Assembly: GCF_963664735.1 (NCBI RefSeq)
Contig: NZ_OY761553.1
Span: 4,461,001-4,525,000 of the forward strand
Origin: an uncultured Cohaesibacter sp.
GTDB lineage: Bacteria; Pseudomonadota; Alphaproteobacteria; Rhizobiales; Cohaesibacteraceae
DNA: 64,000 bases
Direction: 5' to 3'
Shown here: positions 1 to 64,000 of the stretch, in pieces
Numbering within the stretch: position 1 is the first letter of the stretch
Layout of the letters: each line of letters starts with the position of its first letter
Program-made: the position numbers and the translations under genes
Notes under the pieces: model-generated
What the model saw: the letters and a program-made list of their open reading frames with translations, nothing else
What the model was told of the DNA's origin: nothing
Databases searched by the model: none

Positions 1-53
1 TGGCCTTCTCCTTCTTCTTCTTTAAATTCCTATCACGGGAGGAAGGGCTATGA
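1..53 (+). CDS. C-terminal end of an upstream gene, probably a MalF-type sugar ABC permease (partial)
   Basis: Only the last sixteen codons lie in the window. The frame reads AFSFFFFKFLSREEGL and stops with a TGA that overlaps the ATG of the following permease as ATGA. A very hydrophobic stretch followed by a short basic/acidic tail is how MalF/UgpA-type permeases usually end, and the partner permease of a MalG-type protein normally lies immediately upstream. The reading frame and overlap are seen directly; the family is inferred from position and composition only. Confidence 0.5.
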   Translation, partial: AFSFFFFKFLSREEGL

Positions 54-1249
54 AACAGGGATATCTTCTTTCGCTGGTGGTGGGGGCTTTATGGAGCCTT
101 ACCATTATCGTGTGCCTGACCATCGTTATGGCCTTTTCCACGGGGTTGCCTGTGCACCCGATCTGGCTTCTTTCCATCTTGCAAGGGGCAACCGTGGGGC
201 TGGTCGCCCTTTCGGTCTCCAATCGGTGGCTGGGTCTTCTCATCTCGCTTGGGCTGGTGCTCGGGATCAGTCTGTTCGAGCCCTTTGGCATCAGCCTCGA
301 GCAGAAAATGTCCGCCCAGCTGATCGGGCTCGCCATTCTGGTTCTGGGGCTCTATTTCCCGCTGCGGGCCATGGTGCACGGGCTTCCCTTTGGCAAGCTG
401 ACGCGGCATCAGTTTGAAGAGGGCATCGTGCGGTTTCTTACCGGTTTTGGTTATGTCTTCTTTACCGCGATTGTCATCGTGCCTTTCTATGTGATGCTGA
501 TGACCTCTGTGAAGGGGCAGCAGGCGCTGTTGCTCAATCCGCTGGATTTCTCGATTGATTGGGACAAGGGCTGGGGGCTTCTGCGCTCCTATCAAGAATT
601 GTTCATGGAGCATAATTTCGGGCGCTACCTGTCTATTTCCTTCTTTGTGTCGGTGGCAACGGTGTTTGTCACGCTGCTGTTCAGCGTGCCCGGCGCCTAT
701 GCGGTGGCGCGGCTGCGTTTCAAGGGGCAAGCCCTGATGTCTCGCTCGATCCTGCTCATCTATATGGTGCCGATGATCGTGCTGGCTTTGCCGATTTATG
801 TCGGTTTCTCCATGTTTGGTCTAAGAAACTCGCTGTTCGGGCTGTTGCTGATCTATCCGGTCACCACCATTCCGGTAGCGCTTTATATGCTGCAGGGATA
901 TTTCCGTGGGCTACCCGGCGAGATCGAGGAGGCGGGGTTGATGGACGGCCTTTCGCGGCTCGGTGTGATCTGGAAGATCACATTACCGTTATCGCTGCCG
1001 GCTCTGGCATCGGTTTCGCTTTATGTCTTCATGATCGCGTGGAACGAATTTCTGCTTGCTTTCATGCTGCTGGATGATCCGGGCAAGTTCACGCTGACCC
1101 GTGGCGTTACAATGCTCAATTCCTCGGAGGTGCCCCGACAGCATCTGATGGCGGGGGCGGTGATTGCAACATTGCCGATCCTCGTGCTTTTCCTCGGACT
1201 TGAGCGCTTCATGACCAAAGGCCTGACCGCAGGCTCTGTTAAAGGATGA
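50..1249 (+). CDS. Carbohydrate ABC transporter permease, MalG type, with extra N-terminal membrane segments
   Basis: Inner-membrane permease (399 aa) of a binding-protein-dependent sugar importer. The C-terminal ~280 residues match the MalG-type binding-protein-dependent permease fold. They include the cytoplasmic coupling helix with the EAA pattern around residues 290-310 (GEIEEAGLMDGLSRLGVIWK), followed by LPLSLPALASVSLY. MalG-type proteins are usually about 280 aa. Here an additional ~115 residues at the N terminus contain about four hydrophobic segments (roughly 5-29, 37-54, 58-77 and 88-107). The start overlaps the upstream stop as ATGA, with GGAGGAAG just before it. It is coupled by another ATGA overlap to the glycoside hydrolase gene and lies upstream of the cognate ATPase, so the operon couples uptake to hydrolysis of the transported compound. 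Confidence 0.9.
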   Translation: MKQGYLLSLVVGALWSLTIIVCLTIVMAFSTGLPVHPIWLLSILQGATVGLVALSVSNRWLGLLISLGLVLGISLFEPFGISLEQKMSAQLIGLAILVLGLYFPLRAMVHGLPFGKLTRHQFEEGIVRFLTGFGYVFFTAIVIVPFYVMLMTSVKGQQALLLNPLDFSIDWDKGWGLLRSYQELFMEHNFGRYLSISFFVSVATVFVTLLFSVPGAYAVARLRFKGQALMSRSILLIYMVPMIVLALPIYVGFSMFGLRNSLFGLLLIYPVTTIPVALYMLQGYFRGLPGEIEEAGLMDGLSRLGVIWKITLPLSLPALASVSLYVFMIAWNEFLLAFMLLDDPGKFTLTRGVTMLNSSEVPRQHLMAGAVIATLPILVLFLGLERFMTKGLTAGSVKG

Positions 1250-2517
1250 CAAGAATAATGGCTATCTCTGACGATAAACTGGACCGGCAAGCGCGCCGGA
1301 TCCTGCGGCAAAATGATCGCGGGGGATATACGGTGCCAACAGCGGGATTATATCCCTATCAATGGAACTGGGATTCCTGTTTTGCGGCTTGGGGTTTTTC
1401 TTCGTTTGATGTCAAACGGGCCTGGTTCGAGATCCACACGCTCTTTACCGGGCAGTGGGACACGGGCATGGTGCCCCACATCATCTTCCATAAAAGGGCC
1501 GATGGCTATTTCCCCGGTCCCGATGTCTGGGGGGTAGACAGGGTTCCGCACACGTCAGGAATTACGCAGCCACCTGTTGCCGCAACGCTCATTCGCTCAA
1601 TTTATGAGCAGGACAAGCGCTATGGCCGCGTCCATATGGACCTCATCTACGGGCGGCTTGTCAGTTGGCATCGGTGGTTCATGAAAAACCGCGTCGAGCG
1701 GGGCATGGTTGCCATAACCCATCCATGGGAAAGCGGGCGCGACAATGCTGTTGACTGGGATAGCGCTATGGCGGCTGTTTCTACCGAAGGGGTGGGAGAA
1801 TATAAACGCCGCGACACAAGCCATGTGGATCCTGCCATGCGGCCCAAGAAGGAAGATTATGACCGCTATCTGAAAATGCTTTATTTCGGGAGAGACAGCG
1901 GCTGGGATGAGGACAAGATCCGCGAAGGCTCTCCCTTCCGGGTGGCCGATGTGGGCATGACCTTCATTTTCCTCAGGGCCTGCCGCGATCTGTTGCAGCT
2001 GGCGATGGATCTGGATCATCTGACACCGGAGATCGAAGGCTGGATTGCCGAACTGGAAGAAGGGGTTCGCAACCATTGGAACCCTGCCGGTTACTATGAC
2101 AGCATTGATTTGAGGAGCGGAGAATTCACCAATTCCCTCAGTTCCGCCTCGTTTCTTTGCTGGTATGCCGGCATCGACAATGAAACGATGAGAGCCCATC
2201 TGGAAGATATCCTGCAAAAGGTCACTTTCAGTGTTCCCTCCTATGATCCGCGTGGAGAGAAGTTCGAGCATCTTCGCTATTGGCGAGGGCCGGTCTGGGG
2301 CATCATCAATGCGTTGATCGGTATCGGGCTTAATGAACGTGGACAAATACAGCTTGCGGATCGTTTGCGCAAGGATACGCGCAATCTGATCACCGAGCAT
2401 GGATTTTATGAATATTTCAGCCCTGTCGATGGCACACCGGCAGGTGGCAATCAATTTACATGGACGGCTGCGATCTGGCTAACCTGGGCGGGCCCGCATG
2501 CGAAGGGGAGGTTCTAG
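1246..2517 (+). CDS. MGH1-like (GH63-type) glycoside hydrolase, probably acting on a glycosylglycerate-type solute
   Basis: Predicted cytoplasmic alpha/alpha-barrel glycosidase of 423 aa with no signal peptide. Recognisable features are LYPYQWNWDSCFAAWG (residues 35-50), MVPHIIFH (75-82), YFPGPDVWG, SGITQPPVAAT, HPWESGRDN (159-167) and, near the end, GFYEYFSPVDG with GGNQFTWTAAIW. These are hallmarks of the MGH1-like/GH63 group that includes mycobacterial glucosylglycerate/mannosylglycerate hydrolase. The acidic residues in WNWD, HPWESGRD and GFYEY are where this family has its catalytic pair. It is embedded between permease and ATPase genes (ATGA overlap upstream, RBS of the ATPase inside its end), so the transporter probably imports its substrate. 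Glucosyl- or mannosylglycerate is an inference; another small alpha-glycoside is possible. Confidence 0.8.
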   Translation: MTRIMAISDDKLDRQARRILRQNDRGGYTVPTAGLYPYQWNWDSCFAAWGFSSFDVKRAWFEIHTLFTGQWDTGMVPHIIFHKRADGYFPGPDVWGVDRVPHTSGITQPPVAATLIRSIYEQDKRYGRVHMDLIYGRLVSWHRWFMKNRVERGMVAITHPWESGRDNAVDWDSAMAAVSTEGVGEYKRRDTSHVDPAMRPKKEDYDRYLKMLYFGRDSGWDEDKIREGSPFRVADVGMTFIFLRACRDLLQLAMDLDHLTPEIEGWIAELEEGVRNHWNPAGYYDSIDLRSGEFTNSLSSASFLCWYAGIDNETMRAHLEDILQKVTFSVPSYDPRGEKFEHLRYWRGPVWGIINALIGIGLNERGQIQLADRLRKDTRNLITEHGFYEYFSPVDGTPAGGNQFTWTAAIWLTWAGPHAKGRF

Positions 2518-2518
2518 C

Positions 2519-3574
2519 ATGGCATCGATTGAACTCAAGGCCGTTGAGAAATGGTTTGGTGAACTGCAAGTCATCAAAGGCGTTGATCTGGCCATTGAGG
2601 AGGGGGAGTTCGTCATTTTCGTAGGGCCATCCGGTTGTGGCAAATCCACCTTGCTCAGGACTATCGCGGGATTGGAGGAGTGCTCGCGAGGGAAAATCCT
2701 GATCGAGGGGCGCAATGTCACTGCCGAACCACCTGCGGCGCGTGGCCTTGCCATGGTGTTTCAGTCTTATGCGCTTTATCCGCATATGAATGTGCGCGAC
2801 AATATGGGATTTGGACTTAAGACAGCGGGCACGCCAAAGGCGGAGATTGAGCAGAAGGTCAATGAAGCCGCGCGTGCGTTGAAACTGGAAGCCTATCTCG
2901 ACCGCAAACCCAAGGCGCTTTCCGGCGGTCAACGCCAGAGAGTGGCCATCGGACGCTCGATCGTGCGCAATCCTACCGCCTTCATGTTTGATGAGCCCTT
3001 GTCAAACCTTGACGCCGCTCTGCGGGTGGAAATGCGCTATGAGCTGGCCAAGCTGCACAGGGAGCTGAAAGCCACAATGATTTATGTGACCCATGATCAG
3101 GTCGAGGCCATGACATTGGCTGACCGGATCGTGGTGCTGCGTGACGGCATTATCGAACAGGTTGGCTCACCAAGGGAGCTTTATGAGAGACCGGGCAATC
3201 TGTTTGTGGCCCAGTTTATCGGTTCGCCAAAGATGAATATCATGCCATGCAGCACGCAAGGGGGTGATTACATCCTTGAAGGCGGGCGCGGCGGAAAACA
3301 GACCCAGACGGGCGCAGCAAGCCATGTTGGTGTCAGGCCTGAAGCCTTGACGATCGGAGCGAAGGGCGAGGGGCAATGCGACGGGGTTGTCGATATTGTT
3401 GAATATCTCGGCTCTGACACGCATCTGCTGGTCGATTGTGGAGGGCTCGGCGCCATCGGTGTGCGGCTTGATGGTGATGCTACGGTCAAACCCGGCGATG
3501 AGGTTGGTCTGATCTTCAATCCCGAGAAACTGCATTTCTTTGACGGGGAAGGGCTGGCCTTGCCACGGGGCTAA
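2519..3574 (+). CDS. Sugar ABC transporter ATP-binding protein, UgpC/MalK type
   Basis: ATPase subunit (351 aa) powering the importer encoded upstream. It shows Walker A GPSGCGKST, Q-loop AMVFQSYALYPHM, signature LSGGQRQRVAIGRS, Walker B AFMFDEPLSNLD and the switch histidine in VTHDQVEAMTLADR. It continues into a MalK-like C-terminal TOBE/OB regulatory domain containing VGVRPEAL. A longer reading from an ATG at 2498 is possible, but the ATG at 2519 sits one base after the upstream stop and is preceded by GAAGGGGAGG at good spacing, so it is chosen. It is the last gene before a strong hairpin terminator. The multiple-sugar MalK/UgpC group cannot be resolved to a substrate by sequence alone. 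Confidence 0.93.
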   Translation: MASIELKAVEKWFGELQVIKGVDLAIEEGEFVIFVGPSGCGKSTLLRTIAGLEECSRGKILIEGRNVTAEPPAARGLAMVFQSYALYPHMNVRDNMGFGLKTAGTPKAEIEQKVNEAARALKLEAYLDRKPKALSGGQRQRVAIGRSIVRNPTAFMFDEPLSNLDAALRVEMRYELAKLHRELKATMIYVTHDQVEAMTLADRIVVLRDGIIEQVGSPRELYERPGNLFVAQFIGSPKMNIMPCSTQGGDYILEGGRGGKQTQTGAASHVGVRPEALTIGAKGEGQCDGVVDIVEYLGSDTHLLVDCGGLGAIGVRLDGDATVKPGDEVGLIFNPEKLHFFDGEGLALPRG

Positions 3575-3625
3575 TTGTCCTTTTCCCTGCGGCCATTTTA
3601 TCGTCCACTGGCATCAAGCCATCAT

Positions 3626-3670
3626 GAGCACTTTCCGCTTGCAAATGGGCTGCGGGAAGTGCTCAGCTTT
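3626..3670 (+). terminator. Rho-independent terminator of the sugar ABC operon
   Basis: GAGCACTTTCCGC and GCGGGAAGTGCTC form a 13-bp stem with one G.U pair and a 13-nt loop. They are followed within three bases by a T-run. It lies between the ATPase stop and the SLC13 gene. Confidence 0.75.
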
Positions 3671-3720
3671 TTGCGCTGTTTTCTTTTGCGCCAGCCCTTT
3701 ATGCAAGCGCGGCTGGAACG

Positions 3721-5514
3721 ATGTTCGGGTCTCTTGATATGACGCTTGATCAAGTCATAGTTCTGCTGCTGCTTCTCTTTGTCTTCATCGGGTTTTTCAA
3801 GGAAGTCTATCCGCCCGAAGTGACAGCGCTTGGGGCGTCTGCTCTTCTTCTGGCGCTTGGAATCATCGAGACGAAGACATTTCTCGGCGTCTTCAGTTCC
3901 AGTGCTCCGATCACCATCGCCATGATGTTCATCATTTCGGCGTCGCTGGAACGCACCGGCGTTTTGACCATGTTGGGCGACTGGTTGAAGATACAGGCGC
4001 GTGGTTCGATGCTGCGGGCGCTGGTGTTGATGATGGTCTGCACCATTCTCATTTCGGCCTTCATGAACAACACGCCGGTTGTCATTCTGCTGACGCCGGT
4101 AATGATTTCGGTTGCGCGTTCCGTCGGAGTTTCTGCCTCTAAATTCCTTATGCCGCTGTCATTTGCCGCCATTTTTGGCGGTACATTGACGCTGGTTGGA
4201 ACCTCGACCAACATTCTTATGAGCGGGATCGCCAAAGACGCCGGGCAGCCACCGCTTTCCATGTTTGAGATGACCATGCCGGGGCTGGTCTTCGCCTTTG
4301 CAGGCATGATCTATATGCTGTTTGCCGGGCGCCATCTCATTCCGGACAGGCCGACATTGGCCGGTATGCTGGGGCAGACGGCAAAACGGCGCTTCATGGC
4401 GCGGCTGCTCATTCCCTCCCGCTCTCGCTATATCGGAAAGCCGGTCACCGCATTGCCTTTCAACAAGCATCAGACCGCGGTGGTTGATGTGATCCGCGGC
4501 GAGATTTCCTTGCGGGATGCCTTGCAACAGGTGAAACTGATGGCGGGCGACCGGGTGGTGGTGAAAACCGATACCGGTGAAATTCTGGGTTTGCGGGATG
4601 ACGGTCAGGTGGAGTTTCAGGATTTTTCCGGGCAGGATCTGGAGCCGGTGACCGCCGGGCAGACCTTGCAGCTGGAAGCCAGTGTCGGGCCGACCTCCTC
4701 GCTTCTGGGCAAGACCATCAGCTCTCTGCATCTGCGCCGCAAATATGGCGTCTATCTAATGGCGGTGCATCGGCATAATGAGAATATCACCGCCAGCGGT
4801 GACAATATGCAGCTGCAATTTGCCGATACCCTGTTGCTGGAGGGTTCGCAGGAGAGCATTCAGCGCCTTGTCGAAGAAGAGGGTATCGTCAATCTGACCT
4901 CGCCCACGACAAAGGCGGTGCGACGCGAGAAGGCGCCGCTGGCGATATTGGCCATTCTGGCTGTTATGCTGCTGGGGGCCTTTGATGTGATGGATTTTGC
5001 CGGGCTTTCGATCATCGGGGCGGTGTTTGTCATGATGACCCGCTGCATTGATCCCAAGGATGCGTTCGATGCCATCGACTGGCGCATTCTGTTCCTGATT
5101 TTTGGTATGCTGGGGGTGAGCTTGGGGCTGGAGCAGACGGGAGCCGCAAAGTTGATCGTTGAGACCTCTGTCGGGTTGGTTGGAGATGCCGGGCCTTATG
5201 TCATTTTGGCCATTGTCTATGTGCTGACATCGGCCTTGACCGAGATGATCAGCAACAATGCCGTGGCGGTACTTATTGGGCCGATCGTGATCGGACTTGC
5301 GCAGCAATTGGGGCTTGATCCGCGCCCGTTCATCATGGCGGTTATGTTCGCCGCCTCGGCCAGTTTTGCAACGCCGATCGGCTATCAGACCAACACTTTC
5401 ATCTATAGCGCTGGGGGGTATAAATTCCGGGACTTTCTGATGGTGGGATTGCCGCTCAATGTGCTGTTTGCTGTGGTGGCGATCATCGTGATCCCGATCT
5501 TTTTTCCCTTTTAG
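3721..5514 (+). CDS. SLC13-family (Na+/anion symporter-like) permease with two RCK_C domains
   Basis: Integral membrane carrier of 597 aa. The N-terminal half (about 1-200) and C-terminal half (about 400-597) are hydrophobic and contain the paired SLC13/CitM signatures FMNNTPVVILLTPVM with GTLTLVGTSTNIL and, in the second half, EMISNNAVAVLIGP with FATPIGYQTNTFIY. Between them lie two soluble TrkA-C/RCK_C-like segments (about 220-300 and 310-395). This is the standard arrangement of SLC13 permeases annotated as sulfate, phosphate or C4-dicarboxylate carriers in bacteria; the substrate is not readable from sequence. The start is uncertain: ATG at 3721 or ATG at 3739, neither with a strong RBS. 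It is transcribed alone between two terminators. Confidence 0.88.
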   Translation: MFGSLDMTLDQVIVLLLLLFVFIGFFKEVYPPEVTALGASALLLALGIIETKTFLGVFSSSAPITIAMMFIISASLERTGVLTMLGDWLKIQARGSMLRALVLMMVCTILISAFMNNTPVVILLTPVMISVARSVGVSASKFLMPLSFAAIFGGTLTLVGTSTNILMSGIAKDAGQPPLSMFEMTMPGLVFAFAGMIYMLFAGRHLIPDRPTLAGMLGQTAKRRFMARLLIPSRSRYIGKPVTALPFNKHQTAVVDVIRGEISLRDALQQVKLMAGDRVVVKTDTGEILGLRDDGQVEFQDFSGQDLEPVTAGQTLQLEASVGPTSSLLGKTISSLHLRRKYGVYLMAVHRHNENITASGDNMQLQFADTLLLEGSQESIQRLVEEEGIVNLTSPTTKAVRREKAPLAILAILAVMLLGAFDVMDFAGLSIIGAVFVMMTRCIDPKDAFDAIDWRILFLIFGMLGVSLGLEQTGAAKLIVETSVGLVGDAGPYVILAIVYVLTSALTEMISNNAVAVLIGPIVIGLAQQLGLDPRPFIMAVMFAASASFATPIGYQTNTFIYSAGGYKFRDFLMVGLPLNVLFAVVAIIVIPIFFPF

Positions 5515-5534
5515 GCTTCTTCTCAAAATAAAAA

Positions 5535-5560
5535 CGGGGCGGAAGAACCGCCCCGAGTTT
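5535..5560. terminator. Bidirectional terminator between the SLC13 gene and xylA
   Basis: CGGGGCGG, a 5-nt loop and CCGCCCCG form a perfect 8-bp stem. On the minus strand the stem is followed by TTTTTATTTT, giving a canonical terminator for xylAB. On the plus strand the tail is a weaker AGTTTGGTTTT. Confidence 0.85.
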
Positions 5561-5587
5561 GGTTTTGGGAGGAGTATTGGGTCTTGC

Positions 5588-6892
5588 TTAAACGAAGCGA
5601 TTGACCAGATTTTCCAGTTTTTCCTGTTTGCCGGAACGTGGTTCAGGGTTGATGTCGTCCTTGAGAACGCGTTCGGAAATGCTTTCCAACGTGCCGTTTG
5701 CCAGCATGTCCTTGTTGACGTCCTTGTCCCAGTCGGCATAGCGGGCTTTGAGGGCATCTTCCAGACCGCCATCTTCGAGCATGGCAGCCGCTGCCTTGAG
5801 GCCACGGGCACAGATGTCCATGCCGCCAATATGACCGGCAACCAGATCGTCTGCATCAAGGGACTGACGGCGCAGCTTCGCGTCGAAGTTGGTGCCGCCG
5901 GTGGTGAAGCCGCCTGCCTTGAGGATATGGTAGTAGGCCAGAGCCACTTCCGGGGTGTTGTTCGGGAACTGGTCGGTATCCCAGCCGGACTGATAGTCGT
6001 TGCGGTTCATGTCGATGGAACCGAGCATGCCATCGGCAGCGGCAACCGCAATTTCATGTTCGAAGCTGTGGCCGGCGAGAATGGCGTGGCCCTGTTCAAG
6101 GTTCAACTTCACTTCGCCTTCCAGACCATATTTACGCAGGAAGCCGATGCAGGTTGCGGCATCGAAGTCATACTGATGCTTGCTTGGTTCCTGCGGTTTC
6201 GGTTCGACAAGGATGGTGCCTTTGAAGCCGATCTTGTGCTTGTAATCGACGACCATGTTGAGGAAACGGCCCATATGGTCCAGTTCCTGACCGATGTCGG
6301 TGTTCAGCAGGGTTTCATAGCCTTCGCGGCCGCCCCAGAGCACATAGTTCTGGCCGCCCAGACGGTGTGTGGCATCCATGCAGCTCTTGACCGTTGCTGC
6401 GGCATAAGCGAACACATCCGGATCAGGGTTGGTTGATGCGCCAGACATGAAGCGGCGATGGCCAAACATGTTTGCCGTGCCCCAAAGCAGCTTGGTGCTG
6501 GAGGTTGCCATCTTTTCTTCGAAATAGTCGACGATCGCGTTGAGGTTGGAGAGGCTCTCAGCGAAGTTTTTGCCTTCCGGGCGTACATCGGCATCATGGA
6601 AGCAGAAGAAAGGGGCATCCAGCAAGTCGAACAGTTCAAAAGCCACGTCAGCTTTCAATTTGGCTTTGGACATTTCGTCGCCGAACCATGGGCGGTCGAA
6701 GGTGCGGCCGCCGAACGGGTCGCCGCCTTCCCATGCGAAGCTGTGCCAGTAGGCAACGGCGAAGCGCAGGTGGTCTTTAAGGCTCTTGCCCATCACAATC
6801 TCATCGGGATTGTAATGATGGAAAGCGAGCGGGTTATCGCTCTCAGGGCCTTCATATTTGATTTTGGACAGGGAACCGAAAAAGTCTGTCAT
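5588..6892 (-). CDS. xylA: Xylose isomerase
   Basis: Converts D-xylose to D-xylulose in the cytoplasm; 434 aa, close to the ~440 aa of the E. coli-type (class II) enzyme. Metal and catalytic signatures are visible: [12 protein letters not shown] around residues 97-107 (catalytic His99), [16 protein letters not shown] near 235, [18 protein letters not shown] and [20 protein letters not shown]. It is the distal gene of a minus-strand operon; xylB ends only two bases before its start, so the two are co-transcribed. The pathway feeds D-xylulose-5-phosphate into the pentose phosphate pathway. Regulation is probably by the ROK protein encoded upstream. Confidence 0.97.
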
Positions 6893-6894
6893 GA

Positions 6895-8343
6895 TTAGAG
6901 TTCCTTCAGGGATGAATAGGCGGCTGCGTAACGGGCATAGGCGCTTTCAAAACTGTCTTGCAGGGCCTTGTTTGGATAGAAGCTTTTTTCGATGGATGGC
7001 ATCTTGCACAGAACCGAAGGATCTCCGTTCTGATCTGCAACAAGGCCCATACGCGCGGCGCCAAAGGCTCCGCCAAAGTCTCCGGCTGTTGGTCTGTCGA
7101 TCTGTTTGTCCAGAATGGTGGCCAAGAGGGACAGCCAATAGTCAGAAGAGGACCCTCCGCCCACGGCAATAAGACGGCTAAGGCTGGTGCCTGCTGCCTC
7201 AAGGGCCTTTATGCCGTCCTTGAAAGCATAGGAAATGCCTTCAAGGACGGTTCGGGTGAGGACAACCCGATCATCAGGATGGGAGAGCCCTATGAAGCCG
7301 CCTCGAATGCTGGCGTCATTGTGGGGAGTGCGCTCGCCACCAAGATAGGGGAAGAATAATGTGGAGCCGGGAGCGGCGATTTCGTCACCCAAAGCTTTTG
7401 TCAGGTCTGCCGCTTTGGAACCAACGAGATTGGCATACCAGTTCAAGGCGTCTGTTGCCGCCAGAATGACTGCCATGTGGCACCAGTGATTGGCGGTCGA
7501 ATGGCAGAATGTATGCACTGCGCTCTGGGGCAATGGCCGATAGCTGTTGATCGCTGCATAGATAACGCCGCTTGTGCCCAGGGAAATAAACGCATCCCCT
7601 TCACCGACGATGCCTGTCGCGATGGCCGAGGCCGCATTGTCGCCAGCGCCACCAGCCACGATGGCTTCAGCGGAAAAGCCCCAACGTTCAACCAGTTCCT
7701 TGCGGATTGTGCCGGTGCTGTCTGTGCTTTCAGCCAAGGCTGGCATGTGGGAAAGGTCTAGACCGGTGGCCGCAAGCAGGTCGGGGGACCATACCCGCTT
7801 GCCGACGTCCAGCCAAGACGTGCCAGCACTGTCTGAATAGTCAGAGACATAATCGCCAGTTAGCCACAGGCGAAGATAGTCCTTGGGAAGCAGCACTTTT
7901 CTGATCTTCTCGAAAAGCTCGGGCTTGTTGGCCTGCATCCATGCCAGCTTTGGAGCCGTAAAGCCCGGGAAGACGATGTTACCGGTCAACTCGCGAAAGC
8001 CGGGGGTGGCATCGAGTTTTGCTGCTTCTTCATGGCTGCGCGTGTCGTTCCAGAGAATGCAGGGAGCAATTGGCGCGTCTTTTTCATCGAGCATCGTTGC
8101 GCCATGCATCTGGCCGGAGAGGCCTATGGCGCGTACTTGCTTCAACAGATCCGGGTTGGCTTTAGCCAGATCGTCAAAGGCCGTGGCTGTCGCCAGAATC
8201 CAGCTTTCCGGATCCTGCTCGCTCCAGCCGGAGGCCGGACGCGACACGGAAAGAGGCTGGTTCGTTGAGGCGATTATCTGCTGGTCGGCAGACATGATGA
8301 CCACCTTGACACCCGACGTGCCAAGATCAATTCCCAAATACAT
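6895..8343 (-). CDS. xylB: Xylulokinase
   Basis: FGGY-family sugar kinase (482 aa) that phosphorylates D-xylulose. It starts with the phosphate-binding loop [15 protein letters not shown], has [11 protein letters not shown] around residue 80 and the second-domain motifs [16 protein letters not shown] and [21 protein letters not shown] upstream at 8361 keeps the frame open, but the ATG at 8343 is preceded by GGGAGGAAATA and gives the standard start for the family. It is the first gene of xylBA and is preceded by an intergenic region with a strong inverted repeat that may be the operator of the adjacent ROK regulator. Confidence 0.97.
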
Positions 8344-8416
8344 TATTTCCTCCCACCCCAAGCTTCAGCGATGCAGACGCACGCGGTCTATGACGGGTTG
8401 TTTGTTATGGGAGATA

Positions 8417-8437
8417 TTATTTTAGTATATAAAATAA
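8417..8437. promoter_or_regulatory. Candidate operator of the xylose ROK regulator upstream of xylBA
   Basis: A perfect inverted repeat, TTATTTTA and TAAAATAA separated by GTATA, lies 74 bp upstream of the xylB start codon, in an AT-rich promoter region. ROK-family XylR proteins typically bind AT-rich palindromes in xyl promoters. The repeat is seen directly; the assignment to this regulator is inferred from position. The arm TAAAATAA recurs upstream of the regulator gene itself. Confidence 0.55.
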
Positions 8438-8529
8438 ATCAAGATATGCGCGTTTGAATCCACTGGTAAAGGCAGTGTCAGGCTCTGGGCTTCTTGTTAT
8501 TTATCGCAAATTTGAGCAAGGGGAGGGCG

Positions 8530-9768
8530 TCAAGCGCCAGTTTCTGCGTTTCCGAGACTGTCGATGGAATGGCCTACGATTTCTTCCAAAGCGAAGGCCG
8601 CTGCCCCTTTGGCCCACATCATGTCGCCCCATTTATGGATGCGGATTTCTGGCTCGTGATGTCCTCTTTGAATAGTGGAAGATCGAACCATATCAAAGAC
8701 ATGCTGTGCATAGAGATAGTCGAACTGCATCTGCTCGCCAGAGAGAATCACCATTGCGGGGTCGAAAAGGTTGACGAGATTGGCCAGCCCCATCGAAAAC
8801 ATGCGGCTGGCACGATCGAAGATGGACTTTGCCATCCGGTCGCCAGTTCTTGCGGCTTCAAACAATTGCTTGAGCCGTTCGTCCTCGCTGGTGCCTTCTT
8901 CCCAATGTTTGAACAGATTGGCTTCTCTCAGAAGTGCATAATCTGCAACATAGGCCTCAAGACAGCCCCGTTGACCGCAACGACATAGCGCTCCTTCTGC
9001 CTGAACCTTCGTGTGGCCGAATTCTGCACCGAAGCCTTGGGTTCCGCGGAAAATCTGCCCATTCAGAACGATGCCCAAACCAACGCCCTGTTCGATGGTG
9101 ACAACAAGAAAATCCGGCGTTTCCCTGCCAAAGCCAAACCATAGTTCGGCGATTGCGACCGAGTTGGCATCGTTCTCGACGAATACCGGCATCGGCATGA
9201 TGTCTTCCATCAATTTCTTGAGATTGAACTCTTGTTCCTGAAAGAGCGGGCACCAATCAACGAACCCTTCGGTCGCCTGTATTGTGCCGGGAAGGCCCAC
9301 GCCAACCGCCGAGAGGTCTGTCGGGTCTATTCCCGCAGAAGCCGAAACGGCTTCTACCACTTGCGGAATAAGCTTGCACAGGGCTGCCCGGTCTATCGGA
9401 GGGCGGGGCATGGGGAGCTGGGCCTTGCCAAGCTGTTTGCCTTCCAGATTAAGCACTACGGCGCTTATGCTGCGCCCGGTCAGCTTCATTCCGGCCACCA
9501 GATGAGCTTCTCCGCGCAATTTCAGGTCCACTCTGGGGCGACCGCGCTTGGATTGTCCTGCTTCAACATCGCGCTGTACTTCTTCGATCAATCCTGCGGC
9601 GATGAGTTCTGCGGTAATTGATGTGACCGTTGCCGGGCTCATTCCTGTGGCGTTGGCAATATCGATGCGCGCCATTTGAAAATTGCTGCGAATTTGAGAA
9701 AAAACCAATTGTCGTCCTTGACTTCTCTGTTCTGTGATTTGCGACGTTTTCTTGGTTGAATTTCTCAT
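8530..9768 (-). CDS. xylR: ROK-family transcriptional regulator, probable xylose repressor
   Basis: 412 aa. An N-terminal winged helix (about residues 20-75, containing MARIDIANATGMSPATVTS) is fused to a ROK sugar-sensing/kinase-like domain. ROK features include VGVGLPGTI, VENDANSVAIAELWFG and IEQGVGLGIVLNG, and the zinc-binding cluster CRCGQRGCLEAY around residues 260-272. Proteins of this architecture (XylR/NagC-like) repress sugar operons and release DNA on ligand binding. The gene is immediately upstream of xylBA on the same strand with a 186-bp gap, which supports a xylose role. No xylose transporter is encoded beside it. The symbol rests on context; the ROK class is certain. Confidence 0.88.
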   Translation of the reverse strand: MRNSTKKTSQITEQRSQGRQLVFSQIRSNFQMARIDIANATGMSPATVTSITAELIAAGLIEEVQRDVEAGQSKRGRPRVDLKLRGEAHLVAGMKLTGRSISAVVLNLEGKQLGKAQLPMPRPPIDRAALCKLIPQVVEAVSASAGIDPTDLSAVGVGLPGTIQATEGFVDWCPLFQEQEFNLKKLMEDIMPMPVFVENDANSVAIAELWFGFGRETPDFLVVTIEQGVGLGIVLNGQIFRGTQGFGAEFGHTKVQAEGALCRCGQRGCLEAYVADYALLREANLFKHWEEGTSEDERLKQLFEAARTGDRMAKSIFDRASRMFSMGLANLVNLFDPAMVILSGEQMQFDYLYAQHVFDMVRSSTIQRGHHEPEIRIHKWGDMMWAKGAAAFALEEIVGHSIDSLGNAETGA

Positions 9769-10239
9769 TGCGTTTTCTTTGCTGTTTCTGATTTGGGCTG
9801 TGAGCGATTATGAGAGACTATGCTCGCTTTCAGATTTTTGCAGGGATTTGGGGTGACGTTGCGTTGGATTAAATTTTTAATCTAAAATAATTCAGCAGGT
9901 AGCGCTGTCTCTCGCTTCAAGCTGATACTTATTCTGTTGTATGCATAAATCGGAAGAAATTCCAGAAAAGATAGTGGAAATATCATAAGTCGTTGCTTTA
10001 TTGTGGTTCGAAGCATGTTTGGGCAAGCCCTGTGCAATTGGCTGAAATGGTTGAATGAAACACTAAAGGTCTTGCAGCTTGGGGGTAAGGTTTTATCCGT
10101 GCTTGGGTTTTGGTGATGTGTCTCATTTCCGTTTGAGACTTTGCCGCCTATGGCATTAAATCAAGTTTGCGAATGATCGCGGAAAATAAGATGCGCACTC
10201 CTATGATGCTGGGGCGCAAAATAAGAAAGTTTGCCTGAA
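9769..10239. other. Intergenic region upstream of the ROK regulator and the aas-like gene
   Basis: About 470 bp without a convincing gene; it must hold the two divergent promoters. Near 9864-9890 an AT-rich partly symmetric element (GATTAAAT next to TTTTAATC, followed by TAAAATAA) resembles half of the inverted repeat found upstream of xylB and may be an autoregulatory ROK site. Nothing else stands out. Confidence 0.5.
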
Positions 10240-13200
10240 ATGCGTCGCCATTTGATGATTTCGAAACGGTTTGCTCCTCTGTTCTGGACGCAATTTCTTT
10301 CTGCATTCAATGATAACTTCCTGCGATATTCCCTGATATTTCTCATTCTCGTGCAGTTGCAAGCAGACGAGGCAGCATCTCTGGTGACGTTGGCCGGAGC
10401 TATTTTTATGCTTCCCTTCTTGCTTTTGTCTGCATTGGGAGGGGAACTCGCGGACAAATATGATAAAGGTTGGTTGGCAGAAAAGCTGAAGTTGTTCGAG
10501 ATCGGGGCTGCTCTCGTCGCTGTCTGGGGCATTGCGTGGGCTTCCTTTCCCATTTCGCTTTTTGCGCTGTTTCTCTTTGGTGTCATTTCCGCGCTGTTTG
10601 GACCGATAAAATATGGCATCTTGCCCGATCTTTTGGGGCGAAAGGATTTGCCCGGAGCCAACGCATGGGTCGAGGGAGCCACATTCATTGCCATTCTGGC
10701 CGGGACGATTGCTGCCGGTTTTGTGGCCGATGATGGTGTGGATCCGCAGGTCTTCGCGCCGGTTATGCTGGCGTTGTCCATCGCCTGTTGGGTGATCAGT
10801 CGCCAAATACCCCGCACCGGCTTTCAAAATCCGGATCTTCATATCACAGCCAATATTCTGGCCTCGACCGTTCGTCTGGTGGCTGACTTGCACAAAGACA
10901 AGCGTCTTTGGCGAACGGCTTTGTTTATCTCGTGGTTCTGGATGATGGGGTCGGTGCTGACTGCTCTGGTGCCGACATTCGTCGATCAGATCATGGGTGG
11001 TAGTCCGTTGGTGGTGACAATATATTCGCTCGATTTTGCCGTCTCGGTAGCCATAGGATCGGCGATTGCTGCCTGGCTTTGCTCGGGGCGCGTGGTGCTC
11101 CTGCCTGCCCCGTTCGGTGCGGCCTTGCTGGCCTTTTTCTGCATGCAGCTATCCTGGACCCTGACGCAGATCGAAGCCCCCATCGTGGCCGATAATGTGT
11201 TTGAGTTCTTTTCTCATTCGGCAGCTATTCGTGTTGCCGTGGATTTGGGTGGTCTGGCGGTTTCCGGAGCGTTGCTTGTCGTGCCCAGTTTCACTGCTCT
11301 GCAAAGCTGGGCGCGGCGTGATCACAGGGCTCGCGTTGTGGCCGGGGCAAATATCGTCAATGCAGGCTTTATCTTTATCTCCGGTGTCGCGATTGCCGGT
11401 TTTCAGGCAGTGGGGCTTACGGCCTCCCATGTCTTTACCACCTTGGCGGTGGCCAATATCTTTGTTGCCTGGTTAATGGTGCATTATTTGCCAACCAATC
11501 CCTTGTGGGATCTGGTGAATATCCTTTTCCGTGCCTTCTCCCGGTTGGAAGTGGAGGGACGTGAAAATCTCGATAAGGCCGGGAAGTCACCTATTCTGGC
11601 GTTCAACCATGTGAGTTTTCTTGATGGTCCGCTCGCCATGGCGATCACCGAGGAAGAACCCATTTTTGCCATCGATGCAAAAACGGCTGAATCCTGGTGG
11701 ATGCATCCTTTCATGCGTTTCTTCAAGTATCTTGTGCTTGAGCCATCCCAACCGGTGGCGACCCAGGCTGTGATCGATGCCCTGCAAAGCGGAAATTCGC
11801 TGGTCATCTTTCCTGAGGGGCGTGTTTCGGCAACCGGAAGCCTGATGAAGGTTTATGATGTCGCTGCCATGGCCGCTGAAATGGCTGGCTCGAAGGTTGT
11901 TCCCATCCGCATTGAAGGTTTGGAGCGCAGCTATTCGACGGCCATCGAGCCGGGCAGTGTGAGGAGGCAATTCTTCCCCAAAGTCAAGGTTACCATTCTC
12001 GAACCGGTCAAGCTGCAGGTCCCTGCAAGCTTCAAGGGCAGAAGGCGCAGAATGGCCGCGGGTGCGTCCTTACAGCGGGTTATGTCGGAGTTGGTGCTGC
12101 ACACCACCGACGTAAATATGACTGTGCTGGAAAATGTCATCAAGGTCGGACATGGCGTTGGCATGAAGCGCACGATTCTTGAGGATCCGTTTGCGGGCAA
12201 GATGAGTTATGGGCGGCTTCTGATTGGGGCCCGTGTATTGGGGAGCCATTTTACGCGAGACTTTCCCGATGACGAGCGCATGGGCGTGTTGCTGCCGAAT
12301 GCAACAGGAACGGTGGCTGTGTTCCTCGGGCTGATGTCTGCGGGAAAGGTGCCGGCGATGCTCAATTTCTCGACAGGCGTAGCCAACATGATTTCTTCAT
12401 GCCAGACAGCCCAGATCAGACGGGTGTTGACGTCGCGCTCCTTTGTTGAGCAGGCCAAGCTGGAGGAGATGATAAAGACGTTGCAAGAGCATGTGGAGAT
12501 CGTATGGCTTGATGATTTCAAGAGCAAGACCAGTCGTCGAGACAAGATTTCCGGTTTGCTCAACCGCTCCAAGCCACTGGTGCCGAAAGGGGCTGACGAT
12601 CCTGCCTTTATTCTCTTTACGTCCGGATCGGAAGGGCTGCCCAAAGGGGTTGTTCTGACCCACCGTAATATTCTTGCCAATATTGCCCAAGCCGCTGCTG
12701 CAATCGATTTCAATATGGGGGACAAGGCCTTCAACGTTTTGCCCATGTTCCATTGTTTTGGTCTCACGGTTGGAACCATTCTGCCACTGGTGCATGCTAT
12801 TCCGGTGTATCTCTATCCATCACCGCTGCATTACCGTGTGATTCCAGAGCTGGTTTATGGCTCCAATGCGACCCTGTTCTTTGGTACCGACACGTTCCTG
12901 AACGGTTATGCGCGCACGGCGCATCCGTTTGATTTTCGCAGTGTGCGCTATTGTATCTCCGGTGCAGAGGCGGTCAGGGCTCCGACAAGGGAACTGTTCA
13001 TGCAGCGCTTTGGGTTGCGGTTGCTTGAAGGCTACGGGGTGACAGAAACCGCCCCCGTCATTGCGGTCAATACGCCGATCTTCAACAAGGTTGGTACGGT
13101 GGGCAAGGCGCTGCCGGGCATTCAGACACGTCTCTCTCCTGTTCCCGGTCTCAAGGAAGGTGGGAGGCTGTTGATCAAGGGTGATAATGTGATGGCTGGC

Positions 13201-13635
13201 TATTTGAGCGCCGATAATCCCGGAGAGCTTATTCCGCCGACAAATGGGTGGCATGACACCGGCGATATCGTAACCATTGACGAAGAGGGCTATATCAAGA
13301 TTATCGGACGCGCCAAGCGTTTTGCCGATATCGCCGGAGAGAAGGTTTCTCTGGCTGCGGTCGAGGTGCTGGCGTTTGATTTGTGGCCCGATTTTCTTTC
13401 TGCTGCCGCGCGGCTTCCTGATCCCAAAAAGGGAGAGAAGATTATTCTGGTTACAAATAATCCCGATGCTGATCTGTCAGATTTTGCCCGCCACGCCAAG
13501 GCGAACGGTGCTGCCGATATTCTCGTTCCTGCCGAGTTGATTATCGGTGAGGTTCCTGTTTTGGCAACGGGCAAGGTGGATCTTTCTTCGGTGCAAAAGC
13601 GTGTGGAAGAGATCAAGCAAGTGAGCTGTCACTAG
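10240..13635 (+). CDS. LplT-PlsC-Aas type acyl-[ACP]--phospholipid O-acyltransferase
   Basis: A single 1131-aa polypeptide with three modules. Residues 1-~410 are an MFS/LplT-like lysophospholipid flippase (LFWTQFLSAFNDNFLRYSL). Residues ~430-640 are a PlsC-type acyltransferase with NHVSFLD (the HX4D box) and FPEGRVSATG. Residues ~670-1125 are an AMP-binding acyl-ACP synthetase with LFTSGSEGLPKGVVLTH, EGYGVTETAPV, WHDTGDIVTIDEEGYIKIIGR and the terminal LATGKVD lysine motif. In E. coli, LplT and Aas are separate proteins that import lysophosphatidylethanolamine and re-acylate it at the inner membrane; in this protein both activities are fused. ATG at 10255 is an alternative start; no strong RBS decides. 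It is transcribed alone. Confidence 0.9.
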   Translation: MRRHLMISKRFAPLFWTQFLSAFNDNFLRYSLIFLILVQLQADEAASLVTLAGAIFMLPFLLLSALGGELADKYDKGWLAEKLKLFEIGAALVAVWGIAWASFPISLFALFLFGVISALFGPIKYGILPDLLGRKDLPGANAWVEGATFIAILAGTIAAGFVADDGVDPQVFAPVMLALSIACWVISRQIPRTGFQNPDLHITANILASTVRLVADLHKDKRLWRTALFISWFWMMGSVLTALVPTFVDQIMGGSPLVVTIYSLDFAVSVAIGSAIAAWLCSGRVVLLPAPFGAALLAFFCMQLSWTLTQIEAPIVADNVFEFFSHSAAIRVAVDLGGLAVSGALLVVPSFTALQSWARRDHRARVVAGANIVNAGFIFISGVAIAGFQAVGLTASHVFTTLAVANIFVAWLMVHYLPTNPLWDLVNILFRAFSRLEVEGRENLDKAGKSPILAFNHVSFLDGPLAMAITEEEPIFAIDAKTAESWWMHPFMRFFKYLVLEPSQPVATQAVIDALQSGNSLVIFPEGRVSATGSLMKVYDVAAMAAEMAGSKVVPIRIEGLERSYSTAIEPGSVRRQFFPKVKVTILEPVKLQVPASFKGRRRRMAAGASLQRVMSELVLHTTDVNMTVLENVIKVGHGVGMKRTILEDPFAGKMSYGRLLIGARVLGSHFTRDFPDDERMGVLLPNATGTVAVFLGLMSAGKVPAMLNFSTGVANMISSCQTAQIRRVLTSRSFVEQAKLEEMIKTLQEHVEIVWLDDFKSKTSRRDKISGLLNRSKPLVPKGADDPAFILFTSGSEGLPKGVVLTHRNILANIAQAAAAIDFNMGDKAFNVLPMFHCFGLTVGTILPLVHAIPVYLYPSPLHYRVIPELVYGSNATLFFGTDTFLNGYARTAHPFDFRSVRYCISGAEAVRAPTRELFMQRFGLRLLEGYGVTETAPVIAVNTPIFNKVGTVGKALPGIQTRLSPVPGLKEGGRLLIKGDNVMAGYLSADNPGELIPPTNGWHDTGDIVTIDEEGYIKIIGRAKRFADIAGEKVSLAAVEVLAFDLWPDFLSAAARLPDPKKGEKIILVTNNPDADLSDFARHAKANGAADILVPAELIIGEVPVLATGKVDLSSVQKRVEEIKQVSCH

Positions 13636-13850
13636 ACACGGCAAACCCGATTGAGGATGTTTTCTGAACGGCCTGCGGATAATGGCGCGAAGTGATGGGA
13701 AAAATAGGGTGTAATTTTACTGCTTTTTGTTTTGACGCAATTCTCTTGTGGTGAACTTTGGTAAGCTCACAAGAAATTATCCAGGGTGCTTTGATTGAAC
13801 GGCATAGGAGCCGTCTGCAGCATCTTTCTCTTCTTTAAAGGAATTGGCTT

Positions 13851-14855
13851 ATGGCTCTTGAGCAATTTGGTGTGATGCCGGATGGCACTCCGGTGGAACG
13901 GGTTACGATTTCTGGCGGTGGACTGACTGCTAAAATCTTGTCTTATGGCACGGTCATTCAGGACCTGCGTCTTGATGGGCATGACAAGCCACTTGTTCTG
14001 GGGTTTGACAAATTTGAAGACTATCTGGCCTATGGGTCTCACTTCGGAGCAACGGCTGGTCGCGTCGGTAACCGTATTCGGGATGGCCATCTGGAGCTGG
14101 ATGGCAAGACCTATCAGCTTAACAAGAATTTTCTGGGCAAGCACACCCTTCATGGTGGTTCAAAAGGCATCGGCGTTCAGGCCTGGACTTTCGAGAAGGT
14201 CGAAGATAACGCGGTGCATATGGCCATTACCTTGCCTGACGGCGAGATGGGCTTTCCGGGGACCTTGAAAATCAAGATTGTTTATTCTCTGCTAGAGGGT
14301 GGTGTGTTTGACATGCTCATGACAGCAGAAACAGATGCTACTACCCTTTGCAATCTTGCTCATCACAGCTATTTCAATCTTGATGGCGACCCGACGATTC
14401 TGGATCACGAGCTTCAGGTCGAATCTGATCAATATCTGGAAGTCACGAATGAGTTGATCCCGACTGGCAAGCTTTTGTCAGTGGAAGGAGCCAGCCTTGA
14501 TTTTCGCAAAACAAAGCGCGTTGGTGATGCCACTGCGGTGACGCCGATCGACAATAACTTCTGCTTGAAGGATTCCGGTGGTGCGATGCGTCGTGTTGCG
14601 ACGCTCTCCAGCCCGAAATCGGGTATCAGCATGGACGTCGTGACCACCGAACCGGGCGTTCAGGCCTATGACGCAGTGAACATGAAAGAAGGCACGCCGG
14701 GGCTTGGTGGCACCGTGAAAGGCAAACATGCCGGTTTCTGTCTTGAACCTCAGATCTGGCCGGACGCCATTCATCATCCGGAGTTCCCATCTGCAGTTCT
14801 GAAACCGGGTGAAACCTATCATCAGCACACCCAGTATATCTTCAAAAAGAACTGA
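13851..14855 (+). CDS. galM: Aldose 1-epimerase (galactose mutarotase)
   Basis: 334-aa cytoplasmic galactose-mutarotase-like beta-sandwich enzyme interconverting alpha and beta anomers of hexoses. Family landmarks are GATAGRVGNRI near residue 65, HTLHGGSKGIG near 100, the catalytic-His segment NLAHHSYFNLDG around 165-180 and the C-terminal GFCLEPQIWPDAIHH with the conserved Glu. AAGGAA precedes the ATG at good spacing. It stands alone, about 34 kb from galE-galT-galK, and is closed by a very strong terminator. Mutarotases also act on glucose, xylose and arabinose, so its partner pathway cannot be fixed. Confidence 0.93.
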   Translation: MALEQFGVMPDGTPVERVTISGGGLTAKILSYGTVIQDLRLDGHDKPLVLGFDKFEDYLAYGSHFGATAGRVGNRIRDGHLELDGKTYQLNKNFLGKHTLHGGSKGIGVQAWTFEKVEDNAVHMAITLPDGEMGFPGTLKIKIVYSLLEGGVFDMLMTAETDATTLCNLAHHSYFNLDGDPTILDHELQVESDQYLEVTNELIPTGKLLSVEGASLDFRKTKRVGDATAVTPIDNNFCLKDSGGAMRRVATLSSPKSGISMDVVTTEPGVQAYDAVNMKEGTPGLGGTVKGKHAGFCLEPQIWPDAIHHPEFPSAVLKPGETYHQHTQYIFKKN

Positions 14856-14905
14856 GTGAGCAGTTCTCTTTCTGACGGATCGATCTGTCTCAAGGGCTCA
14901 GCAAG

Positions 14906-14939
14906 AAAAACCGTGCAAGGGAAGCCTTGCACGGTTTTT
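14906..14939. terminator. Bidirectional terminator between galM and the chemoreceptor gene
   Basis: A perfect 15-bp stem (AAAAACCGTGCAAGG / CCTTGCACGGTTTTT) with a GAAG tetraloop and A/T tracts on both sides can stop transcription from both convergent genes. Confidence 0.93.
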
Positions 14940-14962
14940 GTGTCTCAGGCATGAGATAAAAG

Positions 14963-17023
14963 TCAGGCTGCAGCAACCTTTTCAAGAAAGTCATCGATAA
15001 TGTTGCGCATGTCTGTTGCAACGGTTGCGACAGTCGCTGAGGCAGATTGTACATCGTTGGCTGAATTTCTTGTTTCTTCGGTTGAGGATGCTACCTCTGA
15101 AATATTCTGAACAATCTCTTTTGTGCCTTCAGCGGCCTGCTGGATGTTTACGGAAATCTCGTTGGTTGATGCGTTCTGTTCCTGAACAGCGGCGCTGATG
15201 GCCGTTGTGTAGTCGCTGATTTCGGTCATTTTCGCAGCGATAGAGCGAATGGCTTCGACGGAATCTTCGGTCGAGTTTTGTATTGTCTGAACGCGGTTTG
15301 CTATGTCTTCGGTGGCCTTGCCCGTTTGTGCGGCCAGTTCTTTGACTTCGGCGGCAACGACGGCAAATCCTTTGCCTGCTTCGCCAGCTCGGGCGGCTTC
15401 AATGGTTGCGTTGAGTGCAAGCAGATTGGTTTGCTCTGAAATATCCTTGATCAATGAGACCACTTCGCCAATCTTTTCGGCAGCCGAGGCCAGTCCTGCA
15501 ACCTTCTTGTCTGTTTGCTTTGCTTCATCGGAAGCCGTCATGACCAGATCATTGGCGCGGGTCACCTGTTGGCCGATTTCCTCGATGGAAGATGTCATCT
15601 CGGTGCTGGCCGCCGCCATCATCTGCACATTTTCAGAGGAATGGCTAGAGGCCTGATTGACAGATCTTGCTCTTTCAGAAGTTGCTGACGAAATTTCATT
15701 AAGCGAGGCGGCCGATTGCTGCATGCGTTCGGCGCTATTGGATACCGTATGCAGGGAGCCCTGTATCTTCGAGCGGAAGTCATGCAATAGGGCATCGATA
15801 TTTTGCTGGCGTGCCTTTTGCTCCTGCATATGATCCTGAGCTTCTCTTTCCAGCTTTTGCCTTTCTATGGCGTTTTCCTTGAACGTCGCGACGGCCTTGC
15901 TCATGGCTCCGATTTCATCGGAGCGATGCGCGTCACTGGCCTCGACACTGAGATCGTTTTTAGCAAGGCGCAACATGGCTGAAGACAGGCGGTTCAGCGG
16001 ATTGGTCAGAAGTTTGCGCAGGGCCAAGACAAGCAGAATGATGGTCAGCAGGAAGAAGAAAATCTTCGATCCCATGCTCATCATCGAGGCTTCTGCACGG
16101 GTGGCTTCAACTGCCTGCTTGGAGGCGTTGAGCTCAGCTGTGTAGCGCTGGGTTTCAGCGGCCACCTTGCCTTTTTCCTTTTCACTAGCCTCGACCAGCT
16201 CAGCTTTTTCTATGGCTGTCTGCTGATCCATATTCTTGATCAGGGTATCTGACTTTTCAAACAGGGCGATCAGTTCGCTGCTATCCACGGCGACTTCCAG
16301 TACGCCGCGCGTTGGAACGCTGGCGTCGTGGCAGCTTTGGCAATCTTCGCTATTCTTGAGGATGAAGTAGGAGTAGGTGACGGGGATTTCCTTCCCGTCC
16401 TCGTCCTGTAATTTCGAATCGAAGCTTTCTTTGTTGGACAGTGTCGCCAAAGCCTTGTCGAAGGTGGCTCTTCTTTCCTGAGGAATGGTAACTTTCGGTT
16501 CCAGGTTGCGCGATTCAAATACATCGGCATCAACGAAACTATTGACGGCTTCAATCGTTATGTTGTCTCTGAAAGCAAGATCTCCATCGGTGCGCCAAAG
16601 ATTGATGGCTGCAATCTGTTTGTCTTCCAGTAGCGCGTCGATCTGCTCCTGAGCGAGAGATGCTTCGCCCGCCATCATGGCGTTGCTGACCAATGATGCA
16701 ACAGATAAAGAAATGCCTTGTCTTGTGCCTTCCAGATAGGCGTGCTTTTGCTGCGTCTCAGCATTCAGCTTGCTCTTTGCCAAATTGTGACTGAGGGTTT
16801 GGGTTTGCTCCTTGGAATCAAGAAGCCCGGTCAGCAAAAGTTGTATTTGCTGGTCCTTTTTCTCAACCACAGAATGCATTTGATCTGTCAGGTCTTCGGT
16901 TTTATCGAACAAACGACTGCTAATTGATTGAGTTAAAAAAGTATCTGCTATAAATGCCATTGCAACCAATGAAAATACTGTAGTTACGATTTTTGCACTC
17001 AGTGATTTTGTGAGGTTAAGCAT
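14963..17023 (-). CDS. Methyl-accepting chemotaxis protein with a periplasmic CxxCH (heme c-like) motif
   Basis: Transmembrane chemoreceptor of 686 aa. TM1 is at about residues 11-30, the periplasmic sensor at ~31-316, TM2 at ~319-337, and a HAMP domain follows (~338-390). The cytoplasmic signalling domain has the conserved hairpin tip [19 protein letters not shown] and [14 protein letters not shown]. The periplasmic part contains CQSCHDA at 228-234, a CxxCH motif typical of covalently bound c-type heme, followed by RGVLEVAVD, as in Tll0287/DUF3365-type heme sensor domains. A long Lys/Glu-rich helix (~262-316) leads into TM2. Redox, oxygen or NO sensing is inferred. No che genes are adjacent. 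Confidence 0.92.
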
Positions 17024-17541
17024 TGGGTAGTCCTTGGATACTTTTTTGTTCTTAGGTGTTTACTATTATTTCTTATTGTTATTGTTCCGTGAAGAATATA
17101 ACGGCAATATCTAATTTTGAATTAATTCAATGTAAGTTGTTATTTTGACAATTGTTCAATATTATACAGTATTTATGTTATACAAAAGTTCTAATAATGT
17201 AATATATTTATAACCTGATTTTCTTCAGTGACTGATTTTAAACGGGTATTTTTGATGGTTATTTGTTATTAATTTGAATTTTTGGTGCGACAAAATATCT
17301 CTGTTTGTTTTGTTCTTTGTCTGGTCTCTTCCTGAAAAGTTCGACCTTTGGGTTTTGAGGTTTTGTCAAAAGGAAAATGGAGGCAACGCCTATTGGCTGC
17401 TCATGTGCAGGTTTGCCATCAAAGCCAGAGCGGAAACTATTCGGTCCTGCAGGGTATATTGTTAAATAATTCATCGACTATTCCCGGTCCCTTGGCTACT
17501 TTGGTCTAAAATGTGAAACCGATAATTGAGGGTGACATAGA
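17024..17541. other. AT-rich intergenic region between the chemoreceptor and pxpA
   Basis: About 520 bp, markedly more AT-rich than its surroundings, especially at 17040-17290. It must carry the divergent promoters of the chemoreceptor (minus) and pxpABC (plus). Short open frames around 17259-17474 on both strands show no family features, so I do not call a gene. Confidence 0.5.
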
Positions 17542-18321
17542 ATGGCTGTTGTCGATCTGAATTCCGATATGGGCGAAAGCTTTGGGGCTTTTAAAATAGG
17601 GGACGATGCGTCCATGCTTTCCATTGTCAGCTCAGCCAATGTGGCGTGTGGCTTCCATGGTGGCGATCCGCTCGTCATGCATGAGACTTTGCAGCTGGCA
17701 AAGGGCAATGGCGTTGGGGTTGGCGCGCATCCAGGTTTCAATGACCTTTGGGGATTTGGACGTCGTCCTATTCACGGAGACCGGCCTGAAGACATAGAAA
17801 AGCAGATGATCTATCAAATTGGCGCCATCAAGGGTATGGCCACGGCTTTGGGCGTTACCGTCGGACATTTCAAGGCACATGGAGCGCTGAGCAATATGGC
17901 TGCTGTTGATCATGATTTGGCGCTGGCCACGGCTCGTGCTGTCAAGGCTGTCGATCCGGACATGATCTATGTAGCTCTGCCGGGGAGCCAGATGGAGAAG
18001 GCTGCCGAGAAACTCGGGCTCTGCGTTGCGCGGGAGATTTTCGCCGATCGCGCCTATGAAGATGACGGTATGCTGGTTTCGCGCAAAAAGCCGGGGGCGA
18101 TGATCGAAGATGCCGATGAAGCCGCGCGCCGCATGGTGGATTTTGTGCAATCGTGTGAGATTGAAAGCATCAATGGCAAGCGCATTCCTGTTTCAATCGA
18201 CACCATCTGTGTGCATGGGGATAGCCCTAAGGCTGTTGCTATGGCAATGAAGATTAAAGAGGGCCTCAGTGCTGCGGGCATTGATATCAAGCCGATGGCG
18301 ATGACCATGAGGGCGGGGTAA
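17542..18321 (+). CDS. pxpA: 5-oxoprolinase subunit PxpA (LamB/YcsF family)
   Basis: 259-aa subunit of the ATP-dependent prokaryotic 5-oxoprolinase, which opens 5-oxo-L-proline (pyroglutamate) to L-glutamate. The family pattern is clear: VDLNSDMGESFG at the N terminus, ANVACGFHGGDP near 33-44, GVGAHPGFNDLWGFGRR near 57-73 and VGHFKAHGALSN near 111-122. Its TAA overlaps the ATG of pxpB as TAATG, so the three subunit genes are translationally coupled. Pyroglutamate is a damage product of glutamine/glutamate, and the operon recycles it; no dedicated transporter is present beside it. Confidence 0.95.
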   Translation: MAVVDLNSDMGESFGAFKIGDDASMLSIVSSANVACGFHGGDPLVMHETLQLAKGNGVGVGAHPGFNDLWGFGRRPIHGDRPEDIEKQMIYQIGAIKGMATALGVTVGHFKAHGALSNMAAVDHDLALATARAVKAVDPDMIYVALPGSQMEKAAEKLGLCVAREIFADRAYEDDGMLVSRKKPGAMIEDADEAARRMVDFVQSCEIESINGKRIPVSIDTICVHGDSPKAVAMAMKIKEGLSAAGIDIKPMAMTMRAG

Positions 18322-19040
18322 TGTCCGTCAAATTTCTGCCAAGCGGGGACAGGGGCCTGACGATCCAGTTCGGCTTCGATATTGATCGTGCACTCAGTCG
18401 TCAGATAATGGCTTTGCGTGCGGCGGTGGAAGATGCCGAAATAGAAGGTGTTATCGAAACCGTTCCGACCTACCGCTCCCTGCTTGTGCATTATGACCCG
18501 ATAGCAATCCGCCAGAGCGAACTGATCGAACGTATCGAACCGTTATTGGCAGATCTTGGTGAAGGCGAAAAGGCGAGCGCGACACGGTGGCATCTGCCTA
18601 TTTGTTTTGAGGCAGATTTCGCGCCGGACATTGATCATGTCGCCGATTTTGCGTCCATGTCATCAGACGACGTCAAAGACGTGATGACCGAAACCGAGCA
18701 TTATGTTTATATGCTCGGTTTTGCTCCCGGCATGCCCTATATGGGCGATCTTCCTCAAGCGCTGAATATTCCACGGCGCAAGTCACCGGTGCAGGGTATT
18801 CCGAAAGGATCGGTGCTAGTGGCTACAGGGCTGACGGTCATTTATCCGGCGGTTAATCCTTCAGGGTGGCATATTGTCGGGCGCTGTCCGGTGCCTTTGT
18901 TCGATCTTGAAAAAAGTGATCCGGTGTTGCTGTCGCCGGGGGATCGGGTGTGCTTCCGGCCGGTGCCGCTTAAGGAGTATGAAGCAATAGCAGAGCAGAT
19001 CCTGCAAGGTCGTTATGAAATTCAAGGAGAAGAAATCTGA
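18321..19040 (+). CDS. pxpB: 5-oxoprolinase subunit PxpB (KipI/allophanate hydrolase subunit 1 family)
   Basis: 239 aa, with the KipI-type motifs LGFAPGMPYMGDLP around residues 132-145, PRRKSPVQGIPKGSV and NPSGWHIVGRCPVPLFD. It works with PxpA and PxpC in ATP-dependent cleavage of 5-oxoproline. It overlaps pxpA by one base and pxpC by one base (TGATG), the usual pxpABC layout. Older annotations call such proteins allophanate hydrolase subunit 1 or sporulation kinase inhibitor KipI homologues; the adjacency of pxpA and pxpC favours 5-oxoprolinase. Confidence 0.94.
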   Translation: MSVKFLPSGDRGLTIQFGFDIDRALSRQIMALRAAVEDAEIEGVIETVPTYRSLLVHYDPIAIRQSELIERIEPLLADLGEGEKASATRWHLPICFEADFAPDIDHVADFASMSSDDVKDVMTETEHYVYMLGFAPGMPYMGDLPQALNIPRRKSPVQGIPKGSVLVATGLTVIYPAVNPSGWHIVGRCPVPLFDLEKSDPVLLSPGDRVCFRPVPLKEYEAIAEQILQGRYEIQGEEI

Positions 19041-20068
19041 TGTCTTGCGCGTTGGAAGTGATTGAGCCCGGTCTGATGACAACCGTGCAAGACTTTGGGC
19101 GGTTTGGCCATCAGGCGCAGGGGATGCCAACATCCGGGGCGCTTGATGCAGGTAATCTACGTCTTGCCAACGCGCTTGTTCATAATGACGAAGGGCTGGG
19201 GGCGCTGGAAATGCGCATCCTTGGTCCGACTTTTGAGGTGGCTGCCGACAGTGTTCGCGTTGCGTTGACCGGCACGGAAGGGGCGCTGGAGATTCTCGGT
19301 GGTCCAGTGGCTTCGGTTCCTGCCTATCGATCCGTTGTGTTGACGCGTGGGCAGCGGTTCCGCGTGGGGCGGATTTCTGACAGCGCAGTTTGTTATCTGG
19401 CCGTTGAAGGTGGGTTTGACCTGCCGGACATGTATGAAAGTCAGTCTACCTATATGGCTGGAGGGTTTGGGGGCTTCAAGGGTCGATCTCTTCAAAGAGG
19501 CGATCTTCTGCCTCTGGTCCTCTCGCAAGCAAGCGATAAACCAATCGCTCTTAGTCCATCGCCTCTTCTCTATGCGCAAGCCGGTTCCGTTCGTGTCGTT
19601 TTGGGGCCGCAGGATGACTATTTCAGCGACGAGGGGCTGCACCGCTTTTTTGCCCAGACTTACCATGTGACCGCCGAGGCCAACCGAATGGGGCTGCGTT
19701 TGCAGGGTGAGCCAATCGCACATTCCAAGGGAGCGGATATCAATTCCGACGGTATCGTGACGGGCTCCATTCAGGTTCCCGGGAGCGGAATGCCGATCAT
19801 ACTGTTGGCAGACCATCAGACGACCGGTGGCTATGCGAAGATTGCGACGGTCGCCAGCGCGGACTTGCCGCGGCTGGGCCGTATGTCTCCGGGGGCTGCC
19901 CTGACCTTTGTTGCCGTGTCCGTTGATGACGCGGAACGTGCTGCGATGGATCTTGAAATGCAGGTGCGAAACCTGATCGAGTCTCTGGTTTTTCTCTCTG
20001 ATGAGGTTGCTCTGTTAGACTATTTGCTGATGCACGAGCCAATAATCAGTGGACTATTTGTTGAATAA
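19040..20068 (+). CDS. pxpC: 5-oxoprolinase subunit PxpC (biotin-dependent carboxyltransferase-like)
   Basis: 342 aa with the YbgK/KipA family start VIEPGLMTTVQDFGRFGHQ and MPTSGALDAGNLRLANALV, then YLAVEGGFDLP and, further on, ANRMGLRLQGEPI with VPGSGMPIILLADHQTTGGY. It is the third, allophanate hydrolase subunit 2-like component of 5-oxoprolinase. It is the terminal gene of the operon and its 3' end faces the GntR-family regulator across a 134-bp gap containing a copy of that regulator's putative operator motif. Confidence 0.94.
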   Translation: MSCALEVIEPGLMTTVQDFGRFGHQAQGMPTSGALDAGNLRLANALVHNDEGLGALEMRILGPTFEVAADSVRVALTGTEGALEILGGPVASVPAYRSVVLTRGQRFRVGRISDSAVCYLAVEGGFDLPDMYESQSTYMAGGFGGFKGRSLQRGDLLPLVLSQASDKPIALSPSPLLYAQAGSVRVVLGPQDDYFSDEGLHRFFAQTYHVTAEANRMGLRLQGEPIAHSKGADINSDGIVTGSIQVPGSGMPIILLADHQTTGGYAKIATVASADLPRLGRMSPGAALTFVAVSVDDAERAAMDLEMQVRNLIESLVFLSDEVALLDYLLMHEPIISGLFVE

Positions 20069-20142
20069 GTATGACTAATTGTCACGGTTGGCGGGATGTT
20101 GCTCTCTGACATGTCGGCAGGGTGCGACTCTATGGCACGGAA

Positions 20143-20156
20143 ACTGATATGCTAGT
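20143..20156. promoter_or_regulatory. Isolated third copy of the putative uronate-regulator operator
   Basis: ACTGATATGCTAGT, read on the minus strand as ACTAGCATATCAGT, differs at one position of 14 from ACTGGCATATCAGT in the uxaC promoter. It lies in the convergent gap between pxpC and the regulator gene, about 0.8 kb from the promoter copies. The match is seen directly; function is inferred and a chance match cannot be excluded. Confidence 0.35.
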
Positions 20157-20202
20157 TGCTGTGGTCTTGAGAGGCACTTTTCGTCGGCATTAAACGAAAG
20201 TT

Positions 20203-20904
20203 CTATTCTTCATTGGTTGCAAAATAGTCTGGATGCTCTTCGCGTATGCGTGGCATGATCGTCAAGATTTCACGCAAGTGCTTGTTGATTTCCTCTGATG
20301 CGACCGTCGTATTCTTTGACTCGATTGCATCGAAAATCCGTTTATGGGCTGCAAATGCCGTGTCGATTGCGAATGTCAGGGACAAAAATCGCACGCGGTC
20401 CATGTGGGCCTTATTGTCTTTGATGAGCTGCCAGACGAAGTCTACGCCGCAGCGATCACATATCTCTTTGTGGAACTGATCGTCCAGAGCGTGGAACAGT
20501 TCCGAATCCCGCGCAACGACGGTTTTCCTTTGTTGTTCAAGGAGATCGCGCAAAGCTTCGATATCTTCCGAGGCCAGTTTTTCGCATGCGGTGATGACGG
20601 TTTTCGTTTCCAAGGCGCAGCGTATGAAGCGTGCCTGCTCAACCGATTTTTTGGAGATGAGCGAAATAGTCGTCGCCACTTGAGGGCGCATCGATAGAAA
20701 CCCCAGCTTGGACAGGCGATAAAAGGCATCGCGGACCGGCTGGCGTGAAACACCCAAGGCTTTCGCGACCTCAGCTTCCGATATTTTCGATCCCGGTTGC
20801 AGCTCCAAAGTAAGTATCTGCCTATGCAGTTCATCGAAAACTGAATCAGCAACTGACAAGCGGTTTAACGGGGTCAAGACTGTATCGATCGTGTTTTTTG
20901 GCAT
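20203..20904 (-). CDS. FCD-domain GntR-family regulator, probable hexuronate regulator
   Basis: 233-aa DNA-binding protein. An N-terminal winged helix has HRQILTLELQPGSKISEAEV and ALGVSRQPVRDAFYRLSKLG (about 27-70), and an FCD all-alpha effector domain occupies the rest, with the ligand/metal region DDQFHKEICDRCG and AAHKRIFDAIESKN. Within FadR-type GntR proteins this resembles the UxuR/ExuR/KdgR-like uronate regulators. An ATG at 20916 is possible, but the ATG at 20904 has GGAG six bases upstream and is preferred. It is divergent from uxaC and the TRAP/uronate operon, with two repeated operator-like sequences between them, so regulation of uronate catabolism is a strong contextual inference. 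Confidence 0.88.
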   Translation of the reverse strand: MPKNTIDTVLTPLNRLSVADSVFDELHRQILTLELQPGSKISEAEVAKALGVSRQPVRDAFYRLSKLGFLSMRPQVATTISLISKKSVEQARFIRCALETKTVITACEKLASEDIEALRDLLEQQRKTVVARDSELFHALDDQFHKEICDRCGVDFVWQLIKDNKAHMDRVRFLSLTFAIDTAFAAHKRIFDAIESKNTTVASEEINKHLREILTIMPRIREEHPDYFATNEE

Positions 20905-20927
20905 TATACGCTCCATGCGCGGATATT

Positions 20928-20977
20928 ACTGGCATATCAGTTTACAAGCAAGGAAAACTGGTATATTAGTTTGCAAG
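20928..20977. promoter_or_regulatory. Tandem operator repeats in the regulator-uxaC intergenic region
   Basis: Two 21-bp direct repeats start 29 bp apart at 20928 and 20957 and match at 18 of 21 positions. Each begins with an imperfect dyad of the form ACTGGnATATnAGT, followed by TTnCAAG. Location between divergent regulator and catabolic genes, repetition and dyad symmetry are what is expected of FCD-GntR operators. Assignment to the adjacent regulator is inferred. Confidence 0.65.
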
Positions 20978-21023
20978 AGACAAAGATTTCCCCTGAAGCC
21001 GACAAACAATAGGGAGGCTCACC

Positions 21024-22424
21024 ATGTTGGATCCAGATAGACTCTTTCCCATCGAAGACAAAGCCCGTTCGATAGCCCGTTCTCTTTACGAGAGCGTGCG
21101 CTCAATGCCGATCATAAGTCCTCACGGACATACGGATCCCAGCTGGTTTGCCAAGAATGAGAGATTTCCGAACCCTGCTCAGTTGTTCATCACACCTGAT
21201 CACTATGTTTTCAGAATGCTTTGCTCACAGGGGGTAAAGCTAGAGGAGGTCGGGGTTCCCCGTATTGATGGTGGTTGGACAGAAACCGATGGTCGCAAGA
21301 TCTGGCGGATCTTTGCAAAGCACACGTATCTGTTTCGCGCGACGCCTTCGCGTATGTGGTTGAGTCATGCTTTTGAGGATGTTTTTGGCTGGACGGAATG
21401 GTTAAACGAGGACAATGCTGATCGAGCATATGATCATATTGCGGAATGTCTTGAAAAACCAGAGTTTTTGCCTCGTGCTCTCTATGAACGCTTCAATATT
21501 GAGGTTTTGGCTACTACAGAGTCGCCGCTGGATGATCTGAAATGGCATCGCGCGATCAAGGAAAGTGGCTGGAAAGGTCGCGTTGTAACGGCTTATCGCC
21601 CTGATCCGGTTGTCGATCCTCACTATAAGGGCTTTGTTGAAAATATCGAGAAATTCGGAGAAGTTGCCGGCGTTAATGCAACGAGCTGGCAAGGATATCT
21701 CGAGGCTCACCGCATTCGTCGCGCATATTTCAAGGAATTTGGAGCAACCTCTTCGGATCATGGGCATCTGACTGCCCGTACCGAGAATTTCTCTCAGGCT
21801 GATGCCGAGGCTTTGTTCCAGAAAGCGCTGAAAGGGGAGTGCTCTGCCGAGGAGGCTGATGCTTTCCGTGGTCACATGTTGACCGAAATGGCTCGGATGA
21901 GCCTTGAGGATGGTCTGACCTTGCAGATCCATCCGGGTAGCAATCGCAACCATTCAAATCCTGTATTTGAAACCTTCGGTCTGGATAAGGGCTTCGATAT
22001 TCCGACACGGACCGATTATGTTCACGCGCTCAAGCCTTTGCTTGATGCTGTCGGTATGGAGAGGAATCTCAAGGTTATTCTCTTCACACTGGATGAGACA
22101 AGCTACGCTCGTGAACTTGCGCCACTGGCTGGCGTTTATCCGGCTCTTCGTCTTGGGCCTGCATGGTGGTTCCATGACAGCCCCGAGGGCATGCGCCGGT
22201 TTAGGGAGATGACGACAGAAACTGCCGGTTTCTATAACACCGTCGGTTTCAACGATGACACAAGAGCATTCTGCTCTATTCCTGCCCGGCATGACGTTGC
22301 GCGTCGGGTGGACTGTGCCTTCCTCTCCACACTGGTCGCTCAGGGGCGGCTGGCTGAGGACGAGGCTTTTGAGGTCGCTGCTGACCTCACCTATCGGCTT
22401 GTTAAGCAGGCCTATCAGCTCTGA
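21024..22424 (+). CDS. uxaC: Glucuronate/galacturonate isomerase
   Basis: 466-aa amidohydrolase-fold isomerase converting D-glucuronate to D-fructuronate and D-galacturonate to D-tagaturonate. Diagnostic segments are [17 protein letters not shown] (metal-binding His pair, about 31-47), [29 protein letters not shown] and [18 protein letters not shown], followed by [23 protein letters not shown] sits just before the ATG. It is the first gene of the uronate operon and the entry step for both uronates, directly followed by the TRAP carrier genes. Confidence 0.96.
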
Positions 22425-22456
22425 TTTTCAGGGCTACTTCATGGAGGAACAAACTA

Positions 22457-23431
22457 ATGCTTAAGACTTTGACTACTGCACTGGTTGCCAGCGTCGCGAT
22501 GATCGCAACAGCATCCGCTTGTGAAATTACGCTCAAGTCTTCCGATACCCATCCCGATGGATATCCGACTGTTGAAGCAGTGAAATACATGGGCGAGCTG
22601 CTTAAAGAACGTACTGACGGCCGTATCTGTGTTGAAGTTTTCCATTCTGCTCAGCTGGGAGAGGAAAAAGATACGATTGAGCAGACCAAATTTGGTGTGA
22701 TCGACCTGAACCGCGTTTCCACTGGTCCTTTCAACAATATCGTTGAAGAAACCAAAGTGGTTTCCCTGCCTTACATCTTCAAGGACGTTGAGCATATGCA
22801 TCGCGTTGTTGACGGTCCTATCGGAGCTGACATTCTCAAAGGCTTCGAGCCAGAAGGTTTTGTTGGTCTGACCTATTATGATGGTGGCGCTCGCAGCTTC
22901 TATAACAGCGTTAAGCCAATCAAATCCATGGATGACCTGAAAGGCATGAAAATCCGCGTTATGCAGTCTGATATCTTCGTTGATATGATGACCGCTCTTG
23001 GCGCGAACGCAACACCACTGCCTTATGGTGAAGTTTATTCTTCCATCCAGACCGGCGTTATCGATGGTGCCGAAAACAACTGGCCTTCCTATGAATCTTC
23101 AGGCCACTATGAAGTTGCTCCAAACTATACGCTCGATCAGCATCTGATCGTTCCTGAAGTTTTGGTTATGTCCAAGATCAGCTACGACAAACTGAGCCCT
23201 GAAGATCAGGCTCTGGTTATGCAGGCTGCTAAAGACTCCACGCCAAAAATGCGTGAACTCTGGGCCGCTCGTGAAAAAGTATCTGAAGAAAAAGTCCGTG
23301 CAGCTGGTGTGAATGTCGTTACCGAAATCGACAAAGCTCCGTTCATGGCTGCCATGGATGCTGTTTACGAAAAACATGTTACCTCTGAGAAACTCAAAGA
23401 ACTCGTAAAACGCATTCGCGCAACCGACTAA
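22457..23431 (+). CDS. dctP: TRAP transporter substrate-binding protein DctP, probably for uronates
   Basis: 324-aa periplasmic binding protein. The signal peptide covers about residues 1-21 (ending ATASA before a Cys). The mature protein has the DctP family pattern: the substrate-contacting Arg in [12 protein letters not shown] (Arg167), the [30 protein letters not shown] block and [16 protein letters not shown]. SBPs of this group bind glucuronate/galacturonate; combined with uxaC upstream and kdgF/kduI downstream, uronate uptake is a strong inference. Cys directly after the cleavage region could in principle be lipidated, though the lipobox is atypical. A hairpin after the stop may raise its expression over that of the membrane subunits. 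Confidence 0.92.
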
Positions 23432-23443
23432 TTCTTGATCGCG

Positions 23444-23475
23444 GCCCATGGCGACTTCGCCATGGGCTGTTTTTG
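23444..23475 (+). terminator. Attenuating hairpin between dctP and dctQ
   Basis: GCCCATGGCG, loop ACTT and CGCCATGGGC form a perfect 10-bp stem followed by TGTTTTTG, just downstream of the binding-protein stop. Such intra-operon hairpins are common after binding-protein genes and favour excess SBP by partial termination or 3'-end protection. Because the next genes lack another obvious promoter, partial read-through is inferred. Confidence 0.7.
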
Positions 23476-23486
23476 CGGAGAATAAA

Positions 23487-24008
23487 GTGCAAAACCAATT
23501 AAAAACAGTAGCCAGCATAATGGGCGCTTTGTCCACTGCGGCGCTATGGTTGGCGAGTGTAGGTCTGGTTCTCATGACCGCATTCACTGCCGCTCAGGTG
23601 TTCGTGCGCTATGTATTAAATGACTCCATCGTATGGAGCGAGCCGGTCTCTATCGTGCTGATGGCGTGGTTCATCTTTCTTGGGGCTGCCGTCGGTATCC
23701 GCGAAGGCAACCACCTCAGCTTTGATGTTCTGCTTATCTTTGTGCCCGACACAGTGAAAACCATCTTCTATACGCTTTCGGATATCGTCGTTATCTCGTT
23801 CGGTTTCGGCATGCTTTGGTATGGTGGTGAACTGATGAACTCGGGTTGGCATATCAAAATCCCGACCTTGGGTCTGCCCCGTGCGATTGATTACATGCCG
23901 CTCGTTGTCGGTGGATTTTTGGTCATTCTCTTTTCGCTCGAGCGCCTTGCGCGCCGTGCTGCAGGCCTTCCGACTGCTCGCTTTGGCGAAACGGATATAG
24001 AGGAGTAG
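23487..24008 (+). CDS. dctQ: TRAP transporter small permease DctQ
   Basis: 173-aa four-helix membrane subunit linking the binding protein to DctM. Hydrophobic segments appear at about 10-38, 50-68, 85-105 and 130-150, with the family marker VRYVLNDSIVWSEPVS and FLGAAVGIREGNHLSFD. A longer reading from an ATG at 23448 would start inside the upstream hairpin. The GTG at 23487 with GCGGAG seven bases ahead is the better start, giving VQNQLKTVASIMG at the N terminus. Four bases separate its stop from the dctM start, so the two are coupled. Confidence 0.92.
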   Translation: MQNQLKTVASIMGALSTAALWLASVGLVLMTAFTAAQVFVRYVLNDSIVWSEPVSIVLMAWFIFLGAAVGIREGNHLSFDVLLIFVPDTVKTIFYTLSDIVVISFGFGMLWYGGELMNSGWHIKIPTLGLPRAIDYMPLVVGGFLVILFSLERLARRAAGLPTARFGETDIEE

Positions 24009-24012
24009 TTGG

Positions 24013-25293
24013 ATGGAAACCTGGATCCTTTTCGGCTCATTTTCGGTGTTGCTGCTCATCGGTACACCTGTCGCTTTCTGCCTTGGCGTTGCTTCTTTCG
24101 CAACCATTCTTTATCTCGGCATTCCCCCGGTTGTGGTTTTTCAGCGTTTGACAGCCGGTGTATCCGTGCTCGCGCTGATGGCAATTCCCTTCTTTATCTT
24201 TGCCGGCGAAATTATGGTGCGAGGCGATATCGCGCGGAGGCTGGTTGACCTTGCCGGAGGCATGGTGGGGCACATACGCGGTGGTCTCGGCCAAGTAAAT
24301 ATTCTGGCATCTGTGATGTTCGGTGGTATTTCCGGCTCTGCTGCCGCAGACGCAACCGCTATCGGTGGCATCATGGTGCCTCAGATGAAAAAGCGCGGTT
24401 ATGATGTATCATATGGCGTGAACGTGACGGTTCTTGCCGCATTGATTGCCCTGATGCTTCCGCCATCACACAACCTGATCATCTATTCCATTTCGGCCGG
24501 TGGCAAGCTTTCCATCGCCGACTTGTTTACCGCTGGTATCCTGCCGGGCCTTCTGTTGGCTCTGGGGCTGATGATCACCGCCTACTTTGTTGCCAAGAAA
24601 AAAGGCTATCCAACCGAGCCGTTTGCCGGTTGGCGTGCTTTGGGTCGCATGTTCATCAATGCATTCCCGGGAATTCTCCTGATCGGCATCATTTTCGGTG
24701 GTGTTCGCTCGGGTGTGTTCACTGCGTCTGAAAGCTCCTGTATCGCAGCGGTCTACGCGGTTCTGGTTACCGTGTTTGCCTATCGTACAATGAACTTCAG
24801 GGAATTCGTCGAGACATGTAAGTCAGCTGTGCGTACGACGGCCATGGTGCTGCTGGTTATCGGCTGTGCCGCAGCCTTCGGTTGGCTGCTTGCTTACCTG
24901 CGTATTCCTGCTCATTTGGTTGAAACCCTAAAGCATATTTCCAACAATCCGCTTGTTATCCTGCTTCTGATCAACCTTTTGCTGCTGATGCTTGGTACGT
25001 TCATGGACATGTCTCCATTGATCGTTATCACCACGCCGATCTTCCTGCCGGTTGCTACAGCCTTTGGTGTCGATCCGATCCATTTCGGTGTGATCCTGAT
25101 CCTCAACTTGGGTATCGGCTTGTGTACGCCACCGGTTGGAACGGTGCTGTTCGTTGGTTGCGCGGTCGGCAAGATTCCTGTTTGGGAAGTTATCCGCACC
25201 ATTTGGCCATTCTATGGTGCCGCTTTCGGGGTGCTGATGCTGGTGACCTACGTTCCCTTCCTTTCTCTCTGGCTGCCAAGCCTGTTCCACTAG
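24013..25293 (+). CDS. dctM: TRAP transporter large permease DctM
   Basis: 426-aa, about 12-helix sodium-coupled translocation subunit. It carries the DctM landmarks GTPVAFCLGVASF, FIFAGEIMVRGDIARRLV, GGISGSAAADATAIGGIMVP, LMLPPSHNLIIYSISAGG (position usually PPS) and LGTFMDMSPLIVITTPIFLP with LGIGLCTPPVG. GAGGAG precedes the start. It completes the uronate TRAP transporter and is followed at nine bases by kdgF. Confidence 0.95.
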   Translation: METWILFGSFSVLLLIGTPVAFCLGVASFATILYLGIPPVVVFQRLTAGVSVLALMAIPFFIFAGEIMVRGDIARRLVDLAGGMVGHIRGGLGQVNILASVMFGGISGSAAADATAIGGIMVPQMKKRGYDVSYGVNVTVLAALIALMLPPSHNLIIYSISAGGKLSIADLFTAGILPGLLLALGLMITAYFVAKKKGYPTEPFAGWRALGRMFINAFPGILLIGIIFGGVRSGVFTASESSCIAAVYAVLVTVFAYRTMNFREFVETCKSAVRTTAMVLLVIGCAAAFGWLLAYLRIPAHLVETLKHISNNPLVILLLINLLLLMLGTFMDMSPLIVITTPIFLPVATAFGVDPIHFGVILILNLGIGLCTPPVGTVLFVGCAVGKIPVWEVIRTIWPFYGAAFGVLMLVTYVPFLSLWLPSLFH

Positions 25294-25302
25294 GAGTGTA
25301 AT

Positions 25303-25620
25303 ATGTACGTAAAGTCATTTCCTGTCGTCGGTGAAGACACTGCAACGCCAAGACAAGTTGTTGCAGACAGTCCTGAATTGATGGTGGTGGCTTTCCAATT
25401 TAAAGAGGTGGGCGCCGAGGGTGCCCTCCACAATCATCCTCATGTCCAGTCTACTTTTGTGAAAGAAGGTCGTTTCCGGTTCACAATTAATGAGGACAGT
25501 TTTGAGGTCGGCCCCGGTGATAGTTTCGTTATTCCTTCGGGAGCAACACATGGGTGCGTCTGTCTTGAGCCCGGTACGCTCATTGATTGCTTTACCCCTC
25601 GCCGTGACGATTTTCTCTAA
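25303..25620 (+). CDS. kdgF: Cupin protein, KdgF-like unsaturated-uronate processing enzyme
   Basis: 105-aa single-cupin protein. It shows HNHPHVQSTFVKEGRFRF (metal ligands His/His plus Gln, about 44-61), GDSFVIPSGATHGCV and the terminal PRRDDFL, closely following KdgF proteins. KdgF accelerates ring opening of 4,5-unsaturated uronate monosaccharides released by pectate or alginate lyases, forming the linear keto-uronate that KduI uses. It lies between the TRAP genes and kduI, as expected for this role. RBS GGAG precedes the ATG. No polysaccharide lyase is encoded in the window, so unsaturated uronates must arrive from elsewhere. Confidence 0.85.
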   Translation: MYVKSFPVVGEDTATPRQVVADSPELMVVAFQFKEVGAEGALHNHPHVQSTFVKEGRFRFTINEDSFEVGPGDSFVIPSGATHGCVCLEPGTLIDCFTPRRDDFL

Positions 25621-25743
25621 TCAAGTTTGCCCTTCCAGCCAGCCGATCAGACTTTGTGATTGATGGCCGGAAGGGTGCCCTCTTTGAGTGACCAAGCGAC
25701 TGTTGCCCACGAGGCCGGTGCTTAGACAACAAGGAATTTCCCG

Positions 25744-26568
25744 ATGCTTACAGTCAAAACCGTTCACGCTGTTCATGCAGACCATGCGAAGGGTATGGAT
25801 ACCCAGGCGCTTCGTGATCACTTTCTTTCAGAAGGTCTGTTTACCGAAGGCGAAATTCGCCTGACCTACACCCATTATGAGCGCATGATCGTTGGTGGTG
25901 CTGTGCCAAATGGTTCCTTTCTTGTTCTGGACGAAGTCAAGGAATGCGGCACGCCGAGCATTATGGATCGCCGTGAAATGGGTATCGTCAATATCGGTCA
26001 AACCGGTCAGGTTTCCTGTGGCGGGATTGATTATGTGCTCGATCATGGTGATGTGCTGTATTTGCCCAAAGGCTCCGGGGCGATCTCCTTCTCTGGTTAT
26101 GGCCGCTTCTATATAACGTCCACACCTGCTCACAAGGAGCTGCCAGCCAAGCTGATCAAGATTGAAGAGGCCAAAAGCGTTCATATGGGGGCACCTGAAA
26201 CCTCTAACGAGCGTACGATCTATCAATTCATTCATCCGCTTGTTATGGAATCCTGCCAGTTGATCCTTGGCTATACAAAGCTGCATCAGGGTTCTGTCTG
26301 GAACACGATGCCTGCTCATGTGCATGATCGTCGTATGGAAGCTTACTGCTATTTCGGCATGGAACCCTCTTCTCGGGTTATGCATTTCATGGGCGAGCCA
26401 ACAGAAACGCGGCATCTTGTTTTGAAAAATGAAGATGTCGTCGTCTCCCCGCCTTGGTCAATCCATTCCGGGGCCGGTGTTGGCAGCTATACCTTCATCT
26501 GGGCCATGGGCGGCGATAATGTCGATTATACAGACATGGACTTTGTTGCCATGGAAGATTTGCGCTAA
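25744..26568 (+). CDS. kduI: 5-dehydro-4-deoxy-D-glucuronate isomerase (4-deoxy-L-threo-5-hexosulose-uronate isomerase)
   Basis: 274-aa bicupin isomerase converting 5-keto-4-deoxyuronate (DKI) to 2,5-diketo-3-deoxygluconate, the substrate of KduD. Recognisable are DRREMGIVNIG, YLPKGSGAISFSG, the zinc site MPAHVHDRRMEAYCYF (about 196-211) and VVSPPWSIHSGAGVGSYTFIWAMGGDN near the end (shown here in two overlapping family blocks). Length matches the E. coli enzyme (278 aa). It is separated from kdgF by 123 bp and from uxuA by about 330 bp, so it may have its own expression signals. Confidence 0.95.
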   Translation: MLTVKTVHAVHADHAKGMDTQALRDHFLSEGLFTEGEIRLTYTHYERMIVGGAVPNGSFLVLDEVKECGTPSIMDRREMGIVNIGQTGQVSCGGIDYVLDHGDVLYLPKGSGAISFSGYGRFYITSTPAHKELPAKLIKIEEAKSVHMGAPETSNERTIYQFIHPLVMESCQLILGYTKLHQGSVWNTMPAHVHDRRMEAYCYFGMEPSSRVMHFMGEPTETRHLVLKNEDVVVSPPWSIHSGAGVGSYTFIWAMGGDNVDYTDMDFVAMEDLR

Positions 26569-26900
26569 GGCGCAGATGAAAACGCTTTTGAGTTGGCCAG
26601 TGCGCTGGCCAGCTTGTCAAATGACAAAGGGCGGTTTCGGGTGGAACTGATTGGATCGCTGCTTTTGCTCTTTGAACCCCGGTTTTCGCTGATGCTTTGA
26701 TGCTGGCGGAAATATCAATATAAAGATCAATAACTTATGGTGCTGTTTTGACCATCTTTCAGGCGGTGCCAGATTAGTAAACAACGTCGGCTACAGGCTT
26801 ATTCTTGGTGCCCTTACGGCTCAGGACGAGGTTGTTGTGCGCTAAATTCTCTCCGAGCAGCCCGATGACAGGCTGCCTATGTGACCGAAAGGGCTATGAA
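26569..26900. other. Intergenic region between kduI and uxuA
   Basis: About 330 bp without a supported gene. A 7-bp stem TGGCCAG-TGCG-CTGGCCA (26594-26611) directly followed by TTGTCA-AA-TGACAA may act as a transcript-end structure, but there is no T-run. An open frame extending the uxuA reading upstream to 26805 has no family similarity. The rest probably holds a promoter for uxuA-uxaA-uxaB-kduD. Confidence 0.4.
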
Positions 26901-28085
26901 ATGAAAGAAGGTTGGCGCTGGTATGGTTCCTTTGATCGCATCTCTCTCTCAGAGATTGCTCAGACAGGAGCGCGCGAGATCGTTACGGCGCTCTATGAAA
27001 TTCCCTATGGCGAGGTTTGGCCGCGCGAAACAGTAGCAAAAATGCGCAAAAGCATCGAGCTAGCCGGATTTAACTGGCCGATCGTCGAGAGCTTGCCAAT
27101 TCATGAGCGGATCAAAAAGGGAGAGGGGGATCTCTCAGGGCTTTTTGCCAACTATCGCCAATCAATGGCCAATCTTGCAGCTGAAGGCGTGAAGGTCATC
27201 TGCTACAATTTCATGCCCTTGCTCGACTGGACGCGTACAGACCTCAAGGCTCCTGTTGATGGTGGCGGAACCTGTTTGCGATTTGACGCCGCGCGCATGG
27301 CAGCGCTTGAGGTCTATATGCTGGAGCGCGAAGGAGCCGAGGCGGATTATTCGGAAGATGCTCTCGAGCGCGGCCGGGTCTGGTTCGAGTTATCCGATGA
27401 GGCCAAGCGCGAGCGACTGATGGCATCGGTCATGGCCGGTCTTCCCGGCGCTTATGATCGGTATGATGTCAAGCAACTGAAGCAGGCCCTTAAGGGATAT
27501 GACGGTATTGATCGCGACAGTTTGCGATCCAATTATAAGCGATTTCTTGATGAGGTTATACCCGCGGCAGAGGAGCTTGGTCTTAGTTTTGCCGTGCATC
27601 CTGATGATCCGCCCAGAGATATTCTCGGGCTTCCCCGCATTGTCTCCACCGAAGAAGATATTGCATGGGTCCTCGCAGCCCATGAGAGCCGGGCCAATGG
27701 CCTGACGCTCTGCTCCGGTTCCCTTGGAGCGCATCCAACTAATGATATTCCGGCAATCGCCAAGCGGTTTGCCGATAAAATTCACTTTGCGCATCTCCGC
27801 AATGTCAGAAAATTCGCTGACGGCTCCTTTGAGGAAGCCACGCATTTGGGAGGTGACACTGATATGGCTCTGCTCGTTGCGACGCTTTTAAGCGAAGAGG
27901 CGCGGCGGCGTGAAGAAGGCAGAGCTGATGCCGATATCATTTTCCGTCCAGACCACGGTCATGAACTGCTCGACGATGATCGTCGAAACACACATCCGGG
28001 CTATCCTCTGATAGGGCGAATGCGTGGTTTGGCTGAACTGCGCGGGCTGATGGCAGGTATTTTACATGAAAGGGCCAATGTATGA
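26901..28085 (+). CDS. uxuA: Mannonate dehydratase
   Basis: Dehydrates D-mannonate to 2-keto-3-deoxygluconate; 394 aa, as in E. coli UxuA. Landmarks are the N-terminal WRWYGSFDRISLSEIAQTGA with IVTALYEIPYGEVW, VKVICYNFMPLLDWTRTDL, SFAVHPDDPPRDILGLPRIV, LCSGSLGAHPTNDI and FRPDHGHELLDD. An upstream extension to 26805 is open, but homology begins at the ATG at 26901. Its TGA overlaps the uxaA start (ATGA). A fructuronate reductase (UxuB) is not encoded nearby, so the mannonate it needs must come from the UxaB-like reductase or elsewhere. Confidence 0.95.
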   Translation: MKEGWRWYGSFDRISLSEIAQTGAREIVTALYEIPYGEVWPRETVAKMRKSIELAGFNWPIVESLPIHERIKKGEGDLSGLFANYRQSMANLAAEGVKVICYNFMPLLDWTRTDLKAPVDGGGTCLRFDAARMAALEVYMLEREGAEADYSEDALERGRVWFELSDEAKRERLMASVMAGLPGAYDRYDVKQLKQALKGYDGIDRDSLRSNYKRFLDEVIPAAEELGLSFAVHPDDPPRDILGLPRIVSTEEDIAWVLAAHESRANGLTLCSGSLGAHPTNDIPAIAKRFADKIHFAHLRNVRKFADGSFEEATHLGGDTDMALLVATLLSEEARRREEGRADADIIFRPDHGHELLDDDRRNTHPGYPLIGRMRGLAELRGLMAGILHERANV

Positions 28086-29617
28086 GCACATCTGCACCCA
28101 TTATTCTTAATCCGGCGGACACGATTGCCATTTTACCAGCAGGCGCGAAGGTGGGGGATGACCCGCTTGGTCTTGGTGCTCCGCTGGAAAAAGGCATTTT
28201 CCCCGGACATAAAATTGCTCGTAAGGCGCACAAAAAGGGCGAAGAAGTCATCAAGTTTGGCGAGGTCATCGGACGGGCCACCCAAGATATAGCCGCAGGT
28301 GATCATGTGCATTCCCATAATCTGGCCTTTTCAGACCATGGCCAGGATTACCAAATCGGCATGGATCTGGAAAAAGCCAAGGCAGCAATCCCGTCTATGG
28401 AAGAGCGCGAGTTCATGGGCTATCGCCGCAAGAATGGCGAGGTTGGAACCCGCAACTTCATCGCTCTGCTTGCTACTGTGAATTGCTCGGCAACGGTCAT
28501 CAAGCATGCCACGCAAGAGATCCTGGCCTCTGGTGTGCTGGATCAGTATGAAAATGTCGACGGTGTCGTTGGTTTGACCCATAGTACGGGCTGCGGCATG
28601 AGCGGCACCAAAAGCATGCAGGTGCTGGAGCGTGTCTTGTGGGGCTACGGCACCCATCCAAATGTTGGCGCGACTGTTTTCGTTGGTCTTGGCTGCGAAA
28701 TGATGGAAATGGCGCGCATGAAAGCCCGCTTTGATGCAGACAATCAAATAGACATGGACCAGTTCCACAGTCTTTCAATTCAGGAAGTCGGCGGTACACG
28801 AAAGACCATTGATGCCATTAAGGCAAAGGTTCTGGAACTTCTGCCCGAAGTGAACAAGGCACAGCGTGAGCCATGTCCTGCAAGTGAATTGAAGATCGCT
28901 TTGCAGTGCGGCGGTTCTGACGGTTTTTCGGGGATCACGGCAAACCCGGCTTTGGGCAAGACGGCTGACATGCTGGCAGGGCTTGGGGCAACGGCCATTC
29001 TTTCCGAAACGCCGGAAATTTACGGTGCTGAACAGCTTTTGCTGCGTCGCGCTGAAAGCAAGGAAGTGGGCGAGAAACTTGTCAACCAGATCAAGTGGTG
29101 GGAACATTATGTTGCCGTCAATGATGGCAGTCTTGATAACAACCCCAGCCCGGGCAACAAGGCGGGTGGCTTGACGACTATTCTTGAGAAGTCTCTCGGC
29201 GCGACGGCCAAGTGCGGCTCCACTCCGATGACCGCTGTTTATGATTATGGTGAGAAGATCACCAAACCGGGCTTTGTTTATATGGACACCCCGGGCTACG
29301 ACCCGGCTTGTGCTGCAGGTCAGATTGCAGGTGGTGCCCATATGATTGTCTTTACCACCGGTCGCGGCTCGGCCATTGGCTCGAAACCAGCTCCGACCAT
29401 CAAGGTTGCGACCAACGATCACCTGTTTGAAGCCATGCTGGACGACATGGATCTTAACTGCGGAGATGTTCTCTCCAAAGGGATTTCGCTGGAAGAGAAG
29501 GGGGCTGAAATCCTTGATTACATTATTGCTGTGGCATCGGGAGAGCAGACAAAATCCGAGCTTTTGGGATTGGGTGAATATGAATTTGTGCCCTGGCAGA
29601 TTGGTGCGATGACGTAA
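28082..29617 (+). CDS. uxaA: Altronate dehydratase
   Basis: 511-aa iron-dependent dehydratase converting D-altronate to 2-keto-3-deoxygluconate. An N-terminal SAF domain (about 1-95, ending in HVHSHNL) precedes the UxaA/GarD catalytic part with GYRRKNGEVGTRNF, VNCSATVIKHA, GLTHSTGCGMSG, GLGCEMMEMARM and LQCGGSDGFSGITANPALG. The C terminus has GYDPACAAGQIAGGAHMIVF and GSKPAPTIKVATN. It is coupled to uxuA through a 4-base overlap, giving parallel dehydration of both aldonates to the same product. Confidence 0.95.
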   Translation: MSTSAPIILNPADTIAILPAGAKVGDDPLGLGAPLEKGIFPGHKIARKAHKKGEEVIKFGEVIGRATQDIAAGDHVHSHNLAFSDHGQDYQIGMDLEKAKAAIPSMEEREFMGYRRKNGEVGTRNFIALLATVNCSATVIKHATQEILASGVLDQYENVDGVVGLTHSTGCGMSGTKSMQVLERVLWGYGTHPNVGATVFVGLGCEMMEMARMKARFDADNQIDMDQFHSLSIQEVGGTRKTIDAIKAKVLELLPEVNKAQREPCPASELKIALQCGGSDGFSGITANPALGKTADMLAGLGATAILSETPEIYGAEQLLLRRAESKEVGEKLVNQIKWWEHYVAVNDGSLDNNPSPGNKAGGLTTILEKSLGATAKCGSTPMTAVYDYGEKITKPGFVYMDTPGYDPACAAGQIAGGAHMIVFTTGRGSAIGSKPAPTIKVATNDHLFEAMLDDMDLNCGDVLSKGISLEEKGAEILDYIIAVASGEQTKSELLGLGEYEFVPWQIGAMT

Positions 29618-29677
29618 GTCTGGCCGACGTCAATTTGTCAAAACGGGAACTGGAACAAGACTTAAAGGAAGATAGCA

Positions 29678-31132
29678 ATGGAACGCGTAAATGAGAGCAA
29701 CCTTGGCGGTCGTGCTCGTCCGACCGAACGGATCATCCAGTTTGGAGAAGGCAACTTTTTGAGAGCCTTCATGGATTGGAAAATCGACCGCATGAACGAA
29801 GACTGCGGGTCTGACTATGGCGTCGTTATCGTGCGCCCGATCGATGGCGGTGTGCCGATTTCGCTCAACGACAGCGATGGTGTTTACACTGTGCTTTCTC
29901 GTGGCGTTGGCCCGGATGGTGAAGCTGTGTCTGATGCCCGCCTTATCGCTGCGGTTCGCCGCGAGCTGAATGCGGTCAAGCAGTGGGATGAGGTTCTGGC
30001 GCTCGGTCGCAACACCGATTTTGTAGCGATCATCTCCAACACCACCGAGGCTGGCATCGTTTACAATGCCGAGTGCAAGGCAACCGACACGCCACCGGCT
30101 TCTTATCCTGCCAAGGTTACCCGCCTGCTGCTGGAACGCTTTAACACCTGCGGCGGCGTTGATGCTCCCGGCTTCCATCTGATGCCATGCGAGCTGATCG
30201 ACCACAATGCGGACGAGCTGGAAAAATGCGTGCACCAGCATGCCAAGGATTGGGATCTTGGTGCTGATTTCATCACATGGCTGGAAACCAAGAATGCCTT
30301 CTTCAACACGCTGGTTGACCGCATTGTGCCGGGCTATCCGCGCGATGAAGCTGCCGATATCGAGAAGAAACTGGGCTATCTCGATCCTCTGATGGTGACC
30401 GGTGAGCTGTTCCACTTCCTCGTCATAGAGCAGCGGGAAGGAAAACCGGATCTCTGCCTGCCAATGGCCGAGAAAGACACTGGCACAGTGATTGTTCCAA
30501 ATGCTGACGGCTATAAAGAGCGCAAGGTGGCGATCCTCAATGGTGCGCACACAGGCCTCTGCCCGCTGGCTCTGCTTTCTGGCACCAACTCGGTGAAAGA
30601 GGCCATGGACAACGAGGCGGCTCGCGGCTTCCTCAATACCATGCTGGAAACGGAAATCATTCCATATCTGTCGCTGCCACGCGAAGAGCTCAACGAGTTC
30701 AGCGCCGAAGTTCTGCGTCGTTTTGCCAACCCGTTCATCGTGCATCGTTGGTACGACATCTCGCTCAATGGTCTGGCCAAGTTCCACACCCGCAACCTGC
30801 CACGCTTTGAGAGCGCCATGGCTGCTACGGGTAAGCCACCGCGCTGCATGAGCCTGTCTCTGGCCGCCTGGCTGGCTTTCTACACCGGTGCCTTTGAAGG
30901 CAGCGCCGAGCTTCCGCCACGCGACGCAGAAGACGTGATCGCCAAAATGGCTGCAATCGGTGCTCTGAAAGAAGCCGAAGGCGTTGACGCGATGGTCAAG
31001 GCCTACCTCAGTGAAGAAAGCATCTGGGGCAAGTCTCTTGCAACGGACGCTCTGGTTGCCGCTGTAGCTGAAGCTTACAACTTCCTTACAAGTTCATCTT
31101 TCAAGCTTGATGATCTTAAAAACTGGGCTTGA
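29678..31132 (+). CDS. uxaB: Tagaturonate reductase (altronate oxidoreductase), mannitol dehydrogenase family
   Basis: 484-aa NAD-dependent reductase of the long-chain mannitol dehydrogenase family. N-terminal Rossmann-like features RIIQFGEGNFLRAFMDWKID and VVIVRPIDGG match UxaB rather than UxuB. NTTEAGIVYN, FHLMPCELIDHNAD, KVAILNGAHTGLCPLALL and NPFIVHRWYDISLNGLAKF follow. It converts D-tagaturonate to D-altronate. AAAGGAAGA precedes the start. Because uxuA is present without a uxuB, this enzyme might also reduce fructuronate; that is inference. Confidence 0.93.
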   Translation: MERVNESNLGGRARPTERIIQFGEGNFLRAFMDWKIDRMNEDCGSDYGVVIVRPIDGGVPISLNDSDGVYTVLSRGVGPDGEAVSDARLIAAVRRELNAVKQWDEVLALGRNTDFVAIISNTTEAGIVYNAECKATDTPPASYPAKVTRLLLERFNTCGGVDAPGFHLMPCELIDHNADELEKCVHQHAKDWDLGADFITWLETKNAFFNTLVDRIVPGYPRDEAADIEKKLGYLDPLMVTGELFHFLVIEQREGKPDLCLPMAEKDTGTVIVPNADGYKERKVAILNGAHTGLCPLALLSGTNSVKEAMDNEAARGFLNTMLETEIIPYLSLPREELNEFSAEVLRRFANPFIVHRWYDISLNGLAKFHTRNLPRFESAMAATGKPPRCMSLSLAAWLAFYTGAFEGSAELPPRDAEDVIAKMAAIGALKEAEGVDAMVKAYLSEESIWGKSLATDALVAAVAEAYNFLTSSSFKLDDLKNWA

Positions 31133-31159
31133 TGCACAATGCATCTAAATGGAGTCACC

Positions 31160-31921
31160 ATGATGAAAGAACAATTTGATCTCTCGGGCAAAATTGCGAT
31201 TGTCACCGGATGTGACACCGGTTTGGGGCAGGGCATGGCCGTAGGGCTTGCCAAGGCAGGCTGCGATATTGCTGCGGTCAATATCGTTGAACCTGCTGAT
31301 ACCAAAGAAATGATCGAGGGGCTTGGTCGCAAGTTCCTCGATATTCGCGCCAACTTGATGAAGATGGACGACATTCCCGATATCGTGGCGAAAACGGTGG
31401 CGGAATATGGTCGTATCGATATTCTGGTCAACAATGCAGGCATTATCCGCCGGGAAGACGCTATCGAGTTTTCCGAGAAAGACTGGGATGACGTTATGAA
31501 CATCAACATCAAGTCGGTGTTCTTCTTGTCGCAAGCGGTGGCAAAGCAGTTTGTCGCCCAAGGCGAAGGCGGCAAAATCGTGAATGTTGCCTCCATGCTG
31601 TCCTTCCAGGGCGGCATTCGTGTTCCTTCCTACACCGCCTCCAAATCTGGCGTTATGGGAATTACGCGGCTGTTAGCGAATGAATGGGCCAAGCATGACA
31701 TCAATGTAAACGCCATCGCACCCGGTTACATGGCAACCAACAATACTCAGGCTTTGCGAGAAGATGCTGCACGTAGCAAGGAAATTCTTGATCGCATTCC
31801 TGCCGGGCGTTGGGGACTGCCGTCTGATCTGGCCGGACCTGTTGTATTCCTGTCTTGCCCTGCGTCTTCCTACATCAATGGCTATACCATAGCAGTTGAT
31901 GGCGGATGGCTTGCACGATAG
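31160..31921 (+). CDS. kduD: 2-dehydro-3-deoxy-D-gluconate 5-dehydrogenase KduD (SDR family)
   Basis: 253-aa short-chain dehydrogenase with TGCDTGLGQGMAVGLAKAG (cofactor loop, about 16-34), NNAGIIRREDA, catalytic Ser in ASMLSFQGG, YTASKSG (Tyr/Lys pair), NAIAPGYMATNNTQ and GYTIAVDGGWLAR at the C terminus, all typical of KduD. It reduces the KduI product to 2-keto-3-deoxygluconate. Frames upstream open to 31139; ATG at 31160 (or 31163) has GGAG at suitable distance. It closes the uxuA-uxaA-uxaB-kduD unit. Confidence 0.94.
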   Translation: MMKEQFDLSGKIAIVTGCDTGLGQGMAVGLAKAGCDIAAVNIVEPADTKEMIEGLGRKFLDIRANLMKMDDIPDIVAKTVAEYGRIDILVNNAGIIRREDAIEFSEKDWDDVMNINIKSVFFLSQAVAKQFVAQGEGGKIVNVASMLSFQGGIRVPSYTASKSGVMGITRLLANEWAKHDINVNAIAPGYMATNNTQALREDAARSKEILDRIPAGRWGLPSDLAGPVVFLSCPASSYINGYTIAVDGGWLAR

Positions 31922-32017
31922 GTTTTTATGAAAAGTTATCGACTTTTTGAAAGAAAAGAGTCGCGAAGGGATAAACTTTCGTCTAGTTCTTCTCTTGCAA
32001 GAATTCGATGTGGTCTT

Positions 32018-32046
32018 GGGGCTGCGTTTTGCGCGGCCCCGTTTGG
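32018..32046 (+). terminator. Hairpin downstream of kduD
   Basis: GGGGCTGCG, loop TTTTG and CGCGGCCCC form a 9-bp stem with one G.U pair, followed by GTTTGG. GC-rich stem, weak T tail: a plausible but imperfect terminator. Confidence 0.5.
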
Positions 32047-32164
32047 CTTAAGCATTTTACGCGATTTTTATGGCGTGAGATGTTTTAAATCCTAAACAAG
32101 GCGTATCCTTTGCCAAAAGGTTTGAGGAAATCGCTCAAGGAGGCCCGGAGTTCCTCCGGCGCGT

Positions 32165-33103
32165 ATGATAAATATGACGAATGCTGTCAGAATCGCCTGT
32201 ATCGGTGAATGCATGATTGAACTGGCTCCGGCTGGAGAAGGACTCTTCAAACAGGGCTTCGCTGGAGACACCTTCAACACCGCAGCTTACCTTTCCCGGC
32301 AATTTTCTCCTGAAATTGAAGTCTCATACATAACCGGGCTAGGCGTTGACCCCATGAGTGAGGGGATCCGCAAGGCGTTGGAGAATGAAGATATTCTGAC
32401 GGACTCTGTGACTGTCGTTGAAGACAAAAATCCCGGTCTTTACATGATCGAGAATGACGACACCGGAGAACGCTTCTTTACCTACTGGCGCAATGACGCT
32501 GCTGCAAAGAAAATGTTTGATGGCTGGTCGGCGGATCAGATTGCCATTTTGCTTGGGCAATTTGATGTGATCTATTTCTCCGGCATCACTCTGGCTATTC
32601 TTGATGATGCTCAGCGGACCGCGCTTTTTGATGCGATTGCCAAGATTAAGGGCAAGGTCAAAGTTGGGTTTGATCCAAATTACCGTCCGAAACTGTGGCC
32701 GGATTCCCAGATCTGTCGCGCTGTGTTCGAACGGGCTGCCGCATTGAGTGATTTTGCCTTGGTAACCGCTGATGACCATGTGGCCCTTTGGGGGCAAGCT
32801 GATGGTCTTTCCATTGCCAAGCAGTGGAAGGGCTATGGCGCTGATGAAGTCGTGGTGAAAGAAGGGGCAGATAGCTGTATCCTGTTTGCCGGGGATGACG
32901 TCAAGAATGTTCCTCCGGCAGCAAAGTTGAAACCGAAAGATACCACAGGAGCCGGAGATTCCTTCGCTGCCGGGTATCTGGGTAAACGTGCTCTGGGTGG
33001 AGCACCAGAAGAGGCCGCCAAGACGGCCCATGGCGTCGCGGGGCAGGTGATAATGCATCCCGGCGCAATTATTGATAAATCAGTTTGGACCCGCGTTAAC
33101 TAA
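32165..33103 (+). CDS. kdgK: 2-dehydro-3-deoxygluconokinase
   Basis: 312-aa PfkB-family kinase phosphorylating 2-keto-3-deoxygluconate (KDG) to KDPG. It has an N-terminal IACIGECMIELAP, the substrate-lid segment FNTAAYLSRQF, VGFDPNYRPKLW and the catalytic DTTGAGDSFAAGYLG (about 260-275). KDG is the common product of uxuA, uxaA and kduD, so this step joins all branches. Start at ATG 32165 or ATG 32174; no clear RBS decides. It is followed after 11 bases by eda. Confidence 0.95.
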   Translation: MINMTNAVRIACIGECMIELAPAGEGLFKQGFAGDTFNTAAYLSRQFSPEIEVSYITGLGVDPMSEGIRKALENEDILTDSVTVVEDKNPGLYMIENDDTGERFFTYWRNDAAAKKMFDGWSADQIAILLGQFDVIYFSGITLAILDDAQRTALFDAIAKIKGKVKVGFDPNYRPKLWPDSQICRAVFERAAALSDFALVTADDHVALWGQADGLSIAKQWKGYGADEVVVKEGADSCILFAGDDVKNVPPAAKLKPKDTTGAGDSFAAGYLGKRALGGAPEEAAKTAHGVAGQVIMHPGAIIDKSVWTRVN

Positions 33104-33114
33104 AAGGATCGATC

Positions 33115-33747
33115 ATGCGTGATCTGGTTTCCAGCATCTGTAAAGGTGCAAAAGTCATCCCCGTTGTTGTTATCGAAAATGTCGAGGATGCCGTTCCTCT
33201 GGCTCGTTGTCTGGTTGATAACGGTTTGCCAGCTGTTGAAGTCACCCTGCGTACGCCCGCTGCTCTCGAGGCCATTAAGGCTATCGTGAATGAAGTGAAG
33301 GATTGCGTTGTCGGTGTCGGCTCGATCTTGTCTGAAGAGCAGCTGAAGGCTGCGATTGATGCTGGGGCTCATTTCGGTGTTTCTCCTGGCACCTCAGCAA
33401 CTCTGCTGAGCGCTCTCAAGGCAACCGACTGGCCATTCCTGCCGGGCTCTGGCACCATCAGCGAAATGATGACCCTGCGCGAAGCAGGTTTTCAGGAACT
33501 GAAGATGTTCCCTGCAAGCATCGTTGGCGGTGTTGGCATGCTCAAGGCTGTTGCCGGTCCTGTGGGTGATATCAGCTTCTGCCCAACCGGTGGCGTAAAG
33601 CCAGAAAATGCCGAGGAATATCTTTCCCAGAAAAACTGCTTTGCAGTAGGCGGCACCTGGATTGCTCCTTTGGCTGACGTCAATGCTAAAAAATGGGATG
33701 TGATCGCAGAACGCGCCAAGGCAGCAAGCAAGCTTGGTCAGGCTTAA
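33115..33747 (+). CDS. eda: KDPG aldolase (2-dehydro-3-deoxyphosphogluconate aldolase)
   Basis: 210-aa class I aldolase cleaving KDPG to pyruvate and glyceraldehyde-3-phosphate. Visible are VIPVVVIENVEDA, the catalytic Glu in VEVTLRTPAALEA (Glu42), FGVSPGTSATLL, the Schiff-base Lys in ELKMFPAS (Lys130) and SFCPTGGVKPENAEEYL. AAAAGGA precedes the ATG. It is the last gene of the uronate island before a strong terminator and may also serve the Entner-Doudoroff pathway. Confidence 0.96.
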   Translation: MRDLVSSICKGAKVIPVVVIENVEDAVPLARCLVDNGLPAVEVTLRTPAALEAIKAIVNEVKDCVVGVGSILSEEQLKAAIDAGAHFGVSPGTSATLLSALKATDWPFLPGSGTISEMMTLREAGFQELKMFPASIVGGVGMLKAVAGPVGDISFCPTGGVKPENAEEYLSQKNCFAVGGTWIAPLADVNAKKWDVIAERAKAASKLGQA

Positions 33748-33777
33748 TCAGCCTCCTGTTTTTGTGAATAAAATTTT

Positions 33778-33813
33778 AGCCATCCGGATACAATTATTCC
33801 GGGTGGCTTTTTT
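33778..33813 (+). terminator. Rho-independent terminator after eda
   Basis: AGCCATCCGGA and TCCGGGTGGCT form an 11-bp stem with one G.U pair and a 9-nt loop, followed directly by six T. Confidence 0.9.
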
Positions 33814-33829
33814 GTTGCATTTTGTAACA
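33813..33829. promoter_or_regulatory. Inverted repeat TGTTGCA-TTT-TGTAACA
   Basis: Seven-base arms with one mismatch and a 3-bp spacer. A matching element lies 219 bp further on (34032-34048). It overlaps the T-run of the eda terminator, so part of the match is in functional terminator sequence. An operator role is inferred from repetition only. Confidence 0.3.
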
Positions 33830-34031
33830 TGGGTGATACATGCGGTTGCATGATTAATTATTTTATTTTAAGAATTAAATCGCTCAAAAACACTGCATAA
33901 TTAAGGGTCAATTCTGCTGCATGACTGCTATGTGCGCCATATTTGTGCATATTTGATAGCTGAATTCTCACTGGCCTTTGTAACATTTTGAGTTTTTTGG
34001 ATGCTGGAAGTGCTGCTTTTCGCTGCTTATT

Positions 34032-34048
34032 TGTAACAATTTGTTGCA
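34032..34048. promoter_or_regulatory. Inverted repeat TGTAACA-ATT-TGTTGCA
   Basis: Second copy of the TGTTRCA/TGYAACA dyad with the same 3-bp spacer, about 580 bp upstream of chvE. Possible regulator site; the cognate protein is unknown. Confidence 0.3.
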
Positions 34049-34321
34049 GCTATAGGCGTCAGATTTGATGCGATTGTTGCTGATGCTTGGTGGACTTTCA
34101 GTATATCCTCTGTTCTGATATATATGGTGTTCATTATATCTTCTTATTTTCCCTATGTTTATTGCCATTTTAAAAAGAGGCTAATTGCTTTTCTCTTTGG
34201 AGGATGAAGAAAACTTCATATTCTCAGGATCGTTGGCGTAATACTATTGGATGGTTGACTTTATAACTAGGGCTCATTGGAAACTGGTAAAATGATGCTG
34301 CGTATCAGAAATGGATAAGAA

Positions 34322-34338
34322 AAGTTAGATCGTCCATG
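34322..34338. promoter_or_regulatory. Weak AraC-like half-site upstream of chvE-gguAB
   Basis: The 17 bases match the TAGC-N7-TCCATA pattern at 7 of 10 fixed positions. They include the 10-mer GATCGTCCAT, which also occurs twice at the araC 5' end and its promoter (42491-42500 and 42535-42544). This may link the transporter to AraC, but the match is weak on its own. Confidence 0.3.
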
Positions 34339-34626
34339 TTTTTGACCAAATGCCGCCTTTTTAAATCTTGTTTTTCATAACAATATGACTCTTGGAGGAT
34401 TGAAAATATTTAGGTTGCCGAAACGCTGCCTGAATTTGGGAGGAGACTAGACGCTATCGTGTCTGGTAACGGGTTTTTGCGCTCATTTTGTAGTGAGCAA
34501 CCCTAGGCTGTTAAACTCCCTTTTCTGCATTTGTATTCGGAAGTATCAATCCGCTCTTTTTGCGTTGCGTTGGATGCGCTGCGCGATTTTGCACTTTATG
34601 TGTTTTTTCAAGCAAGGGAGGACAAC

Positions 34627-35715
34627 ATGCTTGGACTTGGAAAACTCTTCAATACAGTGACAATGGGGGCTATGGCTTTGGCTCTGGGCGCTTCGTTCGC
34701 TTCATCCCCGTCTGTTGCTGCAGATAAAGGGTTTGTTGGTATTGCTATGCCTACACAGTCATCCGCTCGCTGGATTACTGACGGCAACAGCATGAAAGAA
34801 CAGTTTGAATCAGCTGGCTATCAGACTGATTTGCAGTATGCAGAAGACGATATTGCAAACCAGCTGCGTCAGATTGAAACCATGATCCTGAAAGGCGTTA
34901 ACGTACTCGTTATTGCTTCTATCGATGGCACGACACTTTCTGGTGCTCTTGAACTTGCCGCTGACTCTGGCATCAAAGTGATCGCATACGACCGCTTGAT
35001 CCGTGATTCCGGCAATGTTGACTATTACGCAACCTTCGACAACTTCCAGGTTGGTGTTCAGCAGGCTGAATCTTTGGTTCAGGGCCTGAAAGAACGTTTC
35101 CCGGATGCAAAACCATGGAATATCGAACTCTTCGGTGGTTCTCCAGACGACAATAACGCCTACTTCTTCTACAACGGCGCTATGTCCATTCTGCAGCCAA
35201 TGATCGATGCTGGTGAAGTTGCTGTTCCTTCCGAACAGTTTGGCATGGACAAGGTTGGTACCTTGCGTTGGGATGGTGCAGTTGCACAGGCTCGCATGGA
35301 TAACCTTCTTTCTGCATTCTATACCGACAAGACCCTGCACGGTGTGCTGGCTCCATATGATGGCCTGTCCATCGGTATTCTGTCTTCCGTTAAAGGTGTT
35401 GGCTACGGCTCTGGCGACATGAAAATGCCAATCGTAACCGGTCAGGACGCAGAAGTTCAGTCAATCAAATCCATTCTTGCTGGCGAACAGTATTCTTCCA
35501 TCTTCAAAGACACTCGTGAGCTTGCTCGTGTGACTGTTGGCATGGTGAATGCTCTTCTCGAAGGTGGCGAACCAGAAATCAACGACACCAAAACCTATGA
35601 TAACGGTGTCAAAGTGGTTCCTTCCTATCTGTTGAAACCGGTTCCTGTCGACGCTTCCAACTGGGAAAAAGTCGTGATCGATAGCGGTTACTACACAATG
35701 GATCAGGTCAAGTAA
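34627..35715 (+). CDS. chvE: Multiple-sugar-binding periplasmic protein ChvE
   Basis: 362-aa periplasmic sugar-binding protein. The signal peptide runs to about residue 32 ([16 protein letters not shown]). The mature part begins [20 protein letters not shown] and continues with [39 protein letters not shown] and [19 protein letters not shown], all very characteristic of ChvE/GguA-associated proteins that bind glucose, galactose, arabinose and xylose. The frame opens earlier, but the ATG at 34627 has GGGAGGA directly upstream and a proper signal peptide follows. In Agrobacterium, ChvE also presents sugars to the VirA sensor; here a transport role is more likely given the ara genes downstream. 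Confidence 0.95.
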
Positions 35716-35802
35716 GGGTCCTCCCGGAGGAGGGAGGTGGCAATTTCACCCCCTCCATCCGTTCTTAAAGAACAATAATGAGACTGTTTGCTTGAGGCTG
35801 AC

Positions 35803-37329
35803 ATGAACACCATCTTAGAAATGCGCGGAATCACAAAGACCTTTCCAGGTGTAAAGGCCTTGAGTGATGTGAACCTGACCGTCGACGAGGGCGAAATTCA
35901 TGCCTTGGTCGGTGAGAATGGTGCCGGCAAGTCGACTCTGATGAAGGTTCTCTCGGGCGTTTATCCCTATGGTACTTATGAGGGGGATATCGTTTATAAC
36001 GGAGAGGTCCAGAAGTTCGCTACGATTTCCGATAGTGAAAAGAAGGGCATCATCATCATCCATCAGGAGCTGGCTCTGGTTCCACTTCTGTCTATTGCGG
36101 AGAATATTTTCCTTGGTAACGAGCGGGCAAGCAAAGGGGTCATCAATTGGCCTGTTGCTCACTCTGAAGCCGAAATGCTGCTCAAGATTGTCGGGTTGGA
36201 TAAACCGACTGGCACCTTGGTCACGAACTTGGGTACAGGTCAGCAGCAGCTGGTCGAGATTGCCAAAGCTCTGTCAAAGGAAGTCAAGCTACTTATTCTT
36301 GATGAGCCAACGTCTTCTCTGAACGAGAGAGACAGTGCGGCTCTTCTGGAATTGCTTCTTGAATTCAAAGCAAAAGGAATTTCCTCAATTCTTATTTCTC
36401 ACAAGCTCAACGAGGTTGTGAAGGTTGCGGACAAGATCACTGTGCTGCGTGACGGTCAGACCGTTAGTACGCTCGACTGTGACAAGTCCGAAGAAATGGA
36501 AAACAAGATCATCAAGGACATGGTCGGTCGCGAGCTGACCAATCGTTTCCCGCAGCGAACACCACAGGTTGGCGACTTGCTGTTGGATGTGAAGGGCTGG
36601 AATGTATACCATCATGTGCATGCTGATCGTCATTTGATCCGTGATGTCAATTTCAATGTGCGCGCAGGCGAGATCGTCGGCATTTCCGGCTTGATGGGCG
36701 CTGGGCGGACTGAACTTGCCATGAGCCTTTTTGGTCGCGCCTATGGTCAGAAAATTTCTGGTCAAGTTGAGTTGCGCGGACAGGCGATCGACGTCAGTAC
36801 GATCAACAAGGCTGTTGCCAACGGTTTGGCTTATGTGACGGAAGACCGTAAGGAATATGGTCTCGTTCTAGAGAATAGCATCAAGGTCAATACCACGCTA
36901 TCCAACCTTGAAGGCGTATCCAAGGGCATTGTCATTGATGATAATGCGGAAACCCGGGTCGGCCTCGAATATAAGCAAAAGCTGAATACAAAATGCTCCA
37001 GCTTGATGCAGCAGGTGGTCAATCTGTCTGGTGGTAACCAGCAGAAGGTTGTTCTGAGTAAATGGCTGTTTGCGAACCCGGATGTGCTCATTCTTGATGA
37101 GCCTACGCGCGGTATCGACGTGAATGCCAAATACGAGATCTACACGATCATCAATCAACTTGCTCAAGAGGGCAAAGGTATCATTTTCATTTCTTCGGAA
37201 TTGCCAGAACTCTTAGGTATGACGGACCGGATTTACGTCATGAATGAGGGCAGAATGGTAGGCGAAATGCCAACGAAGGAAGCATCGCAAGAAAAAATCA
37301 TGCGGATGATCATCAAGGACAAAGGCTGA
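35803..37329 (+). CDS. gguA: Sugar ABC transporter ATP-binding protein GguA (MmsA)
   Basis: 508-aa duplicated ATPase of the RbsA/XylG/MglA class. The first half has [46 protein letters not shown] and [13 protein letters not shown]. The second half has [33 protein letters not shown] and [20 protein letters not shown]. The second Walker A is degenerate, as usual in this class. The frame extends to a TTG at 35788, but the ATG at 35803 fits the family start. It powers ChvE-dependent import with GguB. Confidence 0.95.
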
Positions 37330-37333
37330 AACA

Positions 37334-38545
37334 ATGTCACAGGTGGAAAACCCGTCTCCGGCAAACTCTGACGCAGCTGAAACTGTCGGCGTCGCCAGTT
37401 ATCTGAAGTCAAACGTACGCGAATACGGCCTCTTGATTGCCTTGATCGCTGTTATGATCTTCTTCCAGGTTGTAACCAACGGTATTCTGATGAAGCCGCT
37501 CAACCTGACAAACCTCATTCTGCAAAACAGCTACATCATTATCATGGCGATCGGCATGTTGCTGATCATTGTGGCTGGTCACATCGACCTGTCGGTCGGT
37601 TCGGTCATGGGCTTCATTGGGGCTCTTGCCGCAGTAATGATCGTCAACTATGACATCAATTATGTGGTCACCATTATCGTATGCCTGATCGTCGGTGTTG
37701 CTATTGGTGCTGCGCAAGGGTTCTGGGTTGCTTACTACAAGATCCCGGCCTTTATCGTGACTTTGGCTGGTATGCTCAGCTTCCGTGGCCTTACACTGGC
37801 TCTGCTCAATGGTCAGTCAATCGGTCCATTCCCGACCGGCTTTCAGAAACTCAGCTCCGGCTTTATTCCTGATCTGTTCGGTTCTGGCCGCCCTCATATG
37901 CTGACGATTGTTCTGGGCATCATTCTTAGTGTCTTCTTGCTCTATGCGAGCTGGAAAGATCGCAAGGAGCGCGCAAAATTCGGTAACCTTGAAGAACCAT
38001 TTGCCTTCTTTGTGCTGAAGAACATTCTCATCGTATTCGCCATCAACTATCTCTCCTACATCATGGCTGGCTACAGAGGCTATCCAAACGTGCTGATCGT
38101 TATGGCTGTGCTGGTCGCTGCTTACGGCTTCCTGACTTCCTCTACCACGGTTGGTCGTCGTATCTATGCTTTGGGTGGTAACGTGAAGGCCGCCAAGCTG
38201 TCTGGTGTGAATACGGAGCGGTTGACCTTCCTGACCTTTGCCAATATGGGGCTTCTGGCCGCATTCGCTGGCTTGGTCTTCGCTGCTCGTCTTAACACGG
38301 CAACGCCTAAAGCTGGTTATGGTTACGAACTTGACGTGATCGCCGCTGTCTTCATTGGTGGTGCTTCCACGACGGGTGGTGTTGGTACGGTAACAGGCGC
38401 AATTATCGGCGCCTTCCTGATGGGTGTGATGAACAACGGTATGTCCATTCTTTCCATCGGTATCGACTGGCAGCAGGTTATTAAAGGTATCGTTCTGCTC
38501 GCAGCCGTTATCTTTGACGTCTACAACAAGAAGAAAGCCGGCTAA
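37334..38545 (+). CDS. gguB: Sugar ABC transporter permease GguB
   Basis: 403-aa polytopic permease of the RbsC/XylH type with about ten hydrophobic segments. Landmarks are IIMAIGMLLIIVAGHIDLSV, GFWVAYYKIPAFIVTLAGML, RRIYALGGNVKAAKLSGVN and DVIAAVFIGGASTTGGVGTV. It starts four bases after gguA and completes the ChvE-GguAB importer. A short Lys-rich tail (DVYNKKKAG) ends the protein. Confidence 0.95.
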   Translation: MSQVENPSPANSDAAETVGVASYLKSNVREYGLLIALIAVMIFFQVVTNGILMKPLNLTNLILQNSYIIIMAIGMLLIIVAGHIDLSVGSVMGFIGALAAVMIVNYDINYVVTIIVCLIVGVAIGAAQGFWVAYYKIPAFIVTLAGMLSFRGLTLALLNGQSIGPFPTGFQKLSSGFIPDLFGSGRPHMLTIVLGIILSVFLLYASWKDRKERAKFGNLEEPFAFFVLKNILIVFAINYLSYIMAGYRGYPNVLIVMAVLVAAYGFLTSSTTVGRRIYALGGNVKAAKLSGVNTERLTFLTFANMGLLAAFAGLVFAARLNTATPKAGYGYELDVIAAVFIGGASTTGGVGTVTGAIIGAFLMGVMNNGMSILSIGIDWQQVIKGIVLLAAVIFDVYNKKKAG

Positions 38546-38919
38546 GCTTTCGACATCAAGAATGGGGTGGGGCGCGTGGCGGCTCACCTCTTTTCATGAA
38601 TTGATACATATTCATGACCATCGATCAGATGAGAATGGCGCGTTTGATCGTACATATTCAGCAAGCGTTTAAGCCATGCCTTGCTCGCAGTCGAATAGTG
38701 CTTGATTTGGCAGAATGCTGTCTCGGCGTTGATAGCAAGATAATCCATAAGTATAACCTTATAACCTCTAACCGCTTGTGGGAGATCTGTCCATATTTTG
38801 GGTGGGTTCTTAAGTGGGGCAGACTGATTGTTTGGCGGTCTTTGCACCGCTTGTTGAAGTAAAGCCTTGAATGGGTGGGTGGCCAAAGCTCCTTCAGGCT
38901 GCGTGAGGAGGATAGTCAA
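38546..38919. other. Regulatory gap between gguB and araD
   Basis: About 370 bp. It contains an inverted repeat TCATGAAT-N8-ATTCATGA at 38594-38617, a perfect AraC-type half-site at 38733-38749, tandem TATAACCT repeats just after it and a second TCCATA at 38790-38795. A frame of 82 codons at 38614-38862 has no recognisable features and is not called. Confidence 0.55.
38733..38749 (+). promoter_or_regulatory. AraC-type operator half-site upstream of araDA, matching the E. coli araI1 pattern
   Basis: TAGCAAGATAATCCATA matches the established TAGC-N7-TCCATA pattern of E. coli AraC half-sites at all ten fixed positions. Twenty-one bases downstream a degenerate second half-site begins (TAAC at 38754), which is the spacing of araI1 to araI2. 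The gene for an AraC ortholog lies about 3.6 kb away. The sequence match is seen; function is inferred. Confidence 0.7.
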
Positions 38920-39609
38920 ATGCTGGACGAATTGAGGGAAGAAGTTTTCCGCGCGAATATCGAGTTGAATAATCGCGGAGTTGTTATCTACACATGGGGC
39001 AATGTCAGCGCGATTGATCGCGACAAGGGGCTTGTGGTGATCAAGCCGTCCGGGGTGCCTTATGAGATCATGACGGCTGATGATATGGTGGTTGTTGATC
39101 TTGATAACAATGTTGTTTGGGGTGACAAGAAACCATCTTCCGACACCAAGACACACACAACGCTGTACAAGGCTTTTCCAACAATCGGCGGTGTCGTTCA
39201 TACGCACTCACGTCATGCCGTTGCCTGGGCTCAGGCGCGGCGCGAAATTCCGTGCCTTGGTACCACACAGGCGGATTACTGCGCCGGGCCAGTGCCTTGC
39301 ACAGCACCTCTGACCGAGGAGCAGGTTAATCGTGACTATGAGACGACCACGGGCGAAGCAATCGTTGAGCGCTTCAAGGGGCTTGACCCTGTTGCGGTTC
39401 CGATGGTGCTGGTGGCCGGTCATGGCCCATTTGCCTGGGGCAAAAATGCTGACGATGCGGTTCACAACGCTGTTGTTCTTGAAGAGGTTGCTCATATGGC
39501 AACGATAACGGCGACCATCACCAATCCTATACCGCCATTGGAACAGTATGTTCTCGACTACCATTACGAACGCAAGCACGGCAAAAATGCTTGGTATGGG
39601 CAAAAATAG
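38920..39609 (+). CDS. araD: L-ribulose-5-phosphate 4-epimerase
   Basis: 229-aa class II aldolase-fold epimerase converting L-ribulose-5-phosphate to D-xylulose-5-phosphate; E. coli AraD is 231 aa. It shows TWGNVSAIDRDKGLVVIKPS, SSDTKTHTTLYKAFP, the zinc ligands in VVHTHSRHAVAWAQ (about residues 93-106) and the third His in VAGHGPFAWG. The frame opens at 38875, but the ATG at 38920 has GAGGAGG upstream and is the family start. It is the first gene of araDA, downstream of a perfect AraC-type site. Confidence 0.94.
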   Translation: MLDELREEVFRANIELNNRGVVIYTWGNVSAIDRDKGLVVIKPSGVPYEIMTADDMVVVDLDNNVVWGDKKPSSDTKTHTTLYKAFPTIGGVVHTHSRHAVAWAQARREIPCLGTTQADYCAGPVPCTAPLTEEQVNRDYETTTGEAIVERFKGLDPVAVPMVLVAGHGPFAWGKNADDAVHNAVVLEEVAHMATITATITNPIPPLEQYVLDYHYERKHGKNAWYGQK

Positions 39610-39761
39610 TCACTTCTTGCGGTTCTGAGGGGGGAATGCATGAGCATCTCAGAACCGCTCTTTTTTGCGCAAAGGGGAGGAATATGGCTTTGCATCCTTG
39701 GCGCAAACATATCCAGACCATCGCGCGTAAAACGCCGGTCGAAAATTGAAAGGGCATGGAA

Positions 39762-41273
39762 ATGTTTGGTTTGAAACCTTTGAAATTCTGGTTTGTCTGC
39801 GGCTCGCAGCATCTTTACGGCCCGGAAACACTGGCCCAAGTCGCTGACGGTGCTCGACAGGTTGTCGAGGGATTGTCAAAAGACGGACGTCTGGTGCTGC
39901 CAATCGAGTTTGCAACCGTGGCAACCACCGGTGAGGAAATCGCTGATGTTTGCAGCAGAGCTTCTGCGGATCCAGAGTGCGGCGGTATCATCTTGTGGAT
40001 GCACACCTTTTCGCCTTCCAAAATGTGGATTCGGGGCCTCAATGCTCTGACCAAGCCGATGTTGCATTTGCACACGCAGCTCAATGCTTCTTTGCCTTGG
40101 GATGCCATCGATATGGATTATATGAACCTGCATCAATCGGCCCATGGTGACCGTGAAGCAGGCTTCATTCATACGCGTATGCGTATCGGCCGCAAGGTTG
40201 TTGTTGGCCATTGGAGTGACCCTGCTGTTCAGGATCGTATCGACAGCTGGATGCGTGCGGCGCGGGCATGGAATGATTGGCAGGGCGCAGGTATCTGCCG
40301 TTTTGGCGATAATATGCGCAATGTTGCTGTTACCGACGGTGACAAGGTGGCCGCTGAAATGGCATTCGGTTTCAAGGTTGATTATTGGCCTGTTGGCGAT
40401 CTGGTAGCCAAAATGGCCGACTTCTCTGACGCTGATGTCGATGAAGTGGTTGCTGAATATGAAGAGAAATATGACCTTGTGCCAGCGTTGCAGCAGGGTG
40501 GCAACAAACGCGCCACTTTGCTAGATGCGGCACGGCAGGAGCTGGCGATTGCTTCTTTCCTTAAAGAAGGCGGTTATACGGGTTTCACCCATACCTTTGA
40601 AGATCTTCATGGCTTGCAGCAGCTGCCGGGTTTGGCGCCGCAGCGCATGATGGAGCAGGGCTTCGGCTTTGCTGGTGAAGGCGACTGGAAAACTCCGGCT
40701 CTCGTTCGAGCCATGAAAGTGATGGGATATGGCAAGAGTGGTGCTTGTTCCTTCATGGAGGACTACACCTATGATCTTTCCAAGACCGGTAATGAGCTGG
40801 TTCTCGGTGCTCATATGCTTGAAGTCTGCCCGACCATTGCAAGTCATAAACCGCGTATCGAAATTCATGAACTGGGCATCGGCGGCAAGGCTGATCCTGT
40901 GCGCATGGTCTTCAATTCGGTCAAAGGTGATGCAGTCAATGCTTGCCTGGTTGATATGGGCAATCGCTTCCGCCTCATCGCTAACTCGGTCAAGTCTGTT
41001 GATCACCCGGATCTTCCAAAGCTGCCGGTTGCTCGCGCTGTTTGGCAGTGCAAACCAGACTTTAAAACCGCATGTGAGGCCTGGATCCTTGCTGGGGGTG
41101 CTCACCACACCGCCTATAGCCTCGATGTGACCGACGAAATGCTTGAAGATTTTGCGACTATCGCAGGCATCGAGCTGGCGTTGATTAACGAGGATACCAA
41201 GATTTCCGAGTTCAAACAGAATCTGCGAATGAATGAAGTTTACTGGCATTTGGCAAAGGGCTTTCGCGTTTAG
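39762..41273 (+). CDS. araA: L-arabinose isomerase
   Basis: 503-aa enzyme converting L-arabinose to L-ribulose; the E. coli protein is 500 aa. Conserved segments are [78 protein letters not shown] and [13 protein letters not shown]. The earlier ATG at 39756 is only one base from GAAAGGG, while ATG 39762 sits seven bases from it, so the latter is chosen. araD, araA and araB together make the isomerase pathway rather than the oxidative arabinose route more usual in alphaproteobacteria. Confidence 0.96.
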
Positions 41274-41337
41274 GCGATCGCTTTGAGCCAAAACGACTTG
41301 CCCGGCTGAGAAATCGGTCGGGCATTGTTTATTGCAG

Positions 41338-41367
41338 AAAAGCCTCCGAAATTTTCGGAGGCTTTTG
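41338..41367. terminator. Terminator between convergent araA and araC
   Basis: AAAAGCCTCCGAA and TTCGGAGGCTTTT form a 13-bp perfect stem with a 3-nt loop, flanked by A and T tracts so it can act in both directions. A smaller hairpin around TGCCCG/CGGGCA lies just upstream (41299-41324). Confidence 0.9.
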
Positions 41368-41459
41368 CTGTTCGGTCACATATTGGAGTGCCACTGTCAC
41401 TTTCTTTTCAAGGCTGCCGTAGGCGCAAATAAAGCCTCTACGCTAGGGAGGCCTTGCCA

Positions 41460-42521
41460 TTACAGGCCTGATGTCTTCGGTAATGGAACCTCGGCGGCAA
41501 ATACCGCTGTGGCTTTGTCGAGAGCATTATCGATTTGCTCGCCCTCCGATCTTACAATCATAGAAAGACTGCGCTCTCTGAAAGTTCTGGGGCTCATGTT
41601 GGTGTGGCGGCGGAATACGCGTGAGAAATATAGCGGATCTTCGTAGCCTACCATTTGCGACAGGGCCTTGATGGGGACGTTTGAGACGCGCAACACCTGC
41701 ATTGCATATTGAATGCGTTGGCCGTCCCGCCACTGAACAATTCCGGTGCCTATATATTTGCGGAACAGGTGTGACAGCCGCGATGGTGAGAGACAAACGT
41801 GGCTCGCGATCTCGTTGACTGTGAGCGGCTTGTCCAGATTGTTAGAAATCAGAGTGCAAGCGGCCATGACGCGCTCGTCAATCTCAATATTGGATTTCTT
41901 TTCCGCCCTGTTCATTCTGGCGCAGAATAGCAGAATATGTTCCAGTCGGTTGAAGGCAAGATCGGCAGAAAGGCTGTCCGATAGGCCTGCCCATTTCTCG
42001 ACTTCGACAAACAGTCTGAATAATTCGCTGAAGCGGCTTTCGTCTCTATGGCGCATGATGTAGACGCCGTTGACTGCCTCGTCCCACTCAAGCCAAGGTT
42101 TCCAGAAAGCGCGAGGCTGGAAGTAGATCCAGCGGTGCCACCATTTGTCCGAGTCTGGGTCCCTGCCATAGAAATGCCGGGCGTCCGGTGGGAAAAGAAC
42201 AAGATCGCCGGGCTTCACAATCGTTGTATCCTTGCCATCAAACAGCTTGCCTTGACCATCTACGGTGAGGTTGATGATCCAGCCATGCATGCCGTTCGGG
42301 CGGTCGATATGGAAGTCGAGCGGGCCTCCCTTTTCGATAGGTGTGATCCCTGCTACCAGGCGAATTCCGAATTCGAATCCAGGGAATAGGGCGGCAACTT
42401 CCTTATCGTAATTCTTGGGTGAACTGCGATAGGAAAGCTTGTTAAAAATTCTTTGTACCTGCGGATCTTGCGCAGGATCGAAATAAGAATGATCGTCCAT
42501 GTCTCTAGCCTGATGCTGCAT
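41460..42521 (-). CDS. araC: AraC-type arabinose operon regulator
   Basis: 353 aa. The N-terminal arm and cupin ligand domain follow enteric AraC closely: RLVAGITPIEKGGPLDFHID, RPNGMHGWIINLTVDGQG, GDLVLFPPDARHFYGRDP and WHRWIYFQPRAFWKPWLEW. The C-terminal double helix-turn-helix has ASHVCLSPSRLSHLFRKYIG and YEDPLYFSRVFRRHTNMSP. The conservation of the arm and pocket supports L-arabinose as ligand. It is about 60 residues longer than E. coli AraC, with N- and C-terminal extensions. ATG at 42500 is an alternative start. It is divergent from araB and convergent with araA. Confidence 0.92.
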   Translation of the reverse strand: MQHQARDMDDHSYFDPAQDPQVQRIFNKLSYRSSPKNYDKEVAALFPGFEFGIRLVAGITPIEKGGPLDFHIDRPNGMHGWIINLTVDGQGKLFDGKDTTIVKPGDLVLFPPDARHFYGRDPDSDKWWHRWIYFQPRAFWKPWLEWDEAVNGVYIMRHRDESRFSELFRLFVEVEKWAGLSDSLSADLAFNRLEHILLFCARMNRAEKKSNIEIDERVMAACTLISNNLDKPLTVNEIASHVCLSPSRLSHLFRKYIGTGIVQWRDGQRIQYAMQVLRVSNVPIKALSQMVGYEDPLYFSRVFRRHTNMSPRTFRERSLSMIVRSEGEQIDNALDKATAVFAAEVPLPKTSGL

Positions 42522-42528
42522 TGTGAAA

Positions 42529-42545
42529 TATCAGGATCGTCCATA
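42529..42545 (+). promoter_or_regulatory. AraC-type half-site in the araC-araB intergenic region
   Basis: TATCAGGATCGTCCATA matches TAGC-N7-TCCATA at 9 of 10 fixed positions and, as at araD, is followed by TAACCT a few bases later. A second, weaker match (8 of 10) ends with TCCATA at 42605-42610, closer to araB. Both fit AraC control of its own gene and of araB. Confidence 0.6.
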
Positions 42546-42659
42546 TTGTAACCTAAGTCTAACTAAATTAAAAGCTGTGTTATGGGTAAGTTTGAGGAGA
42601 ATTATCCATAGCATGCATAATTTTTCGCTGTGGCTGCAGTGGAAAGGGAGGATTATCGA

Positions 42660-44288
42660 ATGAGTGCAACTGGTGATAGCTGTGTTCTTGGTCTCGACTT
42701 CGGGTCTGATAGTGTCCGCGCCGTTGTCGTTCGAGTCGCAGATGGAGAAGAACTTTCCTCTGCTGTTGCTAATTATCCGCGCTGGGCAGAAGGGAAATTC
42801 TGTGATCCGGCGCGCCAGCAGTTTCGTCAGCATCCATCCGACTATCTCGAATCAATGGCAGCGGCCGTCCGTGAAGCGCTTTCAGCGCTGGAAAAACAGC
42901 CAAATGTGGTCGGCATCGGCGTTGATACAACGGGGTCTTCCCCAATGCCGGTTACGGCAGATGGTACGGCTCTGGCGCTGAAAGACGGTTTCTCGACAGA
43001 TCCGGATGCCATGTGCATTCTCTGGAAAGATCATACCTCCGTAAAAGAAGCTCAGGAAATCAACGAGCTCTGCCATTCCGGCAAGTTCCCGGACTATACC
43101 AAATATGTCGGCGGTATTTATTCTTCCGAATGGTACTGGGCGAAAATTCTGAATATTGGCCGCTCCAACCCAACCGTTTTCCGCGCTGCTGCAAACTGGG
43201 TCGAATTGTGCGACTGGATTCCCGCTGTGCTATCGGGCATCACAGATGCTTCCAAGATTGTTCGGTCTCGCTGCGCCGCTGGTCACAAGGCTTTGTGGCA
43301 TCCGGAATTTGGCGGCCTGCCGAGCCGCGACTGGCTTTTGGCTCTCGATCCTTGCCTGGGCAATCTGGCCTCTCCTTTGTTCAGTGAAACAAAGACCAGC
43401 GATCAGGTCGCCGGTACCCTTTCCTCCGACTGGGCTGGCCGGTTTGGCCTTAGCACAGGAATCCCTGTTGCCGTTGGTGCTTTTGACTGCCATATGGGCG
43501 CTGTTGGTGCTGGTATCGAGCCATATTCTCTGGTTCGCGTTATGGGCACGTCAACATGCGATATTCTTGTGGCTCCTCCAGAAGAGGTGAAGGATACGCT
43601 TGTTAGCGGGATTTGCGGTCAGGTGCCGGGTAGTGTATTGCCTGATTTTACCGGTTTTGAAGCGGGACAATCTTCCTTCGGTGATGTTTTCGCATGGTTT
43701 GAACGCCTGCTGAATTGGGGGCGCAGCACGCGCGGCAAGGCAGGGTCCTTGTTGCCTGAACTTGAAAAAGAAGCCGCTTTGCTTCCTCCTGGTGGATATG
43801 GTGAGCGTGCGCTGGACTGGCTGAACGGTCGCCGTACGCCTGATGCGGACCAGACGGTGAAGGCCATCTTGGCTGGTCTGCATTTGGGATCAACCGCACC
43901 TTCCATCTATCGGGCACTCATTGAGGCAACCGCTTATGGTTCTCGCGCCATTGTCGAGCGTTTCGAAGAGCAGGGTGTTCCGGTAAAGAGCATTGTCGCA
44001 ATTGGCGGTATCGCTCGCAAATCCGACTTCATTTCTCAGGTTTGCGCTGATGTCATGAACCGCAAGGTTGATGTGGTATTGTCAGATCAGGCTTGTGCGC
44101 GCGGTGCGGCTATCTTTGCGGCCACGGCAGCAGGGGCTTATGAGGATATCCATAAAGCCAAGGCTTCCATGCTCAGTCCGATCGAGAAAAGCTTTGAGCC
44201 AGATCCTGAAATGCACAAACTCTATAATGCGATTTATGAGGATTACAAGCGCATTGGCGCCTTTGCCGGAGAGCTTGCTAAAAGCTGA
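42660..44288 (+). CDS. araB: Ribulokinase
   Basis: 542-aa FGGY kinase phosphorylating L-ribulose. It has VLGLDFGSDSVRAVVVRVADGE at the N terminus (split here as the family phosphate loop and following strand), VVGIGVDTTGSSPMPVTADG, CILWKDHTSVKEAQEI, GAFDCHMGAVGAGIEPYSLV and VMGTSTCDI, matching AraB rather than xylulokinase. The C-terminal domain has IVAIGGIARKSDFISQVCAD. A GTG at 42630 opens the frame, but AGGGAGG precedes the ATG at 42660. It stands alone downstream of araC's divergent promoter and ends in a terminator. Confidence 0.95.
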   Translation: MSATGDSCVLGLDFGSDSVRAVVVRVADGEELSSAVANYPRWAEGKFCDPARQQFRQHPSDYLESMAAAVREALSALEKQPNVVGIGVDTTGSSPMPVTADGTALALKDGFSTDPDAMCILWKDHTSVKEAQEINELCHSGKFPDYTKYVGGIYSSEWYWAKILNIGRSNPTVFRAAANWVELCDWIPAVLSGITDASKIVRSRCAAGHKALWHPEFGGLPSRDWLLALDPCLGNLASPLFSETKTSDQVAGTLSSDWAGRFGLSTGIPVAVGAFDCHMGAVGAGIEPYSLVRVMGTSTCDILVAPPEEVKDTLVSGICGQVPGSVLPDFTGFEAGQSSFGDVFAWFERLLNWGRSTRGKAGSLLPELEKEAALLPPGGYGERALDWLNGRRTPDADQTVKAILAGLHLGSTAPSIYRALIEATAYGSRAIVERFEEQGVPVKSIVAIGGIARKSDFISQVCADVMNRKVDVVLSDQACARGAAIFAATAAGAYEDIHKAKASMLSPIEKSFEPDPEMHKLYNAIYEDYKRIGAFAGELAKS

Positions 44289-44323
44289 TAGTAACGTGTG
44301 TTCAAGCTGAAAATTGCATTTAG

Positions 44324-44351
44324 CCCGGGCGGGGTTTCCGTCCGGGTTTTT
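44324..44351 (+). terminator. Rho-independent terminator after araB
   Basis: CCCGGGCGG and CCGTCCGGG form a 9-bp stem with one G.U pair and a 5-nt loop, followed by five T. Confidence 0.85.
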
Positions 44352-44466
44352 GTTTGACCAGGTGAGCCTGTGTTGTTTGGTCCACAGTTCAAATGAAGGG
44401 CTAGGCATTTTTCGACAAATGCTGCTAAAGATAGCGCCAACTGAGCAATTAACGGAGGTGTGCGCC

Positions 44467-45534
44467 ATGGGCTTATCCCAGAGCTCAACCGATTTTACAG
44501 TTCGTCGGCCCGATGACTGGCATTTGCATTTGCGTGATGGGGATATGCTGAGAGCTGTCTTGCCACAAACAAGCGCCCATTTCGGGCGGGCAATCATTAT
44601 GCCCAATCTGGTGCCGCCGGTTGTGAAAACCGCTGATGCTGAGGCTTATCGCGAGCGCATTCTGACGGCGTTGCCTGAGGGGCACAAGTTTGAACCTTTG
44701 ATGACCCTTTACCTCACCGAGACGACGGATCCTGCGGATGTGGAGTTGGGGGCAAAATCCGGTCTCATCAAGGCGCTTAAGCTTTATCCTGCGGGAGCAA
44801 CGACCAATTCTCAAAGCGGCGTGCGCAATATCGAAGCCGTCTATCCTGTGCTTGAAAAAATGAGCGAGATTGACGTTCCCTTGTGCGTGCACGGCGAAGT
44901 GACCGATGCGGACATCGATATCTTTGATCGCGAAGCTGTCTTCATCGAGCGCGTCCTTTTGCCCATTCGTGAACGGTTTCCTTCCCTTCGCATCATCATG
45001 GAGCATGTGACGACTGAGGATGGCGTTGATTTTGTCAAGTCGGCAGGTGAAAACACCGCAGCGACGATCACGACCCACCATCTGATTATCAACCGCAATG
45101 CTATTCTGGTTGGTGGCATCAAGCCGCATTATTTCTGTTTGCCCGTTGCAAAGCGCGAGAAACATCGCCTTGCCTTGCGTGCCGCGGCGACTTCAGGGGA
45201 CGCGCGCTTCTTTCTGGGAACAGACTCTGCGCCGCACCCCAGGTCAGCCAAGGAATGCTCTTGCGGCTGTGCCGGTGTGTTCAATGCCAGCAACACCATA
45301 AACTGCCTTGCCCATGTGTTCGAAGAGGAGGGAGCACTCGACAAACTCGAAGCATTCATGTCTCTCAATGGTCCGGCCTTTTATGGGCTGCCGGCCAATG
45401 AAGAGCGAATTCGATTGTTCAAAGGTGATGAGCCCTGGGTTTGTGAGGACAAGATTGTGGTCAGCGGGGATGAAGTCGTTGTCTTTGATCCCGGTTTTCC
45501 ATTGTTCTGGCGGTATGAGGCCGTTAACGCTTGA
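44467..45534 (+). CDS. pyrC: Dihydroorotase (class II, PyrC)
   Basis: 355-aa zinc amidohydrolase closing N-carbamoyl-aspartate to dihydroorotate in pyrimidine synthesis. It has the metal site [25 protein letters not shown], the carboxylated-lysine segment [49 protein letters not shown] and [10 protein letters not shown]. An in-frame extension starts at 44314, but GGAGG and the family N terminus support the ATG at 44467. It is followed by pyrE after 38 bases. Confidence 0.95.
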
Positions 45535-45572
45535 GCTGAGCTGTTGTCTCGCTCCATTCAAAGGATGTTCTG

Positions 45573-46277
45573 ATGATTACTTCTTCTTTTCCAGATCGAG
45601 CCCTGATGGCCGAATTGACAGCCAAGATGCTGTTGGAGGTCAAGGCGGTTCATTTTCGCACCGATGAGCCCTTCAAACTGGCTTCTGGTCTGGCCAGCCC
45701 GACCTATATCGACTGCCGTAAGCTGATTTCCTATCCGCGCGTTCGCAATAGCTTGATGGAATTCTGCGCAGCGACCATTCTGCGTGATATCGGATTTGAG
45801 CAGATTGACGTTGTTGTTGGTGGAGAGACGGCGGGTATTCCTTTCGCTGCGTGGATTGCCGACAAGCTGGCCTTGCCGATGAACTATGTTCGCAAGAAGC
45901 CAAAGGGGTATGGTCGCGATGCACAGATCGAAGGGGCTCCGATTGCTGGCAAGCGGGCGCTTCTGGTGGAAGACCTCACGACCGATGGTGGCAGCAAAAT
46001 CAATTTCGTGGAAGCCATGCGCAAGGCCGAAGCCGAGGTCAACGACACCATTGTCTTGTTCTATTATGATATTTTCCCCGAAGCTCTGGAAAATATGAAG
46101 AAGATCAATCTCAATCTTCATTATCTGGCCACTTGGCGGGACGTTCTGGCTGTGGCCAAGAAAGAGAATTACTTTGACACCAAGACGCTGGATGGTGTGG
46201 AGCGCTTCCTTAACGAGCCGCTTAAATGGTCTGGCGAACATGGTGGTGCTACGCACATTACGGCTGTGCCTGAATAA
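45573..46277 (+). CDS. pyrE: Orotate phosphoribosyltransferase
   Basis: 234-aa transferase making orotidine-5'-phosphate from orotate and PRPP. Visible are [57 protein letters not shown] and the PRPP loop [19 protein letters not shown]. Upstream AAGGA is well placed. It forms a housekeeping pyrC-pyrE unit lodged between the arabinose and galactose genes and is convergent with the LacI-type regulator. Confidence 0.95.
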
Positions 46278-46397
46278 AGACTGTTTGCAGCAAGCTTAAC
46301 CAAGCCGCATCCTGTTTTCCTTGGGTGTGGCTTGGGGTGTGGTGTGGCTTGAAGTCATTATGGCTTGCTGCCAAAACTGTTGGGTGAGAGCTGGAAT

Positions 46398-47405
46398 TTA
46401 GCAGCTTTCACGCCAGCAGATCTTGGTTCCCAATATGACTTTCTTTGAAAAGCTGCGACCGGACAGTTGCTCAAGCAACAGATCGACAGCTGTGCGGCCA
46501 ATCTCTTCGGCGGGAATGGCAACTGTTGTCAGACCCGGCTCTATGAGCTTTGCGGCTGGGATGTCGTTAAACCCCACGACGCCGATATCTTCAGGCACCT
46601 TGAGCCCGAGGCTGGTTGCTGCCTGAATTGCGCCAATTGCCATGGTGTCATTGGCTGCGACGATGATTTCGGGGCGGTCTTCTTTGTCCAGCAACTGTCT
46701 TGCCAGTTCAAAACCGCTCATCGGCGTTAAGCGTTCAAAGCAGACATTGGCCGCGGCTTCCAGCTCTCTCTCCTTGAACCATTGCATGAAGGTTCTGCTG
46801 CGCAAATCGGGGTAAGGACGGCGGGGATTGGCCTCGCCAGAGAGTGCGCCGATGAAGCCGAATTTTCGGAATCCTTTGTTCCAGAGCGCGTTCAACAGAT
46901 TTTCTGTCGCGTGTTCCAGTTCTGGAAATACGCAATCTATATCTTGCCGGTCGGGCGGAAAGTCCACGCAGACGCAAGGGCTTTCCAATGCCGCCAATGC
47001 GTCTATCGTCTGCCGTTTGTGGGGGCCGACGATGAGGGTTGCGTTCCCTTTTTGGGGGAAGTCTTCTGGCAGTTCACTTAATTGGCTAAAGCGGAAGTTG
47101 ATCTTGAGATCGGCCTCAGACAGGCGTTTTTCTACGCTGTGGCGGATCGTGATGAAATAGGGGTCTGCCAATTCCTCTGTTGCGCTAAGGCTGTGCAGCA
47201 AGGTGATGGTTGTTTGGCGGGCGGCTGCAATTTTCTTCTTTTTGCTGCGCATGCGCGGTGGAGCATAATTAAGCTCTTGAGCGGTTTCTATGATTTGGCG
47301 GCGTTTGGTTTCTGAAACCGAAAGACTGCTGTCATAGTTCAGGACACGCGAAACGGTTGTTGGTGAAACGCCAACGCGCTCCGCAATGTCTTTGATTGTC
47401 GCCAT
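46398..47405 (-). CDS. LacI-family regulator, probable galactose operon repressor
   Basis: 335 aa. The N-terminal HTH and hinge helix have ATIKDIAERVGVSPTTVSRV and SVSETKRRQIIETAQELNY (about 2-50). The periplasmic-binding-protein-like effector domain includes FGFIGALSGE, RPEIIVAANDTMAIGAIQAA and VPEDIGVVGFNDIPAAKLIEPGLTT in overlapping form. The HTH/hinge pattern resembles EbgR/GalR-type galactoside repressors. It is divergent from galE-galT-galK, with an AGTAAATATTTACT palindrome between, so control of galactose use is inferred. No symbol is given because the ligand is not proven. Confidence 0.9.
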   Translation of the reverse strand: MATIKDIAERVGVSPTTVSRVLNYDSSLSVSETKRRQIIETAQELNYAPPRMRSKKKKIAAARQTTITLLHSLSATEELADPYFITIRHSVEKRLSEADLKINFRFSQLSELPEDFPQKGNATLIVGPHKRQTIDALAALESPCVCVDFPPDRQDIDCVFPELEHATENLLNALWNKGFRKFGFIGALSGEANPRRPYPDLRSRTFMQWFKERELEAAANVCFERLTPMSGFELARQLLDKEDRPEIIVAANDTMAIGAIQAATSLGLKVPEDIGVVGFNDIPAAKLIEPGLTTVAIPAEEIGRTAVDLLLEQLSGRSFSKKVILGTKICWRESC

Positions 47406-47537
47406 ATCTGAAATTTCCTGATGCGCTCAAGAGCGAGACTTTTGCTCAGCACAACACACTCTTGAAAGAAAGGTATGTCAATGTGGTTGACTGAAACATC
47501 TGTCGGTTAGCTCGTAAAATCCATATGATAATTATCT

Positions 47538-47551
47538 AGTAAATATTTACT
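47538..47551. promoter_or_regulatory. Perfect 14-bp palindrome between lacI-type gene and galE, candidate operator
   Basis: AGTAAATATTTACT is fully self-complementary and lies about midway in the divergent intergenic region, 110-123 bp upstream of the galE start. LacI-family operators are palindromes of this size; here the centre is AT rather than the common CG. Assignment to the adjacent regulator is inferred. Confidence 0.55.
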
Positions 47552-47660
47552 TTTGTCAAATTCTGCACTACGCTTATAGCGTGCTGTGGAGCGGTCTAAA
47601 GGCTTATTATGGAAAGATTATGCCGCTAACCTGCCAGTTGGGTGGCAAATGGAGGGGATT

Positions 47661-48662
47661 TTGAAGCGAAAAATTCTGGTGTGTGGTGGAGCCGGGTATA
47701 TTGGCTCTCATATGGTGCAGCTGTTGTTGGAAGCAGGGCATGATGTGGTGGTGTTCGACAATTTGTCCTCAGGCCATGCGGAGGCTGTGGCCGGGGTTGA
47801 ATTGGTTCAAGGGGATCTTCTTAATCCTGAGGATCTCGCTGGCGTTTTCAAAAGCCATTCCATCGATGCTGTCATTCATTTTGCTGCGCTGATCGCTGTT
47901 GGCGAGTCCGTTGAGAGGCCCGATCTTTATTATCGGAACAACGTGGCGGGCACCCTTAATCTTCTTGATGCGATGCGTAAGGCTGGCGTGGATCGGATCG
48001 TTTTTTCTTCTACCGCTGCGGTGTTTGGCAATCCTCTGCATGAGTTGATCGACGAGACCCACCCGCTCGGGCCAATCAATCCTTATGGCTGGTCCAAGCG
48101 GATGGTTGAGCAAATCCTGTCTGATATGGCGACCGCCTTTGGGCTTCGGTCCGTTGCCTTGCGCTATTTCAATGCAGCCGGTGCCCATCCCAATGGCCTG
48201 ATTGGTGAAGCGCACCGCACGGAAACCCATCTGGTGCCATTGGTTCTGTTAACCGCGCTTGGCATTCGTGAAAAGCTGTCTGTTTTTGGCAGCGATTACG
48301 ATACGCGTGATGGCACTTGTATTCGCGACTATATCCATGTGCTTGATCTGGCTTCTGCGCATCTTCTGGCGCTGGATTATATGGATAAGCACGAAGGGGC
48401 ACATCGTTTCAATCTGGGCAACGGCAACGGCTTTACAAACCTGGAAGTTATTGAAACTGCGAAACGACTGACGAACCGGCCGATACCGTATGAAATGGCG
48501 CCAAGGCGAGCAGGCGATTCTGGCACCCTTGTTGCCGATAGCACGCTGGCCAAGACTGAGTTAGGCTGGACGCCAAAATTCGACGCACTGGAAACAATCA
48601 TCGAAACGGCCTGGCGCTGGCATCATGATCCTAAGTTCGGACCGTTTGCAGGAAAATATTAG
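47661..48662 (+). CDS. galE: UDP-glucose 4-epimerase
   Basis: 333-aa extended SDR enzyme interconverting UDP-galactose and UDP-glucose. It has KRKILVCGGAGYIGSHMVQ at the N terminus, VIHFAALIAVGESV, the catalytic Ser/Tyr/Lys in FSSTAAVFGNP and NPYGWSKRMVEQIL, and LRYFNAAGAHPNG with RDYIHVLDLASAH. The frame is open to 47586. A TTG at 47661 lies five bases after GGAGG and gives the normal family N terminus; an ATG at 47649 is the alternative. First gene of the Leloir operon galE-galT-galK. Confidence 0.93.
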   Translation: MKRKILVCGGAGYIGSHMVQLLLEAGHDVVVFDNLSSGHAEAVAGVELVQGDLLNPEDLAGVFKSHSIDAVIHFAALIAVGESVERPDLYYRNNVAGTLNLLDAMRKAGVDRIVFSSTAAVFGNPLHELIDETHPLGPINPYGWSKRMVEQILSDMATAFGLRSVALRYFNAAGAHPNGLIGEAHRTETHLVPLVLLTALGIREKLSVFGSDYDTRDGTCIRDYIHVLDLASAHLLALDYMDKHEGAHRFNLGNGNGFTNLEVIETAKRLTNRPIPYEMAPRRAGDSGTLVADSTLAKTELGWTPKFDALETIIETAWRWHHDPKFGPFAGKY

Positions 48663-48671
48663 GAGCTGACA

Positions 48672-49718
48672 ATGGCTGATGAATTAGTATCCACAGATGC
48701 TCCGCATCGAAGATATAACCCGCTTAAGGGCGAGTGGGTGCTTGTTTCGCCCCACCGGAACAAGCGGCCCTGGCAGGGGCAACAGGAAAAACTCGTTATC
48801 GAGGAAAAACCGCGCCATGATCCGGGCTGCTATTTGTGCGCTGGTAACACGCGTAATTCGGGTGCCGTGAATCCGGACTATAAGGGGCCCTTTGTTTTTC
48901 CGAATGATTTTCCTGCCCTTCTTGAAGATACGCCGGTTGGGGGGACGACAGGCGATCCGCTGTTTCGCGCCGACAATGTGCGCGGCACTGCGCGAGTCAT
49001 GTGTTTTTCCGAGCGTCATGACCTGACCCTGCCAGAGCTTGCGGTTGAAGATATCCGCAAGGTTGTTGATGTCTGGTCGGAGCAGATCATTGATCTGGGG
49101 GCTCATTATGATTGGGTTGCCTTGTTTGAGAATAAGGGCTCTGTCATGGGGTGCTCGCAACCGCATCCGCACGGTCAAATCTGGGCTTCGGATTTCCTGC
49201 CCAATGAAGTGGCCATAGAAGACACATATCAGGCGCGATTCTATAAGGAAAATGGCGAGGTTCTGCTGGTTCGCTATGCTGCATCGGAGGTGGAAAAACA
49301 CGAGCGCATTGTGGTCGAGAATGATGACTGGGTTGCTGTTGTACCCTGGTGGGCAACATGGCCGTTCGAGACATTGCTCTTGCCAAAGCGTCATGTCTTG
49401 CGCTTGCCTGATCTGACAGAGGCAGAGCGTAACAATCTGGCGGATGCTCTCAAGCGCCTTTGCACCAAATATGACAATCTGTTTGAGACGGAATTTCCCT
49501 ATACGATGGGCTGGCACGGCGCGCCGACACGGGAAGGGAAGTTCGATCATTGGCAGCTTCATGCTCATTTCTATCCGCCTCTTCTGCGCTCTGCGACAGT
49601 CCGCAAATTTATGGTTGGCTATGAAATGCTTGCGGAAGCGCAGCGGGATCTGACGGCTGAAACAGCTGCAGAACGGCTGCGGTCCTTGTCTGAAGTTCAT
49701 TATAAAGCGAAGGGGTAG
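48672..49718 (+). CDS. galT: Galactose-1-phosphate uridylyltransferase
   Basis: 348-aa HIT-superfamily transferase exchanging UMP between UDP-glucose and galactose-1-phosphate. The N-terminal [20 protein letters not shown], the zinc Cys pair in [27 protein letters not shown] with the nucleophilic His (about residues 151-170), and [16 protein letters not shown] are all classical. It starts nine bases after galE with GGAG upstream and is followed four bases later by galK. Confidence 0.96.
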
Positions 49719-49722
49719 GGGC

Positions 49723-50832
49723 ATGACTGAAGAAAACGAGACTGCGGAAGTTCGAGCCGCGTTTAGGAAGCATTTTCGTATCGTTCCCGAGGTTGTCGCC
49801 TATTCGCCAGGAAGGGTGAATTTGCTGGGAGAGCACACCGACTATAACGGTGGTTTCGTCTTGCCGATGGCTTTGCGCGGGCTTGGCGTTTCCATTGCTT
49901 TGGGTAAAGGTAATAAACCCGGCTTTATCGAGGCCTTCTCGGATACCTTTTCCGAGACCGAGGTGAGATCCATTAAGGATGAGCGTGAGGGGCGTTGGTC
50001 CGATTATCTGTTGGGGGCGCTCAAGGCTGTTGCGGAACAGGACGTTGCGGAGACCGGTCTGAAGGTTGCTCTTGAGACGACGTTGCCGATGGGGGCCGGG
50101 CTTTCCAGTTCGGCTGCTCTGGAAGTGGTTTCCATCAAGGCGGCATTGGCGCTTTATGGTCGTCAAATGAGCAATGTCGATGTGGCCGTGAAGGCGCGGG
50201 CCGTTGAAAATGATTTCGTCGGTATGCCTTGTGGCATCATGGATCAATTCGCCTCTTCGGTCGGTGATCCGGGCGTTGCCATGTTCCTAAACACCCACAC
50301 GCTTGATTATGAGCTGGTTAATACCTCGCCAAATTATGCTTTTGTCATCATTGCTTCCGGTGTCAGCCATCAGCTGGTTGAGGGGGGAGAAGATGGTTAT
50401 GCGACGCGTGTGGCTGAATGTCAGGCTGCCTGCAAGGCGCTTGAGGTTGATATGCTGAGCGAGCTTGGAGTTAATGATCTTGATCGGATCAATGCCATTG
50501 CTGAGCCGCTCAATAGAAGAGCCCGGCATGTCGTCAATGACAATCAGCATGTGCTGGATGGCGTGGCCGCATTGCGTGCTCATGATATGGCCAAGTTCGG
50601 TGAGCTGATGGTTGCAAGCCACAAGTCCCAACGAGAGGACTATCAGATCACGGTTGCCGAAACGGATGCTCTGGTTGAAGCTGCGCTTGCAAATGGCGCT
50701 CTTGGTGCTCGCCAGACCGGTGGTGGCTGGGGCGGTTCCGTCGTTGCCCTGATCGAGAAAGACCGAGCCGAAGCTTTCTGCAAAAGCATTCTTGACCAGT
50801 TCCAGAAGGCATCCATTCTTGCTGTGACCTGA
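49723..50832 (+). CDS. galK: Galactokinase
   Basis: 369-aa GHMP kinase phosphorylating D-galactose at C1. Signature SPGRVNLLGEHTDYNGGFVL (about 27-46), ATP loop PMGAGLSSSAALEV and C-terminal GARQTGGGWGGSVVALIEK are intact. It is the last gene of the Leloir operon. Galactose probably enters through ChvE-GguAB, since no dedicated galactose carrier is adjacent. Confidence 0.96.
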   Translation: MTEENETAEVRAAFRKHFRIVPEVVAYSPGRVNLLGEHTDYNGGFVLPMALRGLGVSIALGKGNKPGFIEAFSDTFSETEVRSIKDEREGRWSDYLLGALKAVAEQDVAETGLKVALETTLPMGAGLSSSAALEVVSIKAALALYGRQMSNVDVAVKARAVENDFVGMPCGIMDQFASSVGDPGVAMFLNTHTLDYELVNTSPNYAFVIIASGVSHQLVEGGEDGYATRVAECQAACKALEVDMLSELGVNDLDRINAIAEPLNRRARHVVNDNQHVLDGVAALRAHDMAKFGELMVASHKSQREDYQITVAETDALVEAALANGALGARQTGGGWGGSVVALIEKDRAEAFCKSILDQFQKASILAVT

Positions 50833-50917
50833 GGCTCTTGAACCTGATTTTATTCCTCATTCTGCTTTGATAGGGATGAAATAAAAGTTATAAGCTTGCT
50901 ATATCGCAAAGCGACAG

Positions 50918-50952
50918 CGACACCCGGCGATCTCGTCGGGTGTTGCGTTTTT
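50918..50952 (+). terminator. Rho-independent terminator after galK
   Basis: CGACACCCGGCG, loop ATCT and CGTCGGGTGTTG form a 12-bp stem with two G.U pairs, followed by CG and five T. Confidence 0.85.
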
Positions 50953-51063
50953 ATGAGAATTGTGAATTTTTGTACAATTCAAGATCATTCATCGATATTG
51001 ATCTGAGGATATGCACTTTGTGCACCTATTCCTTGCTTGCACCACTTGTTGTTACATGAAACT

Positions 51064-52614
51064 ATGATGGACATGGCGCAGATTCACGACAAATTTCTAT
51101 TCCTACCGGGGCGATCTCTCGATAGCTTTGTTGGCGAAGATTTCGGCAGAATAAAGCCGACCTTTTCCAAGCCTATGGAACTGGCTGATTGCTCTTTGCT
51201 GGATATGTTTCATCAGCCTTTGCTTCGGTCAAATCGCTTGCTTGTCTCATCAGAGGGACGGCTCTATTTGTTTGGGCACGAGATGGAGCCGATCAAGCAG
51301 AAGGGACCAGCCAATGGCGGCCTTGTCTCTGGCTTGCCGAAAGGGCCTGTACGCCGGGCGCTTGATGACTTGTCGGACTTGCGGGCCTTGATGCCACTTT
51401 GCCACATGCGGATTAGCACCACCTTGATGACGCTGGTGGATGACGAGGGCAAGATTTATCTCAAGACCAGTTTCATGGACGTGCACATGCCTGACGGCGA
51501 TTGCGGGCTTATTGCATTTCTTCGGCCCGTGCGCGGATATGATAGGGCTTTGGCGCTTATGCAAGACAAGCTCACCCAGCTTGGTGCAAGCGAGATGGGG
51601 CTGGCAGCATTCTGCCAAAAGATTGATCCGTCCTTTCCCGCACGCGTTGGCAAACCCAAATTCTCGATTGATCCGTCAGAAGTCGCCTCCTGTGTTGCCA
51701 CCAGAATTATGGCCGCCTATATGCCCGTTATCCGGCTTAACGAAAACGGGATTGTCGAGGATATCGATACCGAGTTTCTGCATGATTACCGCATAGCCCT
51801 TCGCAAGATCAGATCGGTGCTGAGTTTGTTCAAGGGTATCTATTCTGATGAGCAGACCAAGGATTTGAAACAGCGCTTTTCATCGCTCATGGCCAAAACG
51901 GGACGATTGCGGGATCTGGACGTTTATTTGCTCGAGAAAAAGGCCTTCTTTTCTCTTGTGCCTGAAGCGTTGCACCCTGGGCTTTCCGAAATGTTTGCCG
52001 TTTTCTCGCTTGAGCGGGGGGAGGCAATGGAAGCCCTTGCAGATCATCTGGTCAGTGAAGGCTATCAGAAGGAAATGCAGCTTCTATCGGATTCGCTCTC
52101 TGCGCCTGATGCGCTGCAAAAAGGCCCCAAGGCCGATGAGAATGCTCATGACTATGCTTGTCGACTGATTTGGAAACGCTATCGCAAGCTGTGCAAAATT
52201 GCATCGTCGATTACCAATGACAGTCGCGATTCTGAAGTGCATGCATTGCGCATTCATTGCAAGAAATTGCGCTATCTTCTGGAGTTTTTTGCTCCAGCCT
52301 TTCCCGGTAAGGAGATAAAGGGGTTGGTTAAGCCGATGAAGCGGCTGCAGGATAATCTTGGGGCATTTAATGATTGTTCCGTTCAAATCGAAGCGCTTTC
52401 AACCTTTCTTGGTGAGCATAAATTCCGTGATAAGGCGACACAGTTGGCCATTGCACAAAGTGTTGGTGCGCTTGTCGCGATCTTGCATCAACGTCAAGAG
52501 ACGGAACGGCTTCATGTGGTTGAGAATTTCGAGCGTTTCGACAATGAAGAAACGCGGCAGATGTTCCGGGCATTGTTCAAGCCTCATGAGGGGCCTGTGG
52601 AGGAAGAAGAATGA
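51064..52614 (+). CDS. CHAD-domain protein with a CYTH-like N-terminal region
   Basis: 516 aa, no signal peptide or membrane segment. The C-terminal ~300 residues are a CHAD domain: two helical repeats with conserved basic motifs, EFLHDYRIALRKIRSVLSLF and EVHALRIHCKKLRYLLEFF, and the linking TGRLRDLDVYL and LQDNLGAFNDC. CHAD domains bind polyphosphate and locate to polyP granules in several bacteria (established knowledge). The first ~200 residues are not clearly recognisable; pieces such as DEGKIYLKTSFMDV with LRPVRGYDRAL suggest a degenerate CYTH domain, the common partner of CHAD. Start uncertain among ATG 51064, 51067 and 51073, none with a good RBS. Its TGA overlaps the ParA start. Confidence 0.85.
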   Translation: MMDMAQIHDKFLFLPGRSLDSFVGEDFGRIKPTFSKPMELADCSLLDMFHQPLLRSNRLLVSSEGRLYLFGHEMEPIKQKGPANGGLVSGLPKGPVRRALDDLSDLRALMPLCHMRISTTLMTLVDDEGKIYLKTSFMDVHMPDGDCGLIAFLRPVRGYDRALALMQDKLTQLGASEMGLAAFCQKIDPSFPARVGKPKFSIDPSEVASCVATRIMAAYMPVIRLNENGIVEDIDTEFLHDYRIALRKIRSVLSLFKGIYSDEQTKDLKQRFSSLMAKTGRLRDLDVYLLEKKAFFSLVPEALHPGLSEMFAVFSLERGEAMEALADHLVSEGYQKEMQLLSDSLSAPDALQKGPKADENAHDYACRLIWKRYRKLCKIASSITNDSRDSEVHALRIHCKKLRYLLEFFAPAFPGKEIKGLVKPMKRLQDNLGAFNDCSVQIEALSTFLGEHKFRDKATQLAIAQSVGALVAILHQRQETERLHVVENFERFDNEETRQMFRALFKPHEGPVEEEE

Positions 52615-53363
52615 AGATTGTCGCCTGCTATTCAAACAAGGGCGGTGTTGGCAAGACCGCGACTTCCGTCAATCTGGCCTATGCTCTGGCTGATAAGGGA
52701 AAACGCGTTCTGCTCTGTGATCTCGATCCGCAGGGGGCTTCGAGCTTTTATTTTCGGGTCAAGCCTTCCAAAAAACTGACCGATGAGCGCTTTTTTCGCG
52801 ATGAAGACCGGTTCGTAAGGGCTATTCGTGGCAGCAATTATGACAATCTGGACATTCTGCCTGCCAATATGAGCTTTCGGAATTTCGATGTGTTTTTATC
52901 GCGCATGAAAAATAGCCGCTCGCGCCTGAAAAAAGCGCTGAAGGCTGTCAAGAAAGACTATGATGTCATTCTGCTTGATTGCCCTCCCAACATCTCGACG
53001 CTCTCGGAAAGTGTCTTCAAGGCTGCCGACGTCGTGCTGGTGCCTGTTATTCCAACGACGCTGTCGCAGCGTACGTTCGAGCAACTGGTAGACTTTTTTC
53101 GTGAAAACAAGATTCCGCTCAAAAAGCTCGCGGCTTTTTTCTCCATGGTCCAGAATGTGAAATCGCTGCATAGCGAGATGATGGACGAGTTGTCGGGCAA
53201 ATATAAGAGACAGTTTCTGGCCGCTCAGGTGCCTTTCACCTCTGACATTGAGCGGATGGGTGTGCATCGGGCGCCCGTGCTGGCCAGCGCTCCGGCATCG
53301 GCTGCGTCAAAGGCCTATCGGGATCTGTTTAAGGACGTGAGTAAGAAGGTGTCTCTGAAATGA
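52611..53363 (+). CDS. ParA/MinD-type ATPase in a polyphosphate-domain operon
   Basis: 250-aa deviant Walker ATPase without an N-terminal HTH. It has CYSNKGGVGKTATSVNLAYAL with the signature Lys (about 6-26, shown across two family blocks), Walker A' LLCDLDPQGASS and Walker B DVILLDCPPNIS. C-terminal basic residues in KAYRDLFKDVSKKVSLK could give nonspecific DNA binding. Short ParA proteins like this (McdA/PpfA-like or type Ib) move cargo over the nucleoid. No ParB gene or parS-like repeat is nearby, and this is not a replication locus. It overlaps both neighbours by ATGA, so it is probably made in ratio with the CHAD and CYTH proteins. Confidence 0.85.
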   Translation: MKIVACYSNKGGVGKTATSVNLAYALADKGKRVLLCDLDPQGASSFYFRVKPSKKLTDERFFRDEDRFVRAIRGSNYDNLDILPANMSFRNFDVFLSRMKNSRSRLKKALKAVKKDYDVILLDCPPNISTLSESVFKAADVVLVPVIPTTLSQRTFEQLVDFFRENKIPLKKLAAFFSMVQNVKSLHSEMMDELSGKYKRQFLAAQVPFTSDIERMGVHRAPVLASAPASAASKAYRDLFKDVSKKVSLK

Positions 53364-53863
53364 GCAAAATGGCTGATTGTACGGAAATTGAACGGAAGTT
53401 TCTTATTGAAGCGCTCCCAGAATTGAAAGGGCTCAAATCTTCCGATGTTGCGCAGGGCTATTTGACGACAGCCAAGGATTCGGTTGAGATCAGGCTGCGG
53501 AAAAAGGCAAAAAGCGGGAATACCGCCTTCTTCATGACGCTTAAGTCCGATGGAGCGCTTGAGCGGATGGAAATAGAGGTGCCGGTGAGCGAGGAACAGT
53601 TTGATAGTTTCTGGCCTGCGACGGTCGGGCGCCGGGTGGAGAAAACGCGTTATGTTGGCGCGTTAAGCGATGAGTTGAAGTTCGAGCTGGATGTATTTCA
53701 CGGCGACCTTGATGGATTGACGCTGGTTGAGGTCGAGTTTCCCTCTCTTGAAGCTGCGGACCATTTCAACGCTCCAGCCTGGTTTGGCAAAGATGTTACC
53801 GCCGATCGGGCTTACAAGAATAAAGCGCTTGCGGTCAATGGGAAACCGGAAATGGCCCGATAG
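53360..53863 (+). CDS. CYTH-domain triphosphate tunnel metalloenzyme
   Basis: 167-aa CYTH protein. It begins with the metal/phosphate ExExK motif in CTEIERKFLI (about 7-16), then GYLTTAKDSVEIRLRKKAK, FFMTLKSDGALERMEIEVP, FELDVFHGDLDGLTLVEVEF and ADRAYKNKALAV. Single-domain bacterial CYTH enzymes hydrolyse tripolyphosphate or related triphosphates, or act as adenylate/thiamine-triphosphate enzymes. It is translationally coupled to the ParA-like gene and completes the CHAD-ParA-CYTH operon. Which triphosphate it uses cannot be read from sequence. Confidence 0.9.
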   Translation: MSKMADCTEIERKFLIEALPELKGLKSSDVAQGYLTTAKDSVEIRLRKKAKSGNTAFFMTLKSDGALERMEIEVPVSEEQFDSFWPATVGRRVEKTRYVGALSDELKFELDVFHGDLDGLTLVEVEFPSLEAADHFNAPAWFGKDVTADRAYKNKALAVNGKPEMAR

Positions 53864-54073
53864 GGACTCTGTAATCATTCCAGTTCATTTCGTTGAGGCT
53901 GACTATGATACTTGGTTTGCAGATATAAGACTTTTTTGAATGAAATATTCCTCCTATAGCATACTAATGTTATGGGAACTATTTTTGTAAGCAATGTATC
54001 TTTTGCTGTTTTTGTGCTCTCCTTTCTCTTGTCTTTACAGTTTTAAAGACTGCGGAGGAAACAGGAGTATCTG

Positions 54074-54727
54074 ATGAAGACAGCAATAAGCCCGAAAGAT
54101 GCTGCCGCTCTCATCCCTGAAGATGCAACGTTGCTTATCGGGGGATTCATGGCGGTGGGAACTCCCGAGCGAATGATTGATGCGTTGGTCGAGCGTGGTG
54201 TCGGAGCTTTTACGATTGTCGCCAATGACACTGCAATACTTGGATCCGGCATAGGAAAACTGATTTCTGCGGGTTTGGTTGCTAAGGTAATCGCCAGCCA
54301 TATTGGTCTCAATCCTGAAACTCAGAAAAAGATGATCGACGGAGAAATATCCGTTGAACTGGTGCCTCAGGGCACTTTGGTCGAGCGTATTCGAGCCGGG
54401 GGAATGGGGCTCGGTGGCGTCTTGACAAAAACCGGTTTGGGCACGCTGGTTGAAGAGGGCAAAAAAGTGGTTGAGGTTCAGGGGCAGGATTATTTGCTGG
54501 AAGAACCAATCGTAGGTGATTTTGCGCTGATCAAGGCCAGGACTGCCGATTACAAGGGCAATCTGGACTATTCCTTTACGGCTCAGAATTTCAACCCCAC
54601 CATGGCCTTGGCCGCAAGCACGGTGATTGCCGAAGCCGAGGTGATTGTGCCCACCGGAGCTATTCATCCCGATATGGTGAAAACCCCCGGGGTGCTGGTG
54701 GATTACATTCTGGAACGGGAGGGGTGA
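54074..54727 (+). CDS. atoD: 3-oxoacid (acetoacetate) CoA-transferase, subunit A
   Basis: 217-aa alpha subunit of a class I CoA-transferase. The N-terminal LIPEDATLLIGGFMAVGTPE is the coenzyme A transferase signature 1; VELVPQGTLVERIRAGG, EEPIVGDFALIKA and GNLDYSFTAQNFNPTMALAA are AtoD-like. GGAGGAAACAGGAG upstream of the ATG is a strong RBS. The partner subunit gene begins two bases after its stop, and a thiolase gene faces the pair, making an acetoacetate use (or acetoacetyl-CoA/PHB) unit. Succinyl-CoA versus acetyl-CoA as CoA donor is not decidable. Confidence 0.92.
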   Translation: MKTAISPKDAAALIPEDATLLIGGFMAVGTPERMIDALVERGVGAFTIVANDTAILGSGIGKLISAGLVAKVIASHIGLNPETQKKMIDGEISVELVPQGTLVERIRAGGMGLGGVLTKTGLGTLVEEGKKVVEVQGQDYLLEEPIVGDFALIKARTADYKGNLDYSFTAQNFNPTMALAASTVIAEAEVIVPTGAIHPDMVKTPGVLVDYILEREG

Positions 54728-54728
54728 T

Positions 54729-55379
54729 ATGAACGCCAAGGAAATTATCGCCCGAAGGGTTGCGAGGGAAGTCAAGGATGGCATGCTGGTGAATCTGGGT
54801 ATCGGTCTGCCCAGTCTGGTCGCCAACTATCTGCCCGATGATGTGGATGTGATGCTACAGGCAGAAAATGGTGTGGTCGGGCTTGGAGGCAAGCCTGCTC
54901 CCGGTTTCGAGAACAAGGACCTGACCGACGCTGGTGCCGGCTTTGTGTCTTCGGTGCCCGGCGCCGCCACGATCGATTCTGCTGTGTCTTTTGGTCTTAT
55001 TCGCGGTGGACATCTGGACATGACGGTGCTCGGAGGCTTGCAGGTGGATGAGAAAGGCCATCTGGCAAACTGGATGGTTCCGGGGAAAATGGTTCCTGGC
55101 ATGGGAGGTGCCATGGATCTGGTGGCCGGGGCCAAAAGGGTGATCGTCTCGATGGTGCATACGGCAAAAGGCGAGCCGAAGATCGTGCCCGAATGCACGT
55201 TGCCGCTTACCGCCGCACGCATGGTCTCTCTGATCGTCACGGAAATGGCCGTGATCAAGCCAACTGCAGAAGGCTTGGTGCTACGCGAGTTGGGGCCGGA
55301 CGTCACAATAGATCAAGTGCTGGCAGCCACAACGGCGAGGTTGATCATTCCGGCTGAAGTGCCGCACATGGCTATTTGA
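54729..55379 (+). CDS. atoA: 3-oxoacid (acetoacetate) CoA-transferase, subunit B
   Basis: 216-aa beta subunit with the N-terminal VNLGIGLPSLVANYLPDD, the catalytic Glu in MLQAENGVVGLG (about residue 48), GGHLDMTVLGGLQVDEKGHL, KMVPGMGGAMDLVAGAKRV and CTLPLTAARMVSLIVTEM. Together with subunit A it activates acetoacetate to acetoacetyl-CoA, which the facing thiolase cleaves to two acetyl-CoA. It ends in a bidirectional terminator. Confidence 0.93.
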   Translation: MNAKEIIARRVAREVKDGMLVNLGIGLPSLVANYLPDDVDVMLQAENGVVGLGGKPAPGFENKDLTDAGAGFVSSVPGAATIDSAVSFGLIRGGHLDMTVLGGLQVDEKGHLANWMVPGKMVPGMGGAMDLVAGAKRVIVSMVHTAKGEPKIVPECTLPLTAARMVSLIVTEMAVIKPTAEGLVLRELGPDVTIDQVLAATTARLIIPAEVPHMAI

Positions 55380-55404
55380 GCTATAAGGCAGTTTACAACG
55401 AAAA

Positions 55405-55431
55405 AGCCCCGCCGTTTTGGCTGGCGGGGCT
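55405..55431. terminator. Bidirectional terminator between atoA and the thiolase gene
   Basis: AGCCCCGCC and GGCGGGGCT form a 9-bp stem with a 9-nt loop. On the minus strand it is followed by TTTTT, serving the thiolase gene; on the plus strand the tail is weaker. Confidence 0.85.
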
Positions 55432-55463
55432 GAGTTTGGTTCCTGCTCGGTTTAACACGGGTG

Positions 55464-56639
55464 CTATGGACGCTCAACGCACATGGCGACGCCCATCCCG
55501 CCGCCAATGCAAAGCGTTGCAAGTCCTTTTTTGGCATTACGACGCTTCATTTCGAACAGAAGTGTGTTGAGGATGCGGCAGCCAGAGGCTCCAATCGGAT
55601 GGCCGATTGCTATGGCTCCTCCGTTGACGTTGACAATTTCAGGATCCCAGCCCATTTCTTTGGTCACCGCACAGGCCTGAGCGGCGAATGCTTCGTTTCC
55701 TTCAATCAGATCAAGGTCATCTACTGTCCAGCCAGCCTTTTCCAAAGCAATGCGGGAGGCATAGATCGGGCCGACACCCATGACCTTGGGGTCAAGGCCT
55801 GCCGTCGCATAGGAAACAATGCGGGCCAGAGGCTCGATGCCGCGCTTTTCTGCGTCGTCGGCTGACATGCAAAGGGTAACCGCAGAGCCGTCATTGATGC
55901 CGGAGGCGTTGCCTGCTGTCACTGTGCCGTCCTTGGTGAAGGCTGGGCGCAACTTCTGCAGATTTTCGATGGTCGTGCCCGGGCGGATGAATTCGTCTTT
56001 GTCAACGATGATCTCGCCTTTGCGGGTCTTTACCGTGAAGGGGACGATTTCGTCGTCAAAGCGACCCGCTTCCTGAGCTGCTGCGGCGTTTGTTTGCGAA
56101 CGCAAGGCAAGTTCGTCCTGCATTTCTCTGGTGATTTGCCACTGTTCAGCAACGTTTTCTGCTGTCTGGCCCATATGGTAGCCGTTGAATGCGTCCCACA
56201 AGCCGTCCCTGATCATGGTATCGATCATTTTCAGATCGCCCATTTTCTGGCCCTGACGAATATAGGCGGTATGAGGGGCCTGGGACATGCTTTCCTGTCC
56301 ACCGGCAGCCACGATCTTTGCATCGCCGAGCATGATATGCTGGGCGGCGAGGGCTACTGCGCGCAAGCCCGATCCGCAAACCTGATTGATACCCCACGCG
56401 GAACTCTCCAGAGGGAAGCCTGCATTGATGTGAGCTTGACGGGCGGGGTTTTGCCCCTGACTGGCGTTCAGCACTTGTCCCATGATGGTTTCAGAAACTT
56501 CGCTTGGGTCCACTCCTGCGCGTTCAACAACAGCCTTCAAGGCTGCTGCGCCCAGATCATGGGCTGGAACATTTGCGAAAGACCCTAGAAAACTCCCCAC
56601 AGCGGTTCGTGCTGCGGACGCGATTACGACATTGGTCAT
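55464..56639 (-). CDS. Acetyl-CoA acetyltransferase (thiolase)
   Basis: 391-aa biosynthetic-type thiolase. The acylated Cys is in [15 protein letters not shown] (Cys88), the second active-site block is [20 protein letters not shown] and the C-terminal Cys lies in [15 protein letters not shown]. The length and [16 protein letters not shown] start match AtoB/PhaA. GGAGGAG precedes the start. Facing the atoDA genes, it probably cleaves acetoacetyl-CoA, but it could also run in the direction of PHB synthesis; no phaB or phaC is in the window. Confidence 0.94.
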
Positions 56640-56862
56640 TTTGGAAGCTCCTCCGGCTTAATTCGACTGCTGCGTCCTCAATCTTGCTGCAGTGTTTGTT
56701 TGTTCTTGCCAATGAATGGCGATTAAGAACCGCCGAGCGAACATGGCTGCCCGGTCCTCCTCGGGCGTTTGGATCATGTGTCGCTTGGCGCATCGAGCCG
56801 GGAGTGTAATGTGGCCCCCAAATTCATGATATTAGGCATTTTGGTATTAGGCCTTGTGTTAC

Positions 56863-56892
56863 TATGCCTTGGTCGATATCGACCAAGGCATA
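56863..56892. repeat. Perfect 30-bp palindrome without spacer
   Basis: Two 15-bp arms, TATGCCTTGGTCGAT and its exact complement, abut with no loop. It is next to the HAD terminator and 224 bp upstream of the thiolase start. As DNA it could be a dimeric regulator site; as RNA, a long hairpin. Confidence 0.6.
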
Positions 56893-56914
56893 AAAACTCC
56901 CTCTTGAAAGGGAG
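56892..56914 (-). terminator. Rho-independent terminator of the HAD-hydrolase gene
   Basis: On the minus strand CTCCCT, a 6-nt loop and AGGGAG are followed by TTTTT, directly abutting the 30-bp palindrome. Confidence 0.7.
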
Positions 56915-57014
56915 AGTTTTGCACTCACAGAGTGTGCCTGATTGATGATGCATGGATGAGCGAGCACTCATAGGGTGCATCAAAACAAGCTGGATTGAAC
57001 TGCGGCCTGCAGCT

Positions 57015-58310
57015 TTATTGGCTGTCGGCGGATTGATGCTCCTCAATCCGGTCTTTTGCTTCCAACTGATCGATGATTTGCAAGAGCTCGATGGGGCTTG
57101 AAATCGTAAAGTCGGGTTTTTCAAGATCGTCTGCGGACTCTTTTTCCTGCCGTGGTGACCAATCCAGCCATACGGTGCTGAAGCCAAGTGCATTGGCTCC
57201 CCGGATATCTCGCGAGAGATTGTCTCCGAGCATGATCACTTGGCTGGTGTCTTCGGGCCTTAGGCCCAGTTGCATCAACGCTTCAATAAAAATGCGAGGG
57301 CTCGGCTTGGTTATGCCGCAGTTTTCCGAAATGGAAATCGCGTGGAAGTAATCCCAGAAACCATTTTTCTTCAGAACGTTATGGAAGCTCTCCTCAAGGC
57401 CATCCGCGACCAGTGCCAACAGATAGCCTCTTTCCTTGAGGGCGTCCAACAGCTGCCGGCTGGATTCAATTGATTTGGCCGAGAGCACCAGTCCATCCCG
57501 ATATTCGCTATAGATGCGGGTGCCTTCATCAATCAAGGTGTCGCCGCTATCGAGGAATACTGCTTTGATGCCCTTTTTATTCTTGCGCAGTCTTTCTGTC
57601 CTGTCCCTGATGAAGCGAGGGATGAGTATTTCAAGCTCGTTCCATGTTAGAAAAGGAACCTTGGAAAGGTCAAAGCTTTTCTCAAAACTGTAGCTGGGTG
57701 TGAAGCGCATTTGCTTGAGATAATCGCAGGCCAGAAAGTGATCATAAGGGGACAGAAAGCTCATGTGATCTTTGAATTCGGCAGGGATCTGGAAGCCGTC
57801 TATGGTTTCACTCTGGCTGCATGCGGCGTCCAGAAACTCACGCTTTGCAAGTATGTCTGCAGAGGCTGGGGCCAGCGCGTGCTTACCCGGTTCGCAGAAG
57901 AGGCGGATCTGGCGATCCTGCCAGTTGGACTGGCTGATGTCGATCATCTCACCATGAGCGCTGGCCGTGATATGAATAGGCACGTTATTTTCGTTCAAAT
58001 AAATCCAGACATGATCCAGTTCATAGAGATGTTGGATATCCCCGTTCCACCAGATGGCATATTCCAAAACACTTGAGGTGCGGTTCGGCGCCTTTGTGAA
58101 AGGATTCATATGGCGAAAGCTTGGGGATGGCTCGCCACGTTTCAAATGCGATATGCCCACCACGTGTGGTTCAAATGGCTCCAGTTTGTCACATAGAAGG
58201 ATCGGGGCCAGCTGCCTTGCCAACAGCGCAGTGGCAGCATCAATTCTCTGAGGCTGTTGAGTTGGTGCAAACGTCGTTTCGCTTTTTTCCATGCTGTCCT
58301 GGCTGTTCAT
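57015..58310 (-). CDS. HAD-superfamily hydrolase with an unassigned N-terminal domain
   Basis: 431 aa in two parts. The C-terminal ~200 residues are a HAD phosphatase: motif I KAVFLDSGDTLIDEGTRIY (Asp nucleophile; Gly in the usual second-Asp region), motif II LALVADG, motif III Lys in CGITKPSPRIFIEAL and motif IV VIMLGDNLSRDIRGANALG. The first ~230 residues contain LEYAIWWNGDIQHLYELDHV, VWIYLNENNVPIHITASAHG and FCEPGKHALAPA, a conserved-looking region I cannot name but associate loosely with HAD proteins of other phyla. The start may be GTG at 58325 or ATG at 58310. Substrate unknown; monocistronic. Confidence 0.85.
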   Translation of the reverse strand: MNSQDSMEKSETTFAPTQQPQRIDAATALLARQLAPILLCDKLEPFEPHVVGISHLKRGEPSPSFRHMNPFTKAPNRTSSVLEYAIWWNGDIQHLYELDHVWIYLNENNVPIHITASAHGEMIDISQSNWQDRQIRLFCEPGKHALAPASADILAKREFLDAACSQSETIDGFQIPAEFKDHMSFLSPYDHFLACDYLKQMRFTPSYSFEKSFDLSKVPFLTWNELEILIPRFIRDRTERLRKNKKGIKAVFLDSGDTLIDEGTRIYSEYRDGLVLSAKSIESSRQLLDALKERGYLLALVADGLEESFHNVLKKNGFWDYFHAISISENCGITKPSPRIFIEALMQLGLRPEDTSQVIMLGDNLSRDIRGANALGFSTVWLDWSPRQEKESADDLEKPDFTISSPIELLQIIDQLEAKDRIEEHQSADSQ

Positions 58311-58700
58311 CTCAATCTGTTCCACTTTCTGGTTTCTCTCGAAACATGAGCCATGGGAAACCGAAGTTAGCTATTCATCAGTTCCTTTGGGGGAGGGCTT
58401 TGATTTGATTGCGGTGCGCGGTAATTGTGCGTAATCTTTTGTTATAAAAGCCTTCCTCAAGCTCACGCTCGCCATATTAAACGCTCCTGTCTGAATTATG
58501 AAAAGTGCATTGGAGCGAATTGTTACAATTATTTTTATTTTGCTGTTGTTTGTCCAAAATTTCTGTGACGTTTCGTGCGTTTGTCGGTTCAATGTGGTCA
58601 TTAGGGCGCAGCAAATATTGTAGGCTGCAATTTCTTTTGGTTGTACTGTTTGGCTTAGATGGTCTGCCGTGAAGTTTTAAGGATACTGGGGGGAGATAAT
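58311..58700. other. Divergent promoter region between the HAD gene and the Ldh-family gene
   Basis: About 390 bp with AT-rich stretches at 58480-58570 and no supported gene. It should contain divergent promoters. I see no strong inverted repeat. Confidence 0.45.
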
Positions 58701-59765
58701 ATGGGTGAGAAATTACAGGTTTTTGATGCAGATGACCTAAAGGCATTTGCGCAGACTCTGCTGGAAACTGCGGGGCTTTCGTCAGATTTTAGCGGTACGG
58801 TTGCTGCGGTGTTGGTTGAGGGGGACCTGCTGGGGCACGATACGCACGGTCTTGCATTGCTGCCTGCATATCTGGCGTCGATCGAGGCGGGGGGTATGGC
58901 TCTTGAGGGGAATATCGAAATTCTGAATGAGCGGCCTGCTGTTGCTCTGTGGGATGGCAAAGGCCTGCCGGGGCCGTGGCTTGTCACCCGGGGCTTTCAA
59001 TGTGCTGTTGAAAAAGCCGCTATTTATGGAACCTATACACTGTCGATCCGCAACAGCCATCATACGGCAGGACTGGTTTCCTATCTCAAGCCCGTGGTCG
59101 ATAAGGGCTTCATGGCCATCATGAGCGTGTCGGACCCGACGGAGGGATGTGTGGCACCCTTTGGCGGCTGTGAGCCGGTGCTTTCGACCAATCCGTTTGC
59201 GGTTGGCTATCCTGCTGAAGGGGGAGCCGTATTGCTCGATATGAGCACGGGGCAAACCACCAATGGCATGGTAAAACGGCTTTATACTGAAAAGCGGATG
59301 TTTGCTCATGATTGGTTGATAACCCCAACGGGTGAGCCCAGTCGTGATCCATCAATCCGTTTTAATGATCCTGCGGGGGCGATCATGCCTTTGGGGGGCT
59401 TTGCCTCAGGACACAAGGGCACCGGGCTAGGCATGATGGTTGAAGCGCTCAGCCATGGACTATCGGGCTTTGGTCGCCATACGGCCCCTCAAGGCTGGGT
59501 CAACAATGTCTTTCTTCAGGTGATCGATCCTTCTGCGTTTGGTGGGCGTGAGACTTTTATGCAGGAGGCGGGATTTTTGTGTGATGCCATCCGCAACAGC
59601 AGATCTGCACAAAGCGATGGTGCGGCGCCGCGCGTTGCCGGTCAGCGCGCTCAACAAATAAGAGAAGAGCGACTTGCCAACGGTGTTCCGCTTTCGGCCA
59701 GTGTGTTGTCCGGTCTTGATCAATGGGCCGTAAAGCTCGGGTTGTCTTTGCCTTCTCCAAAATGA
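58701..59765 (+). CDS. Ldh-family (malate/L-lactate dehydrogenase-like) NAD(P)-dependent oxidoreductase
   Basis: 354-aa cytoplasmic dehydrogenase of the LDH2/AllD fold, unrelated to Rossmann lactate dehydrogenases. It has VEGDLLGHDTHGLALLPAYL (catalytic His, about 39-58), IRNSHHTAGLVSYLKP, GGCEPVLSTNPFAVGYPAEG, LLDMSTGQTTNGMV and GGFASGHKGTGLGMMVEALS. Members oxidise or reduce 2-hydroxy acids, ureidoglycolate, 2,3-diketogulonate or cyclic imino acids; the substrate is not readable here. GGGGGAGA precedes the ATG. The next gene encodes uronate dehydrogenase, suggesting a sugar-acid substrate. Confidence 0.88.
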   Translation: MGEKLQVFDADDLKAFAQTLLETAGLSSDFSGTVAAVLVEGDLLGHDTHGLALLPAYLASIEAGGMALEGNIEILNERPAVALWDGKGLPGPWLVTRGFQCAVEKAAIYGTYTLSIRNSHHTAGLVSYLKPVVDKGFMAIMSVSDPTEGCVAPFGGCEPVLSTNPFAVGYPAEGGAVLLDMSTGQTTNGMVKRLYTEKRMFAHDWLITPTGEPSRDPSIRFNDPAGAIMPLGGFASGHKGTGLGMMVEALSHGLSGFGRHTAPQGWVNNVFLQVIDPSAFGGRETFMQEAGFLCDAIRNSRSAQSDGAAPRVAGQRAQQIREERLANGVPLSASVLSGLDQWAVKLGLSLPSPK

Positions 59766-59816
59766 TCTGCGATGGCGTGGCTTTTAACAAATGGCTCAAG
59801 ATGGGAGGGTAATCAC

Positions 59817-60644
59817 ATGGGGCGGATCCTGTTAACCGGAGCGGCAGGGATGATCGGTACGGTGTTGGCAGATAAAATGCCCAAGGAGGGCGAAATCTGG
59901 CGCTTGACGGACCTGCATTCTCTTGCCCCTCGCAGTGAAAACGGGGTTGAGGTCATGCAGGGTGATTTGACAGATCCGGGATTTGCAAAAGAGCTTTGTT
60001 CCGGCGTTGAAGCGATCATCCATATGGCCGGAGAGCCGCGGGAGAGACGCTGGCCAGAGCTTGTCGAGCCCAATGTCACCTGTACTTTCAATCTTTGGCA
60101 AGCGGCCGCAGAGCAAGGGGTGGAGCGCATTATCTATGGTAGCTCAAACCATGTATTGGGCATGTATCCGGTTTCACAAAAGCTTGGGCTCGATGCGCCC
60201 TACCGGCCAGACTCTCGGTATGGTGTCACCAAGATGTTTGGCGAAGCGGTGGCGCGGCTTTATGCCGACAAGAATAATCTTAAAGCATTCATTATTCGCA
60301 TTGGCTCATTTCTTGATCGGCCGACAACGCGACGGCATATGAGAATGTGGATTTCTCATCGCGATATGTGCACTCTGGTGCGCCTGGGGCTTACTGCTGA
60401 CTATCATTGTGAAACCGTGTTTGGTATTTCAAACAATACAAATGCCAATTACGACAATAGCCGGGCATATGAGCTGGGCTATCGTCCTCAGGACAATGGA
60501 CAGGACTATGCCGGAGATATTCCGGATGATGATCTCGATCCAGATAGTCCAATCGTGACCTTGCAGGGCGGGTTTTCGTGTGGAAGAGATTTTTCCGGCG
60601 ATCTCTCCCTTTTGCTCGGAGCGCCCCCTTTGGAGAAGCAATGA
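59817..60644 (+). CDS. udh: Uronate dehydrogenase-like NAD-dependent SDR
   Basis: 275-aa extended SDR. It has RILLTGAAGMIGTVLADKM at the N terminus, GDLTDPGFAKELCSGVEAII, the catalytic Ser region IIYGSSNHVLGMYP, YGVTKMFGEAVARLYADK with Tyr/Lys, and the UDH-like WISHRDMCTLVRLGL and FGISNNTNANYDNSRAYELG. Uronate dehydrogenases oxidise D-galacturonate or D-glucuronate to aldarolactones. GGGAGG precedes the ATG. The stop overlaps the lactonase gene start by ATGA, giving the expected next step. Uronate specificity is inferred from motif similarity and context. Confidence 0.85.
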   Translation: MGRILLTGAAGMIGTVLADKMPKEGEIWRLTDLHSLAPRSENGVEVMQGDLTDPGFAKELCSGVEAIIHMAGEPRERRWPELVEPNVTCTFNLWQAAAEQGVERIIYGSSNHVLGMYPVSQKLGLDAPYRPDSRYGVTKMFGEAVARLYADKNNLKAFIIRIGSFLDRPTTRRHMRMWISHRDMCTLVRLGLTADYHCETVFGISNNTNANYDNSRAYELGYRPQDNGQDYAGDIPDDDLDPDSPIVTLQGGFSCGRDFSGDLSLLLGAPPLEKQ

Positions 60645-61624
60645 AAAGAAGAATTATAACTTGCCAATCCGGAGCGTTGGATATCTCCCTTCTGGAAATC
60701 AATACAGAGCAGTGGTCTGTTGAAGAACTCTGTTGCTTGCCTTTTGAGGGCGTCTTGGGAACATCTGCCGCGATGCCTGCCGTTCGGGGTGGTGATATGG
60801 TTTATGTGGCTTTTCGCGGCGAAAAGCCTTCGCTTCTAAGCTTCAGGCTTGATGAGAACAGACGCCGCATAGAGCAAGTGGGACATTTGGAAATTCCAGA
60901 AAGCTGCCCTTATCTCTCGATGAGCGAAAATGGAAAATTCCTGCTGGCAGCTGGCGGAAGCAGTGCGCTTTCGGTTTGCATTGGCGCTGATGGTGCTCTT
61001 GGCGCTGTCGTCTCGCGTGCCCCGCTGGGGGATCTGGCGCACTGTGTCCGCCAAAGCAACGGCAAGGTTTTTGGCACCGCCTGTCGGGACGATCTGTTGC
61101 GGCAATATAGTCTTGATGACGTGGACGGGACGCTGAAAGAATTGGCGCGCGTTTCCTTTCCAAAAGGCAGCGGTCCGCGCCATATCGTGCCATCTCAGGA
61201 TGGATGCCTTCTCTATATCATCACCGAAAATGCAGGAAGCATCTCTACGGTTTCTGTTGATGGCAAGGATGGTCCTGTTTTGCAAAGCGATGTCACCTTG
61301 ATCGATGACGCGAGCAAGATGTGGGCCGGAGATCTCGTCATGAGCCATGATGCTCATTTCCTGTTTGCTTCCGAACGGGCATCAGACCAGCTGGTTGCTA
61401 TAGAAATTGACGAAGAGGCGGGCCTTTTGAAGCCAGTTTATAGGGTTCAATCGCCCGACCATGTGCGCTCTCTTTTCGTTGCGCCTGACGACGGTTTTCT
61501 CGTTGCTATGGGGAATTTCGGCAATCAGGGCCGCGTTTATTCGATCGAGTGTGACGGAAGGCTTATTCCGAAAACGGATTTTCTGGCTGGCGATGGGCCT
61601 AGCTGGGTCCTTGGGGGTGATTGA
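60641..61624 (+). CDS. Lactonase of the 7-bladed beta-propeller (YbhE/Pgl) family
   Basis: 327-aa predicted cytoplasmic beta-propeller. Repeated blade-like segments such as SCPYLSMSENGKFLLAAGGS, GPRHIVPSQDGCLLYIITEN, DLVMSHDAHFLFASERASDQ and VRSLFVAPDDGFLVAMGNFG recur at about 45-50-residue intervals, as in 6-phosphogluconolactonase YbhE. Coupled to uronate dehydrogenase, it probably hydrolyses aldaro-1,4- or 1,5-lactones to galactarate or glucarate, a role usually filled by SMP-30-type lactonases. An upstream in-frame extension to 60578 is rejected because the ATG at 60641 overlaps the udh stop. Confidence 0.85.
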   Translation: MKRRIITCQSGALDISLLEINTEQWSVEELCCLPFEGVLGTSAAMPAVRGGDMVYVAFRGEKPSLLSFRLDENRRRIEQVGHLEIPESCPYLSMSENGKFLLAAGGSSALSVCIGADGALGAVVSRAPLGDLAHCVRQSNGKVFGTACRDDLLRQYSLDDVDGTLKELARVSFPKGSGPRHIVPSQDGCLLYIITENAGSISTVSVDGKDGPVLQSDVTLIDDASKMWAGDLVMSHDAHFLFASERASDQLVAIEIDEEAGLLKPVYRVQSPDHVRSLFVAPDDGFLVAMGNFGNQGRVYSIECDGRLIPKTDFLAGDGPSWVLGGD

Positions 61625-61824
61625 AACATCCTCGCGCTTCAATCTCGGAAGGAACGGGCGTTTCAGGCCCCGCGGCCTTGTTGCTGCTACGCAAGACGAG
61701 ACATTAGGACAATAATCGGGCTCGGACCGGAAAGCCTTATCTTCGCAGTCAACAGCGAAGGGGACACGGATCCGGAAGCCTGCAAGACAATTGTTGGCAA
61801 ATCGGCAAATGAGGTATTGGGATA

Positions 61825-63072
61825 ATGACACATCCGACATTCAGCAATCTGCGCATCGACATAGACCGATTGCTCGGGCGCCTTATGGCTTTGGGGCAGG
61901 ATGGTGCTCTTGAAGGAGGCGGTGTGTGTCGTTTGGCAATCAGTGATGCAGACAAAATGGGCCGTGATCGCGTGGTCGGTTGGATGAAGGAGCTGGGTCT
62001 CACCGTCACCATCGATAAAATAGGCAATCTCAAGGGCATTTTGCCAGGTCGCGAAGATTTGCCACCCGTGATGATCGGCTCTCACATCGATACTGTGGCC
62101 ACGGGCGGTCTTTATGACGGTAACCTTGGTGTGCTGGCCGGGTTGGAAGTGATTTCGGTCCTCAAGGACAGCGGCTATGTGCCGCTGCGCCCCATCGTGG
62201 TTGGGGCCTTCACGAATGAGGAAGGTTCCCGTTTTGCTCCTGATATTATGGGCAGCGCGGTGGATCGAGGTTCTCTGCCTCTGGAAGAGGCGTTGCTTTC
62301 CGAGGATGCTGAGGGTTTCGTGGTTGGCCAAGAGCTTGCTCGCATCGGTTATGCCGGAGAAACCGAGCCGGGGCAGATCAATCCCTATTGCTTCTTTGAA
62401 ATGCATGTGGAGCAAGGGCCTGTTCTGGAACAGGTCGGAGACCTGATTGGCGCTGTTACGGGTGTGCAAGGCATTTCCTGGACTGAATTTGTAATCGAAG
62501 GCGAGTCCAACCATGCTGGCACGACGCCGATGCCTTTGCGTCATGATGCGGGATTTGCAGCTGCCGCCGTTGCGGTTGCCGCGCGTAAGGTTGCCAATGA
62601 GATTGGTGGTGGTCAGGTTGTTACTGTCGGGGTCAATGAGCTTGATCCAAACCTTATTAACGTGATTGCACGCAAGGCCCGTTTGACGGTCGATATGCGC
62701 AATATCGATGAGGCCCGGCTCAGGCAGGCAGAAAGCATGCTTGCCGAGGAGATTGAGGCAATCTGTGAGGCGGAAGGCGTCAGTTACAAGGCGCGCAAGC
62801 TCGTTCGCTTCGAGCCGGTCATGTTCGATGCTTGTATGGTTGATCTGATTGCCCAGACCGCGAAAGAGCAGGGCTATGCTGTGCGCAAGATGCCGTCCGG
62901 TGCCGGTCATGATGCGCAGATGTTTGCCCCTACCTGCCCAACCGCGATGGTCTTTGTGCCGTCCAAGGGCGGGATCAGCCACAATGTGGAGGAATATACA
63001 GCGCCTGAAGAATTGCAGGCAGGAGCCAATGTGCTGCTGCAAGCTGTGCTGACCAAAGCAGAGGAGAAGTAA
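61825..63072 (+). CDS. M20-family Zn-dependent amidohydrolase (N-carbamoyl-L-amino acid hydrolase/allantoate amidohydrolase type)
   Basis: 415-aa cytoplasmic binuclear metalloenzyme. Metal ligands are visible in VMIGSHIDTVATGGLYDGNL (His/Asp, about 81-100), VGAFTNEEGSRFAPDIMGS (Glu-Glu) and FEMHVEQGPVLE (His). The dimer-domain pattern IEGESNHAGTTPMPLRHDAG and the C-terminal SGAGHDAQMFAPTCP and SHNVEEY complete the family. It hydrolyses N-carbamoyl amino acids, ureido acids or allantoate. It lies 200 bp after the lactonase gene and before a PLP-dependent enzyme, so it may start a separate nitrogen-related operon. Confidence 0.92.
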   Translation: MTHPTFSNLRIDIDRLLGRLMALGQDGALEGGGVCRLAISDADKMGRDRVVGWMKELGLTVTIDKIGNLKGILPGREDLPPVMIGSHIDTVATGGLYDGNLGVLAGLEVISVLKDSGYVPLRPIVVGAFTNEEGSRFAPDIMGSAVDRGSLPLEEALLSEDAEGFVVGQELARIGYAGETEPGQINPYCFFEMHVEQGPVLEQVGDLIGAVTGVQGISWTEFVIEGESNHAGTTPMPLRHDAGFAAAAVAVAARKVANEIGGGQVVTVGVNELDPNLINVIARKARLTVDMRNIDEARLRQAESMLAEEIEAICEAEGVSYKARKLVRFEPVMFDACMVDLIAQTAKEQGYAVRKMPSGAGHDAQMFAPTCPTAMVFVPSKGGISHNVEEYTAPEELQAGANVLLQAVLTKAEEK

Positions 63073-63193
63073 GGCTCTGGCGATGTCTTGCCTGCGTGGA
63101 GATGCCGTAGTTCAGATGGTGCCGAACTAGACCGTGTTTTCAGCGCTACCGAGAACCCGAAAATGAAACCCCGATTACCGAACCGAAAACACC

Positions 63194-64000
63194 ATGACAT
63201 TTGTGTTCAAACCTGAAGTCACCGACGAGAGAGCCCTCAAGAAGGTTGCGCAGTCTTTTCGCCGATATGATATTCGCCTGCCACTGTTTGCCGAGCTGAT
63301 TGATCCGGTTGCCCATCTGGGGGATATGGCGGCAGATCTGGCAAGCGTTGATCCTGATGCCGCGGATTCGCGCAACCTGTTCCGCGTTCATTGGCATAAT
63401 GATGCCGAGCGCAAGGGGCTGGTCAAAGTGCCCGAGCATATTGTGCTGCCAAAGGAGTTGACAGGCGTTGATGCCAAGATCGTCATTGCGCTTGGCAACC
63501 GCTTCCCGATGATCAAGGCGCACAAGGTGTTGCCTGCCTATGCCTGCCTTGTGCAGCGGCTGGTATCGGGCAATTTCGATCCTTATTCCCAGCGCGCGGT
63601 CTGGCCATCCACGGGCAACTATTGCCGTGGTGGGGTGGCGATCTCGCGCATTCTGGAATGCCACGGGGTTGCTGTTTTGCCCGAGGGGATGAGCCAGGAG
63701 CGCTTCAACTGGCTGGAAAGCTGGACGCTGAGCAATGATGACATCATCCGTACCCCGGGCTGTGAGAGCAATGTCAAGGAAATCTATGATGCCTGCAATC
63801 AGCTCGCGCTGGATCGGGACAATGTGATCCTCAACCAGTTTGCCGAGTTTGGCAATTATGCGGCTCATCGTGCGGTGACCGGCGCGGCGCTTGGCCGGAT
63901 TTTCGATGCGCTCAACGGCGAGGGTGATCTCACCATGGCCGGGTTCGTCTCGGCTTCCGGTTCTTCGGGTACGCTGGCCGCCGGGGATCATCTCAAACAG
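63194..64000 (+). CDS. PLP-dependent enzyme, fold type II (cysteine synthase/threonine dehydratase superfamily), 3' truncated by the window
   Basis: The frame is open for 269 codons to the window end. It contains [17 protein letters not shown] with the likely PLP lysine (about 107-123), the phosphate/substrate-loop-like [18 protein letters not shown] (about 136-153) and [20 protein letters not shown], then [15 protein letters not shown], a glycine/serine-rich PLP phosphate loop. This is a fold type II beta-eliminating lyase or synthase; exact reaction unknown. The ATG at 63194 lacks a strong RBS. Placement after the M20 amidohydrolase suggests amino-acid or ureido-acid degradation. Confidence 0.75.

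What the first reader, a model, noticed from the sequence alone, without database searches (positions are those of the whole stretch)
51064..53863. Translationally coupled CHAD / ParA-like ATPase / CYTH operon: candidate polyphosphate-granule positioning module
Three genes overlap by ATGA at both junctions, so they are made together. One protein carries a CHAD domain (known to bind polyphosphate and granules), one is a short HTH-less ParA ATPase (this class positions plasmids, carboxysomes, PHB granules and chemosensory clusters over the nucleoid), and one is a CYTH triphosphate tunnel enzyme. No ParB, parS-like repeats, replication genes or polyphosphate kinase are adjacent. The simplest reading is that the CHAD protein is the cargo adaptor, ParA distributes polyP granules at division, and CYTH processes short polyphosphate. 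Domain calls and overlaps are seen in the sequence; the system is inference.
Basis: partly seen in the sequence, partly recalled or inferred. Interest (0 to 1): 0.75.

Follow-up and report, generated by a model that had tools for sequence, protein, structure and literature searches.

The report
Polyphosphate-binder, ParA ATPase, tripolyphosphatase operon
Three overlapping bacterial genes that travel together between distant bacteria pair a likely polyphosphate-binding protein with a ParA-type ATPase and a likely tripolyphosphate-cutting enzyme, which makes them a good but untested candidate for a machine that places or shares out polyphosphate granules.

Summary
In detail: CHAD, ParA-like ATPase and CYTH genes overlap by ATGA at both junctions in a Cohaesibacter genome. 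The trio is not local. In the 80 best of 373 named relatives of the ParA, CHAD lies directly upstream in 80 and CYTH directly downstream in 57, across Alpha-, Beta- and Gammaproteobacteria. No other flanking gene is widely shared, and gene trees agree that the cassette moves as a unit. The chemistry fits polyphosphate: the CHAD protein keeps the residues that bind polyP in the Chlorobium structure, behind a probable degenerate CYTH-fold domain; the Nitrosomonas europaea copy of the CYTH gene is NE1496/NeuTTM, a characterised tripolyphosphatase. New here: 50 of 78 scorable relatives carry, just upstream of CHAD, a small ribbon-helix-helix (RHH) gene of one of two types, each with its own operator-like palindrome (TGACGTCA or GTATATAC); the window's lineage has lost both. 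That suggests an exchangeable autoregulator, not an obligate ParB. Against a simple reading: CHAD lacks the basic disordered N-terminus of known ParA partners, and Soj DNA-binding arginines are not at the aligned positions. That this ParA positions polyP stays inference (about 0.5). I found no such claim in the open papers searched; a parA-CHAD-ppk neighbourhood in Acidithiobacillus is in print.

The parts
51064..52614 (+). CHAD protein, 516 aa: probable degenerate CYTH/TTM-fold domain (about residues 6-196), then a long CHAD domain (about 194-509); proposed polyP-granule adaptor
51064..51660 (+). N-terminal domain of the CHAD protein: CYTH-like fold, no ExExK catalytic motif seen
52611..53363 (+). 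ParA-like ATPase, 250 aa, no HTH; KGGVGKT deviant Walker A
53360..53863 (+). CYTH/TTM enzyme, 167 aa, orthologue of NeuTTM (NE1496), EIERK motif and the suggested NeuTTM Tyr/Lys dyad kept
50917..50946 (+). Terminator-like hairpin after galK, upstream edge of the unit
   Evidence: 13 pairs, then a T run
53952..53977 (+). Terminator-like hairpin downstream of CYTH
   Evidence: 7 found in the region against 4.4 in shuffles, so weak by itself

Best explanation
The operon encodes a mobile, ParA-driven module for polyphosphate bodies. The CHAD protein binds the polyP surface (supported by conserved residues, not tested in this organism). The ParA-like ATPase, ATP-bound as a dimer, binds a cell-wide scaffold, most likely the nucleoid, and is switched by the CHAD-coated granule, so that granules are spaced and inherited by both daughters (inferred). 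The CYTH enzyme, orthologous to NeuTTM, removes tripolyphosphate that forms as polyP is trimmed (activity in print for the N. europaea orthologue, role inferred). In many relatives a small RHH protein just upstream of CHAD represses the operon through an operator before its own start (inferred from gene-operator linkage); its lysine-rich tail might also stimulate ParA. The window's lineage has lost regulator and operator and keeps the trio.
For: CHAD directly upstream of this ParA in 80 of 80 named loci, CYTH directly downstream in 57 of 80. No other family is widely conserved around them. ParA, CHAD and CYTH trees share groups, one of which mixes Nitrosomonas with Paracoccus and Hyphomicrobiales. 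In a tree of 149 ParAs, 126 that include the window are split from 23 more ordinary ParAs (SH-aLRT 100); in the inner trio clade (SH-aLRT 92) 93 of 93 rows are CHAD-adjacent. In a phylum draw, 57 of 68 genomes with this ParA family have a CHAD gene somewhere, against 145 of 330 without (odds ratio 6.6; not corrected for kinship). CHAD residues H240, R243, R247, R283, R403, Y404 match CtCHAD H253, R256, R260, R296, R418, Y419, whose mutation cuts polyP binding; all but H240 are invariant in 51 sequences, H240 at 90% or more. The N. europaea cassette's CYTH is identical over 151 residues to the NE1496 structures; the N. europaea CYTH enzyme NeuTTM is a specific inorganic triphosphatase. ParA keeps signature lysine K10, K15, D37, D39, D118, D123 and the ParA fold. 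PPK1 is in 17 of 17 good-quality genomes of the window's family, 19 of 20 in all.
Against: Nothing here shows ParA touching CHAD, DNA or granules. The CHAD protein's first 30 residues are not basic (mean charge -0.9, range -6 to 6, in 51 sequences whose starts I chose) and are ordered from about residue 10, unlike the positively charged, disordered N-terminus described for ParA partners (PMC10241942). By the alignments, the positions that I recall as DNA-binding R189 and R218 of B. subtilis Soj fall on V183 and D212; neighbouring K184 and R220 are invariant. CYTH is not directly downstream in 23 of 80 loci, and in L017, L019 and L171 it lies on the other strand. In the wider ParA family I find CHAD adjacent in only 7 of 68 genomes (a lower bound: the CHAD match list was cut). 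Two plasmid relatives at 38-43% identity have no CHAD annotated beside them. The unit is sporadic: in the order draw 7 of 297 genomes have this ParA, all of the window's genus. Genomes of the genus without the trio also have PPK1, so making polyP does not need it.
Confidence: 0.5

Rival explanations
1. ParA is an ATP-driven switch on the polyP machinery and not a positioner: like BcsQ or FleN it binds a partner (the CHAD protein or its CYTH-fold domain) and controls assembly, polyP access or the tripolyphosphatase, without a nucleoid gradient.
For: Soj-type DNA-binding arginines are not at the aligned positions (residues recalled); CHAD lacks the canonical partner tail; the structural matches include BcsQ and FleN; YgiF's CHAD domain stimulates its own TTM activity (PMC6537752).
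Against: ATPase-switch residues of ParA are kept; invariant basic residues K184 and R220 and mean net charge of about +4 in the last 100 residues; the ParA/MinD paper seen describes the family as organisers of cellular cargos (PMC10241942, abstract start and passages).
Confidence: 0.25
2. It is a partition cassette of type Ib kind (short ParA plus RHH centromere protein, as ParF-ParG or delta-omega; recalled) carried by mobile DNA, to which CHAD and CYTH were added; the operator is the centromere.
For: RHH gene with conserved palindrome upstream in many relatives; K-rich RHH tail, mean charge +3; copies on six Paracoccus plasmids; varying surroundings.
Against: No intact RHH was found in 28 of the 78 loci with upstream sequence, while ParA and CHAD persist, nor in 9 of 11 Cohaesibacter trios; sites are few and at the promoter, not arrays; CHAD, not RHH, is the constant partner; the plasmid collection holds only nine records with this ParA at E 1e-40.
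Confidence: 0.1
3. Metabolic or stress operon for phosphate or metal handling (for example copper, as proposed for other CHAD proteins), in which ParA is a co-expressed passenger.
For: Loss of YgiF lowers copper resistance of E. coli (PMC10892726, section 23); some wider relatives sit beside a Pit gene, one also beside a PhoU-like gene.
Against: ParA is the most conserved of the three proteins in the genus (identity to the window mostly 86%, against 63% for CHAD and 70% for CYTH) and is never apart from CHAD in 80 loci, which is not how a passenger behaves (but the 80 were chosen by ParA similarity).
Confidence: 0.12

Closest known systems
McdAB carboxysome positioning
   Same: Small ParA-like ATPase encoded beside a protein that would coat the cargo; proposed logic the same.
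   Different: This ParA has KGGVGKT with the signature lysine, McdA has SGGQGKT (table passage of PMC9178275); the CHAD protein is structured and shows no McdB-like basic tail; the cargo would be an inorganic polymer.
AlgP polyP-granule spacing in Pseudomonas aeruginosa
   Same: A protein that affects polyP-granule number and spacing (PMC9239181, PMC13052382, passages).
   Different: AlgP is histone-H1-like; in the passages of the review that I saw no ParA is named for polyP.
CHAD phosins (CtCHAD, R. eutropha proteins, YgiF)
   Different: The CYTH-fold domain lacks the ExExK motif; a separate CYTH gene and a ParA complete the unit.
NeuTTM (NE1496), specific tripolyphosphatase
   Same: The N. 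europaea cassette member is identical to NE1496 over 151 residues; the window's CYTH matches it at E 5e-46.
   Different: PMC3440374 does not use the words CHAD or ParA in its main text (word search); the first NeuTTM paper was not seen.
folD-ppk-parA-CHAD neighbourhood of Acidithiobacillus (PMC10892726)
   Same: parA beside CHAD, with ppk1; published as gene context.
   Different: ParA is called a plasmid partition protein and no positioning role is proposed in sections 15 and 23, which I read; whether that ParA belongs to this clade was not tested.
Type Ib partition (ParF-ParG, delta-omega; recalled)
   Same: Short ParA plus RHH protein with promoter palindromes, in many relatives.
   Different: RHH is dispensable here, sites are few, and CHAD is the constant partner.

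Membership tests
ParA/MinD family ATPase | Deviant Walker A with signature lysine, Walker A' and B aspartates | tested here: met
   KGGVGKT, D37, D39, D118, D123: invariant in 11 genus sequences, and in 43 sequences except T16 at 90% or more
ParA/MinD family ATPase | ParA fold | tested here: met
   Model mean pLDDT 81.4 (two stretches under 50); ten best matches are Soj/ParA entries, TM to query 0.77-0.81
Nucleoid-positioning ParA | Non-specific DNA-binding basic residues | tested here: inconclusive
   Soj R189/R218 (recalled) align with V183/D212; K184 and R220 invariant nearby
Nucleoid-positioning ParA | Partner with basic, disordered N-terminus | tested here: inconclusive
   Not met by CHAD (mean charge -0.9); met by RHH (+3) where present, but no RHH found in the window's genome
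Nucleoid-positioning ParA | Moves or spaces a cargo in the cell | not testable with these tools
   Needs microscopy
McdA | SGGQGKT motif without signature lysine | tested here: not met
   KGGVGKT here; McdA motif from PMC9178275
CHAD phosin | CHAD fold with polyP-binding His, Arg and Tyr | tested here: met
   against residues in PMC6537752
CHAD phosin | Attached to polyP granules in vivo | not testable with these tools
   Needs a fusion protein in cells
NeuTTM-type tripolyphosphatase | ExExK motif and Tyr/Lys dyad | tested here: met
   EIERK at residues 9-13; Y34 and K62 invariant in 11 sequences; match E 5e-46; dyad named in PMC3440374
NeuTTM-type tripolyphosphatase | Hydrolyses PPPi | not testable with these tools
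   In print for the N. europaea enzyme
Type Ib partition system | RHH centromere-binding protein in the operon | tested here: not met
   No match to RHH type I or II profiles beside the trio or elsewhere in the window's genome; present in 43 (type I, intact) and 7 (type II) of 80 relatives
Type Ib partition system | Array of centromere repeats | tested here: not met
   No TGACGTCA in 500 nt upstream of CHAD in the window, no direct repeats; in relatives mostly one or two sites, at most four with one mismatch allowed

The most novel reading that the evidence does not exclude
A dedicated, horizontally moving ParA partition system whose cargo is an inorganic polymer: polyP granules coated by the CHAD protein are spaced and inherited over the nucleoid by their own ParA, with a built-in tripolyphosphatase and an exchangeable RHH-operator switch that sets dosage.
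Probability: 0.42. Interest if true: 0.82.

Novelty: new variant of a known kind. Interest (0 to 1): 0.68.

Why it matters
How polyP granules are spaced and inherited is, as far as the papers seen tell, poorly understood; the example seen in the review passages is a histone-like protein in Pseudomonas. A conserved ParA-CHAD unit gives a concrete, deletable candidate in a laboratory strain such as Paracoccus denitrificans DSM 413 (L079), and it gives NeuTTM, whose cellular role is unclear in the passages seen, a genetic setting.

Tried and rejected
Toxin-antitoxin or phage-defence cassette: PADLOC gave three hits for the ParA, best E 7e-10 over the P-loop, and one weak hit for RHH; none for CHAD, CYTH or Nudix; no support. 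RNA element: no Rfam match at gathering score in window 50000-55000. RHH as obligate ParB: rejected because no intact RHH was found in 28 of 78 scorable loci nor in the window. Extra conserved neighbours: Nudix by sequence in 10 of 80 named loci (7 directly downstream on the same strand), SixA-type phosphatase in 6 of 80 with the best query; too patchy to be parts. Profile search of PDB sequences with the RHH alignment gave only chance-level matches. Iyer and Aravind 2002 and Henry and Crosson 2013 were not held, so what they say of CHAD neighbourhoods or granule inheritance is not checked.

Limits: the 80 named loci are the best 80 of 373 relatives, chosen by ParA similarity, so counts are for close kin of this ParA and are not corrected for kinship. 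Loci of wider relatives were examined to about 1.5 kb on each side; 20 places were read further. The 23 outgroup ParAs of the tree are taken to be Soj-like; this was not checked. Rows dropped: in the ParA tree, five duplicates of the window's own locus or of L005 and rows under 200 residues; in the operator table, 2 of 80 named loci without 300 nt upstream, L093 and L101 (78 counted, the seven type II loci standing under 'no RHH'); in the motif count, 9 of 45 upstream regions as redundant or short, and two of the 36 kept are plasmid loci outside the 80. The 57 CYTH loci include two whose gene is split over frames (L048, L067).
Full report
WHAT IS THERE. The window lies in a single-contig genome of 4.94 Mb, G000:C1:4461001-4525000. 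Its genus is Cohaesibacter: same-genus genome G003 has a ParA identical to that of C. haloalkalitolerans (L046). The three genes are CHAD 51064-52614, ParA 52611-53363 and CYTH 53360-53863, with ATGA overlaps at both junctions. Terminator-like hairpins stand on either side.

CONSERVATION. In the family draw, 12 of 20 genomes (the window's included) have a ParA match at E 1e-20 or better; 11 of them have CHAD and CYTH on either side, and the twelfth (L014) is a distant ParA with neither. A draw of 297 genomes of the order gives 7 at E 1e-35 or better, all of the genus, so the unit is sporadic. In a class draw of 385, 57 match at E 1e-28 or better; of the 30 listed with loci, the four best (the window, L017, L018, L019) are beside CHAD and the 26 weaker ones are not within about 1.5 kb. 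A scan of named genomes finds 373 relatives; the best 80 include Rhodobacterales, Hyphomicrobiales, Alcaligenaceae, Nitrosomonas, Neiella and other Gammaproteobacteria. CHAD is directly upstream on the same strand in 80 of 80, the ParA start -7 to +10 nt from the CHAD stop, -4 in 45. CYTH is directly downstream on the same strand in 57 of 80; one of the 23 misses (L069) ends too early to tell, and two of the 57 are split over frames. Clustering of flanking ORFs finds little else shared widely: antisense frames, an ABC-transporter family in 25 loci at varying places, and local synteny among Ruegeria and kin. Six Paracoccus plasmid records carry the ParA; two regions opened are annotated hypothetical-CHAD-AAA ATPase-CYTH-NUDIX. 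Two more distant plasmid relatives (Pontibacter, Marinobacter) have no CHAD annotated beside them.

UNIT OF INHERITANCE. Trees of ParA, CHAD and CYTH recover shared groups, for example nine loci that mix Nitrosomonas, Paracoccus, Shinella and Falsochrobactrum (splits of 9, 9 and 8 members); a five-locus gammaproteobacterial group is exact in ParA and CHAD and takes one extra member in CYTH. Distances correlate (r 0.77, 0.63, 0.55; 0 of 999 permutations as high; 56 loci). Shared descent alone also raises such correlations; the mixed-class groups are the stronger point.

THE ParA. It keeps the ATPase motifs and the ParA fold, closest to Soj/ParA structures. In a tree of 149 ParAs (quick method, midpoint root, long branches flagged), 126 that hold the window are split from 23 more ordinary ParAs with SH-aLRT 100. 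In the inner trio clade (SH-aLRT 92) 93 of 93 rows are CHAD-adjacent; in the sister set 7 of 33 are, at several deep places. In 398 genomes of the phylum, 68 have this ParA family at E 1e-55 or better. CHAD lies next to it in at least 7 of the 68 (coordinates; the CHAD list was cut), while 57 of the 68 have CHAD somewhere, against 145 of 330 others (kinship not corrected). Some stand-alone relatives sit beside a Pit phosphate transporter, one with a PhoU-like gene.

THE CYTH ENZYME. The closest PDB sequences are 2FBL/3TYP, NE1496 of N. europaea, E 5e-46. The CYTH gene of the N. europaea cassette (L059) is identical to it over 151 residues. NeuTTM is described as a specific inorganic triphosphatase with Tyr-28/Lys-52 as suggested dyad (PMC3440374, abstract and passages); that NE1496 is NeuTTM rests on species, family, matching residues and recall. 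Y34, K62 and the ExExK residues are invariant in 11 genus sequences.

A FOURTH GENE. Just upstream of CHAD, 43 of 80 loci have an intact small protein (core about 60 aa, lysine-rich tail, KKNTSLRL...KTLKALKIRAIEEDTSVQKIIE) and 5 a partial, divergent or decayed one, N. europaea among them. Pfam gives one RHH_1 hit above its cut-off (L052) and sub-threshold RHH hits for others. A second type (one member with a sub-threshold RHH_9 hit, one with none; RHH by my reading of the alignment) stands there in 7 of 80 and in L173. Two of the 80 loci have no upstream sequence, so 50 of 78 have an intact one.

OPERATORS. TGACGTCA occurs in 33 of 36 non-redundant regions upstream of type I genes; in 60 shuffles no 8-mer exceeded 6. 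It occurs in 41 of 47 loci with type I and 2 of 31 without (Fisher 2.8e-13, kinship not corrected), and 13 times in 902 kb elsewhere. GTATATAC occurs upstream of 8 of 8 type II genes beside CHAD; in 100 shuffles no 8-mer exceeded 3. In Cohaesibacter the two deeper members G009 and G010 keep RHH and TGACGTCA; stretches around the CHAD start of eight other trios, and the window, show neither RHH type nor an exact site, and no RHH of either type is found elsewhere in these genomes. Two regulator-operator pairs in one slot, and repeated loss, fit an exchangeable autoregulator better than an obligate cargo adaptor.

MECHANISM. I commit to ParA-driven placement or partition of CHAD-coated polyP granules at 0.5. 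Shown here: linkage, co-inheritance, residues, folds. In print for relatives: CHAD-polyP binding, NeuTTM activity. Inferred: ParA-CHAD contact, nucleoid use, cargo motion, RHH repression. Results against: CHAD lacks the basic disordered N-terminus of ParA partners (rule from PMC10241942, passages); Soj DNA-contact arginines (recalled) are not at aligned positions; genomes of the genus have PPK1 with or without the trio; most genomes with the wider ParA family do not have CHAD next to it.

LITERATURE. Full-text searches of open-licence papers for CHAD with ParA, polyP granules with ParA, ParA with polyP and cargo, and ParA-like with polyP granules gave no proposal of a ParA for polyP in the listings or in the passages I opened. 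One paper reports the conserved neighbourhood folD-ppk-parA-CHAD in Acidithiobacillus without this reading (PMC10892726, passages and sections 15 and 23). Subscription papers and bioRxiv were not searched, and Iyer and Aravind 2002 was not held.

VERDICT. Real, conserved, mobile, and more complex than first described; function untested. A new variant of the known ParA-cargo kind if confirmed.

Noticed in passing
window 32896-32903 and 33675-33682: Two exact copies of TGACGTCA far from the trio; 14 of 100 shuffles have as many.
   Followed up: no
L059 4200-4490: N. europaea: only the last part of an RHH gene matches upstream of CHAD while TGACGTCA is intact; partial matches also in L071, L077, L082 and L124.
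   Followed up: partly
L162, L165 (genomes G766, G754), also L147, L148: Stand-alone relatives of this ParA sit beside a Pit phosphate transporter gene; in L165 also a PhoU-like gene.
   Followed up: partly
L178 (Marinobacter nauticus VT8 plasmid pMAQU02) 4001-4747: A 38% identical stand-alone ParA about 3.6 kb from phbB, a PHB-synthesis gene.
   Followed up: no
L098, L105, L118, L065, L086, L092, L093, L176, L179: A small Nudix gene follows CYTH on the same strand.
   Followed up: partly
L060: Record labelled Enemella evansiae whose ParA groups with L055, an alphaproteobacterial MAG; the label may be wrong or the contig foreign.
   Followed up: no
L002 (G000:C1:510411-510728): A second, weak CHAD match (26.6 bits) in a 374-aa frame elsewhere in the window's genome.
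   Followed up: no
L048 6758-7320 and L067 6495-7223: The CYTH gene is split over two frames in these two loci.
   Followed up: no
L064 3183-3527: A type II RHH homologue with GTATATAC upstream, in a locus that also has a type I RHH at CHAD.
   Followed up: no
G001:C25:406654-406821: A weak type II RHH match (E 4.7e-7) in a Cohaesibacter genome without the trio.
   Followed up: no
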